Position numbers and translations under genes: made by a program. This document shows positions 1-64,000 of a DNA stretch of 64,000 nucleotides, piece by piece (the first letter of the stretch is position 1; each line of letters opens with the position of its first letter). This DNA comes from Panopea generosa (Eukaryota > Mollusca > Bivalvia > Adapedonta > Hiatellidae). The notes below the pieces were generated by a model, which saw only the letters and a list, made by a program, of their open reading frames with translations, did no database searches and was not told where the DNA came from. The stretch lies in the NCBI GenBank assembly GCA_029582155.1, contig CM055907.1, positions 10,949,874 to 11,013,873 on the forward strand, in the 5' to 3' direction.

Positions 1-15
1 TTTACTCAGTTTTAA

Positions 16-718
16 AGGGAGTATATCAGGAAAACATGCTGGAAATGTCTTCAAGATAGAAAACATATTAAAATGGATAAAAAACATCTCATTATAATCA
101 ATTAATCAAATCCGAATGGTTTGGTATGTCAAATCCACCAAAACGTGACAATATCAATATTTGAATTGGAGCGGGAAACTTGAAACAAAATCCCCATTCT
201 AAAAATAGACAGTATTTTACTACTACATGACGTCCTTCGGACTCTTTCTACGACGAAACCATTTTTACTACGTGTAAACCTGTACCAATGGTGGATCTAC
301 TCTTTAAAAAAATTCGACGTACGCCCCCTTCCACCTAAACTCCCATATGTTATTAAAGTGCATTATAGTTCTACTGACAAAAAAAACGTGTTTGCCCGTT
401 CAGATGTTGTGTTGCGCCCCACCCCCTCTTAACTGAAATTAATTCTGGATCCACGACTGTGAATAACGGATCAATTTGAAATCAAAATGAAATCACGTAA
501 CTCAATTAATACATCACAAAATATGTTGCACTTTTAAGCGGGAAACTGTTTAGTGTAATCTAGGCGCATAGCACAAGTTAGGAAATACCTTTTTAATATT
601 TTATTTTGACAGGATTAATTATATATATTTGGCAATACGGGCTCAGTGAGTATGCTATATTGGAAATATATATATTTCAGCCAACTTTAAAAGTTTGAAA
701 AATCTTGATAGACTCCCT
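16..718. mobile_element. TTAA-flanked non-autonomous foldback element
   Basis: Both ends are bounded by TTAA (12-15 and 719-722), and the termini are inverted copies of AGGGAGTnTATCA. No transposase reading frame lies inside. A diverged direct copy of its left interior (about 60-290) occurs at 50336-50585. TTAA duplication is typical of piggyBac-type transposition, but the AGGG start is not the canonical CCC. Class assignment is therefore inference. Confidence 0.55.
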
Positions 719-722
719 TTAA

Positions 723-1170
723 CCTGGTTTTGCTTAATTAAATACTTTAAAACTGAACACAATTTTGACTGGTTACACTACTATTCTTTACTCACCGTCA
801 GTGGAACCGAATGTTAAAATCATGACCACTCGGATGATTTTCTTTGATTGAAGCATTTAAGTATACAAGTATATGACAGGGGTCAGAAACAGACATATAA
901 AACTGGCATCTGTTTCATCAAAACATTAATGTATATACTCGAGTACCTGAAAACTAAAATCGAAGAAAAAAACAGCCAGGTGATCATGATTTCAGACTGG
1001 TTCTAGTAATACTGCATTATTATGGTATCATTGATATTGTTAATATAATATATTAATAACCAGTCCAGTCAAAATTAAACACACAGGCACACACACACGC
1101 ACCCACACTACCCAACCCGACGCATGCACGTACGTCCAACCCCTTTCTTCACTCAACATGGACATAACAA
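723..1170. other. Non-coding stretch, no feature recognised
   Basis: AT-rich sequence without a convincing reading frame. A short CA-rich run sits at 1080-1110. Nothing else was recognised. Confidence 0.4.
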
Positions 1171-1805
1171 TGGAAAGTGTAATTGGTGCTTCTGCGAAGT
1201 GTAGCGGGTGCTTCTGCAAAGTGTAACGGGTGCTTCTGCAAAGTGTAAGGAGTGTGTCTGCAAAGTGTAAAGGGTGCTTCTGCAAAGTGTAACGGGGGCT
1301 TCTGCAAAGTGTAACGGGGGCTTCTGCAAAGTGTAATGGGTGCTCCTGCAAAGTGTAACGGGTGTTTCTGCTAAGTGTAATGGGTGCTCCTGCAAAGTGT
1401 AACGGGTGTTTCTGCAAAGTGTAACGGGTGCTTCTGCAAAGTATAACGGGTGCTCCTGCAAAGTGTAACGGGTGTTTCTGCTAAGTGTAATGGGTGCTCC
1501 TGCAAAGTGTAACGGGTGTTTCTGCAAAGTGTAACGGGTGCTTCTACAAAGTGTAACGGGTGTTTCTGCAAAGTGTAACGGGTGCTTCTGCAAAGTGTAA
1601 CGGGTGTTTCTGCAAAGTGTAACGGGTGTTTCTGCAAAGTGTAACGGGTGCTTCTGCAAAGTGTAATGGGTGCTCCTGCAAAGTGTAACGGGTGCTTCTG
1701 CAAAGTGTAACGGGTGTTTCTGCAAACTTTTACGGGGGCTTCTGCAAGGTGTAATGGGTGCTTCTGCAAAGTGTTATGGGTGTTTCTGCAAAGTATAATG
1801 GAAAT
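1171..1805. repeat. 22-bp minisatellite
   Basis: About 28 head-to-tail units of a 22-bp motif, approximately gtgtaacgggtgcttctgca plus aa, with scattered single-base variants (gct/gtt, tcc/tct). The array stays open in several minus-strand frames because 22-bp units rotate through all frames with few stops. Those frames are repeats, not genes. Confidence 0.9.
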
Positions 1806-2004
1806 AACCACTGGCAGGAGTAATGAACCTTGGTTAGTTCCCCCACCCCATCTGAGTACTGATATCAATTTTGTTTAACGGCTTTTAATTAAATAGTTTT
1901 TAGTACAACAGTTTTTTATGTTTTCTTATGCAAAATATCTTCCTCGGAAATCGGTAAATAACCCAAATTAGAGTGAATTGTAATATCAATTAAAGATGAA
2001 AAAA

Positions 2005-2312
2005 CAGCGGTGGTTTAGTGGTAAAGCGTCTGATTTGCGTGCAAAATGTAGTGGGTTACATCCCCGACCGGGTCACACTTGAAAAAATGGTACTAGAAGC
2101 TTCCTCGTTTGGCGTTCAGCATTAAGTGGATATTTCCAGGTATAGTCAGACTGCTGCATGTACACTGGTACTGGGTGTGATATCATACTATGTGTCTTTG
2201 GCATGGTGCTATAGTCACGGTGGCAGCTCTCAGAACAGACCAACTCTCTCAAGAAGACAATGTCGCAATATGACTGGAAAATTACTGAAAGCGACACTAC
2301 ACACTTTAAGAC
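2005..2312 (+). mobile_element. tRNA-derived SINE, family I (copy 1 of 3)
   Basis: The head is tRNA-like, with an A box near 2010 (tggtttagtgg) and a B box near 2052 (gggttacatcc), followed by a shared body (tggtactagaagcttcc ... gatatcatac ... gactggaaaa). Related copies lie at 40128-40440 and 52560-52855. It ends about 270 bp upstream of the sulfotransferase start codon, so it could lie in or near that promoter. Confidence 0.85.
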
Positions 2313-2532
2313 GACGGAACTTGCCGAGCGTGTATAATTGTAGTAACTAATAATTGAACTGCGGCGGTATTTATTGTATGGTCACAATATAACCCTGTTG
2401 TTGAACTGTAGGTCGCTTGAACAGCACTACAAAACGACATGTTATAACGGAATATTTATTTTTAATTTTCCATTCACTCCGGAGTAGAAATTCTCAGAGT
2501 GAAGACGCAGGAAAAACAAGTTGCCTTTTGTG

Positions 2533-2547
2533 TATTATATTTTATAA
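2533..2547 (+). promoter_or_regulatory. TATA-like sequence upstream of sulfotransferase
   Basis: TATTATATTTTATAA lies 40 bp before the ATG at 2587. In AT-rich DNA this can occur by chance and the 5' end is unknown, so the call is weak. Confidence 0.2.
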
Positions 2548-2586
2548 CGACAAAGTAAACTAAACTAAAATAAATAAACAAAGAAA

Positions 2587-2871
2587 ATGCAAACTTCGTC
2601 GTTAATTAAAGGAAAACTTGCTTACGCTACCGCGCGCTGTCCGTACGGAAAATTCAGTTTAAAAAATATCTTACTTACTACTGTGGTTTTATTTTATATT
2701 TTGTGTTTCTCAAAGTTGCAAAATCAAAACGCCAGAACTTACGGCACAGTGCACAGCGTGTCACTTCACTGGAACTTTTCCGCAATGAACCGGAACCAGT
2801 GTCGGTCGTCAGTGGTGAAGCCGAGACAGAGAGGGACCGCCCTGTTACGCGTTGATAGCATTTTTGACGAG
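2587..2871 (+). CDS. CHST15-like: Sulfotransferase exon 1: start codon and membrane anchor
   Basis: 95 codons, ending in phase 0 at GAG|GTTAGT. It encodes a basic cytosolic tail, a hydrophobic segment (ILLTTVVLFYILCF) and a stem with an N-F-S sequon at residues 63-65. The link to exon 2 rests on matching phase, orientation and type II topology, so it is slightly less certain than the catalytic exons. Confidence 0.7.
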
Positions 2872-3715
2872 GTTAGTATACTAGCAGTGACTGGATAATA
2901 GAGACAGTCAGGGTCCAGTTGTTCAAAGCATGGTTAGGGTTAAGTGAAATTTTGTAACTTCAATATTTTCTATACTTAATGATTGTATGGCAATTTAAAT
3001 ACATTTTTAGAAACAAACTGGCTTATTTTCGTAATATTCAATAAAATAATAACCTATAAAGTTGAAAATCTTAAAAATAATGTGATTTGAAAATATCACT
3101 TAACCCAGGGTTAAGTTAACCAGGCTTTGAACAACTGGACCCTGGCTGATATCAATTCATCATGCACTGCTGAAATTTAGGGTGGCACCGTTTATCTTCC
3201 TTTTGAATTTAAATTATTACTGGTTGGAAACGAAAAATGTTTTACTAAATTTTTTTTTTTTTAAAAAAAAGTAATGTACACAATCGAACAAAATTAAAGC
3301 ATCTAAGATTACATACAACTTACATTTCATGTACAATTTGCCAAAGTAATTATCCTTCATGTGCTATGTTATCAACATTTAGTCAGGAGATGCCAGTTTC
3401 CCATCCTTCAATATAAGTCCTTGTCCAAAGGTAGCGATATCATCTTCTTACTTTTAAAATGGGCTAAAAATTAGAAATGACTACATATTTTTCGTTTCAT
3501 TTCTTTTAATTTAAAAAGAAAAGTGTATCACACTAAGTCCTTTCTTTTGATACATAACTACATATAACAGTATTGTATTGTCCAGTCCTGTTTCATGTTA
3601 TAATGCATATTATACTAGAAGTGGTATCAGCTGTATTGATTTTATTATAATTATCATCATCATCACCATCATAATCATAATCAGCAGCAGCAGCAGCAGC
3701 AGCAGCAGCACCACC

Positions 3716-3748
<33 letters not shown>

Positions 3749-3770
3749 GCCACCATCGCCACCATCGTCG

Positions 3771-3855
<85 letters not shown>

Positions 3856-4982
3856 TATCAATATCATAATTTTTATTAATTGTATTATTATCATTTGATG
3901 TAATGGTATCAAACTTCTTTTTCTTCTTCTTCTTCTTCTTCTTCTTCTTCTTCTGATTATGAGAATGATTAGTTTCAAATGCTCATCTTTTTACACTAAA
4001 TAAAACACTAACAGTGCTATTGGCAAGTTTATTATGTACTAGATAAAAAGTCATATTCTCGCTTTCAAATGTCACATCATTATATATTACCATACCACTG
4101 TCACCGAATTACACATCTGAGTATATCATATCACGATATAATATTTATAAATACACGGTATAATATTTCAAGGTATTATATGTCACAGTTTAACATGTCA
4201 CGGTATTACATGTCACGGTATAATATGTCACGGTATTACATGTCACAATATCATATATCACGGTATTACATGTCACGATGTTACATGTCACGGTATAATA
4301 TATATTACAGTTTTACATGTCACGGTATTACATGTCACGGTATTACATATCACTATATTACATGTCGCAGTATTACATGTAACGATATGAAATGTCATAG
4401 TATTACATGTCACGGTATAAGTTACACGGTATTACATGTCACGGTATTATATGTCACAGTATCATATATCATCGATGTTACATGTCACGGTATAATATAT
4501 ATCACGGTATTATATGTCACGGTATTACATGTCGCAGAATTACATGTCACATTATTGCATGTCACGGTACCATATGTCACAGTATTACATGTCACGGTAT
4601 AACGTATCACGGTATTACATGTCACGGTATTATATGTCACAGTATCATATATCACAGTGTTATATGTCACAATGATACATGGCACGGTATTACATATCAC
4701 AGTATAACATGTGACGGTATTACATGTCACGGTATTATATGTCACAGTATCATTTATGACAGTGTTCTATGTCACGGTATTATATGTCACGGTATAACAT
4801 TACGTATTATTACATGTCACGGTATTACATGTCACAGTATTACATGTCACGGTATCATTTGTCATAGTATATCATGTCATGGTATCATATGTCACATTTT
4901 CATTTAACACAGTATTAACTGTCATGGTGATACATGTGACGGAATTATATATCACGGTAATATTTGTCAAGGTATCTCTTTA

Positions 4983-5065
<83 letters not shown>

Positions 5066-8000
5066 AGTCTCTCTGAATTAACATTAAACATGTTAATAAT
5101 GTATTAAGACATATACCGTTTGTAATACCTGCTCTTTGACATTATTGTGTCCCGCCTATTTGGTTACATATGCAAACATGTTAAACCATTTACTGTTTGT
5201 TTTTTTTAAAAGTGTGTTTGCATTTGTATTTCACTTCATAGTATGTATATTTAAAAAAAACACCATATTAACCGTTAATCTAAATATATATAATGATTAT
5301 AATGTCAACACAGTTTTATACATCTTATGTCCCGCTAAAGGTTTTGCGAGTGTTAAAATACCTTCAATTGTATCTAAAAGTTTATGATTACGCTGGGAAG
5401 CGTCCCGATAGCATGCGAAAAAAAGATATTATTGAGAAAGAGAGAGGAGTGGACACACCAGCAAACAGATAGCCACTTTGATTGAGTTATTCCATCTTAG
5501 TTTAAGCATTTAAAAACATATGCATTGATTTTGACATAAGTTCTTACAACTCCATGTCCGTTATCGTTCTGGGTAGAATCAGTACTAAGCATAATTCTAT
5601 TTTTTCCTGTAAATTTAGTTTAAGCTAATCTATTTTAGCTCAATTGTGGAGAAAGTTCAGAGCTTATATTAACCGCTCTCGAGTCAATGTCCTGGGTAGA
5701 GCTTGTACTGAGAGCTGTTTTTGAAGAGGCATCGAACTAGCAACCTCTATCGTGAGCGGCCAACACTCTATCCATTACACTACCGCCAAGATTTTCTGTA
5801 AATATGACGATATCGTATAAACTTAATTTTATTATACACCGTTATCTTTTTCAGGGACCTTTTGAATTCCAGCGAAACTTTAAAAATCCGTGTTTTTATA
5901 AAAATTCCCTTTTTTCTAAAAGACTGCACTGTTTGCCATATTTTTATTTAATTGGATTTCCAAAATGTGGAACAACGGACTTATGGGATCGTATAATACT
6001 ACATCCGGAAGTGGTAGCCAATCACAATAAAGAATCCCAATACTTGGAGTATCAGAGATTTTGTGAGTATGATTTTTAATGTTTCTCATTGATGAGTTCG
6101 AATGCTCAAAAAAATTAACATGACCATTATCAGCGGTTAGATAGTCCCTTATGTGTCCCGTTGTATGGATATTAAAGAATTACTTATTGTTAAGTTTTCG
6201 AGGTTTTATTGAACCTTATCTGCTTTCTTTGAATATAGACGTCGATGTTTTTTTGTGTTTTTTTCTTGATATTAAAGAGGTATCACCTATAACTTTATGT
6301 TCAGTAAATGATGGAAAGTCTATTGAATCACAAAGAAGGAGGTCCCATACGTAGGTAATGGTTGATTCAGTCCAAGTAGTTCATCTTATTTATGAGAAAT
6401 TAGGCTTTAATGTCGGAAATTTCAGTTTTATTCGTCGATGTTTTAGCATGATCCGATACCTGCCAATGAGTGACATTATCGCGGACCGCAATTTAGAATT
6501 TTCGGTCACAAAATTACAAAATGTTACACTTCAGAGACAAAATAGAATATAAGTTATCTTTTAAATGTGAAGTTTGATATAAAAGTGAAGTTTTACAGCG
6601 AAGTTCAAAAATATTTCGGCGATACAGGCGAGGCCTCTTTAAAGATTTAGCTTTTGTTAAGTTTTCAAGGTTTTATTCTAACCAATCTGCTTTCTTTGAA
6701 TTGAGACGCCGTAAAACAGTTAAGCTTTGTCAAAAAGTGAAATATTATCATCGGTGTGACTCCTTGCTCTGTTTTTTTTTCTTGATTTTAAGTTCGCTTC
6801 GAAACTATACTTTAGTCCAGTATGTCAACTGAAGTATTACACGAAACTGCCGGTGCCCGGAAAACCGCGCCTGCTGGCTAAGCATTTCTCCTTTGTATAT
6901 TGTTTTCTTGTTCATTTCCTTTAAGTGCTTTGCTGTTGGTATTTTTTAGCGTATCTTGATATAGTTCTTCACTGTTTTTATTCGAATATGCACATACATG
7001 TATTTTTTACATTCTTTTATCATATCTTGATCTAGTTCTTCACTGTTTTGTTCGAATCTGTACATATATTTAACATTCCTTTATCGTATCTTGATCTAAT
7101 TCTGCACTGTTTTGTTCGAATCTATACATATGTTTTACATTCTTCTATCGTATCTTGATATAGTTCTTTGCTGTTTTGTTCGTATCTGTGCACATCTTCT
7201 TTTTGTCGTTATTTCTTGTCGTACTCCATTGGTAAAGCTCGTTGACGACTTCAATGTCTATCTGAACACATTATTTATTTTCGTATCTTTATTGTCCTCA
7301 TATTTTACTCCTCTTGCATTTTGCTGCCGTAAGATTAGCGCTGCTTTCTTGGTTTCTCTCGTTATTTACTCACGCAGTTCGTGTGTAAACTTTTGACAAC
7401 GTTGATCTACATATATATTTGCAAGGACTTATTTAGAATCCTTCTCCATAGAATTCCTCGATATTTGCAATCACATACTGATGCGTATTATGTTAAATAT
7501 TTCGAAACACATTTCAGTGACAGACAACAAGTGGACATTTGACAAATATCTGGAGTATCTGTCTCCAACAGCCGACGCAATATACCAGAATGGTTCAAAT
7601 AAACAAGAGGACGGTTACCACCACATGGTCACAGGTATGGATATTATGGACGCGTATTAGATATCGTATCAGGTATTCCTTCAATTCAAACAAAAATAAC
7701 TTTAAGTCTATGCTCAAGCATGCAATGTACTGATATCAAAATATTTAATAAAAACTTTTATACGATCATGATTGAGGCTGCCACCTGGATTGCGTGCAAA
7801 ACTCTAAATTTATAAACGTTGATGCGCCGCAACTGAACGTATTAAACGGAAATCTGGCTACTTTGGTACTGTCCCTACATTTCAACTTAAGTCACGCGAT
7901 TAAACTCATGAGCAAACAGCTCTCGAATTTATTTGCTTATGCTACCAAAACATGATAGTGAACACGTCGTTCAGTCGACTACCGAATGTTAGTTATATTA

Positions 8001-11000
8001 AATAAATATATATATATATGGTCTTGAACGAAGTCCCGTATTACGGTCAGTAATTGTGTTAATTGCTATTAGATGTTGTCCAACTTTTTTTAGCATACAA
8101 AATCGCTCAGATTTTTAAAAATAGTTAATTCCAATACAAATAGAATATCACGATCGTCAGAAGATGTTGACCTACTTTCTCAGCCAATGAAATCGCTCCA
8201 GATCAACATCTGAACCGGTTAGAAGTTAAATGGAATTTGTACTTGCGTAGAAAATTCCATACAACTTCTAACCTATATTCGGTGAACACAAATCAATTAA
8301 GTGGGATGCTGTCGGTATTACCAAACAGCTTTGGGTCGTCTGCTTTTGTAAAATTACATTGCTGAGTGTTTTTTAGTTTGAATTGGTTTAACGCCATTTT
8401 CAACACATTCCATCTTATATATGGCAAATCCAGTTTTACTGATGGGGAGGGGGGAGGGTGTGTATGTGTGGGTGTGTGGGTGTGGGCGAGGGGGTGTGGG
8501 GGCGTGGGTCCTCAGAATGAATCTGAGTAGAACCATCGTCCTACCGCAAGTAGCTGGCAAACTTTCTTACATGAAGTTTGTCAACCGAGTGGTACTCGAA
8601 CTTACGTTGATGAACTGACAGAGACGGGCCAAGCTGAAGTCGTCCATTCTCAACTTCATGTTCTCTTTGAATCCCAAGAGCCCGACGGCCAAACGTAGAT
8701 TTACGGTAATGTGTATGGGAATCAATATGTTAAATGTATTGACGTCGCGCACGGTAGTGGTACTTGCGTTATAAAACTAAAAACCGAAATATATAAAACT
8801 GTTCCCGAATACTCGATCGCTTTTGGAATTATACTTACTATATATCAAAATAAAGGTCGTGGAGCGATATTTGCAGTTGACGGATATAAGTTATGCTATT
8901 GATATGCTCTATATATTTAAATAGAATAATAAGTCACATTTAACGCCATTTTCCACGCGTCCCGGCGTAACATTTACCATGGGTCCCGGCCTAAAATGTT
9001 ATGGTTAAAAACGGTGCGTGGGGACAGACATCCGGTCTATTCACTGGAGAAAGTGACATCATTTCCGGTTACAGACATGTGTGTTGAAAAAAACCGACTC
9101 GTCAATAAAGTCATACTGAACAGTCAAAATGAAAAATATTGGTTGGTATTGCATTAAAATGTGTATGTATATGTTCATTGTTTTATAATATGGTACTTGG
9201 TGACTCTTTTCATATTGCGATTATGAGAAATTACATTTTAAGGTGTCCGCCAACGTTATTTGAAAGAAATAACTGAAACAAATTTGATTAATTTAATTAT
9301 TTTAGAAAAAATCCTGAACATATAAATTTTAAAATCATATCATACTAAAGTAAAATTTCAGTGGAACATGCTTATGTGGAATGAAATATGTTCACTTTAC
9401 TCCGAATAGTACAGATTTCGTATTTAAAATGTCTTCTATGATTTTTGCCGCCCCTTAGCATTTTTAACTAAAAATTACGTCTGTCCTCACATTTTGACCA
9501 TATAAACCATATTTTTTTACGCAGAATCTTGTCTTTTGAAAAATATATTAACGAGTAAATTTGTTTCTGTTAGTGTCCCAAAATATTAAAAAAATTGGAA
9601 AATCATTTATACCTCGTATCAAGCATTTCCGATGTCCTCTATCAAATATTTACAACGTCACTTTGGCGTTCTTTTGATACGGCGAAAACCTATGGACGCC
9701 GCTAGTTATGTACATGGTATACTGTATTCTCGTAGTTTACGTAGGTACAGTAATATTATTGATTTTGATACATTTAATATCCGCAGAAAATCACGATTCC
9801 ATTGCAGTAACCGATATACAGATATTCGGCTATTTTCTTGTCAATTAAATGATACAAAACGTCGACAATTTCAACGTTAGCGTCGTGTTACGCTTAGAGG
9901 TACCGTTACCTTGCGCGACGTCATTATTATACAATGCGTCGCTTTGTTCAATTTATGAAACATTACTGACTTGACCAATGATTGAAAAGCGCGAATTAGT
10001 ACAATAAATATCTAAATTACAGCGTTCGATAATAAGTCTTCTGTAAATTAAGGTAATTTATGCAGCGACTTAATTACACAGACTGGCAGACTTGTATCAA
10101 CATACGCGAATGGAATATCGGGTGGCACTTTTAATATTTCTTTAATAATTATTTGAACCTTTGTCTGAATTTGATAATTTTGGGACCAAAATAAAGCTGA
10201 TAAAAATGTTGACTACTAGTATTTCTAGTTATCAATAGTTATAAATTATTTAGGTTGTTTAGTAAATTTAAATTATTACGGATTGAAAAAAATGTACATC
10301 TTTAATATCTTTATTTTTAACACAAATAACAGTGTCCTCATCTTAACAAAAATAATTTAGCAGTACATCATATAAATAAAATAAATCATGTAAAATGGTG
10401 ATATAGTAAGTAGACCTAATCCATTGGTGACAAACATTTCATATCGATATTTAAAGATGTTATTTTATTTCTGACATTAAAAATGGGCTGAAAATGATCA
10501 CAAAAAAAAAAAAAATAACTGTTAACGTAAAAAATCTAATTTCTTTAAATCTAAAAAAGAAAAGTTCACCGCCCAAAGTTACAAAAACAAGTCATTTCAT
10601 GCCAAAATCACAAAATAATGTTGGTTGGTTCGGGAGGAGTTGTATTTCCATAATTTGTAAAACACCAAATGTACCGCCCGAAACTTAGACAAGCACCTGC
10701 AGTCACTCAGCTCTGTCTATATGTCTTTGGTCTATGTTTTCTTCTAACCGGATTACTTTATTGTTTATAAGTAGTATTGGCCATCGGCAACGCTTGCTAA
10801 CTTGTTTGAATCAACCAATCAAAGACGTTATCAATTTATCGTTACAATTTTATTTCCGGTTGACCTTGACAAGATGTTTGTCTTTCAGAAAAACAAGCGT
10901 CGCCGATGATCAAGACTAATTTAAGAGTTGTTCTTTCTTTGTGTGTTGTACAAGACATATTTTGAACAGGTGACGGGAGCGTGAATATAGCGGCTGTGAA

Positions 11001-12727
11001 CGACTTATGGCAATACCTACCAGAGAATGACGGATGTTCGGAACCCAGGATCACCAATGCTGATTACCTTAAACATATTAACCCGAATGTCAAACTGATT
11101 CTCATGATGAGGGACCCTGTGGACAGGTATCTGATCATACTAAACCGGGTAAAAAAATCTCAACCGTAAATACTCGGCCAATTCCGTCATCCTCCGGTAT
11201 TAGGATATGGTCCGAATGAAAGAATTTTAGGAAATATATGATGCTTTCAGTGGATTTAAATATTAAAATAGAACATTCTCGTCTCGTTCCTTGCTCGTTT
11301 CTCATAAAATAGAGAACCACCGTTCATCCGCAAATAACTGGCAAACTTTCTCACGTAATTGTTGGAACCGACCTGGACTCGAACTCACGACCTCAGCGGT
11401 CAGGGGTCAGCGGTCATCAGATGTCAGCGCTTTATACCAAACGGCCACGGATGACCCCAATAACTTACAGAGCTCGGAATTAATATTATTTGATAAACAA
11501 CTATTATAAGTATCATTTAATTAAAAGTGTATTCAACCATAGTTGATATTCTTGTGCTTGCAAATGATGAATATCTATAATATACATAATATACTGTAAT
11601 TGGATGTTTTTGCGTTATTTAACACTTTAGTGTTTTGAGGGCCTCATGGAAGATTAAACACATTGTCCAAATCAGATGTCTCGTGAAATGAAGGCTATAC
11701 TATTTTTTTACTCAGACTCTGGTCAGACTACCTGTATTTGGCGCCCGTTTTCCACTATACCACGAGTCCACAGACGTTCCATTACAACGCTGTCAATGCA
11801 ATTCAAAATTATAAAGATTGCTTAAAGTATTTTACACCGCGGGGATGTGCCTACAACTCGTCGATAGACTCACTTCAGGTAATGGTCGTTTGTTCTGTTG
11901 TTTATACAATATATCACCGTTAAACTATGCGGAAGGTGGCGGAGTCTAACACTGGTAGGGTCATATCATTTGACAACCAATGGAATAGCTTCAATTTTCA
12001 AATTTTTGTCGTCATTATTTGTTAAAACTGCCTACAAAATAATTTCGTTATTAAGAAATTCGTCATCACTGCGCACGCGTGAATGACATTTCATAGATTC
12101 CGCCCTTTTTCAATTCTGAACGAGTCATGTACAAATTAGTCTTAGCAACAGATGGCTTTCAAACGTCGATCATCTCAACTTTCATCGTAGCTCCGCCCAG
12201 AGTTACATAAACTGTCAGTCACATTACGTTTAATACTCAGCCAGCTAGTTTCCAAAAGTAAATAAAAAAAGGTCACTCCCTTTGGGTTTCTTAATTGTTA
12301 AATTTTTACTTAATACACACTATTACTTAAACATTATTACTGTATTTCATTGAAACAACAGAGAAACAGTCTAATTTCGGTCCTTATTATCTTGTTTTTA
12401 ATTCCTGAATATGGTTTTAATTGCCGAAATATCAATAAATCCAGGTGACCGATTATGAAAGTTTAGCAGAATATTAAACACTCCTAAACTTTCATAATCG
12501 GTCACCTGGATTTATTGATATTTCGGCAACATGGGTTTGTAAATGTCATATTTTAATCTACAATCTAATGAAAAGAATAATTGTGCATATTTTCCGAAAT
12601 TGAAACTCATTGAAATTCATAAAGCAATAAACATCATGTACCAAACATTTGGAATCTGAAACTTTCTGATACAAAAGCATCAGTGTTATTTATGTGGTTG
12701 TAGTAATATCTCAATCATCATCATAAC

Positions 12728-12768
<41 letters not shown>

Positions 12769-14435
12769 TTTCAGATGAGATTGAGAGTTGGTCTTTATGA
12801 AACTCACCTTTCTGATTGGTTGAGGGTGTTTCCAAGGCAACAAATGTTGATTATACGCACAGAAGATTATCACAAAAATGTGGAGAACGTTCTGAAAACA
12901 GTTTTCAGTTTCTTACAGATAAGTAAGTGATACGTATGTTGATTGTATGTGTTGTCAACAATACATTATAGTGAGTAAGCTCATCATCATACTGTTAAAC
13001 TGCCTCAGCCGCCTCTAAAATTCATTTCTATAATTCAGAAACTTTGTGTGCTGTTGTCATTTAACTTTCAGAAGAACTGCCAAAAGACGCTTTATAATTC
13101 CGTTTAACTTTAAGAAGAACTGCCAAACAACGCTTTATAATTTCATTTAACTTTAAGAAGAACTGCCAAAAGATGCTTTATAATTTCATTTAACTTTCAG
13201 AAGAACTGCCAAAATATGCTTTATAATTTCATTTAACTTTCAGAAGAACTGCCAAAAAGACGCTTTATAATTCCGTTAAACTTTCAGAAGAACTGCCAAA
13301 CAACGCTTTATAATTTCATTTAACTTTCAGAAGAACTGTCAAAAGATGCTTTAAATTTTCATTTAACTTTCAGAAGAACTGCCAAAAGATGCTTTATAAT
13401 TTCATTTAACTTTCAGAAGAACTGCCAAAAGATGATTTATAATTTCATTTAACTTTCAGAAGAACTGCCAAAATATGCTTTATAATTTCATTTAACTTTC
13501 AGAAGAACTGCCAAAAAGACGCTTTATAATTCCGTTTAACTTTCAGAAGAACTGCCAAAAAGACGCTTTATAATTTTGTTTAACTTTCAGAAGAACTGCC
13601 AAAAAGACGCTTTATAATTTCGTTTAACTTTCAGAAGAACTGCTAAAAGACGCTTTATAATTTCATTTAACTTTCAGAAGAACTGCCAAAAAGACGCTTT
13701 ATAATTCCATTTAACTTTCAGAAGAACTGCCAAAAAGACGCATTACAATTTCGTTTAACTTTCTCAGAAGAACTGCCAAATGACGCTTTATAATTCCATT
13801 TAACTTTCAGAAGAACTGTCAAAAGATGCTTTATAATTCCATTAACTTTCAGAAGAACTGCCAAAAGACGCTTTATAATTCAGAAACTCTCTTGTTATAT
13901 AGAAATGGGATACAAAACTAGGTTTATAGTAGGTCGAAATCTGTTTTCAATGTCAATAAAGCCTACAAGAAAATGGACGCTGAATTGCAAGATAAAACAT
14001 TGAAATTTTGGCTGCCATCTTGGATTTCGGGTATTTTGTCCATTATCGCCGGACCAAATATTTATACTCTGACCTATACTGGGTTCCAGGTATTTGTATC
14101 TACTAAAAACAAGCATGAGATCTTGGTGTCATTCTCATGTATGGTCAAGAGAAATTTCGTGAGGTTGAATCCGGACTATTTCATAAAAAAAACTGCATAA
14201 AGACGATTTAAAATTCAGGAACTCTAGGTGTACTGTTGCCATTTTACTTTCAGAGGAACTGCCTAAAGACGGGGTTGACGCTATTACAATGAACAAAAAA
14301 AGTAACGTGCAAACCAAGCACTCCGTTATGCTCGAGGAAACGAAAACACTTCTGTACGAGTTTTACGAGCCTTTTAATCGAAGATTGTCACTGCTGCTAA
14401 ATGATACACGTTTTTACTGGCACCGTCGACACTAA
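2587..14435 (+). CDS. CHST15-like: Carbohydrate sulfotransferase, CHST15 (GalNAc4S-6ST)-like, 7 exons
   Basis: Predicted Golgi type II membrane enzyme that transfers sulfate from PAPS to a sulfated glycosaminoglycan. Seven exons (2587-2871, 5855-6062, 7518-7634, 10970-11126, 11716-11878, 12775-12922, 14254-14435) join with matching phases into 419 residues. Seen: short basic tail, hydrophobic anchor at about 27-42, the family NPCFY segment at 106-110, 5' PAPS loop GFPKCGTT at 129-136 with Lys132, 3' phosphate motif RDPVDR at 251-256 followed by LWSDYLY with Ser259, and a C-terminal FYEPFNRRL-type helix. Human CHST15 is longer (about 560 residues); the difference is in the N-terminal stem. The ATG has A at -3. 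The poly(A) signal overlaps the stop codon. The exact acceptor sugar is inferred from family only. Confidence 0.88.
2909..3144. mobile_element. 236-bp MITE in sulfotransferase intron 1
   Basis: The terminal inverted repeats read CAGGGTCCAGTTGTTCAAAG at both ends, followed by a diverged inverted GGTTA...GTTAAGTGA segment. There is no coding capacity. It starts 37 bp after the exon 1 donor. No clear target-site duplication was seen, so the superfamily is left open. Confidence 0.75.
3180..3530. repeat. Dispersed repeat, family shared with 10050-10500 and 32829-33100
   Basis: Shared blocks include gaatttaaattattactg, gggtggcacc and a terminal aaaatgggctgaaaat/taaaaatt block in the same order. 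Divergence is high and the limits are approximate. Confidence 0.4.
3648..3955. repeat. Compound trinucleotide microsatellites
   Basis: A (CAT)n tract with internal (CAG)n near 3682-3710 and (CAC)n near 3711-3732 runs to about 3855, and a (TTC)n tract lies at 3916-3952. Long homopolymeric frames on both strands (Ile/Ser/Thr or Met/Val/Leu) are products of the repeat. Confidence 0.95.
4140..4975. repeat. 14-bp minisatellite
   Basis: About 60 units of tacatgtcacggta-type sequence, each holding the palindrome ACATGT and alternating variants (atgtcacagtat, atatcacggtat). Open frames on both strands follow from the repeat. Confidence 0.9.
4987..5063. repeat. (CT)n microsatellite
   Basis: Pure dinucleotide run of about 38 CT units following the 14-bp minisatellite. 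Confidence 0.97.
5660..5795 (-). mobile_element. tRNA-derived SINE fragment, family IV
   Basis: The minus strand reads as a tRNA-like head with an A box (gtgtaatggatagag) and a B box (ctagttcgatgcc), followed by a short tail. It ends 60 bp before sulfotransferase exon 2. Only one copy was recognised in the window. Confidence 0.55.
5855..6062 (+). CDS. CHST15-like: Sulfotransferase exon 2: 5' PAPS-binding loop
   Basis: The acceptor is a pyrimidine tract ending ctttttcag and the donor is TT|GTGAGT. Entry phase is 0 and exit phase is 1. It holds residues 96-164, including NPCFY and the PAPS loop PKCGTTDL, then HPEV and the NKESQYLEYQRF segment. Confidence 0.9.
6180..7200. repeat. Local duplications in sulfotransferase intron 2
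   Basis: A ~57-bp segment at 6189-6245 recurs at 6657-6715 (aggttttatt ... ctgctttctttgaat). About four diverged tandem units of ~65 bp (cttgatctagttcttcactg) fill 6950-7190. No coding role is seen. Confidence 0.6.
7518..7634 (+). CDS. CHST15-like: Sulfotransferase exon 3
   Basis: The acceptor is acatttcag|TG and the donor is ACAG|GTATGG. Entry and exit phases are both 1. It encodes residues 165-203, a polar, tyrosine-rich stretch ending HHMVT that links the PAPS loop to the central fold. It joins exon 2 through a split Leu codon and exon 4 through a split Gly codon. Confidence 0.82.
8200..8275. repeat. Short imperfect hairpin
   Basis: gttagaagtt..atggaattt at 8218-8238 pairs with an inverted copy at 8250-8270 around a short loop. 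It may be the core of a small palindromic element; flanks were not resolved. Confidence 0.4.
8395..8650 (-). mobile_element. tRNA-derived SINE, family II (minus copy)
   Basis: Reverse complement of the family II body: accagtaaaactgg-like tail, ctactcag, gacggtggttct-like block, cttgcggtagg and agtttgtcaaccgag. A G-rich (GGGTGT)n expansion interrupts it at 8441-8512. Open frames here are incidental. Confidence 0.6.
8651..10049. other. Intron 3 of the sulfotransferase, no gene recognised
   Basis: AT-rich intronic sequence. Several short open frames have no recognisable domain. Nothing was identified before the dispersed repeat that starts near 10050. Confidence 0.4.
10050..10500. repeat. Dispersed repeat (relative of 3180-3530 and 32829-33100)
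   Basis: Begins near gcgacttaattacacagactggcagact and carries aatttaaattattacgga, attggtg..aaacattt and taaagatgtta blocks in the same order as at 32829-33100. Boundaries are approximate. Confidence 0.45.
10970..11126 (+). CDS. CHST15-like: Sulfotransferase exon 4: RDP 3'-phosphate motif
   Basis: The acceptor is ttttgaacag|GT and the donor is GACAG|GTATCT. Entry phase is 1 and exit phase is 2. It starts GDGSVN and ends with NVKLILMMRDPVDR, the start of the 3' phosphate-binding motif of sulfotransferases. Confidence 0.9.
11290..11460 (-). mobile_element. tRNA-derived SINE, family II (minus copy)
   Basis: The minus strand reads tccgtggccg...tttggtataaagcg..., a B box gagttcgagtcc, then gtgagaaagtttgccagtta and cggtggttct. 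It lies in intron 4, between exons 4 and 5 of the sulfotransferase. Confidence 0.7.
11716..11878 (+). CDS. CHST15-like: Sulfotransferase exon 5: SDY motif
   Basis: Two AGs are available (11714-11715 and 11725-11726). The first keeps the frame and completes RDPVDR-LWSDYLYL, so it was chosen. The donor is CTTCAG|GTAATG. Exit phase is 0. Conserved cysteines appear in KDCLKY and GCAYNSS. Confidence 0.9.
12421..12529. repeat. Perfect 46-bp inverted repeat (hairpin) in intron 5
   Basis: Arms at 12421-12466 and 12484-12529 are exact reverse complements over all 46 bases, separated by a 17-base loop. A transcript would form a long uninterrupted stem on either strand. A very young MITE-like element or a hairpin RNA precursor are both possible. 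Confidence 0.9.
12728..12766. repeat. (TAT)n microsatellite next to exon 6 acceptor
   Basis: About 13 trinucleotide units lead directly into tattttcag, so the run forms part of the polypyrimidine region of the exon 6 acceptor. Confidence 0.95.
12775..12922 (+). CDS. CHST15-like: Sulfotransferase exon 6
   Basis: The acceptor follows a (TAT)n run and reads tattttcag|ATG. The donor is ATAA|GTAAGT. Entry phase is 0 and exit phase is 1. It encodes VGLYETHLSDWLRVFP and MLIIRTEDYHKN, typical of the second half of the CHST15 fold. Confidence 0.9.
13022..13885 (+). repeat. 43-bp array of 3' splice site plus exon start
   Basis: About 19 units, each tttaactttcag followed by aagaactgccaaaagacg and ctttataattt. 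The first 12 bases match the true acceptor of exon 7 (tttactttcag at 14243-14253) and the next 17 match its coding start. Entered in the gene's phase, units with AAAAGACG read K-E-L-P-K-D-A-L-stop. Units with one extra A shift frame. The sequence before the array (attcagaaac...gtgctgttgtca) also matches the sequence before exon 7, so the array grew from a duplicated intron-exon junction. Confidence 0.9.
14254..14435 (+). CDS. CHST15-like: Sulfotransferase exon 7: C terminus and stop
   Basis: The acceptor is ttttactttcag|AGGAACTG with entry phase 1. It encodes KELPKDGVD through LLYEFYEPFNRRLSLLL to the TAA at 14433-14435. The first ~17 bases and the preceding acceptor are the source or relative of the 43-bp tandem array in the intron just upstream. 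Confidence 0.9.
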
Positions 14436-14439
14436 TAAA
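14434..14439 (+). terminator. AATAAA poly(A) signal overlapping the stop codon
   Basis: AATAAA begins with the last two bases of the sulfotransferase TAA. No other canonical hexamer was noticed in the next few dozen bases, so the 3' UTR may be very short. Confidence 0.5.
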
Positions 14440-14599
14440 AATAAGAAGTTACTGAGAACATAGAAAAGTTTTTAAAAATATGAACGATAGATTAATTTTA
14501 TAGTGCTTATATAGCAAAGTAGAGGTTAAAACGCGCAGGTGCCCTCGTGTGGAGAGCATCGCTTGGATACCATTGCTATGGTGCTCGTGCATTGAGGAT

Positions 14600-17500
14600 A
14601 CATACGCTTCTAGATTTCATATTTGTGTTACAAACGATTTGTGATATAAACATTCAAAGATGTCACATCTATGTTTCAAATACTTCTCTAGAGGACATAG
14701 CTACACTACAAATAATTCTAGATATCGCCTCTATAATACAAGCACTTCTATATATGGTAAAGCTACAACACAAACAATTCTAGATATCGCCTCTGTGATA
14801 CAAGCACTTCTATAGATGGTATAGCCACAACACAAACTACTTCTAGATATCGCCTCTATGATACAATCACTTCTATTGGTGGAAAAGCCACAACACAAAC
14901 ACTTCTAGATATCGCCTCTATGATACAAGCACTTCTATAGATGGTATAGCCACAACACAAACACTTCTAGATATCGCCTCTATGCAATAAGCACTTCTAT
15001 AGATGGTAAAGCCACAACACAAACACTTCTAGATATCGCCTCTATGATACAAGCACTTCTATAGATGGTAAAGCCACTACACAAACACTTCTAGATATCG
15101 CCTCAATGATACAAGCACTTATAAAGATGGTATAGCAACAACATAAACATTTATAGATATCGCCTCTATGATACAAGCACTTCTATAGATGGTATAGCAA
15201 CAACACAAACACTTCTAGATATCGCCTCTATGATACAAGCACTTCTATAGATGGTAAAGCCACAATACAAACACTTCTAGATATCGCCTCTATGATGCAA
15301 GCACTTCTATAGATGGTATAGAAACAACACAAACACTTCTAGATGTCACCTCTATGCTGCAAGCACTTCTATAGATGGTATAGCCACAACACAAACACTT
15401 CTAGATATCGCCTTTATGATACAAGCACTTCTATAGATGGTAAAGCCACAACACAAACTACTTCTAGATATCGCCTCTATGATACAATCACTTCTATTGG
15501 TGGAAAAGCCACAACACAAACACTTCTAGATATCGCCTCTATGATACAAGCACTTCTATAGATGGTATAGCAATAACACAAACACTTCTAGATGTCACCT
15601 ATATGATTCAGTCACTTATATAGATGACATAGCCACTATAAAACACTTCTAGATGTAGCCTCTATGACGCAAACACTTATAAAGATGACATAGCCACTAT
15701 AAAACACTTCTAGATGTCACCTCTATGTAGCAAACACTTATATAGATGACATAGCCACTATACAAACACTTCTATATGATGCAAACTTTTCTATAGATGA
15801 CATAGTCTTAATACAAACACTTCTAGATGTCACCTTTATGATACAAATTCTTGTATAAATGACATAGCCGCAACTAAAACACTTTTAGACGTCACCTCTA
15901 TGATGCAAATTCTTCTATAGATGACAAAGTCACAATATAAACACTTTTAGATGTCACCTCTTTGATGCAAACTCTTCTATAGATGACATATTCAAAATAT
16001 AAACACTTCTAGACGTCACCTCTATGATGCAAACTCTTCTATAGAGGACATAGTTGCAATACAAACACTTCTTGATGTCACCTCTATGATGCAAACACTT
16101 CTATAGATGACATAGTCTTAATACAAACACTTCTAGATGTAACCTTTATGATGCAAATTCTTGTATAAATGACATAGCCGCAACTAAAACACTTTTAGAC
16201 GTCACCTCTATGATGCAAATTCTTCTATAGATGACAAAGTCACAATATAAACAATTTTAGATGTCACCTCTTTGATGGAAACTCTTCTATAGATGACATA
16301 TTCAAAATATAAACAATATTTATCACCTCTATGATGCAAACTCTTCTATAGATGACATAGTCAAAATACAAACACTTCTAGATGTCACCTCCATGATGCA
16401 AACACATCTATAGATGATATAGCGACAATAAATACACATGTAGACGTCACCTCTATGATGCAAACATTTCTATAGATGACAAAGTCAAAATACAAACACT
16501 TCTAGACGTCACCTCTATGATGCAAACACTTCTATAGATGACATAGTCAAAATACAAACACTTGTAGACGTCACCTCTATGATGCAAACATTTCAATAGA
16601 TGATATAGCCGCTGTACAAACACTTCTATATGATGTAAACATTTCTACAGATGACATAGTCAAAATACAAACAATTCTAGACGTAACCTCTATGATGCAA
16701 ACTCTTCTATAGATGACATAGTCAAAATACAAACACTTATAGACGTCACCTCTATGATGCAAACACTTCTATAGATGATATAGCCGCTATACGAACACTT
16801 CTATATGATGCAAACATTTCTATAGATGACCAAGTCAAAATACAAACACTTATAGACGTCACCTCTATGATGCAAACTCTTCTATAGATGACAAAGTCAA
16901 AATACGAACACTTCTATATGATGCAAACATTTCTATAGATGACCAAGTCAAAAAACAAACACTTATAGACGTCACCTCTATGATGCAAACTCTTCTATAG
17001 ATGACAAAGTCAAAATACGAACACTTCTATATGATGCAAACATTTCTATAGATGACCAAGTCAAAATACAAACACTTATAGACGTCACCTCTATGATGCA
17101 AACTCTTCTATAGATGACAAAGTCAAAATACAAACACTTCTAGACGTCACCTATATGATGCAAACACTTATATAGATTACATAGCCACTATACAAACACT
17201 TATAGACGTCACATCTATGATGCAAACACTTCTATAGATGACATAGCCTCAATACAAACACTTCTAGACGTCACCTCTATGATACAAATTCTTTTATAGA
17301 TGACATAGTCAAAATACAAACACTTCTAAACGTCACCTCTATGATGCAAACTTTTCTATAGATGACATAGCCTCAATACAAACACTTCTAGACGTCACCT
17401 CTATGATACAAATTCTTTTATAGATGACATAGTCAAAATACAAACACTTCTAAACGTCACCTCTATGATGCAAACTTTTCTATAGATGACATAGTGTCAA

Positions 17501-18175
17501 TACAAACACTTCTAGATGTCACCTTTACGATGCAAACTCTTATATAGATGACATAGTCGCAAAATAAACACTTTTAGATGTCACCTCTATGATTCAAACT
17601 CTTCTATAGATGACATAGTCAAAATGCAAACATTTCTAGACGTCATCTCTATGATGCAAACTCTTTTATAGATGACATAGTCAAAATACAAACACTTCTA
17701 GATGTCACTTCTATGATGCAAACTCTTCTATAGATGACATAGTAGCAATATAAACACTTCTAGATGTCACCTCTATGATGCAAACTCTTCTATAGATGAC
17801 ATAGTTAAAATACAAACACTTCTAGATGTCACCTCTTTGATGCAAACACTTCTTTAGATGACATAGTCAAAATACAATCACTTCTAGACGTCACCTCTAT
17901 GATGCAAATATTTCTAAAGATGACATAGTAACAATATAAACACTTCTAGACGTCACCTCTATGATGCAAATTCGTCTATAGATAACATTGTCGTAATATA
18001 AACACTTTTAGATGTCACCTTTATGATGCAAACTCTTCTATAGATGACATAGTCAAAATTCAAACACTTCTAGACGTCACCTCTATGATGCAAACATTTC
18101 TATAGATGACATAGTAACAATACAAACACTTCTAGATGTCACCTCTATGATGCAAACACTTCTATAGATGACATT
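14600..18175. repeat. ~60-bp minisatellite, two subfamilies
   Basis: About 3.5 kb of head-to-tail units built on acacttctagatgtcacctc and tatgatgcaaacacttctat. The proximal part (to about 15600) uses agatatcgcctctatgatac and gatggtatagccacaac. The distal part uses agacgtcacctctatgatgc and gatgacatagtcaaaatac. Some distal blocks of about 115 bp are duplicated as higher-order units (16790-17110). Open frames are repeat products. Confidence 0.93.
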
Positions 18176-18355
18176 CCATACAGTCGCAAGGTAAATAAGA
18201 TTGGATCTGACCATACTGGTGTAGGAATTTGTCTTTGTGTCCTCATTTGCTGACTTCATATTTAGCCTCAGAAATCCTATCACGTTATTTGCTTTTTTAG
18301 CTACCCGGTAGATATGTATTTTCCAGGTAAGGGCTGTCTTATTATCGAATTCCAT
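18176..18355 (-). pseudogene. LINE reverse-transcriptase C-terminal fragment
   Basis: The minus strand translates as LTWKIHI then KKANNVIGFLRLNMKSANED and YTSMVRSNLIYLATVWN, the thumb/connection region of CR1/L2-like LINE polymerases. The same region in degraded form lies on the plus strand near 20960-21110. It is truncated by the minisatellite. Confidence 0.7.
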
Positions 18356-18666
18356 GTAGGCCTACTTGGTAACAGTGAGATATATTATTACATGTAATCA
18401 TGTTTTCGAGGACGCATCCCTTCAAAAGGCATGGGTGCTTGTAGTCTAATTTAATCGCCGTAAAAGGGATGAGAATAGACCTGTAGAGGACGATCAAATA
18501 AAAAAAAAAAAAATTATTCGACAACGTGCTTTGATAATTATACACTAAGTCAGTCATATTTCAACACTTCATACTCCAATGTACCATTGCCTCAGTCCTT
18601 CTCATTCACAAGATTATTATCTTACCATGCCACTCAGAGAAGCTAACGTTCGACACGCCAGTACTA

Positions 18667-19473
18667 GTGCAGCACAAGACTACTATCTGTCTCTCAGCCC
18701 AGTTCATAACTAGCATGAAGCTACTCATGGGTAAAGCCAAAGGTCCAGTTTGTCGTAACAAACATGTGCTACTATACCTCTGCTCCTTTTTGCTCACAGA
18801 ATCGTATGCACCCGAACCTAACTCCGGTCCTAGAATCCTAAAGTTCCCCTGCGCCATATGCAGCAAAGCATGCAAGTTGACTACGCCTTGTGTTTGCTGT
18901 GATACATGTGCCAGCTGGTATCACCAAGAATGCATGGGCATGTCAGAAATGGTCTTTAAGGCACTCACCAACTACAGCTGGGGATGTGTTCAGTGTGTGC
19001 TCCCAAACTTCTCCACAGGCATCTTTGACACAACACTATTTGAATCCAGCAACAGCTTCGCCAACGTGAGTGACACTTCCAATATCGACAGTGAGATCAG
19101 CTTCAGCTGCCCCAACGCCGCCTCATTACCACAACGACGGCACCATAGCTCCAACGCAGACGGCCAAAGCGGGAAACGGGATGACTTGCCACTCAGAGTC
19201 TTCAATGTTAACTGCCAGTCCATAAAGAGTCAAGGAAAGAAGGCGCAACTAGAAAACATAATCGCGTCAACACAAGCTAACATTGTTATCGGCTCTGAAT
19301 CCTGGTTAGACAGCAGCATCAACTCCTCTGAAGTTTTCCCACCATACTTCAAGCCTTACCAATGCGACCGACAGGATAGATCCCAGGGTGGAGGAGTATT
19401 TGTACTAGTTTCAAACACATACTCAAGCGATGAGCCAGCTGAGCTGGTGAGACTGCGAGGTGGTATGGTGTAA
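18667..19473 (+). pseudogene. LINE ORF part 1: PHD finger plus endonuclease start
   Basis: 268 codons. A Cys4-His-Cys3 PHD finger (CAIC ... CVCCDTC ... WYHQEC ... CVQC) at about residues 60-108 is followed by an APE-like endonuclease start (VFNVNCQSI ... IVIGSESWLDSSI). The frame breaks near 19460; the endonuclease continues in other frames as GTQDLYVGPFYKPPSKTDP and then from 19590. Confidence 0.8.
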
Positions 19474-19505
19474 GATAAAGGTAAAAGGTACCCAGGACCT
19501 GTACG

Positions 19506-20138
19506 TTGGCCCTTTTTACAAGCCTCCATCAAAGACAGACCCTGAATACTTTGAATAACTTCACATCTCCCTCTCTCTCTCGAATACTAAGAGGAGCACA
19601 TCTCTGGTTAGGCAGCGACTTCAATCTAGCAGACATAGACTGGGTCAACGAATGTCCACAGCCTCAAGCTCAACATATGAAGCAGTGCCAGCAACTCATA
19701 GATATTTCAAGAGATGCCTTCATTGAGCAGATTGTGGACAAACTCCACAGTATACATTATACACGCATCACAGAGTATACAAGTAATCTGCTAGACCTCT
19801 TCTTCACTAACGACAAGTCACTCATTAACCGCTGCAAAGTCCTCCCAGGCATACCCGACCATGAGGCTGTATTCATAGAGTCGAGTCTTCGTCCTATGAG
19901 AGTGAAGAGGCCAGCCAGAAAAGTACTCCAGTTTAAAAAAGCTGACTGCGATGGCATCAGAGATGAGCTGAATACCTATCTACCACAGTTCACTGAAGAA
20001 ATAGCCAGTAGCTCAGTAAATGACACATGGACTAACTTCAAAAAGAAACTCCAATCCCTGGTCAGCAAGTCCATTCCATCAAAGCTAATCTCTGGAAATA
20101 AGATCAACAAACCAAACCATGGATCACTAAAGGCGTAA
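19506..20138 (+). pseudogene. LINE ORF part 2: endonuclease C-terminus
   Basis: WLGSDFNLADIDW is the catalytic GDFN-type motif of LINE endonucleases. LLDLFFTNDKSLI and GIPDHEAVF supply the conserved D-H pair near the end of the domain. The first ~25 codons are out of frame relative to the true protein. Confidence 0.8.
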
Positions 20139-20307
20139 AGTCCCTCCACCGAAAGAGAAAAAACTGTTTTCAAAACAGAAGGCATCAGGCCAACAGAAAG
20201 ATAGGAGACAATACCAACAGGAGAGGTTCAAGGCAAGCAGCCACAGACCTGTGTCCCTCACCTGCATACCGTGTACGATGTTGTAACACATCATTGTCAG
20301 CAACATA

Positions 20308-20940
20308 ATGCGACACCTTGACAGACAAACTATTCTCACTGACTGCCAGCACAGGTTCAGAAGACGACGAAGCTGCGTAACTCAGTTACTTACACTGACC
20401 GGCGAACTTGTCAGATCACTGGACCGAAAGCGTCAGCACGACCTTGCAGTTCTAGACTTCAGTAAAGCATTTGACCATGTACCGCACAGTCGCCTGCTCA
20501 CCAAGCTTCACCATTATGGCATCAGGGGCTATACCCTGAACTGGATTGAAGCCTTCCTGACAGGTTGAACACAGCGCATAGTAGTTGATGGGGCAACATC
20601 CGAGTCGGCACCCGTTATAAGCGGCGTCCCCCAGGGAAGTGTCCTTGGACGTATTCTGTTCCTCATCTTCATCAACGACCTACAACTACAGGTGTCATCC
20701 GAATCAAGACTTTTTGCTGACGACTGTGTGGTGTACAGGGAAATCAACTCTGAACAGGACTGTCTAATCTTACAGGATGACCTGAACAAGCTAGTGGATT
20801 GGGAGAAACGCTTGGGTATGAGCTTCCGTCCAGAGAAGTGCAGTATCTTTCGTGTCCATCGCAAGGGAACACCAATTACATATGAATACTCTCTGAAGGA
20901 CCACACACGATACAGATTCAGTAACGAAGTACCTCAGAGT
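20308..20940 (+). pseudogene. LINE reverse transcriptase core
   Basis: Continuous frame apart from a TGA at 20566-20568 in LTG-stop-TQRIVVDG; the family residue is usually Arg, so a CGA to TGA CpG transition is likely. Motifs: [37 protein letters not shown] (catalytic DD) and LGMSFRPEKC. N-terminal RT blocks are deleted. Confidence 0.85.
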
Positions 20941-21480
20941 GCTCATATCCCAGAACTTCTCGTGGAACTACCATATTGACAAGACTGAAGAAGAGTAACA
21001 GCACGCTCGGCTTCCTTCGACGCAACCTACGTACCAGCAATGAAGAGGTAAAGGGTACGGCCTATAAAACACTTGTGCAACAAAACCTGGAGTATTGTTC
21101 CACAGTCTGAAACCCGTACACCAAGGACTAGACACACAAGCTGAAGATGGTTCAGCGGAGAGCTGCCAACGACCTTGTGGATATACCAGTCAGCCAGTAC
21201 CTCACCCCAGCCCAGGGACATACGAGATCCTCCCACTCAAGGAAATTCCGCCAGCCCTCTACATCCACATCATACTACAGAAACTCATCATCTTTCCGCG
21301 AACAACTTCAGTATGGAACAGCCTACCTGCCGGCGTAGCAGACGCCCCTGGCTTGATATCCTTCAAGCAGGAGCTATCAACACTCTTATTCTAGTCCGTA
21401 GGGGTCCAGCAACAAGTAGTGTTTAGTGATTCATATTGCTGTGCCGGCAGCGGCCACCGTAACCGGAGAGGACTGGGTTG

Positions 21481-23021
21481 AAGAGGCGAAAACGTAGCTA
21501 GACACACTTTATTCCTACTTTCTACCTTTTAACTATCCAACCTCTTCTTACTGTCTATCTTTTCAATTCTCCAATTCGAAAAGGTGAACTCTCACTCTCG
21601 TGCTTGGCGAGATCTGTGCGTGATTTGAGCTCAAGGCATAGTGCCACCATTGCAAAAAGGAAGTGTTTCCGTGGGGTAGTCGCATAATGGCGGTTATAAA
21701 TAATCCTCAATTCTTCTTCTTTAAAAATGCATTTTCCTTATTTTAATGCTCATATTTTTTATTTGAATGGCATTATTGATGTATTTTGAACATTTTGATA
21801 GCATTGTCATGTTTGAATTGTGAATTTATAAAAAAAAAATGATGCTTGGAAATTGGGGTATGAATTCATGATTTCGGAAGTCTAATTTCACTTTGTCACC
21901 AGTGTACACACTGAGCAGAGAAAAAAAATCTCTTATATGACACATGACCCCTACTTTTCTCATCATATTTTGATAGTGCAGAGGTTGACAAACAGTAAAA
22001 TGTAGGTTTCACTTCTTTCATTTGGGACTCTCTATGAATGACAAGCCTTCAAACTTTTACTATTTACTATAGAATAAAGAACAAAAATCAATGGTGGGGT
22101 TACACCTCAAAGGAATCGCGTCACACCATAACAAACCGCAGTGGTGTTTCTGACAGTAGTTAATTACAACAAAGTTACATAAAACAGCCATGAAAAGAAA
22201 GAAAACAATATAAGATATGAAAGAAAAAAAGTTTCTAATGATAAAATAAAATTACTTTTTATCATTTTGTGCGTGTTTGTATACTTTAGTCAATGCTTAA
22301 TTTCTGGTGATGGGTGGAGTAATTTGTAAACTTGAGCAGTTTAGTGTTAATGTTTTTTTATCAATATCCCTACTATCATTTACAAATAGGGAATGGTTAT
22401 ATTTTATTTGTTAAATAGTTCATGCGACATAACGGATTTGATTAATAATTCTTATATTTTGATAGATGTATTATCTACCAATTTTCGAACCCAACTGACG
22501 ACATGCATGTTGCACAGTTAATGGGCTTTTTTGTTTAAAACGTAGGTAAATGATCTTTTTAAAAAGACATTATTACTATAACATATCAATGTAACCTAAA
22601 TGTTGTTTTTTTGGGAAAAAAATATAATTTTCTTTTATCTAAGAAAGCTTTGAATGAATTACAGACGTTTCGTACCACCAAATAGAGGCTTCGTACAACA
22701 TATAGGCTAATGCATAAACTTTAAAGTGTTTCACATCATGATTAGGTGTCACAATCATAAACTTACGGTATTTGTTTTTAATAAGTGTGTGATAGTATTG
22801 GATTGTTATTATTTGGGGTTGAAACGTAGCTAAACTACATTTTATTTTGTTTATACATTTATAGTACTAACGAGAAATTTGATATATTTATTATAAATTT
22901 ACACCATATACTACGGACACAAATCGCACAAAATAATATACATACAATTTTGATTTTATCATATTTACAACATTTACGTGTATCTCATTGTAATGCATGG
23001 CCACGAGGAGATATATTTGCT
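21481..23021. other. Non-coding, AT-rich; LINE 3' UTR then nothing recognised
   Basis: The first ~150 bp (cagcggccaccgtaaccgg ...) may be LINE 3' UTR. The remaining sequence shows no reading frame, repeat or motif that I recognise. Confidence 0.35.
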
Positions 23022-23200
23022 TTAAAGGGGAACGCAACCCTGTGTATAAAACAGGATATTATGAATAGCTATGAGTTCAGCTTTCTATTAATAGTATTAT
23101 TATGCATAAATTCGAGTCCATAAAGATATATCAGCTCGTTTTGTAACGGTCATTTTCGCACATCGACTTTGTGGTGGAAGTCGCCATATTGGATACCTGC

Positions 23201-23223
23201 GTGACGTCATAACTGCACTTCCG
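23201..23223 (+). promoter_or_regulatory. CRE plus ETS-like promoter block, left
   Basis: A consensus CRE (TGACGTCA) is followed by ACTTCCGG, an ETS/GABP-type site, about 90 bp upstream of the ATG at 23312. An inverted copy lies at 25769-25791. Confidence 0.5.
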
Positions 23224-23311
23224 GTTTAAAACATAATTGATTTATACGCTACAGCAGATATAGAAACGTGCAATTATAGTCACCGGCAAAAGTACTCGCA
23301 AGAATAATAAA

Positions 23312-23584
23312 ATGGATTTAAGTAACGGAGAAGGACTTGTGGCCTACAACTTTGAACCAGAATTTTCAGAAGCAGAGTTAAATGAATTAGAAGACGAGAG
23401 AAATAGTGAGACGGCACAGTTGTTCACACATGTTATAGATTTTTGCACCTGCGAAAACTGTGTAATGATGCTTTCGTCTGACGAAAATACGTGCTGCAGA
23501 TGCAATGACCATACTATTGGAAATTTAGAATATTTAGAATGTATCACAGAAATAATACAGAGATGTCACAGCAATGTCTTATGA
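23312..23584 (+). CDS. P2X7 ballast-like cysteine-rich ORF, truncated
   Basis: 90 codons. After an acidic start (YNFEPEFSEAELNELEDE) come CTCENCVMM and CCRCNDH, then ECITEI and a closing NVL. The C-x-C-x2-C ... C-C spacing followed by CITE matches the start of the zinc-binding intracellular ballast of P2X7 receptors, which in invertebrates also occurs in stand-alone, transposon-linked proteins. The family continues with a conserved RYAAYRQF-type block not found here; the frame stops at TGA 23582-23584 with no good donor before it. It is probably a truncated or decayed copy, not a receptor. Confidence 0.6.
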   Translation: MDLSNGEGLVAYNFEPEFSEAELNELEDERNSETAQLFTHVIDFCTCENCVMMLSSDENTCCRCNDHTIGNLEYLECITEIIQRCHSNVL

Positions 23585-24182
23585 AGTTTTCACCCAAAAA
23601 GATGATAACTGTTAAACAGTCACACCGATCATGAACCAGAGATCAAACCCGAAAGCCATCAATCACGAGTCTGACATCTTATCATGTAGCCTGACATTGA
23701 TGATTGAATTTTTCAAAATAGTAAAATTACCCTTAGCTTGATAAAAAAGTAATTATTGCCGTCAGTGTTGATGTAGATCCAGGCGAGCCTGCACATACAT
23801 GCTGTACTATCAGGGTATATACTGTTTGCTACTCAGTCAATACATTATCAAAAAAAAAAAAAACAACACTAATTGTACCAGGAATGGAATTTAGGGGGAA
23901 ATGTTTTGTTACATATATTTACCTGTCTAAGAGAGAATAAGAAATAATATTATATCTCTTTTCTTATCGTGTTTAGCTGGTGCGGCCATTGTTGCGTACT
24001 GAGAAATGGCTGATAAAATTTTGATTTTATATCCTTTTTGGTAAATTTAGATGAAGCATGAATGAGTTGGTTTTTTTTGTGTTGTTTAACATAACTGGCA
24101 CTGTCTTTTGGTTATTCAAATGGTGTTACTACCCAATTTGATATATGATGATTATCTATTCTACCAGTTCTCTGAACATATA

Positions 24183-24430
24183 TGAATGTGTCTCCTTATA
24201 GGGAGTGTCATATGGAATATAATGTCTACAGGCATATTGGACAAAGTGTATGTTACTGTCCAGCTACTGGCACCCTGCTGAGCTTTCATAATTCACCAAC
24301 ACCACATTCACACCATGTGGTAATGAGAAATACCCTGCCGCAGTGTGCATATTGTACCGTAACAAGCGTAATCACCCCAGGTTTAATGACCCCAGGGTTT
24401 ATGACAGGATGTTATATCACATTGTATTAT
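24183..24430 (+). repeat. Repeat AB, uninterrupted copy (empty site)
   Basis: Block A (gtgtcatatggaatata ... aattcaccaa) runs into block B (caccatgtggtaatgag ... gaccccagggttta). The same two blocks occur on the minus strand at 28636-28740 (A) and 26455-26549 (B), where the Mutator-like element separates them. Confidence 0.85.
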
Positions 24431-24789
24431 GCCTTATTACTAATTTAAACATTTTCAGTTAATTAGGGTTTCGATATCAATGCAAACTTACAAGTAAAAA
24501 AATTATGTTATATGATTTTATGAATATTTTTCATAAATTGTATACCAGAACACTATTTTAACAGTAAAAAACACTTTTCATGTTTTAATGAATAAATAAA
24601 GGAACAAAGGTTTTACTTTATCTGTTTTCATTACGAAGTAGAGGTAGTTCAAATGTCTATTCAAGAATAATGACCTAGTTGACTGTGAAAAAGCCATATT
24701 TTAATAAACTAAATTGTCTATTGAATATAAAATTAATAAAATGAGTTTACGAACAATTAATGGTTGACTGAATATTTAGCATCATTTTT

Positions 24790-25045
24790 TGCCATCGAGG
24801 GTTTACTGTAAAGATGTTCAGTTAACCTAACCACTGTTTCCTGCAAAAGTTAACCAGTACTCGAGCACATCCAACAACCGCAAGTAACTGATAATTTTTC
24901 CACTCGAATCAGTAGTGAGAGACAAATGATATTGAGTCACAATAATGTACGCCAGTCATCACAGTGACTGTTTCCGGGTGGGGATTCGAACTCGAGACAC
25001 CTGGATTGATAGTTAGACACGTAACTGACTGAGCTAATCGGGCCT
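24790..25045 (-). mobile_element. tRNA-derived SINE, family III (minus copy)
   Basis: The minus strand starts cccgattagctcagtcagtt (A box region), has B box gagttcgaatccccacc, then a body with cactactgattcgagtgg and a tail ggttaggttaactg. Relatives lie at 28965-29110 (+), 39550-39800 (-) and a body-only piece at 56608-56700. Confidence 0.85.
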
Positions 25046-25768
25046 GTCACAATTAATTGGCCTTAATTTGTATTTTAATATTAACTTTAAGATACCATGT
25101 CGTTTTCACACCTTATGTTTTGGCATTAAGCTCTTGTTTTTATTTTTAATTGGATTATCACACCTGTTTAAACAGCCTGCAATTATAAGATTGTGAAAGT
25201 TTGCTATATCAATTTCGCAATATTTTGGAAGAGTATATAAAATTACAAATTAAATTTCAGAAATCAGCTGAGCTATATGTTATTAGCACATTTTTAAAAG
25301 CTTCCCACTGGATAATATACACTTAGTCTATATGTATGTCGCATATGGTCATCTTTGTACTGAAATCATCAGAAATTGTATGCTTGGGTAGTAGTACGCC
25401 AAGGCATTGGTACGCTTCATTCTGCAATCTTAAGTTCTACCCCAAAGTATAAAGGCGTTTTGCACGTGATGTCACCAGAAGCTTGACACTGAGGCAATGT
25501 GAAATCACATATTTGGAAAACTAAAAACAACGCTGCCCACAAAACATATCGCATTACTCCACCCACTTATTCCGCTGGAGAAAACAATGTTTAATGGGTT
25601 AAGTCCTTCAATTCAGAATCGTTTTCGCGTTTAATTGCCTACCTTCGATGTTCACTAATGCACTGTATATCTGTATATAAACTGATTACGTATATTAGTG
25701 TATATACATAAGAGTTTCAGTAGAGAGCAGTCACTAACGACACAATACAATTTGCGCGATAACTAGAA

Positions 25769-25791
25769 CGGAAGTGCAGTTATGACGTCAC
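25769..25791 (-). promoter_or_regulatory. CRE plus ETS-like promoter block, right (inverted)
   Basis: Minus-strand copy of the block at 23201-23223, again TGACGTCATAACTGCACTTC, with a CGCCATTTTG motif about 30 bp away. It could drive transcription inward from the right end of the element. Confidence 0.45.
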
Positions 25792-25989
25792 CGAATACCT
25801 CCATCACAAAAGAGCTACAAAATGGCGGCGCCCATAGCATTTAGGAAACGCTTGAAATCATGATATTTAATGTCATTTTTCTCATTTGATAAATTTCGTA
25901 CAATTAAAATTTGTTGATTTTTGTGTTATTTACATGTCTATTTAACGATAAATAGCCATTTATATTCTGACGTGCGGTACCCTTTAATA

Positions 25990-26454
25990 ATCGCATATTT
26001 GTGAAATAATACATAATATCAGAAAATTTCAATTTGTTACAAAAATACTGTAACGTCTGCATCTCTGGTATATATTCTTCCAAGTGATACACATTCATCT
26101 GCTGTTATACCAAAGTACTATGTCCCCGTAACGTCCGCCTCTCCCTCCCACACCTGTATATACATTCTATTTTTTTTTGAATTTATAGAATCAATTTCAC
26201 TTTTTTTTCAATGTATTAAGCATTTTATGTTTGCAGAATGCAACTAAGATATGAATAATTTATCAAAAAAAAAAACAATGAATAAAAATTTAGAGATTTT
26301 GTTTAATGTCACTCTAATATAGGGGGATGAACGTCACAAAAAGGGGATAGACGTTACATAATTTCTTAACATTGGTATTAACCCCCTAAATAACTGAAAA
26401 TGTTTAAATTAAGTCATTGTCCATAATACTATGCAATATAACATACATCCTATC
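25990..26454. other. Non-coding, nothing recognised
   Basis: AT-rich sequence with homopolymer runs. A minus-strand open frame at 25904-26098 shows no recognisable domain. Confidence 0.35.
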
Positions 26455-26549
26455 TTAAACCCTGGGGTCATAAAACCTGTGGTGAATTATGCAAATTGAG
26501 GTACAATATGCATGTTTTTTTCTCATTACCACATGGTGTGACTGTAGTG
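26455..26549 (-). repeat. Repeat AB, block B, interrupted copy
   Basis: Reverse complement of block B (caccatgtggtaatgagaaa, gcatattgtacc, tgaccccagggttta). It adjoins the left target duplication of the Mutator-like element. Confidence 0.8.
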
Positions 26550-26557
26550 TTGGTGAA

Positions 26558-26828
26558 GATTTATTCCTGAAACACCCACTTTCTAATTTTCATATTCCTG
26601 AAACCCCCACTTTTTAATTTTCAAATTCCTGAAACACCCACTTTTAATTTATGTAACCCATGGTTACGGACTATAGTCTGTTTTACCTATTGGTATAATA
26701 TTTGCTGCATAAGGAGATATAAATGTAAAATATTTATAATTTAAGATTTGATAAATTATGTCTAAATACATTAATATTATTAGGACCATAAATTAATATT
26801 GATATTAAATAATCAGAATTGCCAATTA

Positions 26829-26865
<37 letters not shown>

Positions 26866-28627
26866 CAAAGTATAACAGTTTATATCAATTAATTAAGATT
26901 AATTAGGTTTCTTTGATCTTTTTTTAAAATATATTAGTTATAGTTTAAAACTGATAATTGATACATTGAAAAAGACAAGATTAACAGTTTGCAAGCAGTT
27001 TTCTTAATTAAAACTGATAATTGATACACGATGATGATGTTATTAAAGAAATAAGATTAACAGTTTGCAATCAATAGTGTTAATTTATTGGTATTTAAGT
27101 TTACTGTTTATCTTTTTGAATACTTTGATGTTTCATATAAATTCAACTGAGCAATATCTAAACAAAGAAATATTTATTTGAGTATATTAAAGGCGATAAT
27201 TAATGTATTAAAAACAAGATACAAGACCATTAATTTTTATATAAATTGATACTGATATAATTTAGTTTCATTTGTGTACACGATTATCCTAGATACATGT
27301 AACATAATGGCTAATGCACAAGTACAAATACGATTTGTTAATAATCAGAAAGGTGGTGAAAGTCTTTTGATAGGTGGATTCAGATTAAATGTAAGTATAC
27401 TTTTTGACGGTGAAATGTATCCGCTAGTATTCGCGTTTCTCCCAGGAAAATCAACTGACGTCTACGTGAAATTTTTCAGCCAACTAAAACAGAAATGTGA
27501 GGAGTACGGTTTTGAACTTCAACCTGAAACTGTATTTCTAGACCACGAGGTGGCTTCCCGTAACGGCGCACAGAGAGTTTTTCCAGACACCAATGTGAAA
27601 GCTTGCTTTTTTCATTACACACAGTGCGTTTGGCGAAAAGTTCAAGCTTTAGGACTCTCTACAGCCTACAAGGAAAATGACACAATCCATCGACTGGTTA
27701 GACGAGCATCGGTGTTGCCATTAGTTCCAATAGCTGAGGTAGAGGACATTTGGTTTCAAGCGTTAGAGGCCATATGGGAGGAGGATCTTCCTGCGAGCGT
27801 TACTGCCTTCACAGACTACGTAACAGAACAGTGGGTTGAGGGTGATAAGCCAATTTGGAATCATTATACAACCGTGGGTCCCAGGACAACAAACCATTGT
27901 GAAGGGTGGCACAGTAAATTGAAGAAGGCCGTACGACATGCCCATCCAAACATCTTCGGTATCATTTCCATACTACAGCGGATTGAAGCTGCTTGCTACA
28001 TTAGGGTTCTTCAATACCAGGCAGGGGGCGTTCGTCCAGTCAAAAAAAGAAAGTATCGTCAGCCCGAGCAAAGACTAGCAGCCCTGAAAACACGTTTGGA
28101 AAACGGAGACATGACGGCGATGGAATACTCTGACGCAGCATCGCAACTTCTTGAACATCATTAGTGATTGATTGACTGATGAGTACTGCAGATGAATCTG
28201 TGTTTAATGACTTGAACATGCGTTCATACGTGTATATATATTTGTGACAATAGAAAATATATATAAATGTAAAATATTAAAAAAACTTTCTAATTTTCAT
28301 ATTCCTGAAACCCTGAAAAAAAAGAAGAAAACTATAATTAATTTATTAATGTTCAATTATAATATTGCCTGTTTTAATGTAAAAAAAGAAGATTTTTATA
28401 AGTTAACATTATAATATTAAATAAAATCCATTAAATTATCCAAAAAAAGATGATATAAATGTATAAAAAAACTTGTCTTGTTTTATTAAATCATCCTAAG
28501 AAACAGACTATAGCTATAATTTGACCTAAGGCCGTAGGAAGGTGTTAATTGGAAAAAGCAAAATTCCTGAAACTACCCACTTTTTTTTTTATCAAAATTT
28601 GAAAAGTGGGGGTTTCAGGAAGACACC
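26558..28627 (+). mobile_element. Mutator-like element (MULE) with TIRs and 8-bp target duplication
   Basis: A 2070-bp element. The target duplication TTGGTGAA is at 26550-26557 and 28628-28635. The ends are inverted relatives: gatttattcctgaaacaccc and ggtgtcttcctgaaaccccc, both followed by cacttt. The core motif ttcctgaaac..cccacttt recurs in tandem about three times inside the left end (26563-26650) and again near 28302 and 28562. A ~60-bp direct duplication (aactgataattgatac ... attaacagtttgca) lies at 26948-27080. The element carries the transposase frame at 27274-28164. It inserted into a copy of repeat AB whose uninterrupted paralogue is at 24183-24430. Confidence 0.85.
27274..28164 (+). 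CDS. MULE transposase, N-terminally incomplete
   Basis: 296 codons, intact to TAG. Family landmarks: MYPLVFAFLPGKS (about 49-61), the second acidic site in VFLDHE with the following NGAQRVFP, ACFFHYTQCVWRKVQ (the C-x2-H region after the second Asp), LPLVPIAEV, and TTNHCEGWHSKLKK holding the third acidic residue. The expected DGTFK segment with the first catalytic Asp is absent: the matching place reads GGFRLNVSIL and several residues before the PLVFA block are missing. The usual N-terminal zinc-finger part is also absent. The frame may start upstream of the chosen ATG through splicing (an AG lies at 27264-27265), but no upstream exon was found. Probably catalytically dead but still open. Confidence 0.8.
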   Translation: MYTIILDTCNIMANAQVQIRFVNNQKGGESLLIGGFRLNVSILFDGEMYPLVFAFLPGKSTDVYVKFFSQLKQKCEEYGFELQPETVFLDHEVASRNGAQRVFPDTNVKACFFHYTQCVWRKVQALGLSTAYKENDTIHRLVRRASVLPLVPIAEVEDIWFQALEAIWEEDLPASVTAFTDYVTEQWVEGDKPIWNHYTTVGPRTTNHCEGWHSKLKKAVRHAHPNIFGIISILQRIEAACYIRVLQYQAGGVRPVKKRKYRQPEQRLAALKTRLENGDMTAMEYSDAASQLLEHH

Positions 28628-28635
28628 TTGGTGAA

Positions 28636-28740
28636 TTAGGAAAGCTCAGCAGGGTGCCAGTAACTGGACAGTAGCATACAGTTTGTGCAATATGCCTGTA
28701 GGCAAATATATTCCATATGACACTATCCATCAAAGGTTAA
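28636..28740 (-). repeat. Repeat AB, block A, interrupted copy
   Basis: Reverse complement of block A (gtgtcatatggaatata, gcatattg.acaaa, tgctactgtccag.tactgg, ctgctgagctttc). It adjoins the right target duplication of the MULE. Confidence 0.85.
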
Positions 28741-28964
28741 AAAATCATATTTGTCCAGGTAACTAGTAAACTTGATAACGAAGTCATATGGGCTAGTTAT
28801 AGGTAAAATACTGACTGCGTAGCAAACAACGCATGCTTTGATAACATGGCTCGGATGTGAAGGCTGATCTGGGTCTACAACGACACTAACCGCAATATTA
28901 TTTTTGTTTTCTTTTTCAAGCGGAGGGTTATTTTCATATTTTACAAATTATATGACTGCCGTGT

Positions 28965-29110
28965 CCGATTAACTCAGTCGTTAGCGCATCTTAATGTTAA
29001 CCCACGGGTCACGAGTTTGAATCCCCATCGGTCACAATCTCCGTGATGGTTGATATACATATGTCGTCTCATTGTCATTCGTCTCTGATATAAAAGAGAG
29101 ACTAATAAAT
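28965..29110 (+). mobile_element. tRNA-derived SINE, family III
   Basis: tgtccgattaactcagtcgtt (A box region), B box acgagtttgaatcccc, then a body with cgtctcattgtcattcgtctc. It is a truncated relative of the copy at 24790-25045. Confidence 0.75.
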
Positions 29111-29299
29111 GTTCATTTTTATGTCAGTTCTTTATTTAAATGTTAGTTTTATATAGGTTAAACAAGCAAAACCTATTTTTAAGAAAAGATAAAATTGTGT
29201 ATAGATTTGTTTTATTTGATTAGATGCGTAAAAAATCCATAAAAATACATTTTTGTAAATGATGCTTATATATTAACTCAGATATCTCAGATGAAAAAT

Positions 29300-29635
29300 T
29301 TATTCCTTTTTAAGACTTAAACATGGAAAACAAGCAGCATATTCTGTCTGTTTGGAAATATAGAAGGCCTTACAATTTTTTCCAGACTGTCGACATTTGA
29401 GATGAGGGACAGTTGGGTTTTCTTCGTCACTTGTCTGTGGGTATCCATGGCTTAAGTTTGTCATTTTAATCCTTGTTACTCCGTTTGATCCTAGAATGCC
29501 ACTGTTGGGCTCTTTTGAAATAGTGTAAAATGTAGAACGTGGTGGAACTTTACTTGTCTTTTGGTTACACAAGGACACCCAACAATAGTCATCCGGCGGC
29601 ATTTTAATTGAACTGAAATAAAATTCAGATAACAA
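29300..29635 (-). CDS. Hypothetical cysteine-containing ORF
   Basis: An internal start gives MPPDDYCWVSLCNQK, which resembles the N-terminus of THAP-like zinc fingers found in invertebrate transposon-derived proteins (M-P-x-x-Y-C-x3-C). The rest matches nothing I know and no C-terminal THAP residues are seen. A CRE-like GACGTCAT occurs upstream near 29965. It may be a decayed exon of a mobile gene. Confidence 0.25.
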   Translation of the reverse strand: MLSEFYFSSIKMPPDDYCWVSLCNQKTSKVPPRSTFYTISKEPNSGILGSNGVTRIKMTNLSHGYPQTSDEENPTVPHLKCRQSGKNCKAFYISKQTEYAACFPCLSLKKE

Positions 29636-29639
29636 TCAA

Positions 29640-30980
29640 CTTAAGTCACTAATAAATAGCTGATGAGTAAAAAAAAATGAAATAAAAAAAATATTATGAA
29701 ACATGTACAGTATAATTACACGTGAATGTTCGTTTCTGTATGTTGAAACCAGGCTACTACAACTGGCACAAAATAGCCTCAGAGACGGAGTTTAAAATTT
29801 CTAATTCGTCTTTTTATATCTATAATAAATTATGTTCTTGAAACAAATTAATTAATTTCTTCTGAAAGAATAACTTTTTTAATAATTAACACTTAATTGA
29901 AATAAACGGATTATGCTGCTATAAATCGGGACGTCAAAAAGACCAAACATGGTCATGTTTACGACGTCATAGGAAAAGAAGTGTTATATTTACCGCAGAA
30001 AAAAAGCATACTCAAATTGGAAATTACAATTGCCAGACGCACACACCATTTTACATTATGCTAACACCACCCACTTTCAACAGTAATAAAAGTCACAATA
30101 AAAAGGTAATCATGGTCAACAACCGCATCATTTCTTTAAGTTCATCATTGGTACTAGCATACTCTCTAAAATTAAACTTTATTAAACTGCTTTAATAAAT
30201 ATTTGTGTTGTTAATGTATGAAAATTCAATTTACTTAAGTGAAATCTACATTGTTTCAGCAGCGACCGCGGTGAAACGAATCCCCCTGAGTTCATAGTCT
30301 CACGCGAAATCTCGCTCTCGCACGCGAAGAGAATTCGGGATTTCAAAAAGGTCAATATCTTTTCTTGACCTTGCACCACCCGTTTCGTAATAGCCAAGTG
30401 TGACTGTGTCGACGAACGATATAGATGTAGATATAGAACTATAGTGAGCATGAAATAGCGTGTCTTATTTTCAATTTCATTTCGCTACTTACATTTCATT
30501 CCGCTTTATATCGCACTTTCGTCCTACCGCTAAGGAAGAAAATCGATACTTCCTGTTCCGTTTGAAAAAAAGGCGGGGTGAAATAGAAAACGTTAGTTGC
30601 TGAAATTACCGGTTTGTGATATTTTAATATGATTTAAACTAATTTTTCGATTTCGAAATATGTATATATTTCAATATATTTAATAGTTTTCGATTTTTCA
30701 ATTATTTGTCTCTGTTTATAACTTTCTATGCAGTTGTTGCCATAGCTCCCCTAGTCCTAGGGATTTTTTAGGACAAGGTGGGGGTGGAAGCTATGTCCAT
30801 TATAGCCCGATTAAATAAGGTGTGAATGGACAGATTTTTTATTATTTGGATATCCGATCTGCTGTCCATAGGGAGATGCAAAATATAAAATGAAAAAGGC
30901 TCTTTAGAGACATGCAATATGTCACACTAATATCCATTACAATAGTGACTTACAACAGCTTCACTGTCAAGCTAGCTTTT
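29640..30980. other. Non-coding, no gene recognised
   Basis: AT-rich. It contains a GACGTCAT site near 29965 and a GC-richer patch at 30250-30420. Open frames have no known domains. Confidence 0.35.
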
Positions 30981-30999
30981 ATAACATGACATGGTTGAA

Positions 31000-31075
31000 G
31001 TGCACCGACTGTATTGGAAGTTAGGCAACAAAGTACAGGGTTAGTACTTGGATGGGTGACTGGTGTCCCTTTTAA
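31000..31075 (+). repeat. 5S rRNA-derived fragment
   Basis: gcaccgactg ... ggaagttaggcaacaaagta then ggttagtacttggatgggtg matches the internal control region and 3' half of 5S rRNA (A block, intermediate element, C block), with substitutions and without the 5' quarter. A retroposed 5S pseudogene or a 5S-headed SINE are both possible. A family II tRNA SINE follows about 160 bp downstream. Confidence 0.75.
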
Positions 31076-31231
31076 TGGTGACGAATAAATTTTGAACCTT
31101 CATCTGTACAAATCTCCCTTCTTGGATGGGATGGTATATGGCCAGGAACTGCAGGTAAGTCACACAGCCCTAAAGGTTAAAGAGGGTAGGAGTGTAATGA
31201 ATGTACATAGGTCACTTACAACACCCTCGCA

Positions 31232-31465
31232 GGGTCCTCCTGTGGCCAAGTGGTCTAAGGTGCCGTCTCAAGATCACTTACCTCTCACTGCTAAGGTTGT
31301 AGGTTTGAGTCCCGCATGCCTCAAAATTTTTATGTGAGAAAGTTTCCATTTACTTGCAAAAGGACGGTGGTTCTACTCAGTCTGACTCAGTCTGAGGTCT
31401 TCCTCCACCAGTAAAACTGGTATTGCCATATGAGCCATAATATGGAGTCGGGAATTTGTGTTACA
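31232..31465 (+). mobile_element. tRNA-derived SINE, family II
   Basis: Leu/Ser-type head (gtggccaagtggtctaaggt, B box taggtttgagtcccg), then gtgagaaagtttcca, cttgcaaaaggacggtggtt, gaggtcttcctccaccagta and aaactgg. It is about 80% identical by eye to the copy at 35130-35335. Confidence 0.9.
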
Positions 31466-31469
31466 TCAC

Positions 31470-32828
31470 AAACCCATTTGTGTCCTCTATTTTAATATTT
31501 AATACTTGTTAAATTTTATGCTTTATTAGGTTACTACACTATTTAATGTTATTATATTGTTAAAAATATTAACAGTTTCTAACTTTATGTATAAAGGAAT
31601 GTGATTTTTAAATTTCACTGTTAGTAACACTGGACACTATACTATAAATTCATTTATTTATGGCCAAATTAGTTTCTTGCATCTATTTAGTCTACTTAAA
31701 TGAATAACCAGGTTTAGTTTAATTGTTTCAAATGTAAAACTGGTTATTTAGTTCAATATTTAGCAATTAGTGCCAAGTGGAAGTATGATGTAACGAGACA
31801 CCAAATACGATGTAACTGGACGCAAAATGTGTAAAAGGACAACACAAAACTGCAGAAATTGTGTAACATGACACCAGTATAGACTCCATTAAAAGACACT
31901 AAGTTACACCATTGCAGACTCAATGCATCTATACAATTTGAATCAGGTGTTTCAACTACTGTCTTCATGCAAAAACAATCACAGGACATTTCTGTTTACA
32001 ATGTCTGACTGGATTTTTGTATTCATGAATAAATCGGGCACAGGTGTAACACTCGACATGGTGAAAATTATGTCCCGATTTCACTTGTTACACACAAATA
32101 ATTTGAGAGTAAATAATACATCAAATATATATTTTAAAATTAATAATGTTCCCTTGTACTTTCAGACATCTTAATTGTTACATAGAATTAATAATTCATA
32201 ATGGTACTTTCATACATCACATATCATTTTGGTAATGCTTAAAAGCATTTTAAATGCATTTAAGAGACCTGAGGATACCAAAACATTGTTGTCGTCGTAA
32301 CTTTTTTCCGAAAACTGACCACGTATACATTGTCGTCCGCCATATATCGAGTTGATTCCACAACCTTCCTTCTCGCTGCAAGCCGTAGAACTGACTGGTA
32401 TTTATGTCGTAAACAGACTCAAGGTTAAAAGGTTACGCGGGCGAATTACTTTGTAATTTTCCATTATGTTCAGAAACTGTGACGTAACAAAAGAGGAAAT
32501 GTTTCTCGTAACCAATATGTTGACTGTATGCCATATTTAAGTGGTGGTTTCTAGAATGCCATGTTTACGTCATTTTCATAGTGCACTATCGATCACTTAA
32601 AAACAACATGTGAACGAGATTCGTCGATGTCAAGGTTGTAAGCTACAATACATTTTGTCATGACGTAACTCTGAGGACACGTTTGGTTACGCCACATTAC
32701 AGAAAAATATTTAGTCAAATTCTCATATTTACGTTGCAAATAAAACCCCCCAGAAATTAATCAATTCAAATCCAAGGCTTATTTAATCAGACTAAGTGTC
32801 AATATACATTTTATAACTATATACGTAT
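31470..32828. other. Non-coding, no gene recognised
   Basis: AT-rich. Small open frames at 31753-31989 (-) and 31923-32174 (+) overlap on opposite strands and show no recognisable motif. Confidence 0.35.
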
Positions 32829-33100
32829 CAGTGACTTAATTACAGAGACTGGCAGGCTAATAGCAATATAATGTACACAGCTGAAAGTTCTTTAAAAATC
32901 TTCTTTCAGAATCTTCTTATGAATTTAAATTATTACTGATTTGAAAAATATTTACTTTTGTAACAAGTAATGGTAGTGTACTTGACAATAGACACACAAT
33001 GGAAATAAATAAAAAAAATATGTAGGAAGATGAAGAAGTAAATTTTCCATTGGTGGCGAAAATGTCATATTGATAATTAAAGATGTTTTATTACTGTAAA
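32829..33100. repeat. Dispersed repeat (relative of 10050-10500)
   Basis: gtgacttaattacagagact, gaatttaaattattactgat, ttttccattggtggcgaaaa and taaagatgtttta are shared in order with 10050-10500. Three diverged copies in one window indicate a moderately abundant family. Confidence 0.5.
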
Positions 33101-33242
33101 AGGAGGTGGGTACCGCGAGAAAAAGGAACCACAGTATACCATGTTTTTTTTAGTGAGTACCCTGGTATTTACCACAGACTATACCGTGTCAGTTTCGCAA
33201 ATGTACAATAGCCAAAATTTACTATAGCCAAAATTATTCGTC

Positions 33243-33610
33243 TGTTTTTATGCTCCCCCATAGAGGGGGGAAGCATATAGTAGCCACTTTGTGCTTCCCC
33301 AAGTTCTTGTCTGGGCTATTTCTCTACAACTGGTACGAATTTAACGAAACTGGCTAGGATGCATCATTACCAAGTGCAGATGTACATATTGTCTTAGTTT
33401 TCCGGTTCGATGATTTTTCAAGAAATTATGGCCCTTTGATTCTGTCTGTGACCAAATTCTTGTCCGCGCTATTTCTGTACAACCCAATGTTGGAATTTTA
33501 TTAATGCGCATAATATCTTTGAGTTCCGGTTCAATGATTTTTCATGGAGTTATGGCCCTTTAATTGAGTGTGACCAACTTGGGAAGCATCCATCGGTTCC
33601 ACAGGTATTT
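33243..33610. repeat. Old dispersed repeat (atgctcccccatagaggggg type)
   Basis: Starts with an imperfect palindrome tcccccatagaggggggaag. Two related sub-blocks follow: tcttgtctgggctatttct ... ttatggccctttgat, and tcttgtccgcgctatttct ... ttatggcccttta. It shares the gttat.gccctttgat phrase with the satellite at 58-60 kb, suggesting one superfamily. Confidence 0.6.
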
Positions 33611-35128
33611 TCTTGTTTCAAAAAAGTTCATATCCTTAACATAAATACCCCCATATACCCGGTATCGGATTTTACATGTTATTGACGATTTCCCAATCGT
33701 TCGCAATTTTGTCACAGATGATATCACATGTGGTGATATATTTTTAATATTAACATTAATTATAAGTAAAACTGGTCTGATAAGGTCAACTTAAAACCTT
33801 AAAAAGATGTAATATCAATAAGTAGTGAAACACAAAATAAGACACATTTTCACTTCGGTAATTACCGTCAATTCCTTCGGTCATCCAAATTGCAAAAAAA
33901 ATGGTACTTTATAAAAGGACCACAGTACTTAGAAATATAAAAAGATAATTATTCTAAAATACACTTGTCCATGCATTTCGTAAATACAATTTACAGATAT
34001 TTCACAGAAGTAATAATAATAACTATACTGGGTTATGTGCACTTGCCTTTCACATGAGTGAATAATTCTCAATTCCTAAACAATGTCAATTTACTGAACA
34101 GCATGAGGCAGTGCTCCAGATAAGGTGCATATTTACGTAAATAAGCATTGAAAGTGACAAAAAAAGCATTGAAAATAATAAATGTGCGTACCGGTAATTG
34201 AATTTAAGCATTTCATCGGCGATCTTGTGCGTAACGTATTTCTAAAGACCAGGGTTTTCACAACGGAAGTAGACGCCATGAAATAAACACATCTAAGGGA
34301 AGAAAGTGCTACGTAAAATATAGCCTGGTACCCTGAACTATACTGATAAAAATCGACTTTTTATTGGTAGATCGGGGAACCACACTAACTATATACAATA
34401 AGAGTTATTTCCTGTAGATCATTGTCACTGAGATGCACATGGGAACTTGTTGAGTATTTCCAAGTGTTTAAAAGAGGCCTGCTATAAACTTACCTGCATT
34501 ACTTTATCATATTTATTTAATATAAATGGCATCATCTGCTTCTGGCGTCGGAAGACGGAAAAAAACGCAACAGAAACCCAATCATTATCTTCTAATTTAT
34601 TCCAGTTCTTTAAGAAAAACAATACTCTCAAAAGTGAGTTATTGATGCATGTATTACGAAGTCACAAAAAATAAGCAAAAAACACACGGGAGGCAAGGTC
34701 AATACAAATACCATTGAATCATGGAAAGTAAAACTTCTCATGGCTGATAAATGAAATTGAAGGCAACCTCAAATCTGTATTAAAGCAAACATTAACAGTG
34801 TCTGGTCAGAAGTAAAGGTTAATTTTGAAAATACTCTTTCAATTTCCATTTTAAGAATTGCAATTTAATTTAGGGAGTAAATAAGCATTTGGCCAAAAGC
34901 TTTTCTGGAGCACTGATGAGGTGTATTTTTCTAAATTTATTTAAAAAAACAACAACAATGACATAGTAACCAATTAAAACACTGATCAATTTTAATGTAA
35001 ACATTTTTAATACAAATTAACATATCACCTCTTCTTATAACAAACCTTTTCAAATATTTTCTTATTTTCATTCTACATTTAACATGTGCTCCTGTGATAA
35101 TTTCAAACTCATTTTTCAACAAACTCTG
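33611..35128. other. Non-coding, no gene recognised
   Basis: AT-rich. A fragment near 34640-34730 reads as TNTIESWKVKLLMADK, possibly a transposase remnant, but nothing around it confirms this. Confidence 0.3.
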
Positions 35129-35129
35129 G

Positions 35130-35335
35130 TCCTCCGTGGCTGAGTGGTCTATTTTAAGGCGCCATCTCAAGATCACCTACCTCTCACCGCTAAGGTCGTG
35201 GGTTCAAGCCCTGCTCGCTCCAAAAACTTTATGCGAGAAAGTTTCCAGTTACTTGCGGAAGGACGGTGGTTCTACTCAAGTCTGAGGTCTTCCTCCACCA
35301 GTAAAACTGGATACGTCATATAACCAAATAATATA
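35130..35335 (+). mobile_element. tRNA-derived SINE, family II
   Basis: ctccgtggctgagtggtcta, B box gtgggttcaagccc, then tatgcgagaaagtttccagt, cttgcggaaggacggtggtt, gaggtcttcctccaccagta. Best preserved copy of the family in the window. Confidence 0.93.
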
Positions 35336-35759
35336 AGTGTGTTGAAACTGTTTAGAATAAAATAGATCTCGTGGTTTAAGAATCTTTATTTTTGTTCTCT
35401 ATTAGGGGCCAAACCTTCATTACCTTTATTACAGTAAGTACAGTGAAACTTAAATTTTACTTCAAACTGCAATATTTGAAAGTTAAGATCATTTTGTGTG
35501 TTTAAACATTATAAATCATATATGGATACATACACCTTACATTTTTATGTGTGAGAAATCAGTTGTTTGGAAAATTTGAATGATTAATTTGCCAAATGAT
35601 TAATTCTTCCCATACTATTTTATCATCAATTAGTAGAAAGATGCATGTTTTCTGTCCTCCTATATATGTCTATGCTGTCGGAGAAGGTGAGTAAATTGGT
35701 GCAACCACATCTCACTTGATACTTTCTACTTCAGGGTTGTACTGCCACAATGTCAGATA

Positions 35760-35889
35760 ATGATGCACAGTCAGCTGCACACGTCTTCCATGGCAATGAC
35801 TTCAGGTGAAGAGATGGACATGTCCGAAGTAGATGATGAATATTGTGTCCAGTATTTTGGTTTTATGCCGCAGTCCTTTTTTAATGGCA
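35760..35889 (+). CDS. MIS12: MIS12 exon 1 (coding)
   Basis: A possible acceptor (ctacttcag|GG at 35734) suggests a non-coding exon upstream. The donor is GGCA|GTAAGT. An out-of-frame ATG at 35750 in good context opens a 19-codon upstream ORF that overlaps the main frame. Of the in-frame ATGs, residue 19 (GAGATGG) has the best context. Confidence 0.75.
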
Positions 35890-36958
35890 GTAAGTATACG
35901 TTTATGCCCACGTCAATCAAGGAATAGTGAAGGGGCATCAAGTGTTGCCTCTGACAACCCATTTGTCCTTCCAGTCGAAAATTGGTCAGTGACTTCTGAA
36001 GGGGTCTATGTATTTGATTAATTAATAATTCAGTGTGTATATGATTACAAAATACAGTTTAACTTTTTGATAAATGGCAAGTTTGGTCAAATTTTTACAG
36101 GAGTTATGGACTCTTTTCGACATATTCGTTAAAATATTGGGTTTCAATCAATAGCAGGGGCATTCATGTCAACTGACACATTTCTAGTTCAAGTGTTCTA
36201 GATTTATGCCCAGGTGGGCCTGTGCATTGGCATTTATCTCTTTTATCTGCGATGCATATTGCGATACTTCATTTTCAGAACGATACATAATTATCTTGAT
36301 ATATATTGCCTGTGAAAATAAGAGGCAATGTGTATTGCGATATTCAAGTCGCGATGCAATGTGCATCATGATACTGACTTTTAAACTATTTTATATGCAA
36401 CCATCATGAATTTTTATAAAGATGTGTGTAATAACTATGCTGGTATGCAAGTTAAAAGTGTCTTTATTAACAGAAAACAACAGAACTAAAATATGGATCT
36501 TGTACATTTTTTATATGAAAAAAAGTTGCTTTATTGAAAATTTAGCATTGAATAACTAAACTGAAAATTTAATATTTATATTTTAATTTTAATATTAATA
36601 TTATAATAAAAAATTCACTTTAATACAGCTTGCCTGGTTAGCTCGGGTATGAAAATTTGACAAAACCAGGAAGCAATTTTCATTAATTTCTCTTTTCATT
36701 ATTGGCAGAATACATGTTTATCAAATATATATATATGTATATATACTCATGTTTATATATTTATACTCATGTTGCAGAGTCTGATGTACTATTTATCAAT
36801 TTCAGTGTACAACTCTATAGTAGAGTACCTGAAGGAAGCCATGACAGCACTGAATGACAGTATTCTGAATACGGTAACATTGATTGATCTAAAATACAGT
36901 TAAATTGAGTAAATGAGCCTAGAATATGATTTTGTTGCTGGGTTGATTGAATGATTGG

Positions 36959-36991
<33 letters not shown>

Positions 36992-39900
36992 CCAACACAC
37001 AGATAAGATGAACCTGAAATACATGTATCAGGGCTTAGAATTTAAGCGCTCGCCACTTGCAAAATGCGAGCTGTATTTTGAAAATGCGAGTTGAAATTAC
37101 TTAAGCTGGCATTTTTTTGCGAGTGGATTTCAAGTTGAGAAAATTACTGATTGTATTCATTTTATTGCTTTTTGAAAATAAACAAGTATTATCCTGGTAA
37201 AAATAACGGATTCTTGTCAATTTTACCAAATTACCACCTAGCAGCACGATTGTCAATGACATGTATTAAATATTTTATATGTAGACTGTGTCCAATTGTT
37301 TTTGATATCGAGATCATTCTGCAAAAAGGAAGTAACGTTAAAACCGTCAACAACATTATGAGTAGACTGCATCTAGTTTGATCGATCGCTCACTCACTTT
37401 ATTAAATGAAAGTAAAGTTGAAACTTGTCAACATTATTGTTTACATATTTTGTCAGCTGTTAAACTTGACAATGACAAAAATGGTGTGTCAACTGTAGAA
37501 TCCACGCGATCGACAGATCAAACATAATAATTAAACTATATTACTATGTTATCAGAACATTTACACATGTTAAACAATTGTCCTTTGCTAGATCTAGATC
37601 ATATTTTAAAATGAAAGGCCATTGGCTATATCAATTCTATAAATAGAAATGTGTGTATGTCTCAATCTTAGTCTCTGTACACTTGTTATTGTTGAATCCA
37701 TGATTCATATTTTGGTTTAGTTAAAATGTTTATTTATGATATCATTGTATGCATTTATTTATGGTAGTATAATAAATAACAAAGACAATTTTATTTTTTA
37801 AAATATTTTGTTTTGTAAAGTACTGCTTTGAATTGTACCTTAACATATATAATAACCTTGATACCATTGTCTATAAATAAAAAAAAGCTAATAATGCGAA
37901 TAAAATAACACGCAGGCTTTGAAACAATTAATTTTGGGTTTATTAAGACATTAAGACTACAAGTTTCTGCGACAAAATACAGTTACAGTTTCTAACCTGA
38001 AATATGATAATATGCTTGATTGATTGAACAAAAATATAAAATTATTGGTTCTTAATGTAGTACTGCACCTTTCGATTGTAACCACTTCCCACCCCAGACC
38101 TGGACAATGTGAGGACTTTGATTATTCGCTCTGCAGAGCCTTAGCTGTCTACGTTCAGTTTAGCAGTCTTAGCTGTCTATGTTCAGTTTAGCAGAGTCTT
38201 AGCTGTCTACGTTCAGTTTAGCAGAGTCTTAGCCATCTACATTCAGTTTAGCAGAGCCTTAGCTGTCTACGTTTAGTCTACGTTCAGTTTAGCATAGCCT
38301 TAGCTGTCTACGTTCAGTTTAGCAGAGTCTTAGCTGTCTACGTTCAGTTTAGCAGAGTCTTAGCCGTCTACGATCAGTTTAGCAGAGTCTTAGCCGTCTA
38401 CGTTCAGTTTAGCAGAGCCTTAGCTGTCTACCTTACTTTTAACAGAGCCTTAGCTGTCTACGTTCAGTTTAGCAGTCTTAGCTGTCTACGTTCAGTTTAG
38501 GAGAGCCTTAGCTGCCTACGTTCAGTTTAGCAGAGTCCTAGCTGTCTACGTTCAGTTTTGTAGAGCCTTAGCTGTCTACGTTCAGTTTAGCAGAGACTTA
38601 GCTGTGTACGCTCAGTTTAGCAGAGCCTTAGCTGTCTACATTCAGTTTAGCAGAGTTTTAGCTGTCTATGTTCAGTTTAGCAGAGCCTTAGCTGTATATG
38701 TTCAGTTTAGCTCCTGCATGTTCTAAGTGGTTATTAGCTGCAAGATTTACTGAAGTAATGTCAGTTCTTCAGATATCGGGATTCTATGATCACTCTACAT
38801 AATTGTCAATTCGCTTATTTTGGTGTTATACTTGTGTTTGTGTCCAATAACTTTATATACAGTAATATAATTTAGTATGTCACAAAACCTTAATTTATTA
38901 CAGTTTAATGGTATCGTATCTGAAGCTGAATTGAAGGAGATCTCGTACAAGCAGAGCGTGATAGCCGTAGAGAGACTTGATGAGAAATTTGATAAAGCTG
39001 AAGTATGTGCATGTTATCATGTCGTAAAGTGGGTCACTTCTGCAAGTAAAATAATTCTGTGTATCTAGAATTGTATTCAGTTGAAATCTTGATTAGTCAG
39101 AACAAACATTGTTTATCTTTCTTCAATCGCTGAAGCACAGGCAACCATATTGTTCGAGTATATCCTATTGAAAGATTTGGGGTAACTATCGGCCATAAGC
39201 ATAATCACCTACGTTAAGTATTTATTGAATTCTGTTTATTTGCTTGTGTTTGTTACAAATACAGATATTCATATAGTCAAACTTGCTTTAGCAGCCAGTC
39301 AAGGGAAGGAGCAAATGTGGCCATTTAAAACAGGTTGTCACTTAATACAGGTGAATTTGTTCTGAAAGCGTAGAAATGGAAAATAGTAAATGGGACTGCT
39401 TAAGACAAGTGGCTGCTAAATAGAGGCGACTGCTTGCACAGGTTTGACTACGTTAATGTTCATATTAATGATTTATATATGACATTGAGTTTCATTGTCG
39501 TTCGTCTCTCACTGCTGCTTGTTTCAATATTATATATTATTTTTTTATGCACTTGAGGACTAACAGATGATGAGTTAAGCTAACCACTCTTTCCTGGAAG
39601 ATTAACCAGTAGAACACATCCACCTCTGCAAGTAAATGATACCTTTCTCACTTGAATCAGCAGTGGTAGACGAATGACAATGAGATGCAATATTGTATAT
39701 CAATCATCACAGAGATTGTGGCCGGCTGGGGATTTGAACTCACGGCCCTTTGATTGATAGTCTGACACGCTACTGACTGAACTAACCGGGAGTGTGTCCT
39801 CCACTCTCATATTTGTATATATTTAAGTAAATCAAGCAGTCGTGGTGTCTCTGAGTCTGAACGACTTTCTAGATGCCTCCTCAAGATATTCTAATGAAAC

Positions 39901-41239
39901 AAATTAAAAGTTATTTTATTATTTTTTTTTTAATGGGGGTCAGCACATTTAAGTAGATATATGGCATACACGTTTTGTTTCTAGCATAATATATTAATGA
40001 CTTTCGGCCACGCAGGACTCGAACCTACATCCTCAGTGGTTGTAGGTAAGTCAGCCACAGAGGACCCTGCTAATCAAAAGTTTATGAGTATATATTTTAC
40101 ATGTACAGGCGAAACTCATTGTCTAGATGACAGCGGCGTGGTCTAGTGGTAGAGTGTCTGCCTTGCATGCGGAAGATCGTTGGTTCAATCCCTGGCCGGG
40201 TCATATCAAAGACTTTAAAAATGGTACTAGAAGCTTCCATGCTTGACGCTCAGCATTTAGAGGAGAGTTCTAGGTCTGGTCGGCCCGGTGTCAGTATAAT
40301 GTGACTGGGTGGGGTATCATACCATGTGTTTGCGGCATGATACTCCAGTGTGACAGGGCTTGGAATACTGTCTCAAGTAGACACCGTCGCGATATGACTG
40401 AAAAATTTTTTGAAAGCGATGCTAAACACCATACAACAAAACATTGTCTAGATATGGCATTAGTCTATATTCTGGTAGTGTCAATATTTTTTGCCATCCC
40501 TAACTCTTCCCCTTCATTGTGTATGTAAAAATATTGATCTCGATCCCAGTTTTAGTTCCTGATTGATTATTTCACACCTAATTGACTGCTAAAAAAACCC
40601 TGCATGCTATATTTTATACATGTTGTACTTTGTTAAAGATGCAACACTCATTACCGATATATGGGAAAGGTTTTAATAACTGCACAGAATGTTGCAAAAA
40701 TCTTGTCATCCAATTAGGCGACTGCATGTTAATTGTATGAATATCATTTGATTCAATCAATCGGCCTCAGCTTACATCGTCCACTGCTGAGAAATTCAAA
40801 GAAAGACCCGGATATGAACACTTATCATGACAATGTAACTCTACTGCATTGACTGTAATTTGGAAGCAAAAGCACTGATGACATACTGTGAAATATTCAT
40901 CTTGAGAGACAAAATTTATGCCGATGTTCGGATATCTTCAGTGTTTTTATGCAATCCCTCAATTATCGAGGTAACATATTGCGACTGAATGTAGGTAAAT
41001 ATCAATGTTCTGTCTATGTACTTCCAATAGGTGACATGAATTTGAAGTGTTTTGTACATTTATAATGCACAATAATAAATATTATTTATTTCTAGGTGTA
41101 CCTTCGTAATAACGTGTTTAATATTCCGCGACATGTGGTATTGCCAGAAGATAAGCTACATGTGGAGAGTCCATGCAGTGAGGAAGAAATGAAAAAACTT
41201 GATGAAGATATTCAGAACGTTGTCGACAGGATCGTAGCG
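35760..41239 (+). CDS. MIS12: MIS12 kinetochore protein, N-terminal 147 residues in four exons
   Basis: MIS12 is a core subunit of the MIND/Mis12 complex that links centromeric chromatin to the Ndc80 microtubule coupler. Exons 35760-35889, 36806-36873, 38904-39002 and 41096-41239 join with phases 1, 0 and 0. Seen: the family N-terminus YCVQYFGFMPQSF, an amphipathic helix (YNSIVEYLKEAMTALNDSIL), a second helix with VERLDEKFDKAEVYL, and the hallmark FNIPRHVVLPEDK followed by an acidic SEEEMKKLDEDIQ helix. Human MIS12 has 205 residues, so about 55-60 C-terminal residues are missing; no matching exon was found downstream. The start is uncertain: in-frame ATGs are at residues 1, 2, 11, 13, 19 and 21. 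Confidence 0.85.
36806..36873 (+). CDS. MIS12: MIS12 exon 2
   Basis: Acceptor aatttcag|TG, donor AATACG|GTAACA. 68 bp, entry phase 1, exit phase 0. It encodes the helix YNSIVEYLKEAMTALNDSIL. Confidence 0.85.
36947..36992. repeat. (ATTG)n microsatellite
   Basis: Run of gattgatt units in a MIS12 intron. Confidence 0.9.
37028..37140. repeat. Old dispersed repeat (gcgagt type)
   Basis: cagggcttagaatttaagcg then cgccacttgc, aaaatgcgag and a weak inverted gcgagtgga block. Its start resembles the block at 60665-60780. Function unknown. Confidence 0.35.
38140..38715. repeat. 30-bp minisatellite in MIS12 intron
   Basis: About 19 units of gtctacgttcagtttagcag plus agccttagct with small indels (some units lack agag). 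It ends near 38710. Confidence 0.93.
38904..39002 (+). CDS. MIS12: MIS12 exon 3
   Basis: Acceptor tttattacag|TTT, donor GCTGAA|GTATGT. Exactly 33 codons, phase 0 on both sides. It encodes FNGIVSEAELKEISYKQS and the VERLDEKFDKAE helix. Confidence 0.85.
39280..39440 (+). repeat. Dispersed repeat, inverted copy at 51330-51455
   Basis: Shares agcagccagtc, ggaaggagcaaa, acaggttgt, ttaatacaggt, ctgctta and acaggtttgac, in order, with the minus strand at 51330-51455. Confidence 0.7.
39550..39800 (-). mobile_element. tRNA-derived SINE, family III (minus copy)
   Basis: The minus strand starts ccggttagttcagtcagtag, has B box gtgagttcaaatcccc, a body with ctctgtgatgattgatat and gtctaccactgctgattcaa, and a tail with ccaggaaagagtggtta. 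Confidence 0.88.
40000..40072 (-). mobile_element. tRNA-derived SINE head fragment, family II-like (minus)
   Basis: Only the tRNA-like head remains: tcctctgtggctgacttacc and B box gtaggttcgagtcctgc. Confidence 0.55.
40128..40440 (+). mobile_element. tRNA-derived SINE, family I (best preserved copy)
   Basis: A box tggtctagtgg and B box tggttcaatccc, then tggtactagaagcttcc, gcatttagaggagag, ggggtatcataccatg and ctcaagtagacaccgtcg. It sits in the MIS12 intron between exons 3 and 4. Confidence 0.93.
41096..41239 (+). CDS. MIS12: MIS12 exon 4 with LPEDK motif
   Basis: Acceptor tatttctag|GTG, donor GTAGCG|GTAAGT. 48 codons, phase 0. It carries NIPRHVVLPEDKL and CSEEEMKKLDEDIQ, the most diagnostic stretch of the family. 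Confidence 0.9.
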
Positions 41240-43120
41240 GTAAGTTGTATTAAAATGTCCATCAGTTTCGACTCTTGATTTCACAGGACATTGGGATAGA
41301 CTCACATTGAGATAGATGAGTGGTCAACATTTAAAAAAATACGATTGCCTTGAACTAGAAAAAATATGCCACAAAACTCAGCAAATGATAAAGTGCATAA
41401 AAGCGTTTAATGTGTATATATTTTTACATAGAACAGATAAGAAATTAAAAATACACTATCAAGAATGAATTGAATGTTGCTGTTCACAATTAATCTGATA
41501 TATATATATTTTTTTTTTAATTTCAATCACTGAAAAGTGATCCATTTAATCACCCCGTAATAGGTCTGTGAGGGTCGGGGTGGGCCATCCCTCAACAAAC
41601 CGTACAAATATATATATCAGTCAAATTGTAACATACATTCATATATATATACACTGAAAGGAAAAAGAAAGCATACATTTGGGTTTTTAGAATTATTTCA
41701 TTATTGACTAAGTTTATTCATGTGATGGAAAAATGAACTGATTTTTTCTTATTAATTTGCTTTGAAATGAATTAAATGTTTGTTTTTTGATTCAACAGTA
41801 TGATGAAAGATAAATATACAAAATTTATATGCAATACATTTATTGTTCCTTGACCTGTCGACGTTTATAGGTATGTATACTTTCTTTTTCCTTTCACCGA
41901 ATACACATATATACATTAATCTTAAAGGGACACACCAGTCTCAACAAATTATAGACTGTAGCTTGATCTAAAACAAAAATCAAACAGAATTAAAATATAA
42001 TTTGACACAGCAGATGATAGTATAAGAAAATTATGTTGTCTAATGACTTCAGGAGATTTTTCTCTCTTAAGTTTATAGTGGCTGGCTTGGTGTAGGACCT
42101 TACTAAATATTAAATATGTATTTTGGTGTATCCCTTTTTACAGAAAAGATATAGTGGCAATAATTACATGAATTTTATTATATTGGGGTTGTTTTTGTGT
42201 GTTTATATTTATTAGAGGTATCTATAATTGGAATGGTTTATAAACACAATTTTTTGTGTGTTAATTGATGGTGTTTATTGAAAGCCAGGAGAAGACATTA
42301 AAAAAAATATCAAAGATACCTTGGTTCATTTAATATTTTTTCTAGTAAAATTTAACTATATTTGAGAATCAGAAAACACAAAAGAATCACCTATTTCATA
42401 AATTTTATAAAACATGTGTTTTCAGTTATTGGATTGGTTGAATATTAGTGTAATATATTTCTCATTTGCATATATTTCATGAAAAATTAAGCAGATTCAC
42501 ATACAAACTAAAATATTATGTCAATTATATATACAAATATACAGAAAGAATAAGTAACAAACTTATATGTGAATTCAAGAGAGACAGGTGTGTAGTGTAA
42601 GGAACTTTTTGTTGTTGATTTTTAAAAATCAAATATTAAAAAATAATAAAATGAAACAACAATTGTTTTGAAAGAAACATGATGTGTAAACACTATTTCC
42701 AAGCAGATATTTATAGTTTAACAGAGTCCCTTATAATTATAATGATTCCATTTGTGACACAAAAAATATAGGCTATACTATTGATGTAAACAGTAATTAA
42801 GATCTTATATTATTGCAAAATTTGCTTTCACAAATAAGATAAACTCTAGTTAGAGTACACATGTGTTCTATGACCAGATGTAAAATTGTTATATAAACAC
42901 TTTCCTTTTCTTTTAATGAAAAATAAAACAGAAGTTGGATCATTACAAAACAATATATAAGTAGAAAAAGAAAAAAACAAAGACAACAATAGAAAAAATC
43001 GAGGCAGCAGGAGATTTTCAGTAAAGTACTGTCTCCACAAAATAAGCAAAGAGGCCATCCTGGAGGGCAACTTTTATAATATATAAATCTGAAAAATTGT
43101 AAAATTAATAGTCTTTATTT
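41240..43120. other. Non-coding after MIS12 exon 4, apart from one MITE
   Basis: AT-rich. A single TTAAAGGGACACACCAG end at 41934 resembles the TTAA-AGGG elements elsewhere, but no partner end was found. No further MIS12 exon was recognised. Confidence 0.4.
41654..41897. mobile_element. ~245-bp MITE
   Basis: The terminal inverted repeats TGAAAGGAAAAAGAAAG..ATACAT are near-identical over about 22 bp at 41655-41677 and 41873-41896. The surrounding TA-rich sequence obscures any target duplication. Confidence 0.65.
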
Positions 43121-45725
43121 TTAATATATAAGGGGAATGTATAGGTTCCATAACAAATCAGATTTTTCCAACTCAATGTTATTTTTGGCAATACATCGTT
43201 CTGTTTCATACAACATTTTAATATAGTGTTTGAATGGTTCAAAAATAGGAATATTGTTTTTCATTTTTTGACAGTATATGAAGTGTTTAGCAGTATATAA
43301 CAGCCTATTCAAAACAGTTTCAGCATACTGCCAAAGATTATGTCTGAAGATGACCAGTCTGTATTTATTGTATTGCACTTTTCATTCAGATAATTTTTAA
43401 ACTTTTGAAAAAATTGTTGCGTTACTATGCAGTCAATAAATATATGTTTAATAGTTTCGGTTTCTCTTTGACAAAAGGAACATACATCGGATTCTTTAAT
43501 CTTCATTTTTTTAAGCAATGAGTTTGTTCCAAGAATTCTGTGATTAATTCTAAATTGGAACCATTGTAAATTTGTGTTTTTAGTGACATTGAAAGGAAGA
43601 GCTTAATACTTACTATCTCTCAGATTAATTTGAATATTTAAATCATTCTCCCATTTTGTTTTATAAGTTGGAATATAATCTTTATTCATGAAATGTTGGT
43701 AAATTGTTCTACAGCCCTTTTTATCTTTCAGGATTGTTGACATTGTATATGGTATTAAAGGGTTAAGGCAAATGCATGATAAATGTTGAAAAGATAACTT
43801 ATCTAAGTAGTGTCTGACTGATGCTACGAGTCCTTCAAATTCGATAAAGTTAGTGTTAACACTATATTTTTCAGTGAATTCTCTGTATGTGAAGAAATTG
43901 CCATTTGTATTCATGAGGTCATTAATAAAATATATTCCTTTTTTAAACCAATGTTTTAGTAAAATACTAGATCCTCAAACCTTATGCCTAAAAAAAAAAT
44001 GTTGTGTTTACGGTTTCCCGACCGACCCATAGTAAAAGGTCCCGACAGTATATTTTTTTTTAAAAAAAAAAAAAAATAAAAAATTTCGCCGACTGTCGTG
44101 TTAGGGATGGTTCAGGTGCTCCAAGTATCAGGGCGAAGACCAATATATAAAACTGTATACCAAAGACGAAACTTTTAGAAAAGTGCGACTTGAAATTCGA
44201 AGCACAACTGTGCCTGAAGACCAAAAGTAAACAATCTGAAAAACTGTGAAAAAGAAATGACACAAATTCGTTTCTGAAATGTTTACAGTGTTTATTCTTT
44301 CTACATTTCAACGCAATTATAATTAATAAATCATTTGCAAACTAGACATTGAATGTTCCTCGGCAATAAGTTATAACATGAGGAAACTCTTGTTGAATCT
44401 CCAAGGAATCTATTCATCGCGAATCGTTCGCCATTTTTTGTATAAGGTATTGAGGCGCGTATGTGCAACAATCTCGGTTTAAACATCGGACTATTTTCCG
44501 GTATTTGCCTTGCTTTTTTATTGGACAGGGAATATCGCGGGATCAAAGCGGATATTTATCTACATAAGCACTTGTTAAGACTTATTAGGAAGTTAGAATG
44601 CTAGGTGTAAAAAAATAGGTTTCCCTCATTGCTTTACAAAAAGGTTCACATATATGAACATACTGCCGGCAAAAAGGTTATTCAGCCAATCAACTATTCA
44701 TTCACCGTGGAACGGATCTTTTTTCTGTTCCACCCTCACCTGAGGAAGGCCAAAAAGGAAGCGTTTTTACATGTGAAATGAACATAAACTCTGGCACAAA
44801 CTTTGAAATTCAGGATTATGTCCAAGTGTCAAAATTGGTTGGTAGTTTTGAAATATTTTCACAGATATATTAAATATATAAAATGAAATTCCTTTTATAT
44901 ATTTAATAATACTTTTTTAAACAGATTCTGTTGAATACCCAATCTAACCTATTGCAAGATGGTGCACATGGTGCAGAACAAATGAGAATATATTTAAAGT
45001 GGAAAGGAAAACATTCAATCTACAAAAGCAGACAAACTACAAAAGTATACAATAATTATTTGTCACCAAATGCTTTTGAAAAAGGTGTCATTACTTCACA
45101 TTCAAAGTTGAGTAACTGCGAGAGAAAATGAAAAAAAACAACAACAAAAAAACACCGACCCTTTGATTTTGCATCTAAAAAAATCAGCCCCCCCCAAAAA
45201 ATAGTCCTACCTACCGACCCAACTTTTTTTCAGCATGAAACCTTAAACACAACATTTATTTTTTAGGCCTTAATATGAGGGTTGTGCCATAATGGAGTGG
45301 ACTGAAAGTTATTCCAGTTTCTAGGTATGATATTTGTTGAATTTTTTTTATAAATATTAAATATATCATTCCAGAAAGGGTTATCTATTCTATTAACATG
45401 TCGAGAAATGAAATCTGCTCAAAATGAAGAAAATTTTATAATATAGGGGTACATAGTTTTAAAAATAGATAAATACGGTTTGTTTGACTGAAAAAGCCGT
45501 CTTATCCATGTCAATTTCAAGGAGCCAAAGAAAACATCAATGTCTGATATATTGCATATTGAGCATTACTGTCTGACAGTATTTTTGATACTTAATTAAT
45601 GGATGGCCTGGGTAATATGCAACTATAATTGACGGAATACCAATATTCAAATATCTGTTAATATGCCAAAGGCTCGGGTAAGTTTTTTTTCTTTCAAATA
45701 CAGCTCTGCAAATTTTCACCAATAT
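43121..45725 (-). mobile_element. L1/Tx1-type LINE C-terminal remnant (split)
   Basis: Reading the minus strand: 45725-45270 gives TWIRRLFQSNKPY ... NPFWNDIFNIYKK ... TPLWHNPHI. Then comes an unrelated insert (43986-45268), and 43980-43121 continues with HWFKKGIYFINDLMNTNG, RINHRILGTNSLLKKMKIKE and the zinc knuckle CSFCQ...HIFIDC (RVT zinc-binding), ending in the C-terminal tail. Frameshifts and a stop (DSKY-stop) show it is dead. Confidence 0.82.
43986..45268. mobile_element. 1.28-kb TIR element inserted in the LINE
   Basis: The ends are inverted copies of CCTAAAAAA.AAATGTTGTG and TTTAaGGTTTC. They interrupt the LINE between TPLWHNPH and the HWFKKGIYF block. The flanks cttatg and cttaatatg may be an imperfect target duplication. 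No transposase was recognised. A candidate spliced frame at 44924-45131 has no known domain. Confidence 0.7.
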
Positions 45726-45829
45726 TTGGTGTGAATTGTTCTTACTTCAAGCTATCTAAACACTGTTCAAGTCATGACCTTGGGTCAAATGTTAATCTGC
45801 CACAGGGACTTATCAGTTTTTGATTTTGC

Positions 45830-46010
45830 TCACCTGAGCCGAAGTCTTAAATGGTCCATATGAGTAAGGGTTTTAAGTTTGTTCTAATAAAGGGGCTTGG
45901 ATCCATTGGGTTCCAGTAAGGGGACTTTAATTTTTACATAGGAATGCTATATGGGAAAGCAGATAATTATCATTTTTCTCATCTTTAAGTTCTTTAAGGC
46001 TCATTTTATT
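45830..46010. repeat. Old dispersed repeat, relative of 60270-60640
   Basis: aaggggactt.aatttt.acataggaa and atgggaaa.cagataatt match the order of blocks at 60500-60560. Confidence 0.55.
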
Positions 46011-46463
46011 TAAAATTTTAAAAAGAAATATTAGGATAAAGTTTCAGCATTTATTGATATGGCATTTGACACATAATCGAGTTTTAACATTCATAAATCA
46101 AACTTTTCATCCATCAAAATTTTGCATTGAATTTTCCTGCCAAAATCATCTTTTTGTGAAATATCAAAAATATATTCAACAGAACTTGAAAAATGTACCA
46201 CTAAGAAGATTGTCCAACTGATATATAGGATAAAATGATGTGGGCTTTTTTCTAACAAGAAAGAAAAACCTTTTTCAAATGATCAGACCAGTTTTTGTAT
46301 ACTTAGTATTTCATAAAATGTCCTATTATTTGGTTATCAGATATTGAGCAATCTTTAGAATGTAGTATTGAAAAGATTTCAGCAGACAAAATATTTCATG
46401 TGTAATATTTTAGAACATTCTCATTGAACTGCAGTAAATAAGCAGTCATCTTAATTATAATAA

Positions 46464-49325
46464 GGGCTTTTCCAGAATTAAATGTATGGGGGACGGCACT
46501 TAATTTTTTTACCCACAGAGCATAAAATTTAATTGTGATATATACCAGCATGCATAAAATTTTAATTTGATAAAATACCACCATGCACAAATAAAAAAAA
46601 AGAGGCTAAAATCCCCTTTCTAATGTTTTGTTATTGTAACGCTTGCAAAATTACTAGTCTGGACGGTTGCCTACTTTCTTTGAAGTACGCCGACGTTACA
46701 CTTTTGATCTAATGCCGATATGCAAGTGATTACGTCACAAATTATCTCGGTCGAGAATTAAATAAAGGGGCACTACAGATAACAAACGAAAAAAAACAAC
46801 ATAATAATAATTAAAGGTTAGTGTTTGTTTTTAACTAGTTGTCTTCTAAAATGTTTATTTTCAGTATATTAATTTCTTAAAAAAGAATAACTATTAAATT
46901 GATACAATCCGTAAAGAGAGTTATGTTTATAACTACACATGCCTAAATTTATGCACAGAATGAACACGCTGTCCCTTTCATTAACACCTTGTGCCAATGT
47001 CCGATGACGTCACTCTGACAGTGAAACAAACATTATTATGACACATGTTATTTACTCCCTACTATCGATAAAGGTTTAATCTAATTTGACCTCATTTCGC
47101 ACACCCGATGGCAAACAATCCGGTTATGGATGCTCAAAGACAATTTCACAGTCCAATTTATGTTTTTGTACGACCGTTAAGAAATATCTGCTTCCCCATG
47201 ATTTTTTCAGACAGCTGGGGTAAGAATGAGGCGTATGGTGTGGGATGACATATCTGAGAATGTGGATGTTATTTTCACTGATAATGCAATGTCCCAATTT
47301 AGATTTTTTGTCACAATAGACTTTGCATTTCTTGGTGTTTCTTTTTGTGCCGAATAAATTAGCGTTTTACACCATCTGACGAACAGCGCGGATATGCATA
47401 TAATTATAGCAATGCCGCCGTAGAGTTGAATCGTAGTTTTTGCAGAATTTAATTATATACACGTCTGTATATTCATATCCGTATTGGAGTATTTTTAAAC
47501 ATATCCGATACATCAAATATTGATATACGAGGGGTGATCAGAAAGTTCGTAGACTTTTTGCCATAACTTTTTTATTTATCATTGTATTCTAATAATTCTC
47601 AGGGAGCATGTGCTGCTATATATTCTGCAGTAATTTTGCAAAAAAATGATAATTTTTCATCTTTAATTTATATTCTATAGTAACTATGGAAACGTTGATT
47701 TACGTAGTCAGGGCAGTTTTTGCTTTTTTCCTACTGCTACTATTCAAACAAGCGTAGCGTTGCCAAAACGTGTTTTATTTTTAAATTAAAAATATCAATG
47801 TGTGCTGTATTGAATGCTTGTTTACATCCTTTAAAAAAATGACACCAATTATGTGCATCTCAAAATGATGTCAATAATATGATGTTACGGTATGCCATTT
47901 TGTTTGAAACAAAATGACGTCGGGGGCACTTGAAAATGGATAAGCACACGAAATACCACAGTTCTGTAAAGTTCTGCTCCATGTTAGGTAATACACCTGC
48001 TCATAGAGAGAAACAAAAGTATATATGGTGAATCTAATGTTTTAAGGTCTCTAGTGTTTAAATGTCACAAAATTAATGTTTTTGAGATGGCTTGGAATTA
48101 GTCATTAAAAAAGAGCAAATGGGAACTCGATTTGAAGACATATTGAAATCAAAGCATGCTTTCACAGAATTTTGTGTCCAGTATACCATCTTCTGTTTGT
48201 GTTAACATGTTCACTGAATGGTGTAACTGTTGGCAAAAACATATAAACCATGGAGGAGAGTATTTTGCGAAGAAGTGACTCGGTAAATTTGATACAAAAG
48301 CACCTAGTTTAAAATATTGACGTCGTTTTTTGTTGAATACAACGTCATCATTTTGCCCTGACATATCAAACTGCTATGCTTTGAATAGTGCTTTATTTTC
48401 TTAATAGTTGACATATTATTATGCTAAAATTTTCAAAATATGTCCCATATACATTTATTTCAAATACAATAACACTATTGTGCATTGTATAATTGACATA
48501 AATAAGTTATGGCAAAAATCTACGAACTTTCTGATCCCCCCTCGTATAATTTGAGGAGATAACTTTGTGACACGGCATCTCGGCATCAATTTAATAAAGT
48601 AGACGGGGTTACGGCCTGCTACGAGTGTATTCCGCCATCTGATTAGCTCGTACATTTCCGTGTTAATAATTTATTCACGACCAAGAGTATGTTTCTTGTC
48701 ACTTTTCGGGAAGTCCAAAGGTAGATTAATTATACTTTGTTTCAAACAAACAAATTAAATCATATGTTGTTGTCGGGTGATGTAATTATATTATGGCGGT
48801 CTTAACAAAAAAGATCAATCAGTTTGAGATGGAAAAGTTAATTGAAGACAATCCCTAACAAATATCGAGTGTCCAACTATGTAGTCGCATAAAACGTTCA
48901 CTTGGTCCTGATGTCTGGAGGTTGTGTATTACAATCTTTACAACACGCGTGTCAGTGGCAAACATGTAGGTCAAATCAAGGTAAATTTAAAAGACCTGCA
49001 GTTTCTGCTGCGATAAAGGCAAGACGTTCGCCGAAATCTAGACGCTGCGGAATATTGACTTGCTGTGGTACATGGGGAAGGACAATTTTATGTTTTTGTA
49101 TACGACGGGAGGAAACATCTGGGCAGAAAATGTATAAAATTTCGAGAACAAAAACGGTGTTGAAGAAAAAATTCGGTTCAGAGACGGAAATACCAGCAAG
49201 GCATAAAATTTTAATTAACTTTTACCCCACAAAGCATCATTTTTTTTATGAAAACACCCACCAGGCATAAAATTTTAATTATACTGCCGTCCGACCCCCC
49301 AATACATTTAATTCTGGAAAAGCCC
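46464..49325. mobile_element. PIF/Harbinger-like TIR element with nested mariner
   Basis: The termini GGGCTTTTCCAGAATTAAAT are inverted and near-perfect over more than 25 bp, flanked by TAA (46461-46463 and 49326-49328), the 3-bp target typical of PIF/Harbinger. Inner subterminal blocks (gcataaaattttaatt) also recur at both ends. No intact transposase. A mariner at 47526-48546 is nested inside. Without it the element is about 1.84 kb. Confidence 0.75.
47526..48546 (+). mobile_element. Internally deleted mariner-type element
   Basis: Inverted termini TACGAGGGGTGATCAGAAAG extend over about 40 bp (through gttcgtaga.tttttgccat), flanked by TA. Two transposase remnants are in order: MDKHTKYHSSVKFCSMLGN from 47936 (N-terminal helix-turn-helix start) and MFTEWCNCWQKHINHGGEYF from 48207, stop at 48278 (mariner C-terminal tail, usually W..C....G.YFE). 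The catalytic core between them is missing. Confidence 0.8.
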
Positions 49326-49589
49326 TAACATCTTTTTTCTTTTTGTTTTTTAACATTTTTCCAAATCTTTCCTGTAAATTAATTAATTAAAAAAATGGCC
49401 TAATATATGTGAAAAATTGTGAATTTCCAGTTTCCTATAAAACTCCTGTGGAAAACGCAGTCTCCTTACAGGGCTCTTATCAGTCGTATCTCATTGATGT
49501 GTACAAACTTCAATCTACTACTAAAAGGGGTGATAAATTGTATAATAATTTTTTTGCACAGACTTGAAAGCACATAAATGTAAACAAAA

Positions 49590-50035
49590 CATGAATGAAT
49601 GAATGAATGAATAGGGTTTTATGGCGTACCAACACATTATAGGTTATTCGATGCCAACAGGAAGGAAGATTACCAGTTCACTCTACATGTACAAAAACAA
49701 CAAATTAACATACAGATTAAAAAAAATTACATCAACAAATGAATATGCAGAATGAACCTAGAACCTTGATACCTGCAGAACTGCAGTTTCAGCAAATTCT
49801 ATCGTATTACTCAATTTGTCGCTTCTTACGACATGCATAAGCCACTGATCCTATTCTTGCCATCACTCATGGCTCCCTGGAACCACACAGGGGTTGATAA
49901 TTTAACCTCAATAGTGAACATGACAAAAAATGATAAATGAACATGACACCCATTCGGGGGATTCCTACCCCTCTGCAGAGATCGACAGTGATTCTATTCT
50001 TAGCCGGAACCACACGGGCTGCAAACAAAACAGTA
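49590..50035. repeat. Dispersed repeat with (GAAT)n head
   Basis: (gaat)n at 49592-49612, then ttatggcgtaccaacacatt and ggttattcgatgcc. Two accacacgggct/accacacagggg phrases lie near 49880 and 50010. Arrangement resembles SINE-like repeats that begin with gaatgaat in molluscs; family not established. Confidence 0.4.
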
Positions 50036-50335
50036 TGCACAAATTATCTTTTTTTTTTACTATTTTTTAATAGGTTTATGATGGTATCAGCTTGATCTGA
50101 AAATAATAAAAAGAAGATCATTAGAACATTTGTGAAATGTAACTTGAAGAATCTAGTCCTATTAACACCATGAGTATGTCATCAGTTTCATTTTTTGTAC
50201 ATAATATTTCTGTAAAATTGTAATCTTACTAACAACTTACAATTTAGCTAAATATGGCACAATTTGACCTGATGCAGATGTCAATCAAAGAAGACGATAA
50301 TCCAATCGTAATCAATATTGTTTTCAGGGTCATCA

Positions 50336-50585
50336 TTGTGACACTACTATTTTTAAATGGATAAAAAGCATCTCGTTATCATTAATTAATAAAATCCAAG
50401 TGGTTTAATATGTCAAATCCATCAAAACATGATGACATCAATATCTTAATTGGAGTGATAAACTTGAAACAAAATCCCCATTCTAAAAATAGACATCATT
50501 TAAGAACTGCTTGACTGACCTTCATATTAGTCATACAGACTCTTTCCAAGATGGAACAATCTTAACTACGTGAATAATAGGTCAT
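50336..50585 (+). repeat. Diverged copy of the interior of element 16-718
   Basis: aaatggataaaaagcatctc, ggtttaatatgtcaaatcca, ttgaaacaaaatccccattc and taaaaatagaca match 70-220 in order and orientation. Confidence 0.8.
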
Positions 50586-50870
50586 ATATAAAAGTAGTAT
50601 AAAGCTGTTAATGCACTCACTGGAATAAAACCAGGAATAAAAAATTGTTTAACAAGAAACTCTCTCTCTGACCATACATATCAAGGCCTCTGCCAAACCA
50701 ATAAATTTGGTCGTCCTTAACTTATATACTATGGAATTACATGCAACACATCTGGACAGGGTGGACAAATTTACATACATGAACTGATATATTTATATGA
50801 GTTGATCCATTTAAGGATTCATGACTACCCACATGCTATATAAAGGACAGATTAAAATATATACATTACA

Positions 50871-50876
50871 TTTATT
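50871..50876 (-). terminator. AATAAA poly(A) signal immediately after stop
   Basis: The minus strand reads TAA directly followed by AATAAA. As with the sulfotransferase, the implied 3' UTR is extremely short, which supports the end of this gene model. Confidence 0.5.
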
Positions 50877-50959
50877 TTAGGCTGATGTCAGTGTCATCAA
50901 TGAGTCATCACCAGCTTTGTTCTTGTCCTCATTGACTTTGTTGCTTTTATCACTATCAT
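50877..50959 (-). CDS. Unknown acidic gene, last exon
   Basis: Acceptor atttcaatatgatacag|AT. 27 codons plus stop: DDSDKSNKVNEDKNKAGDDS then LMTLTSA. A low-complexity hydrophilic tail. Confidence 0.6.
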
Positions 50960-53900
50960 CTGTATCATATTGAAATAAAACAATAGGCTACAGTAACAAA
51001 TTGTTGTAAATAAAATAACAGAAGTGTGATATATATCAAATATTTTGAAGTAAACATGTTAAGACATTTGACCAAATTAGTATAAAGAAATACTGGTTAT
51101 GATAGAAGTCATTTGCGATACGGTTAAAAGATCAATTTATTAAATAAGATATTCTCAAATACAGAGCCTCCTCTGGCTGTTTTTTTTTTCTTTTCGCCAT
51201 ATTTGAAAAGTTGGAGCCAAATTAAGAGTCACTTTTGTAGCAAACTAAATTTAGTACCTCGGCTAACATTCTTTGAATTGTTATCAATCTACTCATAAGT
51301 TTAAGTAACTCTAAAAGTCACCTTTATTAAGCAGCCACATTTTCTATTTCCCATTTATATTCTTCCAGAGCATACTTACCTGTATTAAGCAACAACCTGT
51401 CTTAAAAGGTCACTTTTGCTCCTTCCTTAGACTGGCTGCTTAAGACAGGTTTGACTTTATATTGCAATATTATTAAGAATTATTATTTATTATCTTGTGG
51501 GTTATTGTTCAAAGTGCCTAAAGTCAATAATTAAGGGAAGCAACAATTGGCAAGTTGTTGATTTATATTGCAAATGATACATTAGTTTAACCCTTTACTT
51601 CATAAAGACGCCTTTGGACACCTTAAACAAAGACGCCTTTGGACACCTCTAATATAGAAGGCTTTTGAATTATTGGGTGAATTATGTTTATAATAACTGA
51701 CAGAGTGGAAAACAGTGCAGGAAGTGTTCAGATTGCTCGTTACGAGCAATCTGAACTCTTCCTGCACTGTTTTCAAAGGCCTTCTGTAATTGGTATCTAT
51801 GGAGTAAAGGGTTAAATGGAGTGCAGTCAAAAACCAAAATGGCCCCATGTTTCTGTACTTGTTTGATTTTGTCAATGTTTGTGCATTTATACACATATAT
51901 GAGCCTTATTTTGTTTTGCTTTTATTTTTTCTATACCATGCTTTTTACACAAAACCCCATATGATGTATTTTTAATTATTTAAAATTTATACATATCAAT
52001 TTATTTAAAAATTATTCATACAAAAATATGGGTTTCCACTTAGCTGACTGAAATTGCGGTTGGTTAAAACATCCCATAAGATTTTCTAAATTTCCTTATT
52101 ACCCCACCCACTTTGTCACTACAATCTCGGTTTGAATATGATCAATATTAGCATTTTAACAAGAGTATATAAATTAAACAAATCTAGTAATTGTAAAACC
52201 TTGGTATTGATATAAAACAACTAACAGCTATCGCTTACATAATATACAAAATGATTTTACAGACAAAACTTAAATTCATTTATTGTTTTTATCCAAGAAG
52301 CTGCCATTTTGAAAGTAACTGTTGACAAAAAATTGGGGTTACATATGAAAGTAAAGTTGACAGTGAAATGGCATTAACAATTTTTTTCAACCTAATTCAG
52401 CATATTTTAAGTCATATTAAATTTGTATATGATTAAAAAATGTGTGAAACAGTTGACAACTTCAGTAGGTTCCCCATTTGTTGACAACATTTCAGAAATA
52501 AGAAAAACATCTCCATCAGCTCAAGAAATCAATGAAAATTAATCCCTTTGCAAATAAACACAGCAGTGGTCTAAAGGTAGGAGCATTTGCAGGCAGAAGG
52601 TAATGGGTTTGATCCCCGGCCGGGTCATACCAACACTTGGAAAATGGTACTAAAAGCTTCCTCGCTTGACACTCGGCATTTAGAGGATAAGTCTAGGTTT
52701 GGTTGACCCGGTCTCAGTATAATATGACTGGATGGGGTATCATACGATGAGTTTGCGGCATGGTACTGCAGTGTGGCAGCGCTTAGAATACTGTCCCAAG
52801 TAGACACCATCAGATATGACTGAATAATTGTTGAAAATGACGTAAAAACCATTACAGCTGCAACAATCTATTGCAAAATTCATTTCACAGAATTGTAAAA
52901 AAAACACACCAAAAAACAATGTTTTTTTCTTTCTTTCTTTTTTTATTTAATATCAACAAATTAAAACTATTGATGTTATTAAAATAACAGATAAAAAGAA
53001 AAATATTATATTTGATGTCATGATTGTAACTAAATATAACATGACTTGTGATTACAAACCTGAGTCATTAATCTTGAAGTTGGTGAATGAAGCTGCGTTG
53101 GAGAAGCCATATATTCCTTTGTCAAACAAGATCTGACACAAGTCAGCACCTTTAAACTGGTCATGACCTGCATTAGAGATGTAAAAGTATTCAGGTTGTT
53201 ATATTATTCGATCTATGCAAAAAAGTTTTCAGGGAATGTTATTTCTGACTTTTTAGTTTTTATTTCAAGGGACCTTTTGCGGTCGCCTTTTGTCCATTGT
53301 TGTCTGTCGTGCGTCTGTAAACATTTGTCATTTTTTACTTCTTCTCAAAAAAAAACGTAAGCTCAATCATAATGAAATGTAGCTTTTGTACCTATGGTTA
53401 AATCAAAATTGTGAATTGCATGGGCTCCATCCCCTTTGGCCAAAACATTCAAATTCAAGGTTAACTTTGAAAATCTTCTTTTAACTACAGGAAGCACTGG
53501 GAAACAAATGGTGACCATGTTTATGGATGTATATTGGTCCTTTATAAAAGTTGTGAACTATATATCCCTCGGTCTCATGATTTGGCCCTGGGGGATGAGG
53601 GCTACTTGACTTAATCTGTATAAGAGAAAGTGATAAATGGTGTGATTTGTTGTTTCTGACATGACGGTTAATACTAAGGATGTCAACGAATATTCGGATA
53701 TTCGAATATTCGGTCATACGTCCGAATATTCGAATGTCATATTGATATTCGAATATTCGCAACAACAAAAAAATATTAAAAAAATATAGTAAATTCAAAT
53801 TGTTTTCTTTATTTATTTTCAGTTTCAATATTTTTGCCACAAATGGTTTTGAAAGGTGTTATATCAACCAGGTTAAGACACAGTAATTATAGATTTCCTC

Positions 53901-56855
53901 CTAAGACGGGTGTCAATTGGAGTTTGTCAAGGTGATAAGGAGTCCTGGTCGGTAATCCTTTAATTGATTGCCTTAGGCAATTTTAATCATCGATCTGCCT
54001 TTACGGTCTGTTGTAAATCACCCTGTTTTGAAAAGGTGAGAGCAAGTTTGTTTATTTACCAATCTTATACCTAATTAAAGAGCACACTTCTTTGATTTGA
54101 AGGCCGTTTATGTACTTGTGAATAATAAATGCGTCAAGTAGTAGACGAATTTACTATATATCAATTTTATTTATTAATAGTTAATTACTATATTATTATT
54201 TATACATCAGCACCGTTTCCGCTGAAAGAGAAAGTAACAAATATGGCGAGTAAAAACGTTCGGGATAGAAAGTTGATAATTATTTATTTTTAAGATTTTG
54301 ACCGAATATATTCGAATATTCGTTCGAAAGAATGACCGAATATTCGAATATCAATATTGCCATTCGTTGCCATCCTTAGTTAATACCTATGTGAATTTCA
54401 TGATCCCCTACCCATTGAGGTCTTAGGGGTGTAGCCAAAACAGTCAGATTCAAGGTAAACTTTAAAACTCTTTTTCTTATTATAGGAAGTACTCGGAAGC
54501 AAGTTGTTAGCATGATTATTGATGACCATGAATCCTTTATAAAAAAATGTTAATTTGATGTCCCTGGGTCTCAAGGTTTTGCCCTGTTAATATACATCAC
54601 TTATCAGTCAGTTGATCAAAGTTTAACAACTTCTATGTAAAATTGTTTTGGGGTGCTAGTGTAGTTGTAGAGCATCAAACCCAGGATTGGAGGGTCGTTG
54701 GTTCGTTTCTTCCCTATGTTTATGTGTGGTGTCCTTGAGTAAGACACTTTTTCCGCATAAACTTAGTACTGCATCAATAAGGTGTGATAAATGATTGACT
54801 GCAAATGTTTATATTTAATAATTTCTGTTAAATGCAAATTAATTTTATGTATTGACATATACAAATATTGCACCAATATTGTAAGATTATAACTTTACCA
54901 TTCTTTTCTATGAATGTCTGTCATTGCCTGTGTCACTGATTCCTCAGAAAAGCCATTTTGTAAACAGCTCTTTGCAGCAACACTTGCCATCAGATATATC
55001 TCGTCATCATGATCATCATCTTTGTCTTCAATATTTTCAAGGTCATCCATATTCTTTAAAAATCAAAATTAATGGAAATAATGAATTTTGAACATTAATT
55101 AATCAAACATACTGACATATGTTGGTGTATTTCAGTTGACCGTTCCCATATTTTTTTATAGTTTGTCCAATGTTTAATTTTATCGTGCTGTTTTAAATGA
55201 AAATTGGATCATTCAAAGTACATAGAAATGTTTATGTTTGATTAACCAGAAAAAAACTGTTTCTTGCACACTGGATAAGGATATGGAGTTATGACGTTAG
55301 ACTCATTTTTGACATAACTTTTAAGATATATGACGTAAATCATATAATTGAATATCTTAAAAGCAACTGTTGTAAAAAATATAATGATGAATTAAGTTAA
55401 CCCTTTACTTCATATAGACGCCTTAAAACACCCTTAATATAGAAGGCTTTTGAATAATTGGGTGAATTATGTTTATATTAATTGACAGAGTGGAAAACAG
55501 TGCAGGAAGTGTTCAGATTGCTCGTAACTCTTCCTGCACTGTTTTCAAAGGCCGTCTGTGATTGGTGCGGGAAAACGCGTATCTATGGAGTAAAGGGTTA
55601 AAATAAGTATTCAATATGTTTGGTTCGCAATGCAAAAGAATCATTCATGGCTTTGGAGGTTTGGATAGAAATTCCCGTCCCTTGGGATAATTGTTTTTGT
55701 GGGAACTTAGCAGAGCCTTGTTTCCAACAAAACAATTATCCCTCGGGACAGAATCTTTTATCTGATGTATGATTCTTATCAAACATTTTTTTTTGATTAG
55801 GTTTAACCCCATTTTCAACACGTATTAACAGGTTATATATGACCTATCCAGTTTTATTGGTGAAAGAAGACCTAAAAATGAATTTGAATAGAACCATAGT
55901 ATGCAAATAACTGGCAAACTTTCTCTAATGAAGTTTTTGGCCCGAGCTTGGCTCAAACCCATGACCTTAGCGATGAGAGGTAAATGGTAATTAGATGTCA
56001 GAGCCTTGGACTGCTCAGCCACAAAGGAACCTGTAACATTTCTCAGAAAAATTAACATCTTGCGAGGAAAAATTGAGAGGAAATTAATTTATAATTAGTT
56101 TCACCATAGGTACCAGTGATTCTACCTATATATATATGTATAAAATATTTATTTCATTATTTTCACCATAGTATCAATTATACGTAAATAAAAGTCCACA
56201 ATTTTTATCAAATAAGATTTGACATTTTTTGCGAACTCACAGTTTGCAGGCATGTACAGGTTTCCTTTCCTGATTGCACACAGCTGTTTTTTTTATATCC
56301 AACTTAGGGTTATAAGAAAATGGGAAAACAAAAGCACGAGTTGTAAAATTCGAAACACCTTAGCATTTTCCCTTGTACCAATCTCTGATGAAATTGACTA
56401 TGTCACTTCATACCAAAACTGGTTCCGAATTGACAGTTCTGAATAATAATCATTTCTAAAAATAAATGTTTCAATAATTGTACGTGAAATAGTTGTAAAT
56501 TATGGAACAGATATGTTAAGGAATATTATAATGGTCTGCATAGTATTACAATTAGCTGGAAGGTTTTATTACATCAAGATATTTGTTTAGATATTTAGTG
56601 TCATTTTTATGCTATTGAGAGCTAACAGATGATCAGTTAACCTGACCACTCTTTCCTGGTATCCTGGAAGGTTAAACAGTACCATGTTCTGATCCCAGAA
56701 AGTGGTTATATTTCCCTAGAACCATGCATGCATGACTGGAGTCCCCCCCCCCCCCCCACCCAATTTATGTGACAGAAGTTGTAGTAAAAACTTACAACAG
56801 TATCTCTGCCATGATGGATGTCAATGAACTCGCCAATATCTTCACATTCGGCCAT
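50877..56855 (-). CDS. Unknown small acidic protein, at least four exons
   Basis: Exons on the minus strand: 56855-56796 (start, 20 codons, donor GTT|GTAAGT), 55053-54899 (donor ATG|GTAAAG), 53167-53060 and 50959-50877 (TAA). Exons 1 to 2 (phase 0) and 3 to 4 (phase 1) join cleanly. Exon 2 leaves two bases and exon 3 needs one, so a small exon is missing, a splice site is wrong or the gene is broken. The product is acidic: MAECEDIGEFIDIHHGRD, then DDLENIEDKDDDHDDEIYLM, a helical ASVAAKSCLQNGFSEESV block, FKGADLCQILFDKGIYGF and a Lys/Asp-rich tail DKSNKVNEDKNKAGDD. I do not recognise the family and see no signal peptide or membrane segment. Confidence 0.6.
51330..51455 (-). repeat. Dispersed repeat, inverted copy of 39280-39440
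   Basis: The minus strand reads gtcaaacctgtcttaagcag, ccagtctaaggaaggagcaa and acaggttgttgcttaataca in the same order as the plus strand at 39280-39440. Confidence 0.7.
51591..51811. mobile_element. piggyBac-type MITE, copy 1 (221 bp)
   Basis: TTAA on both sides (51587-51590, 51812-51815) with inverted ends CCCTTTACTnCATA. The centre is a long hairpin: gaaaacagtgcaggaag, ttcagattgctcgt and their inverted copies around a tacgag turn. It carries a local duplication of agacgcctttggacacct. No coding capacity. Confidence 0.88.
52560..52855 (+). mobile_element. tRNA-derived SINE, family I (copy 3)
   Basis: B box tgggtttgatccccgg, then tggtactaaaagcttcc, gcatttagaggataag, atggggtatcatacgatg and cccaagtagacaccat. 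It lies in an intron of the minus-strand unknown gene. Confidence 0.9.
53060..53167 (-). CDS. Unknown acidic gene, exon 3
   Basis: Acceptor acatctctaatgcag|GT, donor GACTCAG|GTTTGT. 108 bp. The frame HDQFKGADLCQILFDKGIYG is supported because it leads in phase into exon 4. Confidence 0.6.
53265..54600. repeat. Old dispersed repeat split by a hAT element
   Basis: Left part 53265-53666 (gggaccttttgcggtcgcct ... ttcaaggttaactttgaaaa) and right part 54387-54600. The right part repeats the motifs of the left (aaaaca.tcagattcaaggt, aggaagtactcggaagcaag, tcctttataaa), so the repeat has internal two-fold structure. Confidence 0.6.
53675..54378. mobile_element. Non-autonomous hAT-type element (704 bp)
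   Basis: Inverted ends TAAGGATGTCAACGAAT and TAAGGATGGCAACGAAT, with an exact 8-bp target duplication GTTAATAC at 53667-53674 and 54379-54386, as expected of hAT. Each end is rich in cgaatattcg palindromes (possible transposase-binding sites). No transposase. Confidence 0.88.
54655..54800 (+). mobile_element. tRNA-like SINE, family V
   Basis: ggtgctagtgtagttgtaga (A box region), B box gttggttcgtttctt, then gtgtggtgtccttgagtaag and acactttttccgcataaac. Single copy in the window. Confidence 0.5.
54899..55053 (-). CDS. Unknown acidic gene, exon 2
   Basis: Acceptor tgatttttaaag|AAT with entry phase 0. 155 bp. It starts with an acidic cluster (DDLENIEDKDDDHDDE) and continues as a likely helix. 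Exit phase 2 at GAATG|GTAAAG, which conflicts with exon 3. Confidence 0.6.
55401..55597. mobile_element. piggyBac-type MITE, copy 2 (197 bp)
   Basis: Same family as 51591-51811 with TTAA at 55397-55400 and 55598-55601. It lacks most of one hairpin arm but retains gcgggaaaacgcgt near the right end, which copy 1 has lost, so neither copy derives from the other. Confidence 0.88.
55805..56035 (-). mobile_element. tRNA-derived SINE, family II (minus copy)
   Basis: The minus strand reads ttcctttgtggctgagcagt, B box atgggtttgagccaagc, then gagaaagtttgccagtta, ttctattcaaat and accaataaaactgg. Confidence 0.85.
56608..56700 (-). mobile_element. SINE family III body fragment
   Basis: gctaacagatgatcagttaa, cctgaccactctttcctgg and ggttaaacagta match the tail and body of the copy at 39550-39640. 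The tRNA head is absent. Confidence 0.6.
56796..56855 (-). CDS. Unknown acidic gene, exon 1
   Basis: ATG context is AAAATGG (A at -3, G at +4). A possible acceptor (cttctgtcaatacag) lies four bases upstream, so a non-coding 5' exon is possible. 20 codons, exit phase 0. Confidence 0.6.
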
Positions 56856-56999
56856 TTTCTGTATTGACAGAAGTCTGGAACAAGTAAAGTGATATGTAAA
56901 AGACATATTATAACAAAATCAACATTTTGTATCAGAATGAAAGGTGAATGGCACACATGTTTGTTTCTCAGCTCTTGTTCTTCAGCTGTCAGGAATTGA

Positions 57000-57780
57000 G
57001 GCTACTGGTAATTGACAGATGAACAGAAACAAAGATAGATTTCTGGACAGTGAAAGAAAAAACAAATTAATCCATACATGCAATAGATTTCATCTTAAAA
57101 AAATATTGTGAAAATGTCATTTTGGAATTTCGTACGCAGCTACTAGAAATGTTGTGTGCAACTTTATTATCGCCTTTCTGACATAACGACAACTACACAA
57201 TAAAGATGAAAGATTACATGCATCTATGTCATTTAATAAACATATACCCTCTCACTCACCTTTTTGCTATAAAATTGTTTTCAATTTAAAGCCACAAAAA
57301 CTGAACATAAACACCACTGCGCAGTTTACATTCTATAAAAAGTATCATTACCTGGCTTTAAATATTGAGAAGCGGAAGTAGGTTTGTTTTTGTTTGTTTT
57401 TGTTTGTTTTACTGATTTTATTAACTGAACCAATTAAGATAAAAGTATTTGTATAGAATTTCAAATCTGGAACAGTTCCAGTAGTGAAATAAAGATAAAT
57501 CATAAAAATATAAAACAACTTTATAAACCAAATACGCTTCTTTGGAACTACGTCATTCTGTTTTAGATTGAACCTACTGTATTAGGGATGACAGCATATT
57601 TATCTGTTGCATAAATTGTACAATACAACAGATTTAATATTACTGGTAATAAGTTGACCTATATTGGACAAGTATAACTTTAAGGCCATTATAAACTAAT
57701 TAATAGATTATCATCCAAATTTTTCTTACAAACGGGGAGGACGGGAGGATTTTATTTTTTATTTTTATTTTTTAAATTTT
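57000..57780. other. Non-coding upstream of the unknown gene
   Basis: AT-rich with a (TTTTGTTTG)n run near 57385-57412. No promoter could be assigned with confidence. Confidence 0.35.
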
Positions 57781-57956
57781 TAGCTCTATTGGCCAAAGGC
57801 CAGAAGTGCTTATGCGATGGCGTATTGTCCGTCGTCCGTCATCTGTCGTCTGTTAGCAGCACTTTCTCTGAAACCACTAGGCCAATTAAACTGAAACTTC
57901 ACATGGATGTTTCTGTTGCATAGGAGACTATACAGAATTTTTTTTATACCCCCGGC
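57781..57956. repeat. Old dispersed repeat flanking the satellite (left)
   Basis: gctctattggccaaaggcca and gaaaccactaggccaattaa, aactgaaacttcaca. The latter block recurs at 60575-60610 right of the satellite, so the satellite lies within or between copies of this repeat. Confidence 0.6.
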
Positions 57957-60010
57957 AAACGAAGTTTTGAGGGGGTATATTGGAGTCACCCTGAGGTCGG
58001 TCTGTCGGTCTGTCGGTCCGTCGGTCCGTCTGTCCGTTGCAATTTTCCTTGTCCGGAGCATCACTTGAAAAGTACTGGATGTAATTTCATCAAACGTCAT
58101 ACAATGGTAGAATATAATGAGAGGAAGTGCAGTGTACAAGAAACATAACTCTATTCTTGCTAATTACAGAGTTATTGCCCTTTGATATTTTTTCTTGTCC
58201 GGAGCATAACTTGAAAAGTACCGGATGGAATTTCATCAAGCTTCATACAATGGTAGAATATAATGAGAGGAAGTGCAGTGTACAGGAAACATAACTCTAT
58301 TCTTGCTAATTACAGAGTTATTGCCCTTTGATATATTTCCCTTTGATATTTTTTCTTGTCCGGAGCATAACTTGAAAAGTACTGGATGAAATTTCATCAA
58401 GCTTCATACAATGGTAGAATATAATGAGAGGAAGTGCAGTGTACAAGAAACATATCTCTATTCTTGCTAATTACAGAGTTATTGCCCTTTGATATATTTC
58501 CCTTGTCCGGAGCATTACTTTTAAAGTACTGGATGGAATTTCATCAAACTTCATACATTGGTGGAATATAATGAGAAGAAGTGCAGTGTACAAGAAATAT
58601 AACTCTATTCTTGCTAATTACAGAGTTATTGCCCTTTGATGTATTTCCCTTGTCTGGAGCATTACTTTTAAAGTACTGGATGGAATTTCATCAAACTTGA
58701 TACAATGGTAGAATATATTGAGAGGAAGTGCAGTGTACAAGAAACATAACTCTATTATTGCTAATTACAGAGTTATTGCCCTTTGATTTTTTTTCTTGTC
58801 CGGGGCATAACTTGAAAAGTACCTGATGGATTTTCATCAAGCTTCATACAATGGTAGAATATAATGAGAGGAAGTGCAGTGTACAAGAAACATAACTCTA
58901 TTCTTGCTAATTACAGAGTTATTGCCCTTTGATATATTTCCCTTGTCCGGAGCATTACTTTTAAAGTACTGGATGGAATTTCATCAAACTTCATACAATG
59001 GTAGAATATAATGAGGGAAGTGCAGTGTACAGGAAACATAAACTCTATTCTTGCTAATTACAGAGTTATTGCCCTTGATATATTTCCCTTTGATATTTTT
59101 TCTTGTCCGGAGCATAACTTGAAAAGTACTGGATGAAATTTCATCAAGCTTCATACAATGGTAGAATATAATGACAGGAAGTGCAGTGTACAAGAAACAT
59201 ATCTCTGTTCTTGCTTATTACAGAGTTATTGCCCTTTGATATATTTCCCTTGTCCGGAGCATTACTTTTAAAGTACTGGATGGAATTTCATCAAACTTCA
59301 TACATTGGTGGAATATAATGAGAAGAAGTGCAGTGTACAAGAAATATAACTCTATTCTTGCTAATTACAGAGTTATTGCCCTTTGATGTATTTCCCTTGT
59401 CTGGAGCATTACTTTTAAAGTACTGGATGGAATTTCATCAAACTTGATACAATGGTAGAATATATTGAGAGGAAGTGCAGTGTACAAGAAACATAACTCT
59501 ATTATTGCTAATTACAGAGTTATTGCCCTTTGATTTTTTTTCTTGTCCGGGGCATAACTTGAAAAGTACCTGATGGATTTTCATCAAGCTTCATACAATG
59601 GTAGAATATAATGAGAGGAAGTGCAGTGTACAAGAAACATAACTCTATTCTTGCTAATTACAGAGTTATTGCCCTTTGATATATTTCCCTTGTCCGGAGC
59701 ATTACTTTTAAAGTACTGGATGGAATTTCATCAAACTTCATACAATGGTAGAATATAATGAGAGGAAGTGCAGTGTACAGGAAACATAACTCTATTCTTG
59801 CTAATTACAGAGTTATTGCCCTTTGATATATTTCCCTTGTCCGGAGCATTACTTTTAAAGTACTGGATGGAATTTCATCAAACTTGATACAATGGTAGAA
59901 TATAATGACAGGAAGTGCAGTGTACAAGAAACATTACTCTATTCTTGCTAATTACAGAGTTATTGCCCTTTGATAGATTTCCCTTGTCTGGTGCAGTACT
60001 TTAAAAGTAC
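57957..60010. repeat. 147-bp satellite with higher-order structure
   Basis: Leader tacccccggcaaacgaagtt, a near-inverted gagggggtata, and (ggtctgtc/ggtccgtc)n, then about 14 units starting cttgtccggagcat and containing ggaatttcatcaaacttcat, gaggaagtgcagtgtacaag and ttacagagttattgcccttt. Unit period is 146-148 bp, with 160 bp where tttgatatttttt is duplicated. Units 58355-59101 and 59102-59848 form a ~747-bp five-unit repeat duplicated almost exactly. Confidence 0.93.
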
Positions 60011-60269
60011 TTTTAAAGCCATCAGTGATAACAGTTTAATAAAGTTCATGAAAGAACCAAGTTGATGAATACATGGAGTTCGAGCAAAGCAGGTTCGATA
60101 TTGTATTCCTAGTGCATCTTGTTTGTTTCTTATCCATAAAATTGTTGTCCCTCAACATAACTCGTTTTTTTTGGATCTGAAATTCAAGATGGCCGCCATT
60201 ACTAAAAATAGTCCAAAACTTAAAAAATCTTCTTCTCATAAACGGCCCAACAGATTTTCAAAATGTTTA

Positions 60270-60640
60270 TGTAGTAATGATGAACAACTATAGTTTTGTA
60301 AGGTTTGTTCAAATGGTGTCCCTAGGGTTAAAAATGTCTTAAGGGGTCAGGAGGGGCCCCAAAAGGGTAAAAATTGGGAATTACTAAAATTGTTTTCTTA
60401 AGAACCGGTATGTCAGATTTGTTCATATTTGGCATAAATTATCCTATGTGTAGGGGTTTGATTGAAGATAAGAACTTAGAGGCTAAAATTTATAGGGGTT
60501 CTGTAAGGGGACTTAGAATTTTACATAGGGATACTATGGGAAAACAGAAAATTCTCTTTTTCTTTCATCTGTTCTGAAACCACTAGGCCAATTAAACTGA
60601 AACTTCATATAGCCCAGTCAGCCTATGAGGTATTTTGGCT
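60270..60640. repeat. Old dispersed repeat (right of satellite)
   Basis: aaggggtcaggaggggcccc, ggggacttagaattttacat and gaaaccactaggccaattaa. Related pieces at 45830-46010 and 57850-57900. Confidence 0.6.
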
Positions 60641-60664
60641 CAACATAATTTGTTAAAATTTTAT

Positions 60665-60780
60665 ATTTCTACAGGGCTCAAACTGGGTCTGAATTTTAGG
60701 GAGAAGTGACTTCTCCTTCATCCAAAAATAAGGAGAAGTGGAGAAAAAATAGGGAGAAGTGATAAATTTCGTCACGCGGT
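60665..60780. repeat. Short gagaagtg repeat block
   Basis: agggctcaaactgggtctga then five occurrences of gagaagtg within 100 bp, one preceded by its inverse (cttctcctt), giving a small imperfect hairpin. Confidence 0.4.
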
Positions 60781-60789
60781 TACACGAAA

Positions 60790-61640
60790 ACTTAGTTTCA
60801 TTAAAATTAATGCTATGTCATTATGTGTGTTTTTGTTTTATATTGTTTTTATAATGTTTTATATTGTTTTTGATTTATATCAAATGTGTTGGTTGACTGC
60901 CTTCTTGTCTTTTATCTGATGTTGTAATTAAGGAACCAGTTTTTGTGTGATATATTCTTAAAGAACAGGGAGTTTAACTTTCTGAATAAAGACACAGCTA
61001 AATGAAGTTACAATTTACTTTTTCATGGTAGGAGTATTCTTCATGCCACTCATTATTGTTTAATTATTGTTTTTGCAAAGAACATGGAACACTAGTACCT
61101 GGTAAAAGCAGAAGATAAATGCTTTTTACCTATAACTTTATCTCCGAAATAGTAATCAAAAAGATATTTCTCTGTTCACATATCATTTTTACTTTTTACC
61201 AAATAAACACTTTTTTATTAAAATGCAAAACATAATCATAAGTTCATGAAACATACATTAAAGACACATTTTTTAAATTTCAGATGCTGTGTTACATGCT
61301 ATCCCCACTGCAGTCTGCACACTGCTTAAACTAACTGTTTCTTACTTGACCTTTTAAATTCTCATTTATTAATATTTCGTACTTTCATTTGTTTCCAATA
61401 TTTCAAGGCTTTTTGGAAGTCAAACTTTGTAGTTAAAGGTCTGATCACAAATATTTAGAGTAATTAAACCAGCTGATTTAAACAAACAAACTGAGTAACA
61501 AAACAATTTTTTTATGTGAATTCTATACATCACTCACGGACACCGAAATAACAGTTGATATAATTGATTCAGTTCAATTTGTTTATTTCGACTCGAACAT
61601 ATTTATAGACAACAGTTAGCGGCAACATAATTATCAATAC
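60790..61640. other. Non-coding, nothing recognised
   Basis: AT-rich; no reading frame or repeat recognised. Confidence 0.35.
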
Positions 61641-61648
61641 CTCTTTAA

Positions 61649-62134
61649 AGCAACACATCCACGTTTAAACTTTTTTAAAAAGTTTTTCAATTGAGTTGTG
61701 AGCACATTTCCCATACATAAATAGGTCAGTGAGCTGTATATGTGCTAACAAACACTGTCCAGAACGCTTTAGAATTATAAAAAAGATGTCCAAATTATAA
61801 AGCGTGACAAACGCTTTATAAATTATTTTTAAATTGCTGAGGATTCCAACTTGGCTTCAAATTGAATTATGCGAGTCGTATTAAAAAACTTCACGTTTTA
61901 GTGCGTAGTGTACTTTACCTGCCTTGAAAGTCATTTTGACAATTTTTTTTGACTCGGGTGAGTTACACGCTTGTTTTATAAAGTGTTAGTCACGCATTAT
62001 AATTTGAGCATCATTTTGTTCAGGATTGTGTTTATATGCTCATATACAGCTAATTGATCATATGTTTGTATGGGAAATGTGCTCATAACTCAATTAATTT
62101 TTTTTTTTTAAAGTTCAAACGTGGATGTGTTGCT
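61649..62134. mobile_element. 486-bp foldback element, TTAA-flanked
   Basis: TTAA lies at 61645-61648 and 62135-62138. The ends AGCAACACATCCACGTTT are inverted and the match continues for about 110 bp per side (gagcacatttcccatacat, agctgtatatg, aaacac), then, diverged, to the centre (caaattataaagcgtgac). The whole element is close to one palindrome. Confidence 0.85.
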
Positions 62135-62138
62135 TTAA

Positions 62139-62887
62139 TCATTGGTAATTTCTAAATATCAAACGCGCTAATTATTCATTTTAAACATAATTAAGAATTG
62201 AATTACACTCTTGTCAATCAACTATACATCTCGCAAACACAAAGGATTATTACGTCATACGTGGAAAGTTACTTTGTTCATGGAAAACTTTGATTGACAG
62301 TTGAAAAAAAAAGATCAGTTTCAATTAGACGCTGGATGTTTTAACTCTATGCAAGGGAAACCTTGATCTTGGTCAGCCAAACGATTGCGTTGCCTAGCAA
62401 CCTATACGATGTTGGCACGGGGTGTAAACATATATGCCGAAAATTGCCTGGGGATATTTGGATCAGAAGTAACCGATTATTAGAAATTCTAACCACCATA
62501 TTTAAAGGAAATTAAAAAAAAAAAAAAAAAAAAAAAAAGTGCTGTTTTGACGGATATGTTATATATTGCTTTTTGAAGTATTGTAGTTCATAGAGCTAAT
62601 CATTCAACTATTAAATTAAATATATATTAGCAACAATAAATGTAATTAATTTACATCTATTCTTATAGGTATTATATCAAAAGTATACCTCTGAATCCGA
62701 AAAGGTTATCAATTTACTACTAGTATATAGATCAGAAACATGTTATAGACCAGTATATTTAAACATTCTTGCTTTGAACTGTTTCCGTCACTATCTAACA
62801 TATTTGTTGTTCAGAATTCATCAAATAATAATACAAATTTATGTATTGCTATTATAAGAGTTGATATAACCTGTCACAATCCAGGTT
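62139..62887. other. Non-coding, nothing recognised
   Basis: AT-rich with a poly(A) run at 62512-62538. No gene recognised. Confidence 0.35.
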
Positions 62888-64000
62888 TTGCATGAGTTTA
62901 TATGTCCTCACTTAGGTCTGTCTCAGTCAGATTTGATACATTTGTGCATCCAACACCCCGACACTCTCCACAACCAACAGAACATTCGAGCCCATGCTTT
63001 CTTACACGTGCAACTTTTCGTATCACAGTTAACTTTACAATTGCATTTTATCATTTTTAACAAACTGTCAGGCGCTGGTGGTAAATGAATCTCGATTGGT
63101 AACATTGTTTTTGACAACTTCCCATCCCCATTCTTGAGGTGCTGTTTCCACATTTGAGTTTACCCAAGTTTAAACTTGAAAGTAAACTCGCAGCCTATGT
63201 ACTGCAGCTGATGTTGGTGGAAGTGTATGTACTTGTACACAGGTTGTACTAATCATTACATAACTAGCAAATTTTCTGAAATGCAACAAATCCATACCCT
63301 CAAATGGAACCCTGCCATAAAGAATAATTAATGCACGTTCTCCTGCTATTAGAACATCCTCTCGTAAACTTGTCTTTGTAAATGTTTCTGCGCATTCCTG
63401 AAATTATTTGTTCTTTATAAGCTTTTTAAGTGCTGGCCTTTTCCCAACCCCAAAAAGTCATGATTTGGTATCACATCCTGTAACAGCATGCACAAACGGC
63501 AACCACCTACATGTATCAGGTCCAAGTAACACCTTTGTCTGCTTAATATCCCAAACTTTTAATGTTTTAGACATGTTTTGCTTCCCTTCCAACTTAAGAA
63601 AATACTGTTACTTTCAATATTAGCATGATAGATCAGCAAAACAAGAAGATCTGTGTCTTCACCACTCAATATCACATTACGCTCTTCTGCACAAGCAACT
63701 GCTGTCTGTACTATAAGTAAATCGGCATCACCCTCCGCATACACTACTTTATGACCTTTGTTTTCCAGAGACCCACCTAGCATTTTTATGAATTGCTGTT
63801 TGTTTTCCGAATTTGCGAGAAAATGTTCTTTTTTCCCTTTAAATGGAGTACTGTCTTTGAAATTAACTTTTGTACCCACAGCCCCTTTTGAACCTCGCAA
63901 ATGCATTTCATCTTTTGTAGATGGTTTGGACTCGTATCCATCAAATACAACTACTGGGTCATGAAACTTTCTAGATACATAATCTACATAAACACTACAA
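62888..64000 (-). pseudogene. Transposon-associated PIN/FEN-like nuclease gene, frameshifted and cut by window end
   Basis: The minus strand enters from the window edge with VVVFDGYESKPSTKDEMHLR, then KKEHFLANSENKQQFIKML, YAEGDADLLIVQTAVACAEE and ILSGEDTDLLVLLIYHA (acidic D-x-D and E-D-T-D sites like a PIN/XPG nuclease core). A frameshift near 63580 leads to WLPFVHAVTGCDTKSWLFGV and GKRPALKKL, the family signature, then further stops and a Cys-rich tail (CNCKVNCDTKSCTCKK) near 63040-62960. The family is large in invertebrates and usually linked to transposons. Multiple breaks indicate a decayed copy. Confidence 0.7.

Follow-up and report, generated by a model that had tools for sequence, protein, structure and literature searches.

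Intron 6 of a CHST15-like sulfotransferase gene in the bivalve Panopea generosa contains 19 near-identical splice acceptors in tandem ahead of the real one, each followed by sequence resembling the start of exon 7. We read this array as a near-neutral minisatellite derived from the intron 6/exon 7 boundary, with the true acceptor used in most transcripts through exon definition and with some leakage into truncated forms, and we give this reading a probability of about 0.72. That it arose as a minisatellite copying an intron/exon boundary is nearly certain, and its neutrality is likely. All positions refer to the window, the whole 64,000-nt stretch of DNA that was analysed.

The host gene and its intron 6 array

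The gene lies on the plus strand at 2587-14435, and its seven coding exons (2587-2871, 5855-6062, 7518-7634, 10970-11126, 11716-11878, 12775-12922 and 14254-14435) join in frame into an intact product of 419 aa. The product has a Pfam Sulfotransfer_1 domain (E 4.5e-17) and collinear homologues, consistent with its assignment as carbohydrate sulfotransferase 15-like; the nearest named homologues come from Mercenaria, Potamilus and Mytilus, and the closest of the 84 homologues is a Mercenaria CHST15-like protein with 50% identity over 85%. Exon 6 (12775-12922) ends with one base of a split codon at the donor TAA/GTAAGT, and the true last exon, exon 7 (14254-14435, acceptor AG at 14252-14253), aligns with homologues and holds one split codon, 59 whole codons and the stop. 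An AATAAA at 14434-14439 overlaps this stop codon and, if it closes the exon, would make it about 200 nt long.

Other features of the window include a 22-bp array at 1174-1798, with long ORFs in three frames of the minus strand, and, downstream of the gene, about 57 tandem copies of a 62-bp unit (14658-18174), which a minus-strand ORF (18083-18361) joins, by eye, to retroelement-like sequence. Retrotransposon-like pieces occupy 18538-20979, where the ORF at 18538-19470 has a PHD finger that narrowly passes its cut-off and a reverse transcriptase fragment lies at 20287-20565, and the ORF at 27256-28161 has a MULE transposase domain.

The intron 6 array extends from 13057 to 13880 on the plus strand (TRF: period 43, 19.0 copies, 91% matches), and counting by anchors also gave 19 units, in agreement with the roughly 19 tandem acceptors claimed in an earlier note on this DNA; the array itself was correctly located there, but the interval given, 13022-14260, was too wide. 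In each unit, of 42-46 bp, an acceptor is followed by some 18 nt resembling exon 7 and then, in most cases, by CTTTATAATT. The 18 spacings between units (43 bp in 11 cases, 44 in five, 42 and 46 once each) all fall within 42-46 bp, and therefore no unit has been missed. Every one of the 19 units reads AG followed by AAGAACTG, the true counterpart at 14252 being AG followed by AGGAACTG. The typical acceptor is CTTTCAG, after which comes sequence like AAGAACTGCCAAAAGACG, differing from the exon's own AGGAACTGCCTAAAGACG at 2 of 18 positions; units u2 and u3 (13100-13185) have CTTTAAG in its place, at 13113 and 13156, and are the two such units that had been reported.

The AG and the eight exon-like bases after it are unchanged in 19/19 units, forming a block of ten invariant columns, which either selection or recent homogenisation would produce, and in the latter half of the exon-like part the units differ. 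Altogether 16 different versions occur among the 19 units, some inner ones being identical copies (u4 = u10, u5 = u11 = u15), and the alignment does not set u1 apart as clearly more divergent than the others. The block u3-u6 resembles u9-u12, suggesting block duplication.

Origin of the array and a second array in paralogues

The best copy of the true boundary (14209-14271) is the first unit with its long upstream flank (13029-13089), which matches it at 84% over 63 columns, bearing out the proposal that the repeat copies the acceptor and the start of exon 7. This pair had a local score of 75, whereas none of 2000 first-order Markov resamples scored above 34, and chance similarity between array and exon 7 is thereby ruled out. 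The exon-like part of the last unit continues into a piece of the long flank (13853-13890), and an older, degenerate copy of the same exon-like end and long flank lies shortly before the true acceptor (14188-14225), matching it at 32 of 38 positions (score 46, the resampled control having been made for another pair). This copy and other intron sequence make up the stretch 13881-14253, the 373 nt between the end of the array and the true exon. Together, the long first copy and the older degenerate one suggest that the boundary was duplicated more than once.

The sequence shows directly how the array is built, that it is homologous to exon 7, how strong the decoy motifs are and that paralogues hold a second such case; neutrality, the acceptor used and the order and mode of expansion are inferred. 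The intron 6/exon 7 boundary was almost certainly duplicated in tandem into a minisatellite, a longer copy of about 60 bp probably coming before the 43-bp form, which may be a shortened boundary copy that later expanded, probably by slippage or unequal exchange. A dispersed repeat carrying the unit is unsupported, as a two-unit query against the whole genome (1.47 Gb, 39 contigs) matched nine places among the best candidates, which alone were scored, all of them within the window array. When the 14 exon ends of the gene were compared with the whole window, no tandem copy of any other boundary was found. Four exon ends besides the acceptor of exon 7 gave other matches, including microsatellite matches for the acceptor of exon 6, an inverted one at a distance of 193-340 nt and another near 32.8 kb for the end of exon 1, and one distant inverted match for the end of exon 5.

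Exons 6-7 as a query matched 17 places in the genome, two of them the host gene itself, and the 10-kb regions around the 15 others were examined. Clustered CHST15-like paralogues on one contig (C3) carry a second boundary array, at the loci L031, L032, L033:3554-4589, L034:4687-4981 and L036:3980-4346. Its units, of 57-59 bp, join an acceptor to some 35 nt of the exon that encodes APIYTSFYIVHL and corresponds to exon 6, and the true exon forms the final unit; this array thus sits at a different exon and differs in sequence from that of the window. The five paralogues have 10, 3, 17, 4 and 5 decoys, and the profile counts 39 decoys and 5 true units in total, two weak partial units being left out (L036:3951-3995 and L033:3530-3555, E ~0.0002-0.0003). 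The range of 3-17 decoys between the loci suggests that copy number changes freely there. The unit is common to all five, and these arrays look like a single event, probably inherited, with lengths altered since.

The AG is kept in 38/39 of the C3 decoys and is among the less variable column pairs, yet 10 of the 56 pairs of adjacent columns, AG among them, are equally low in variation across the 37 distinct decoys, so the conservation of the AG is no clear evidence of constraint. The reading frames of the 39 decoys are erratic: six are in frame and open, 29 carry a stop, three are shifted without a stop and one lacks the AG. The six in-frame decoys would add residues in multiples of 19, and an exact tandem 19-residue repeat was found in none of the 84 homologous proteins.

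Splice signals, predicted products and competing explanations

On an acceptor matrix built from 34 sites (of 51 candidates, rule-picked from homology hits of the same genome and including near-identical paralogues), 13 of the 19 window units narrowly outscore the true site (11.2-12.6 vs 11.0), and all 19 rank within the best 24 of the 76 AGs in intron 6. Every decoy also lies upstream of the true acceptor and closer to the donor. With decoys that outscore the true site and are nearer the donor, regular splicing needs an explanation, which we can offer only as an inferred one.

Joining exon 6 to the units is predicted to give an eight-residue tail and then a stop in 12/19 cases; a majority of KELPKDAL tails had been expected, and this was right in length and only loosely so in wording, the exact letters occurring in 4/19. 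From the remaining seven units the tails would be 18-40 residues long, read in another frame or through the position of the stop: one (13331) has lost the TAA, and six have an extra A, shifting the frame as foreseen. Use of any decoy would remove 54 residues, among them F396 and Y397, which are nearly invariant among 16 aligned sequences. Two further motifs follow the array. An AATAAA at 13955-13960, 75 nt past it, is a possible end of an alternative last exon, though by our estimate the odds are about even that the intron stretch after the array would hold one by chance. A donor-like CAG/GTATTT at 14087-14095 agrees with the consensus at 7/9 positions, as do five of the six true donors, and might serve at 14089 to end a poison exon. 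On paper, then, decoys could give either an alternative last exon or a poison exon.

These observations can be accommodated in several ways. The array might be a selected decoy or dosage cassette, whose acceptors steer a fixed fraction of transcripts towards a truncated enzyme or decay, in a ratio set by its length. The high decoy scores, the similar eight-residue tail from 12/19 units, the loss of F396 and Y397 with the other truncated residues, the AATAAA and donor-like site at hand and the ten invariant columns would all suit such a role. However, 7/19 units would give quite other tails, the C3 decoys are erratic in frame and unexceptional in AG constraint, and a KELPKDAL-like pattern was matched in 0/84 homologues (although none of these is from the host gene). 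None of our tests, on AG conservation, decoy frames or boundary placement, showed selection for function, and we hold this explanation to be improbable. Still less credit goes to a bolder version, in which the array would function as an alternative last exon whose 19 acceptors are equivalent, array length tuning the balance of active and inactive enzyme, and the C3 series a similar device evolved a second time. Were it true, splicing from 12922 to any of the 12 units, with the AATAAA at 13955 as the end, would yield nearly identical truncated sulfotransferases with the tail KELPKDAL or close to it.

Frequent but unselected use of the decoys, with truncated or unstable transcripts tolerated thanks to related genes, is unlikely, though it deserves more weight than a selected role. 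The comparable acceptor scores, the shorter distance to the donor and the 15 other matching places in the genome speak for it, but the best of those other matches is only 51% identical, which makes redundancy doubtful, and the amphioxus arrays known as mirages are reported to leave splicing undisturbed (PMC3087553, PMC3902484). Tandem arrays are prone to misassembly, and an assembler could have invented the array or its copy number; the 19 units are of 16 kinds, however, and the same type of array occurs in five paralogues of the same assembly, and we regard an artefact as very improbable indeed.

A neutral satellite is the reading best supported by the amphioxus precedent, the C3 case with its unexceptional AG conservation, and the depletion of arrays at boundaries described below. 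The earlier note had raised both this option, in which a neutral satellite would have taken up a splice site, and a decoy or dosage role; the first now has the best support and the second is improbable and unsupported. As a near-neutral minisatellite, the array would still be expanding, and splicing would mostly pass over the decoys to the acceptor of exon 7, in spite of their equally good motifs. The most likely cause is exon definition, in which the short true last exon would be closed by its own poly(A) signal at 14434, with some leakage into the truncated forms.

Frequency of boundary arrays and known systems

By a fixed rule, copies were found at 7/99 boundaries of the CHST15 family, namely the five C3 arrays and the loci L028, where the copy is weak (69-70%), and L038. 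The latter has a single 59-nt copy (321-518 and 1606-1664, 93%) overlapping the donor-side end of an exon hit, a possible donor-side boundary duplication. The same rule found copies at 0/22 boundaries in an unrelated family, myosin, sampled as 11 of 81 myosin-head hits (11/13 hits in two regions, the two with internal stops being excluded). Minisatellites make up 13.6% of the window and, taken together, 21.4% of the 15 paralogue loci, unevenly so, with 0-55% across single 10-kb loci, and 1.4% and 0% of the two myosin regions. At L030, tandem arrays of several kinds make up 55% of the 10-kb paralogue region.

Among 136 tested places, which are the ends of homology hits or modelled exons with gene start and stop included, five lie within arrays, against 16.4 at random placement, and none of 5000 draws was as low. 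All five represent a single orthologous boundary in C3; since it ends before exon 7, the window array does not enter this count. At up to 100 nt from arrays there were 6 boundaries against 20.1 at random, and at up to 500 nt 34 against 34.3. The depletion is largely expected, since the tested places edge or sit within coding sequence, and out to 500 nt from boundaries arrays occur as often as chance predicts. No mechanism directed at splice sites is needed to account for these data.

The window array most likely belongs to a kind already described for lancelets. Amphioxus mirages are minisatellite-like tandem duplications across an intron/exon boundary, in which many units keep the AG or GT and copy number varies; they are reported at Adh3 (there by citation), the globins BflGb6 and BflGb9 and other loci, with Adh3 units of 10-72 bp, and the view that they do not disturb regular splicing draws on Adh3 data and globin RT-PCR (PMC3087553; also PMC3902484). 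Units of both the window and the C3 arrays likewise span an intron/exon boundary, and most keep the AG (19/19 and 38/39). Mirages are further marked by homogenisation of inner units that spares those at the border; identical inner units occur in the window array, but its u1 does not stand clearly apart. One parallel is BflGb6 (PMC3087553), in which, as here, the 3′ end of an intron is duplicated together with the 5′ part of the next exon; its haplotypes have 6 and 3 units of 150-160 bp, whereas the bivalve gene has 19 decoys of about 43 bp, with a paralogue series of 3-17 decoys beside it, and is probably spliced regularly. Lancelet PGBD5, another gene in another phylum, has 60- and 108-bp repeats over splice sites, the 108-bp unit being present only three times, and troponin C is cited in the same context (PMC3902484). 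Internal tandem repeats in human genes of segmental duplications, with four 30-bp units on average and about half of them in coding sequence, are likewise minisatellite expansions; at exon-intron boundaries they may switch on cryptic splice sites and give rise to new introns (PMC2812944). The abalone TSSK1-like gene shares with ours an intronic minisatellite in a mollusc, of 27 bp and polymorphic in length; splice-site copying is not stated in the portion of that report used here (PMC6905558). Our literature search, mostly at the level of titles and abstracts, returned no mollusc report of a boundary-copying minisatellite.

Taken together, the window and C3 arrays suggest that boundary-copying minisatellites are not special to lancelets. 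This natural gene with 19 near-identical acceptors ahead of the real one, and the C3 paralogues as a ready series of 3 to 17 decoys, make it possible to test directly, in the RNA of one animal, how a single 3′ splice site is chosen among equals.
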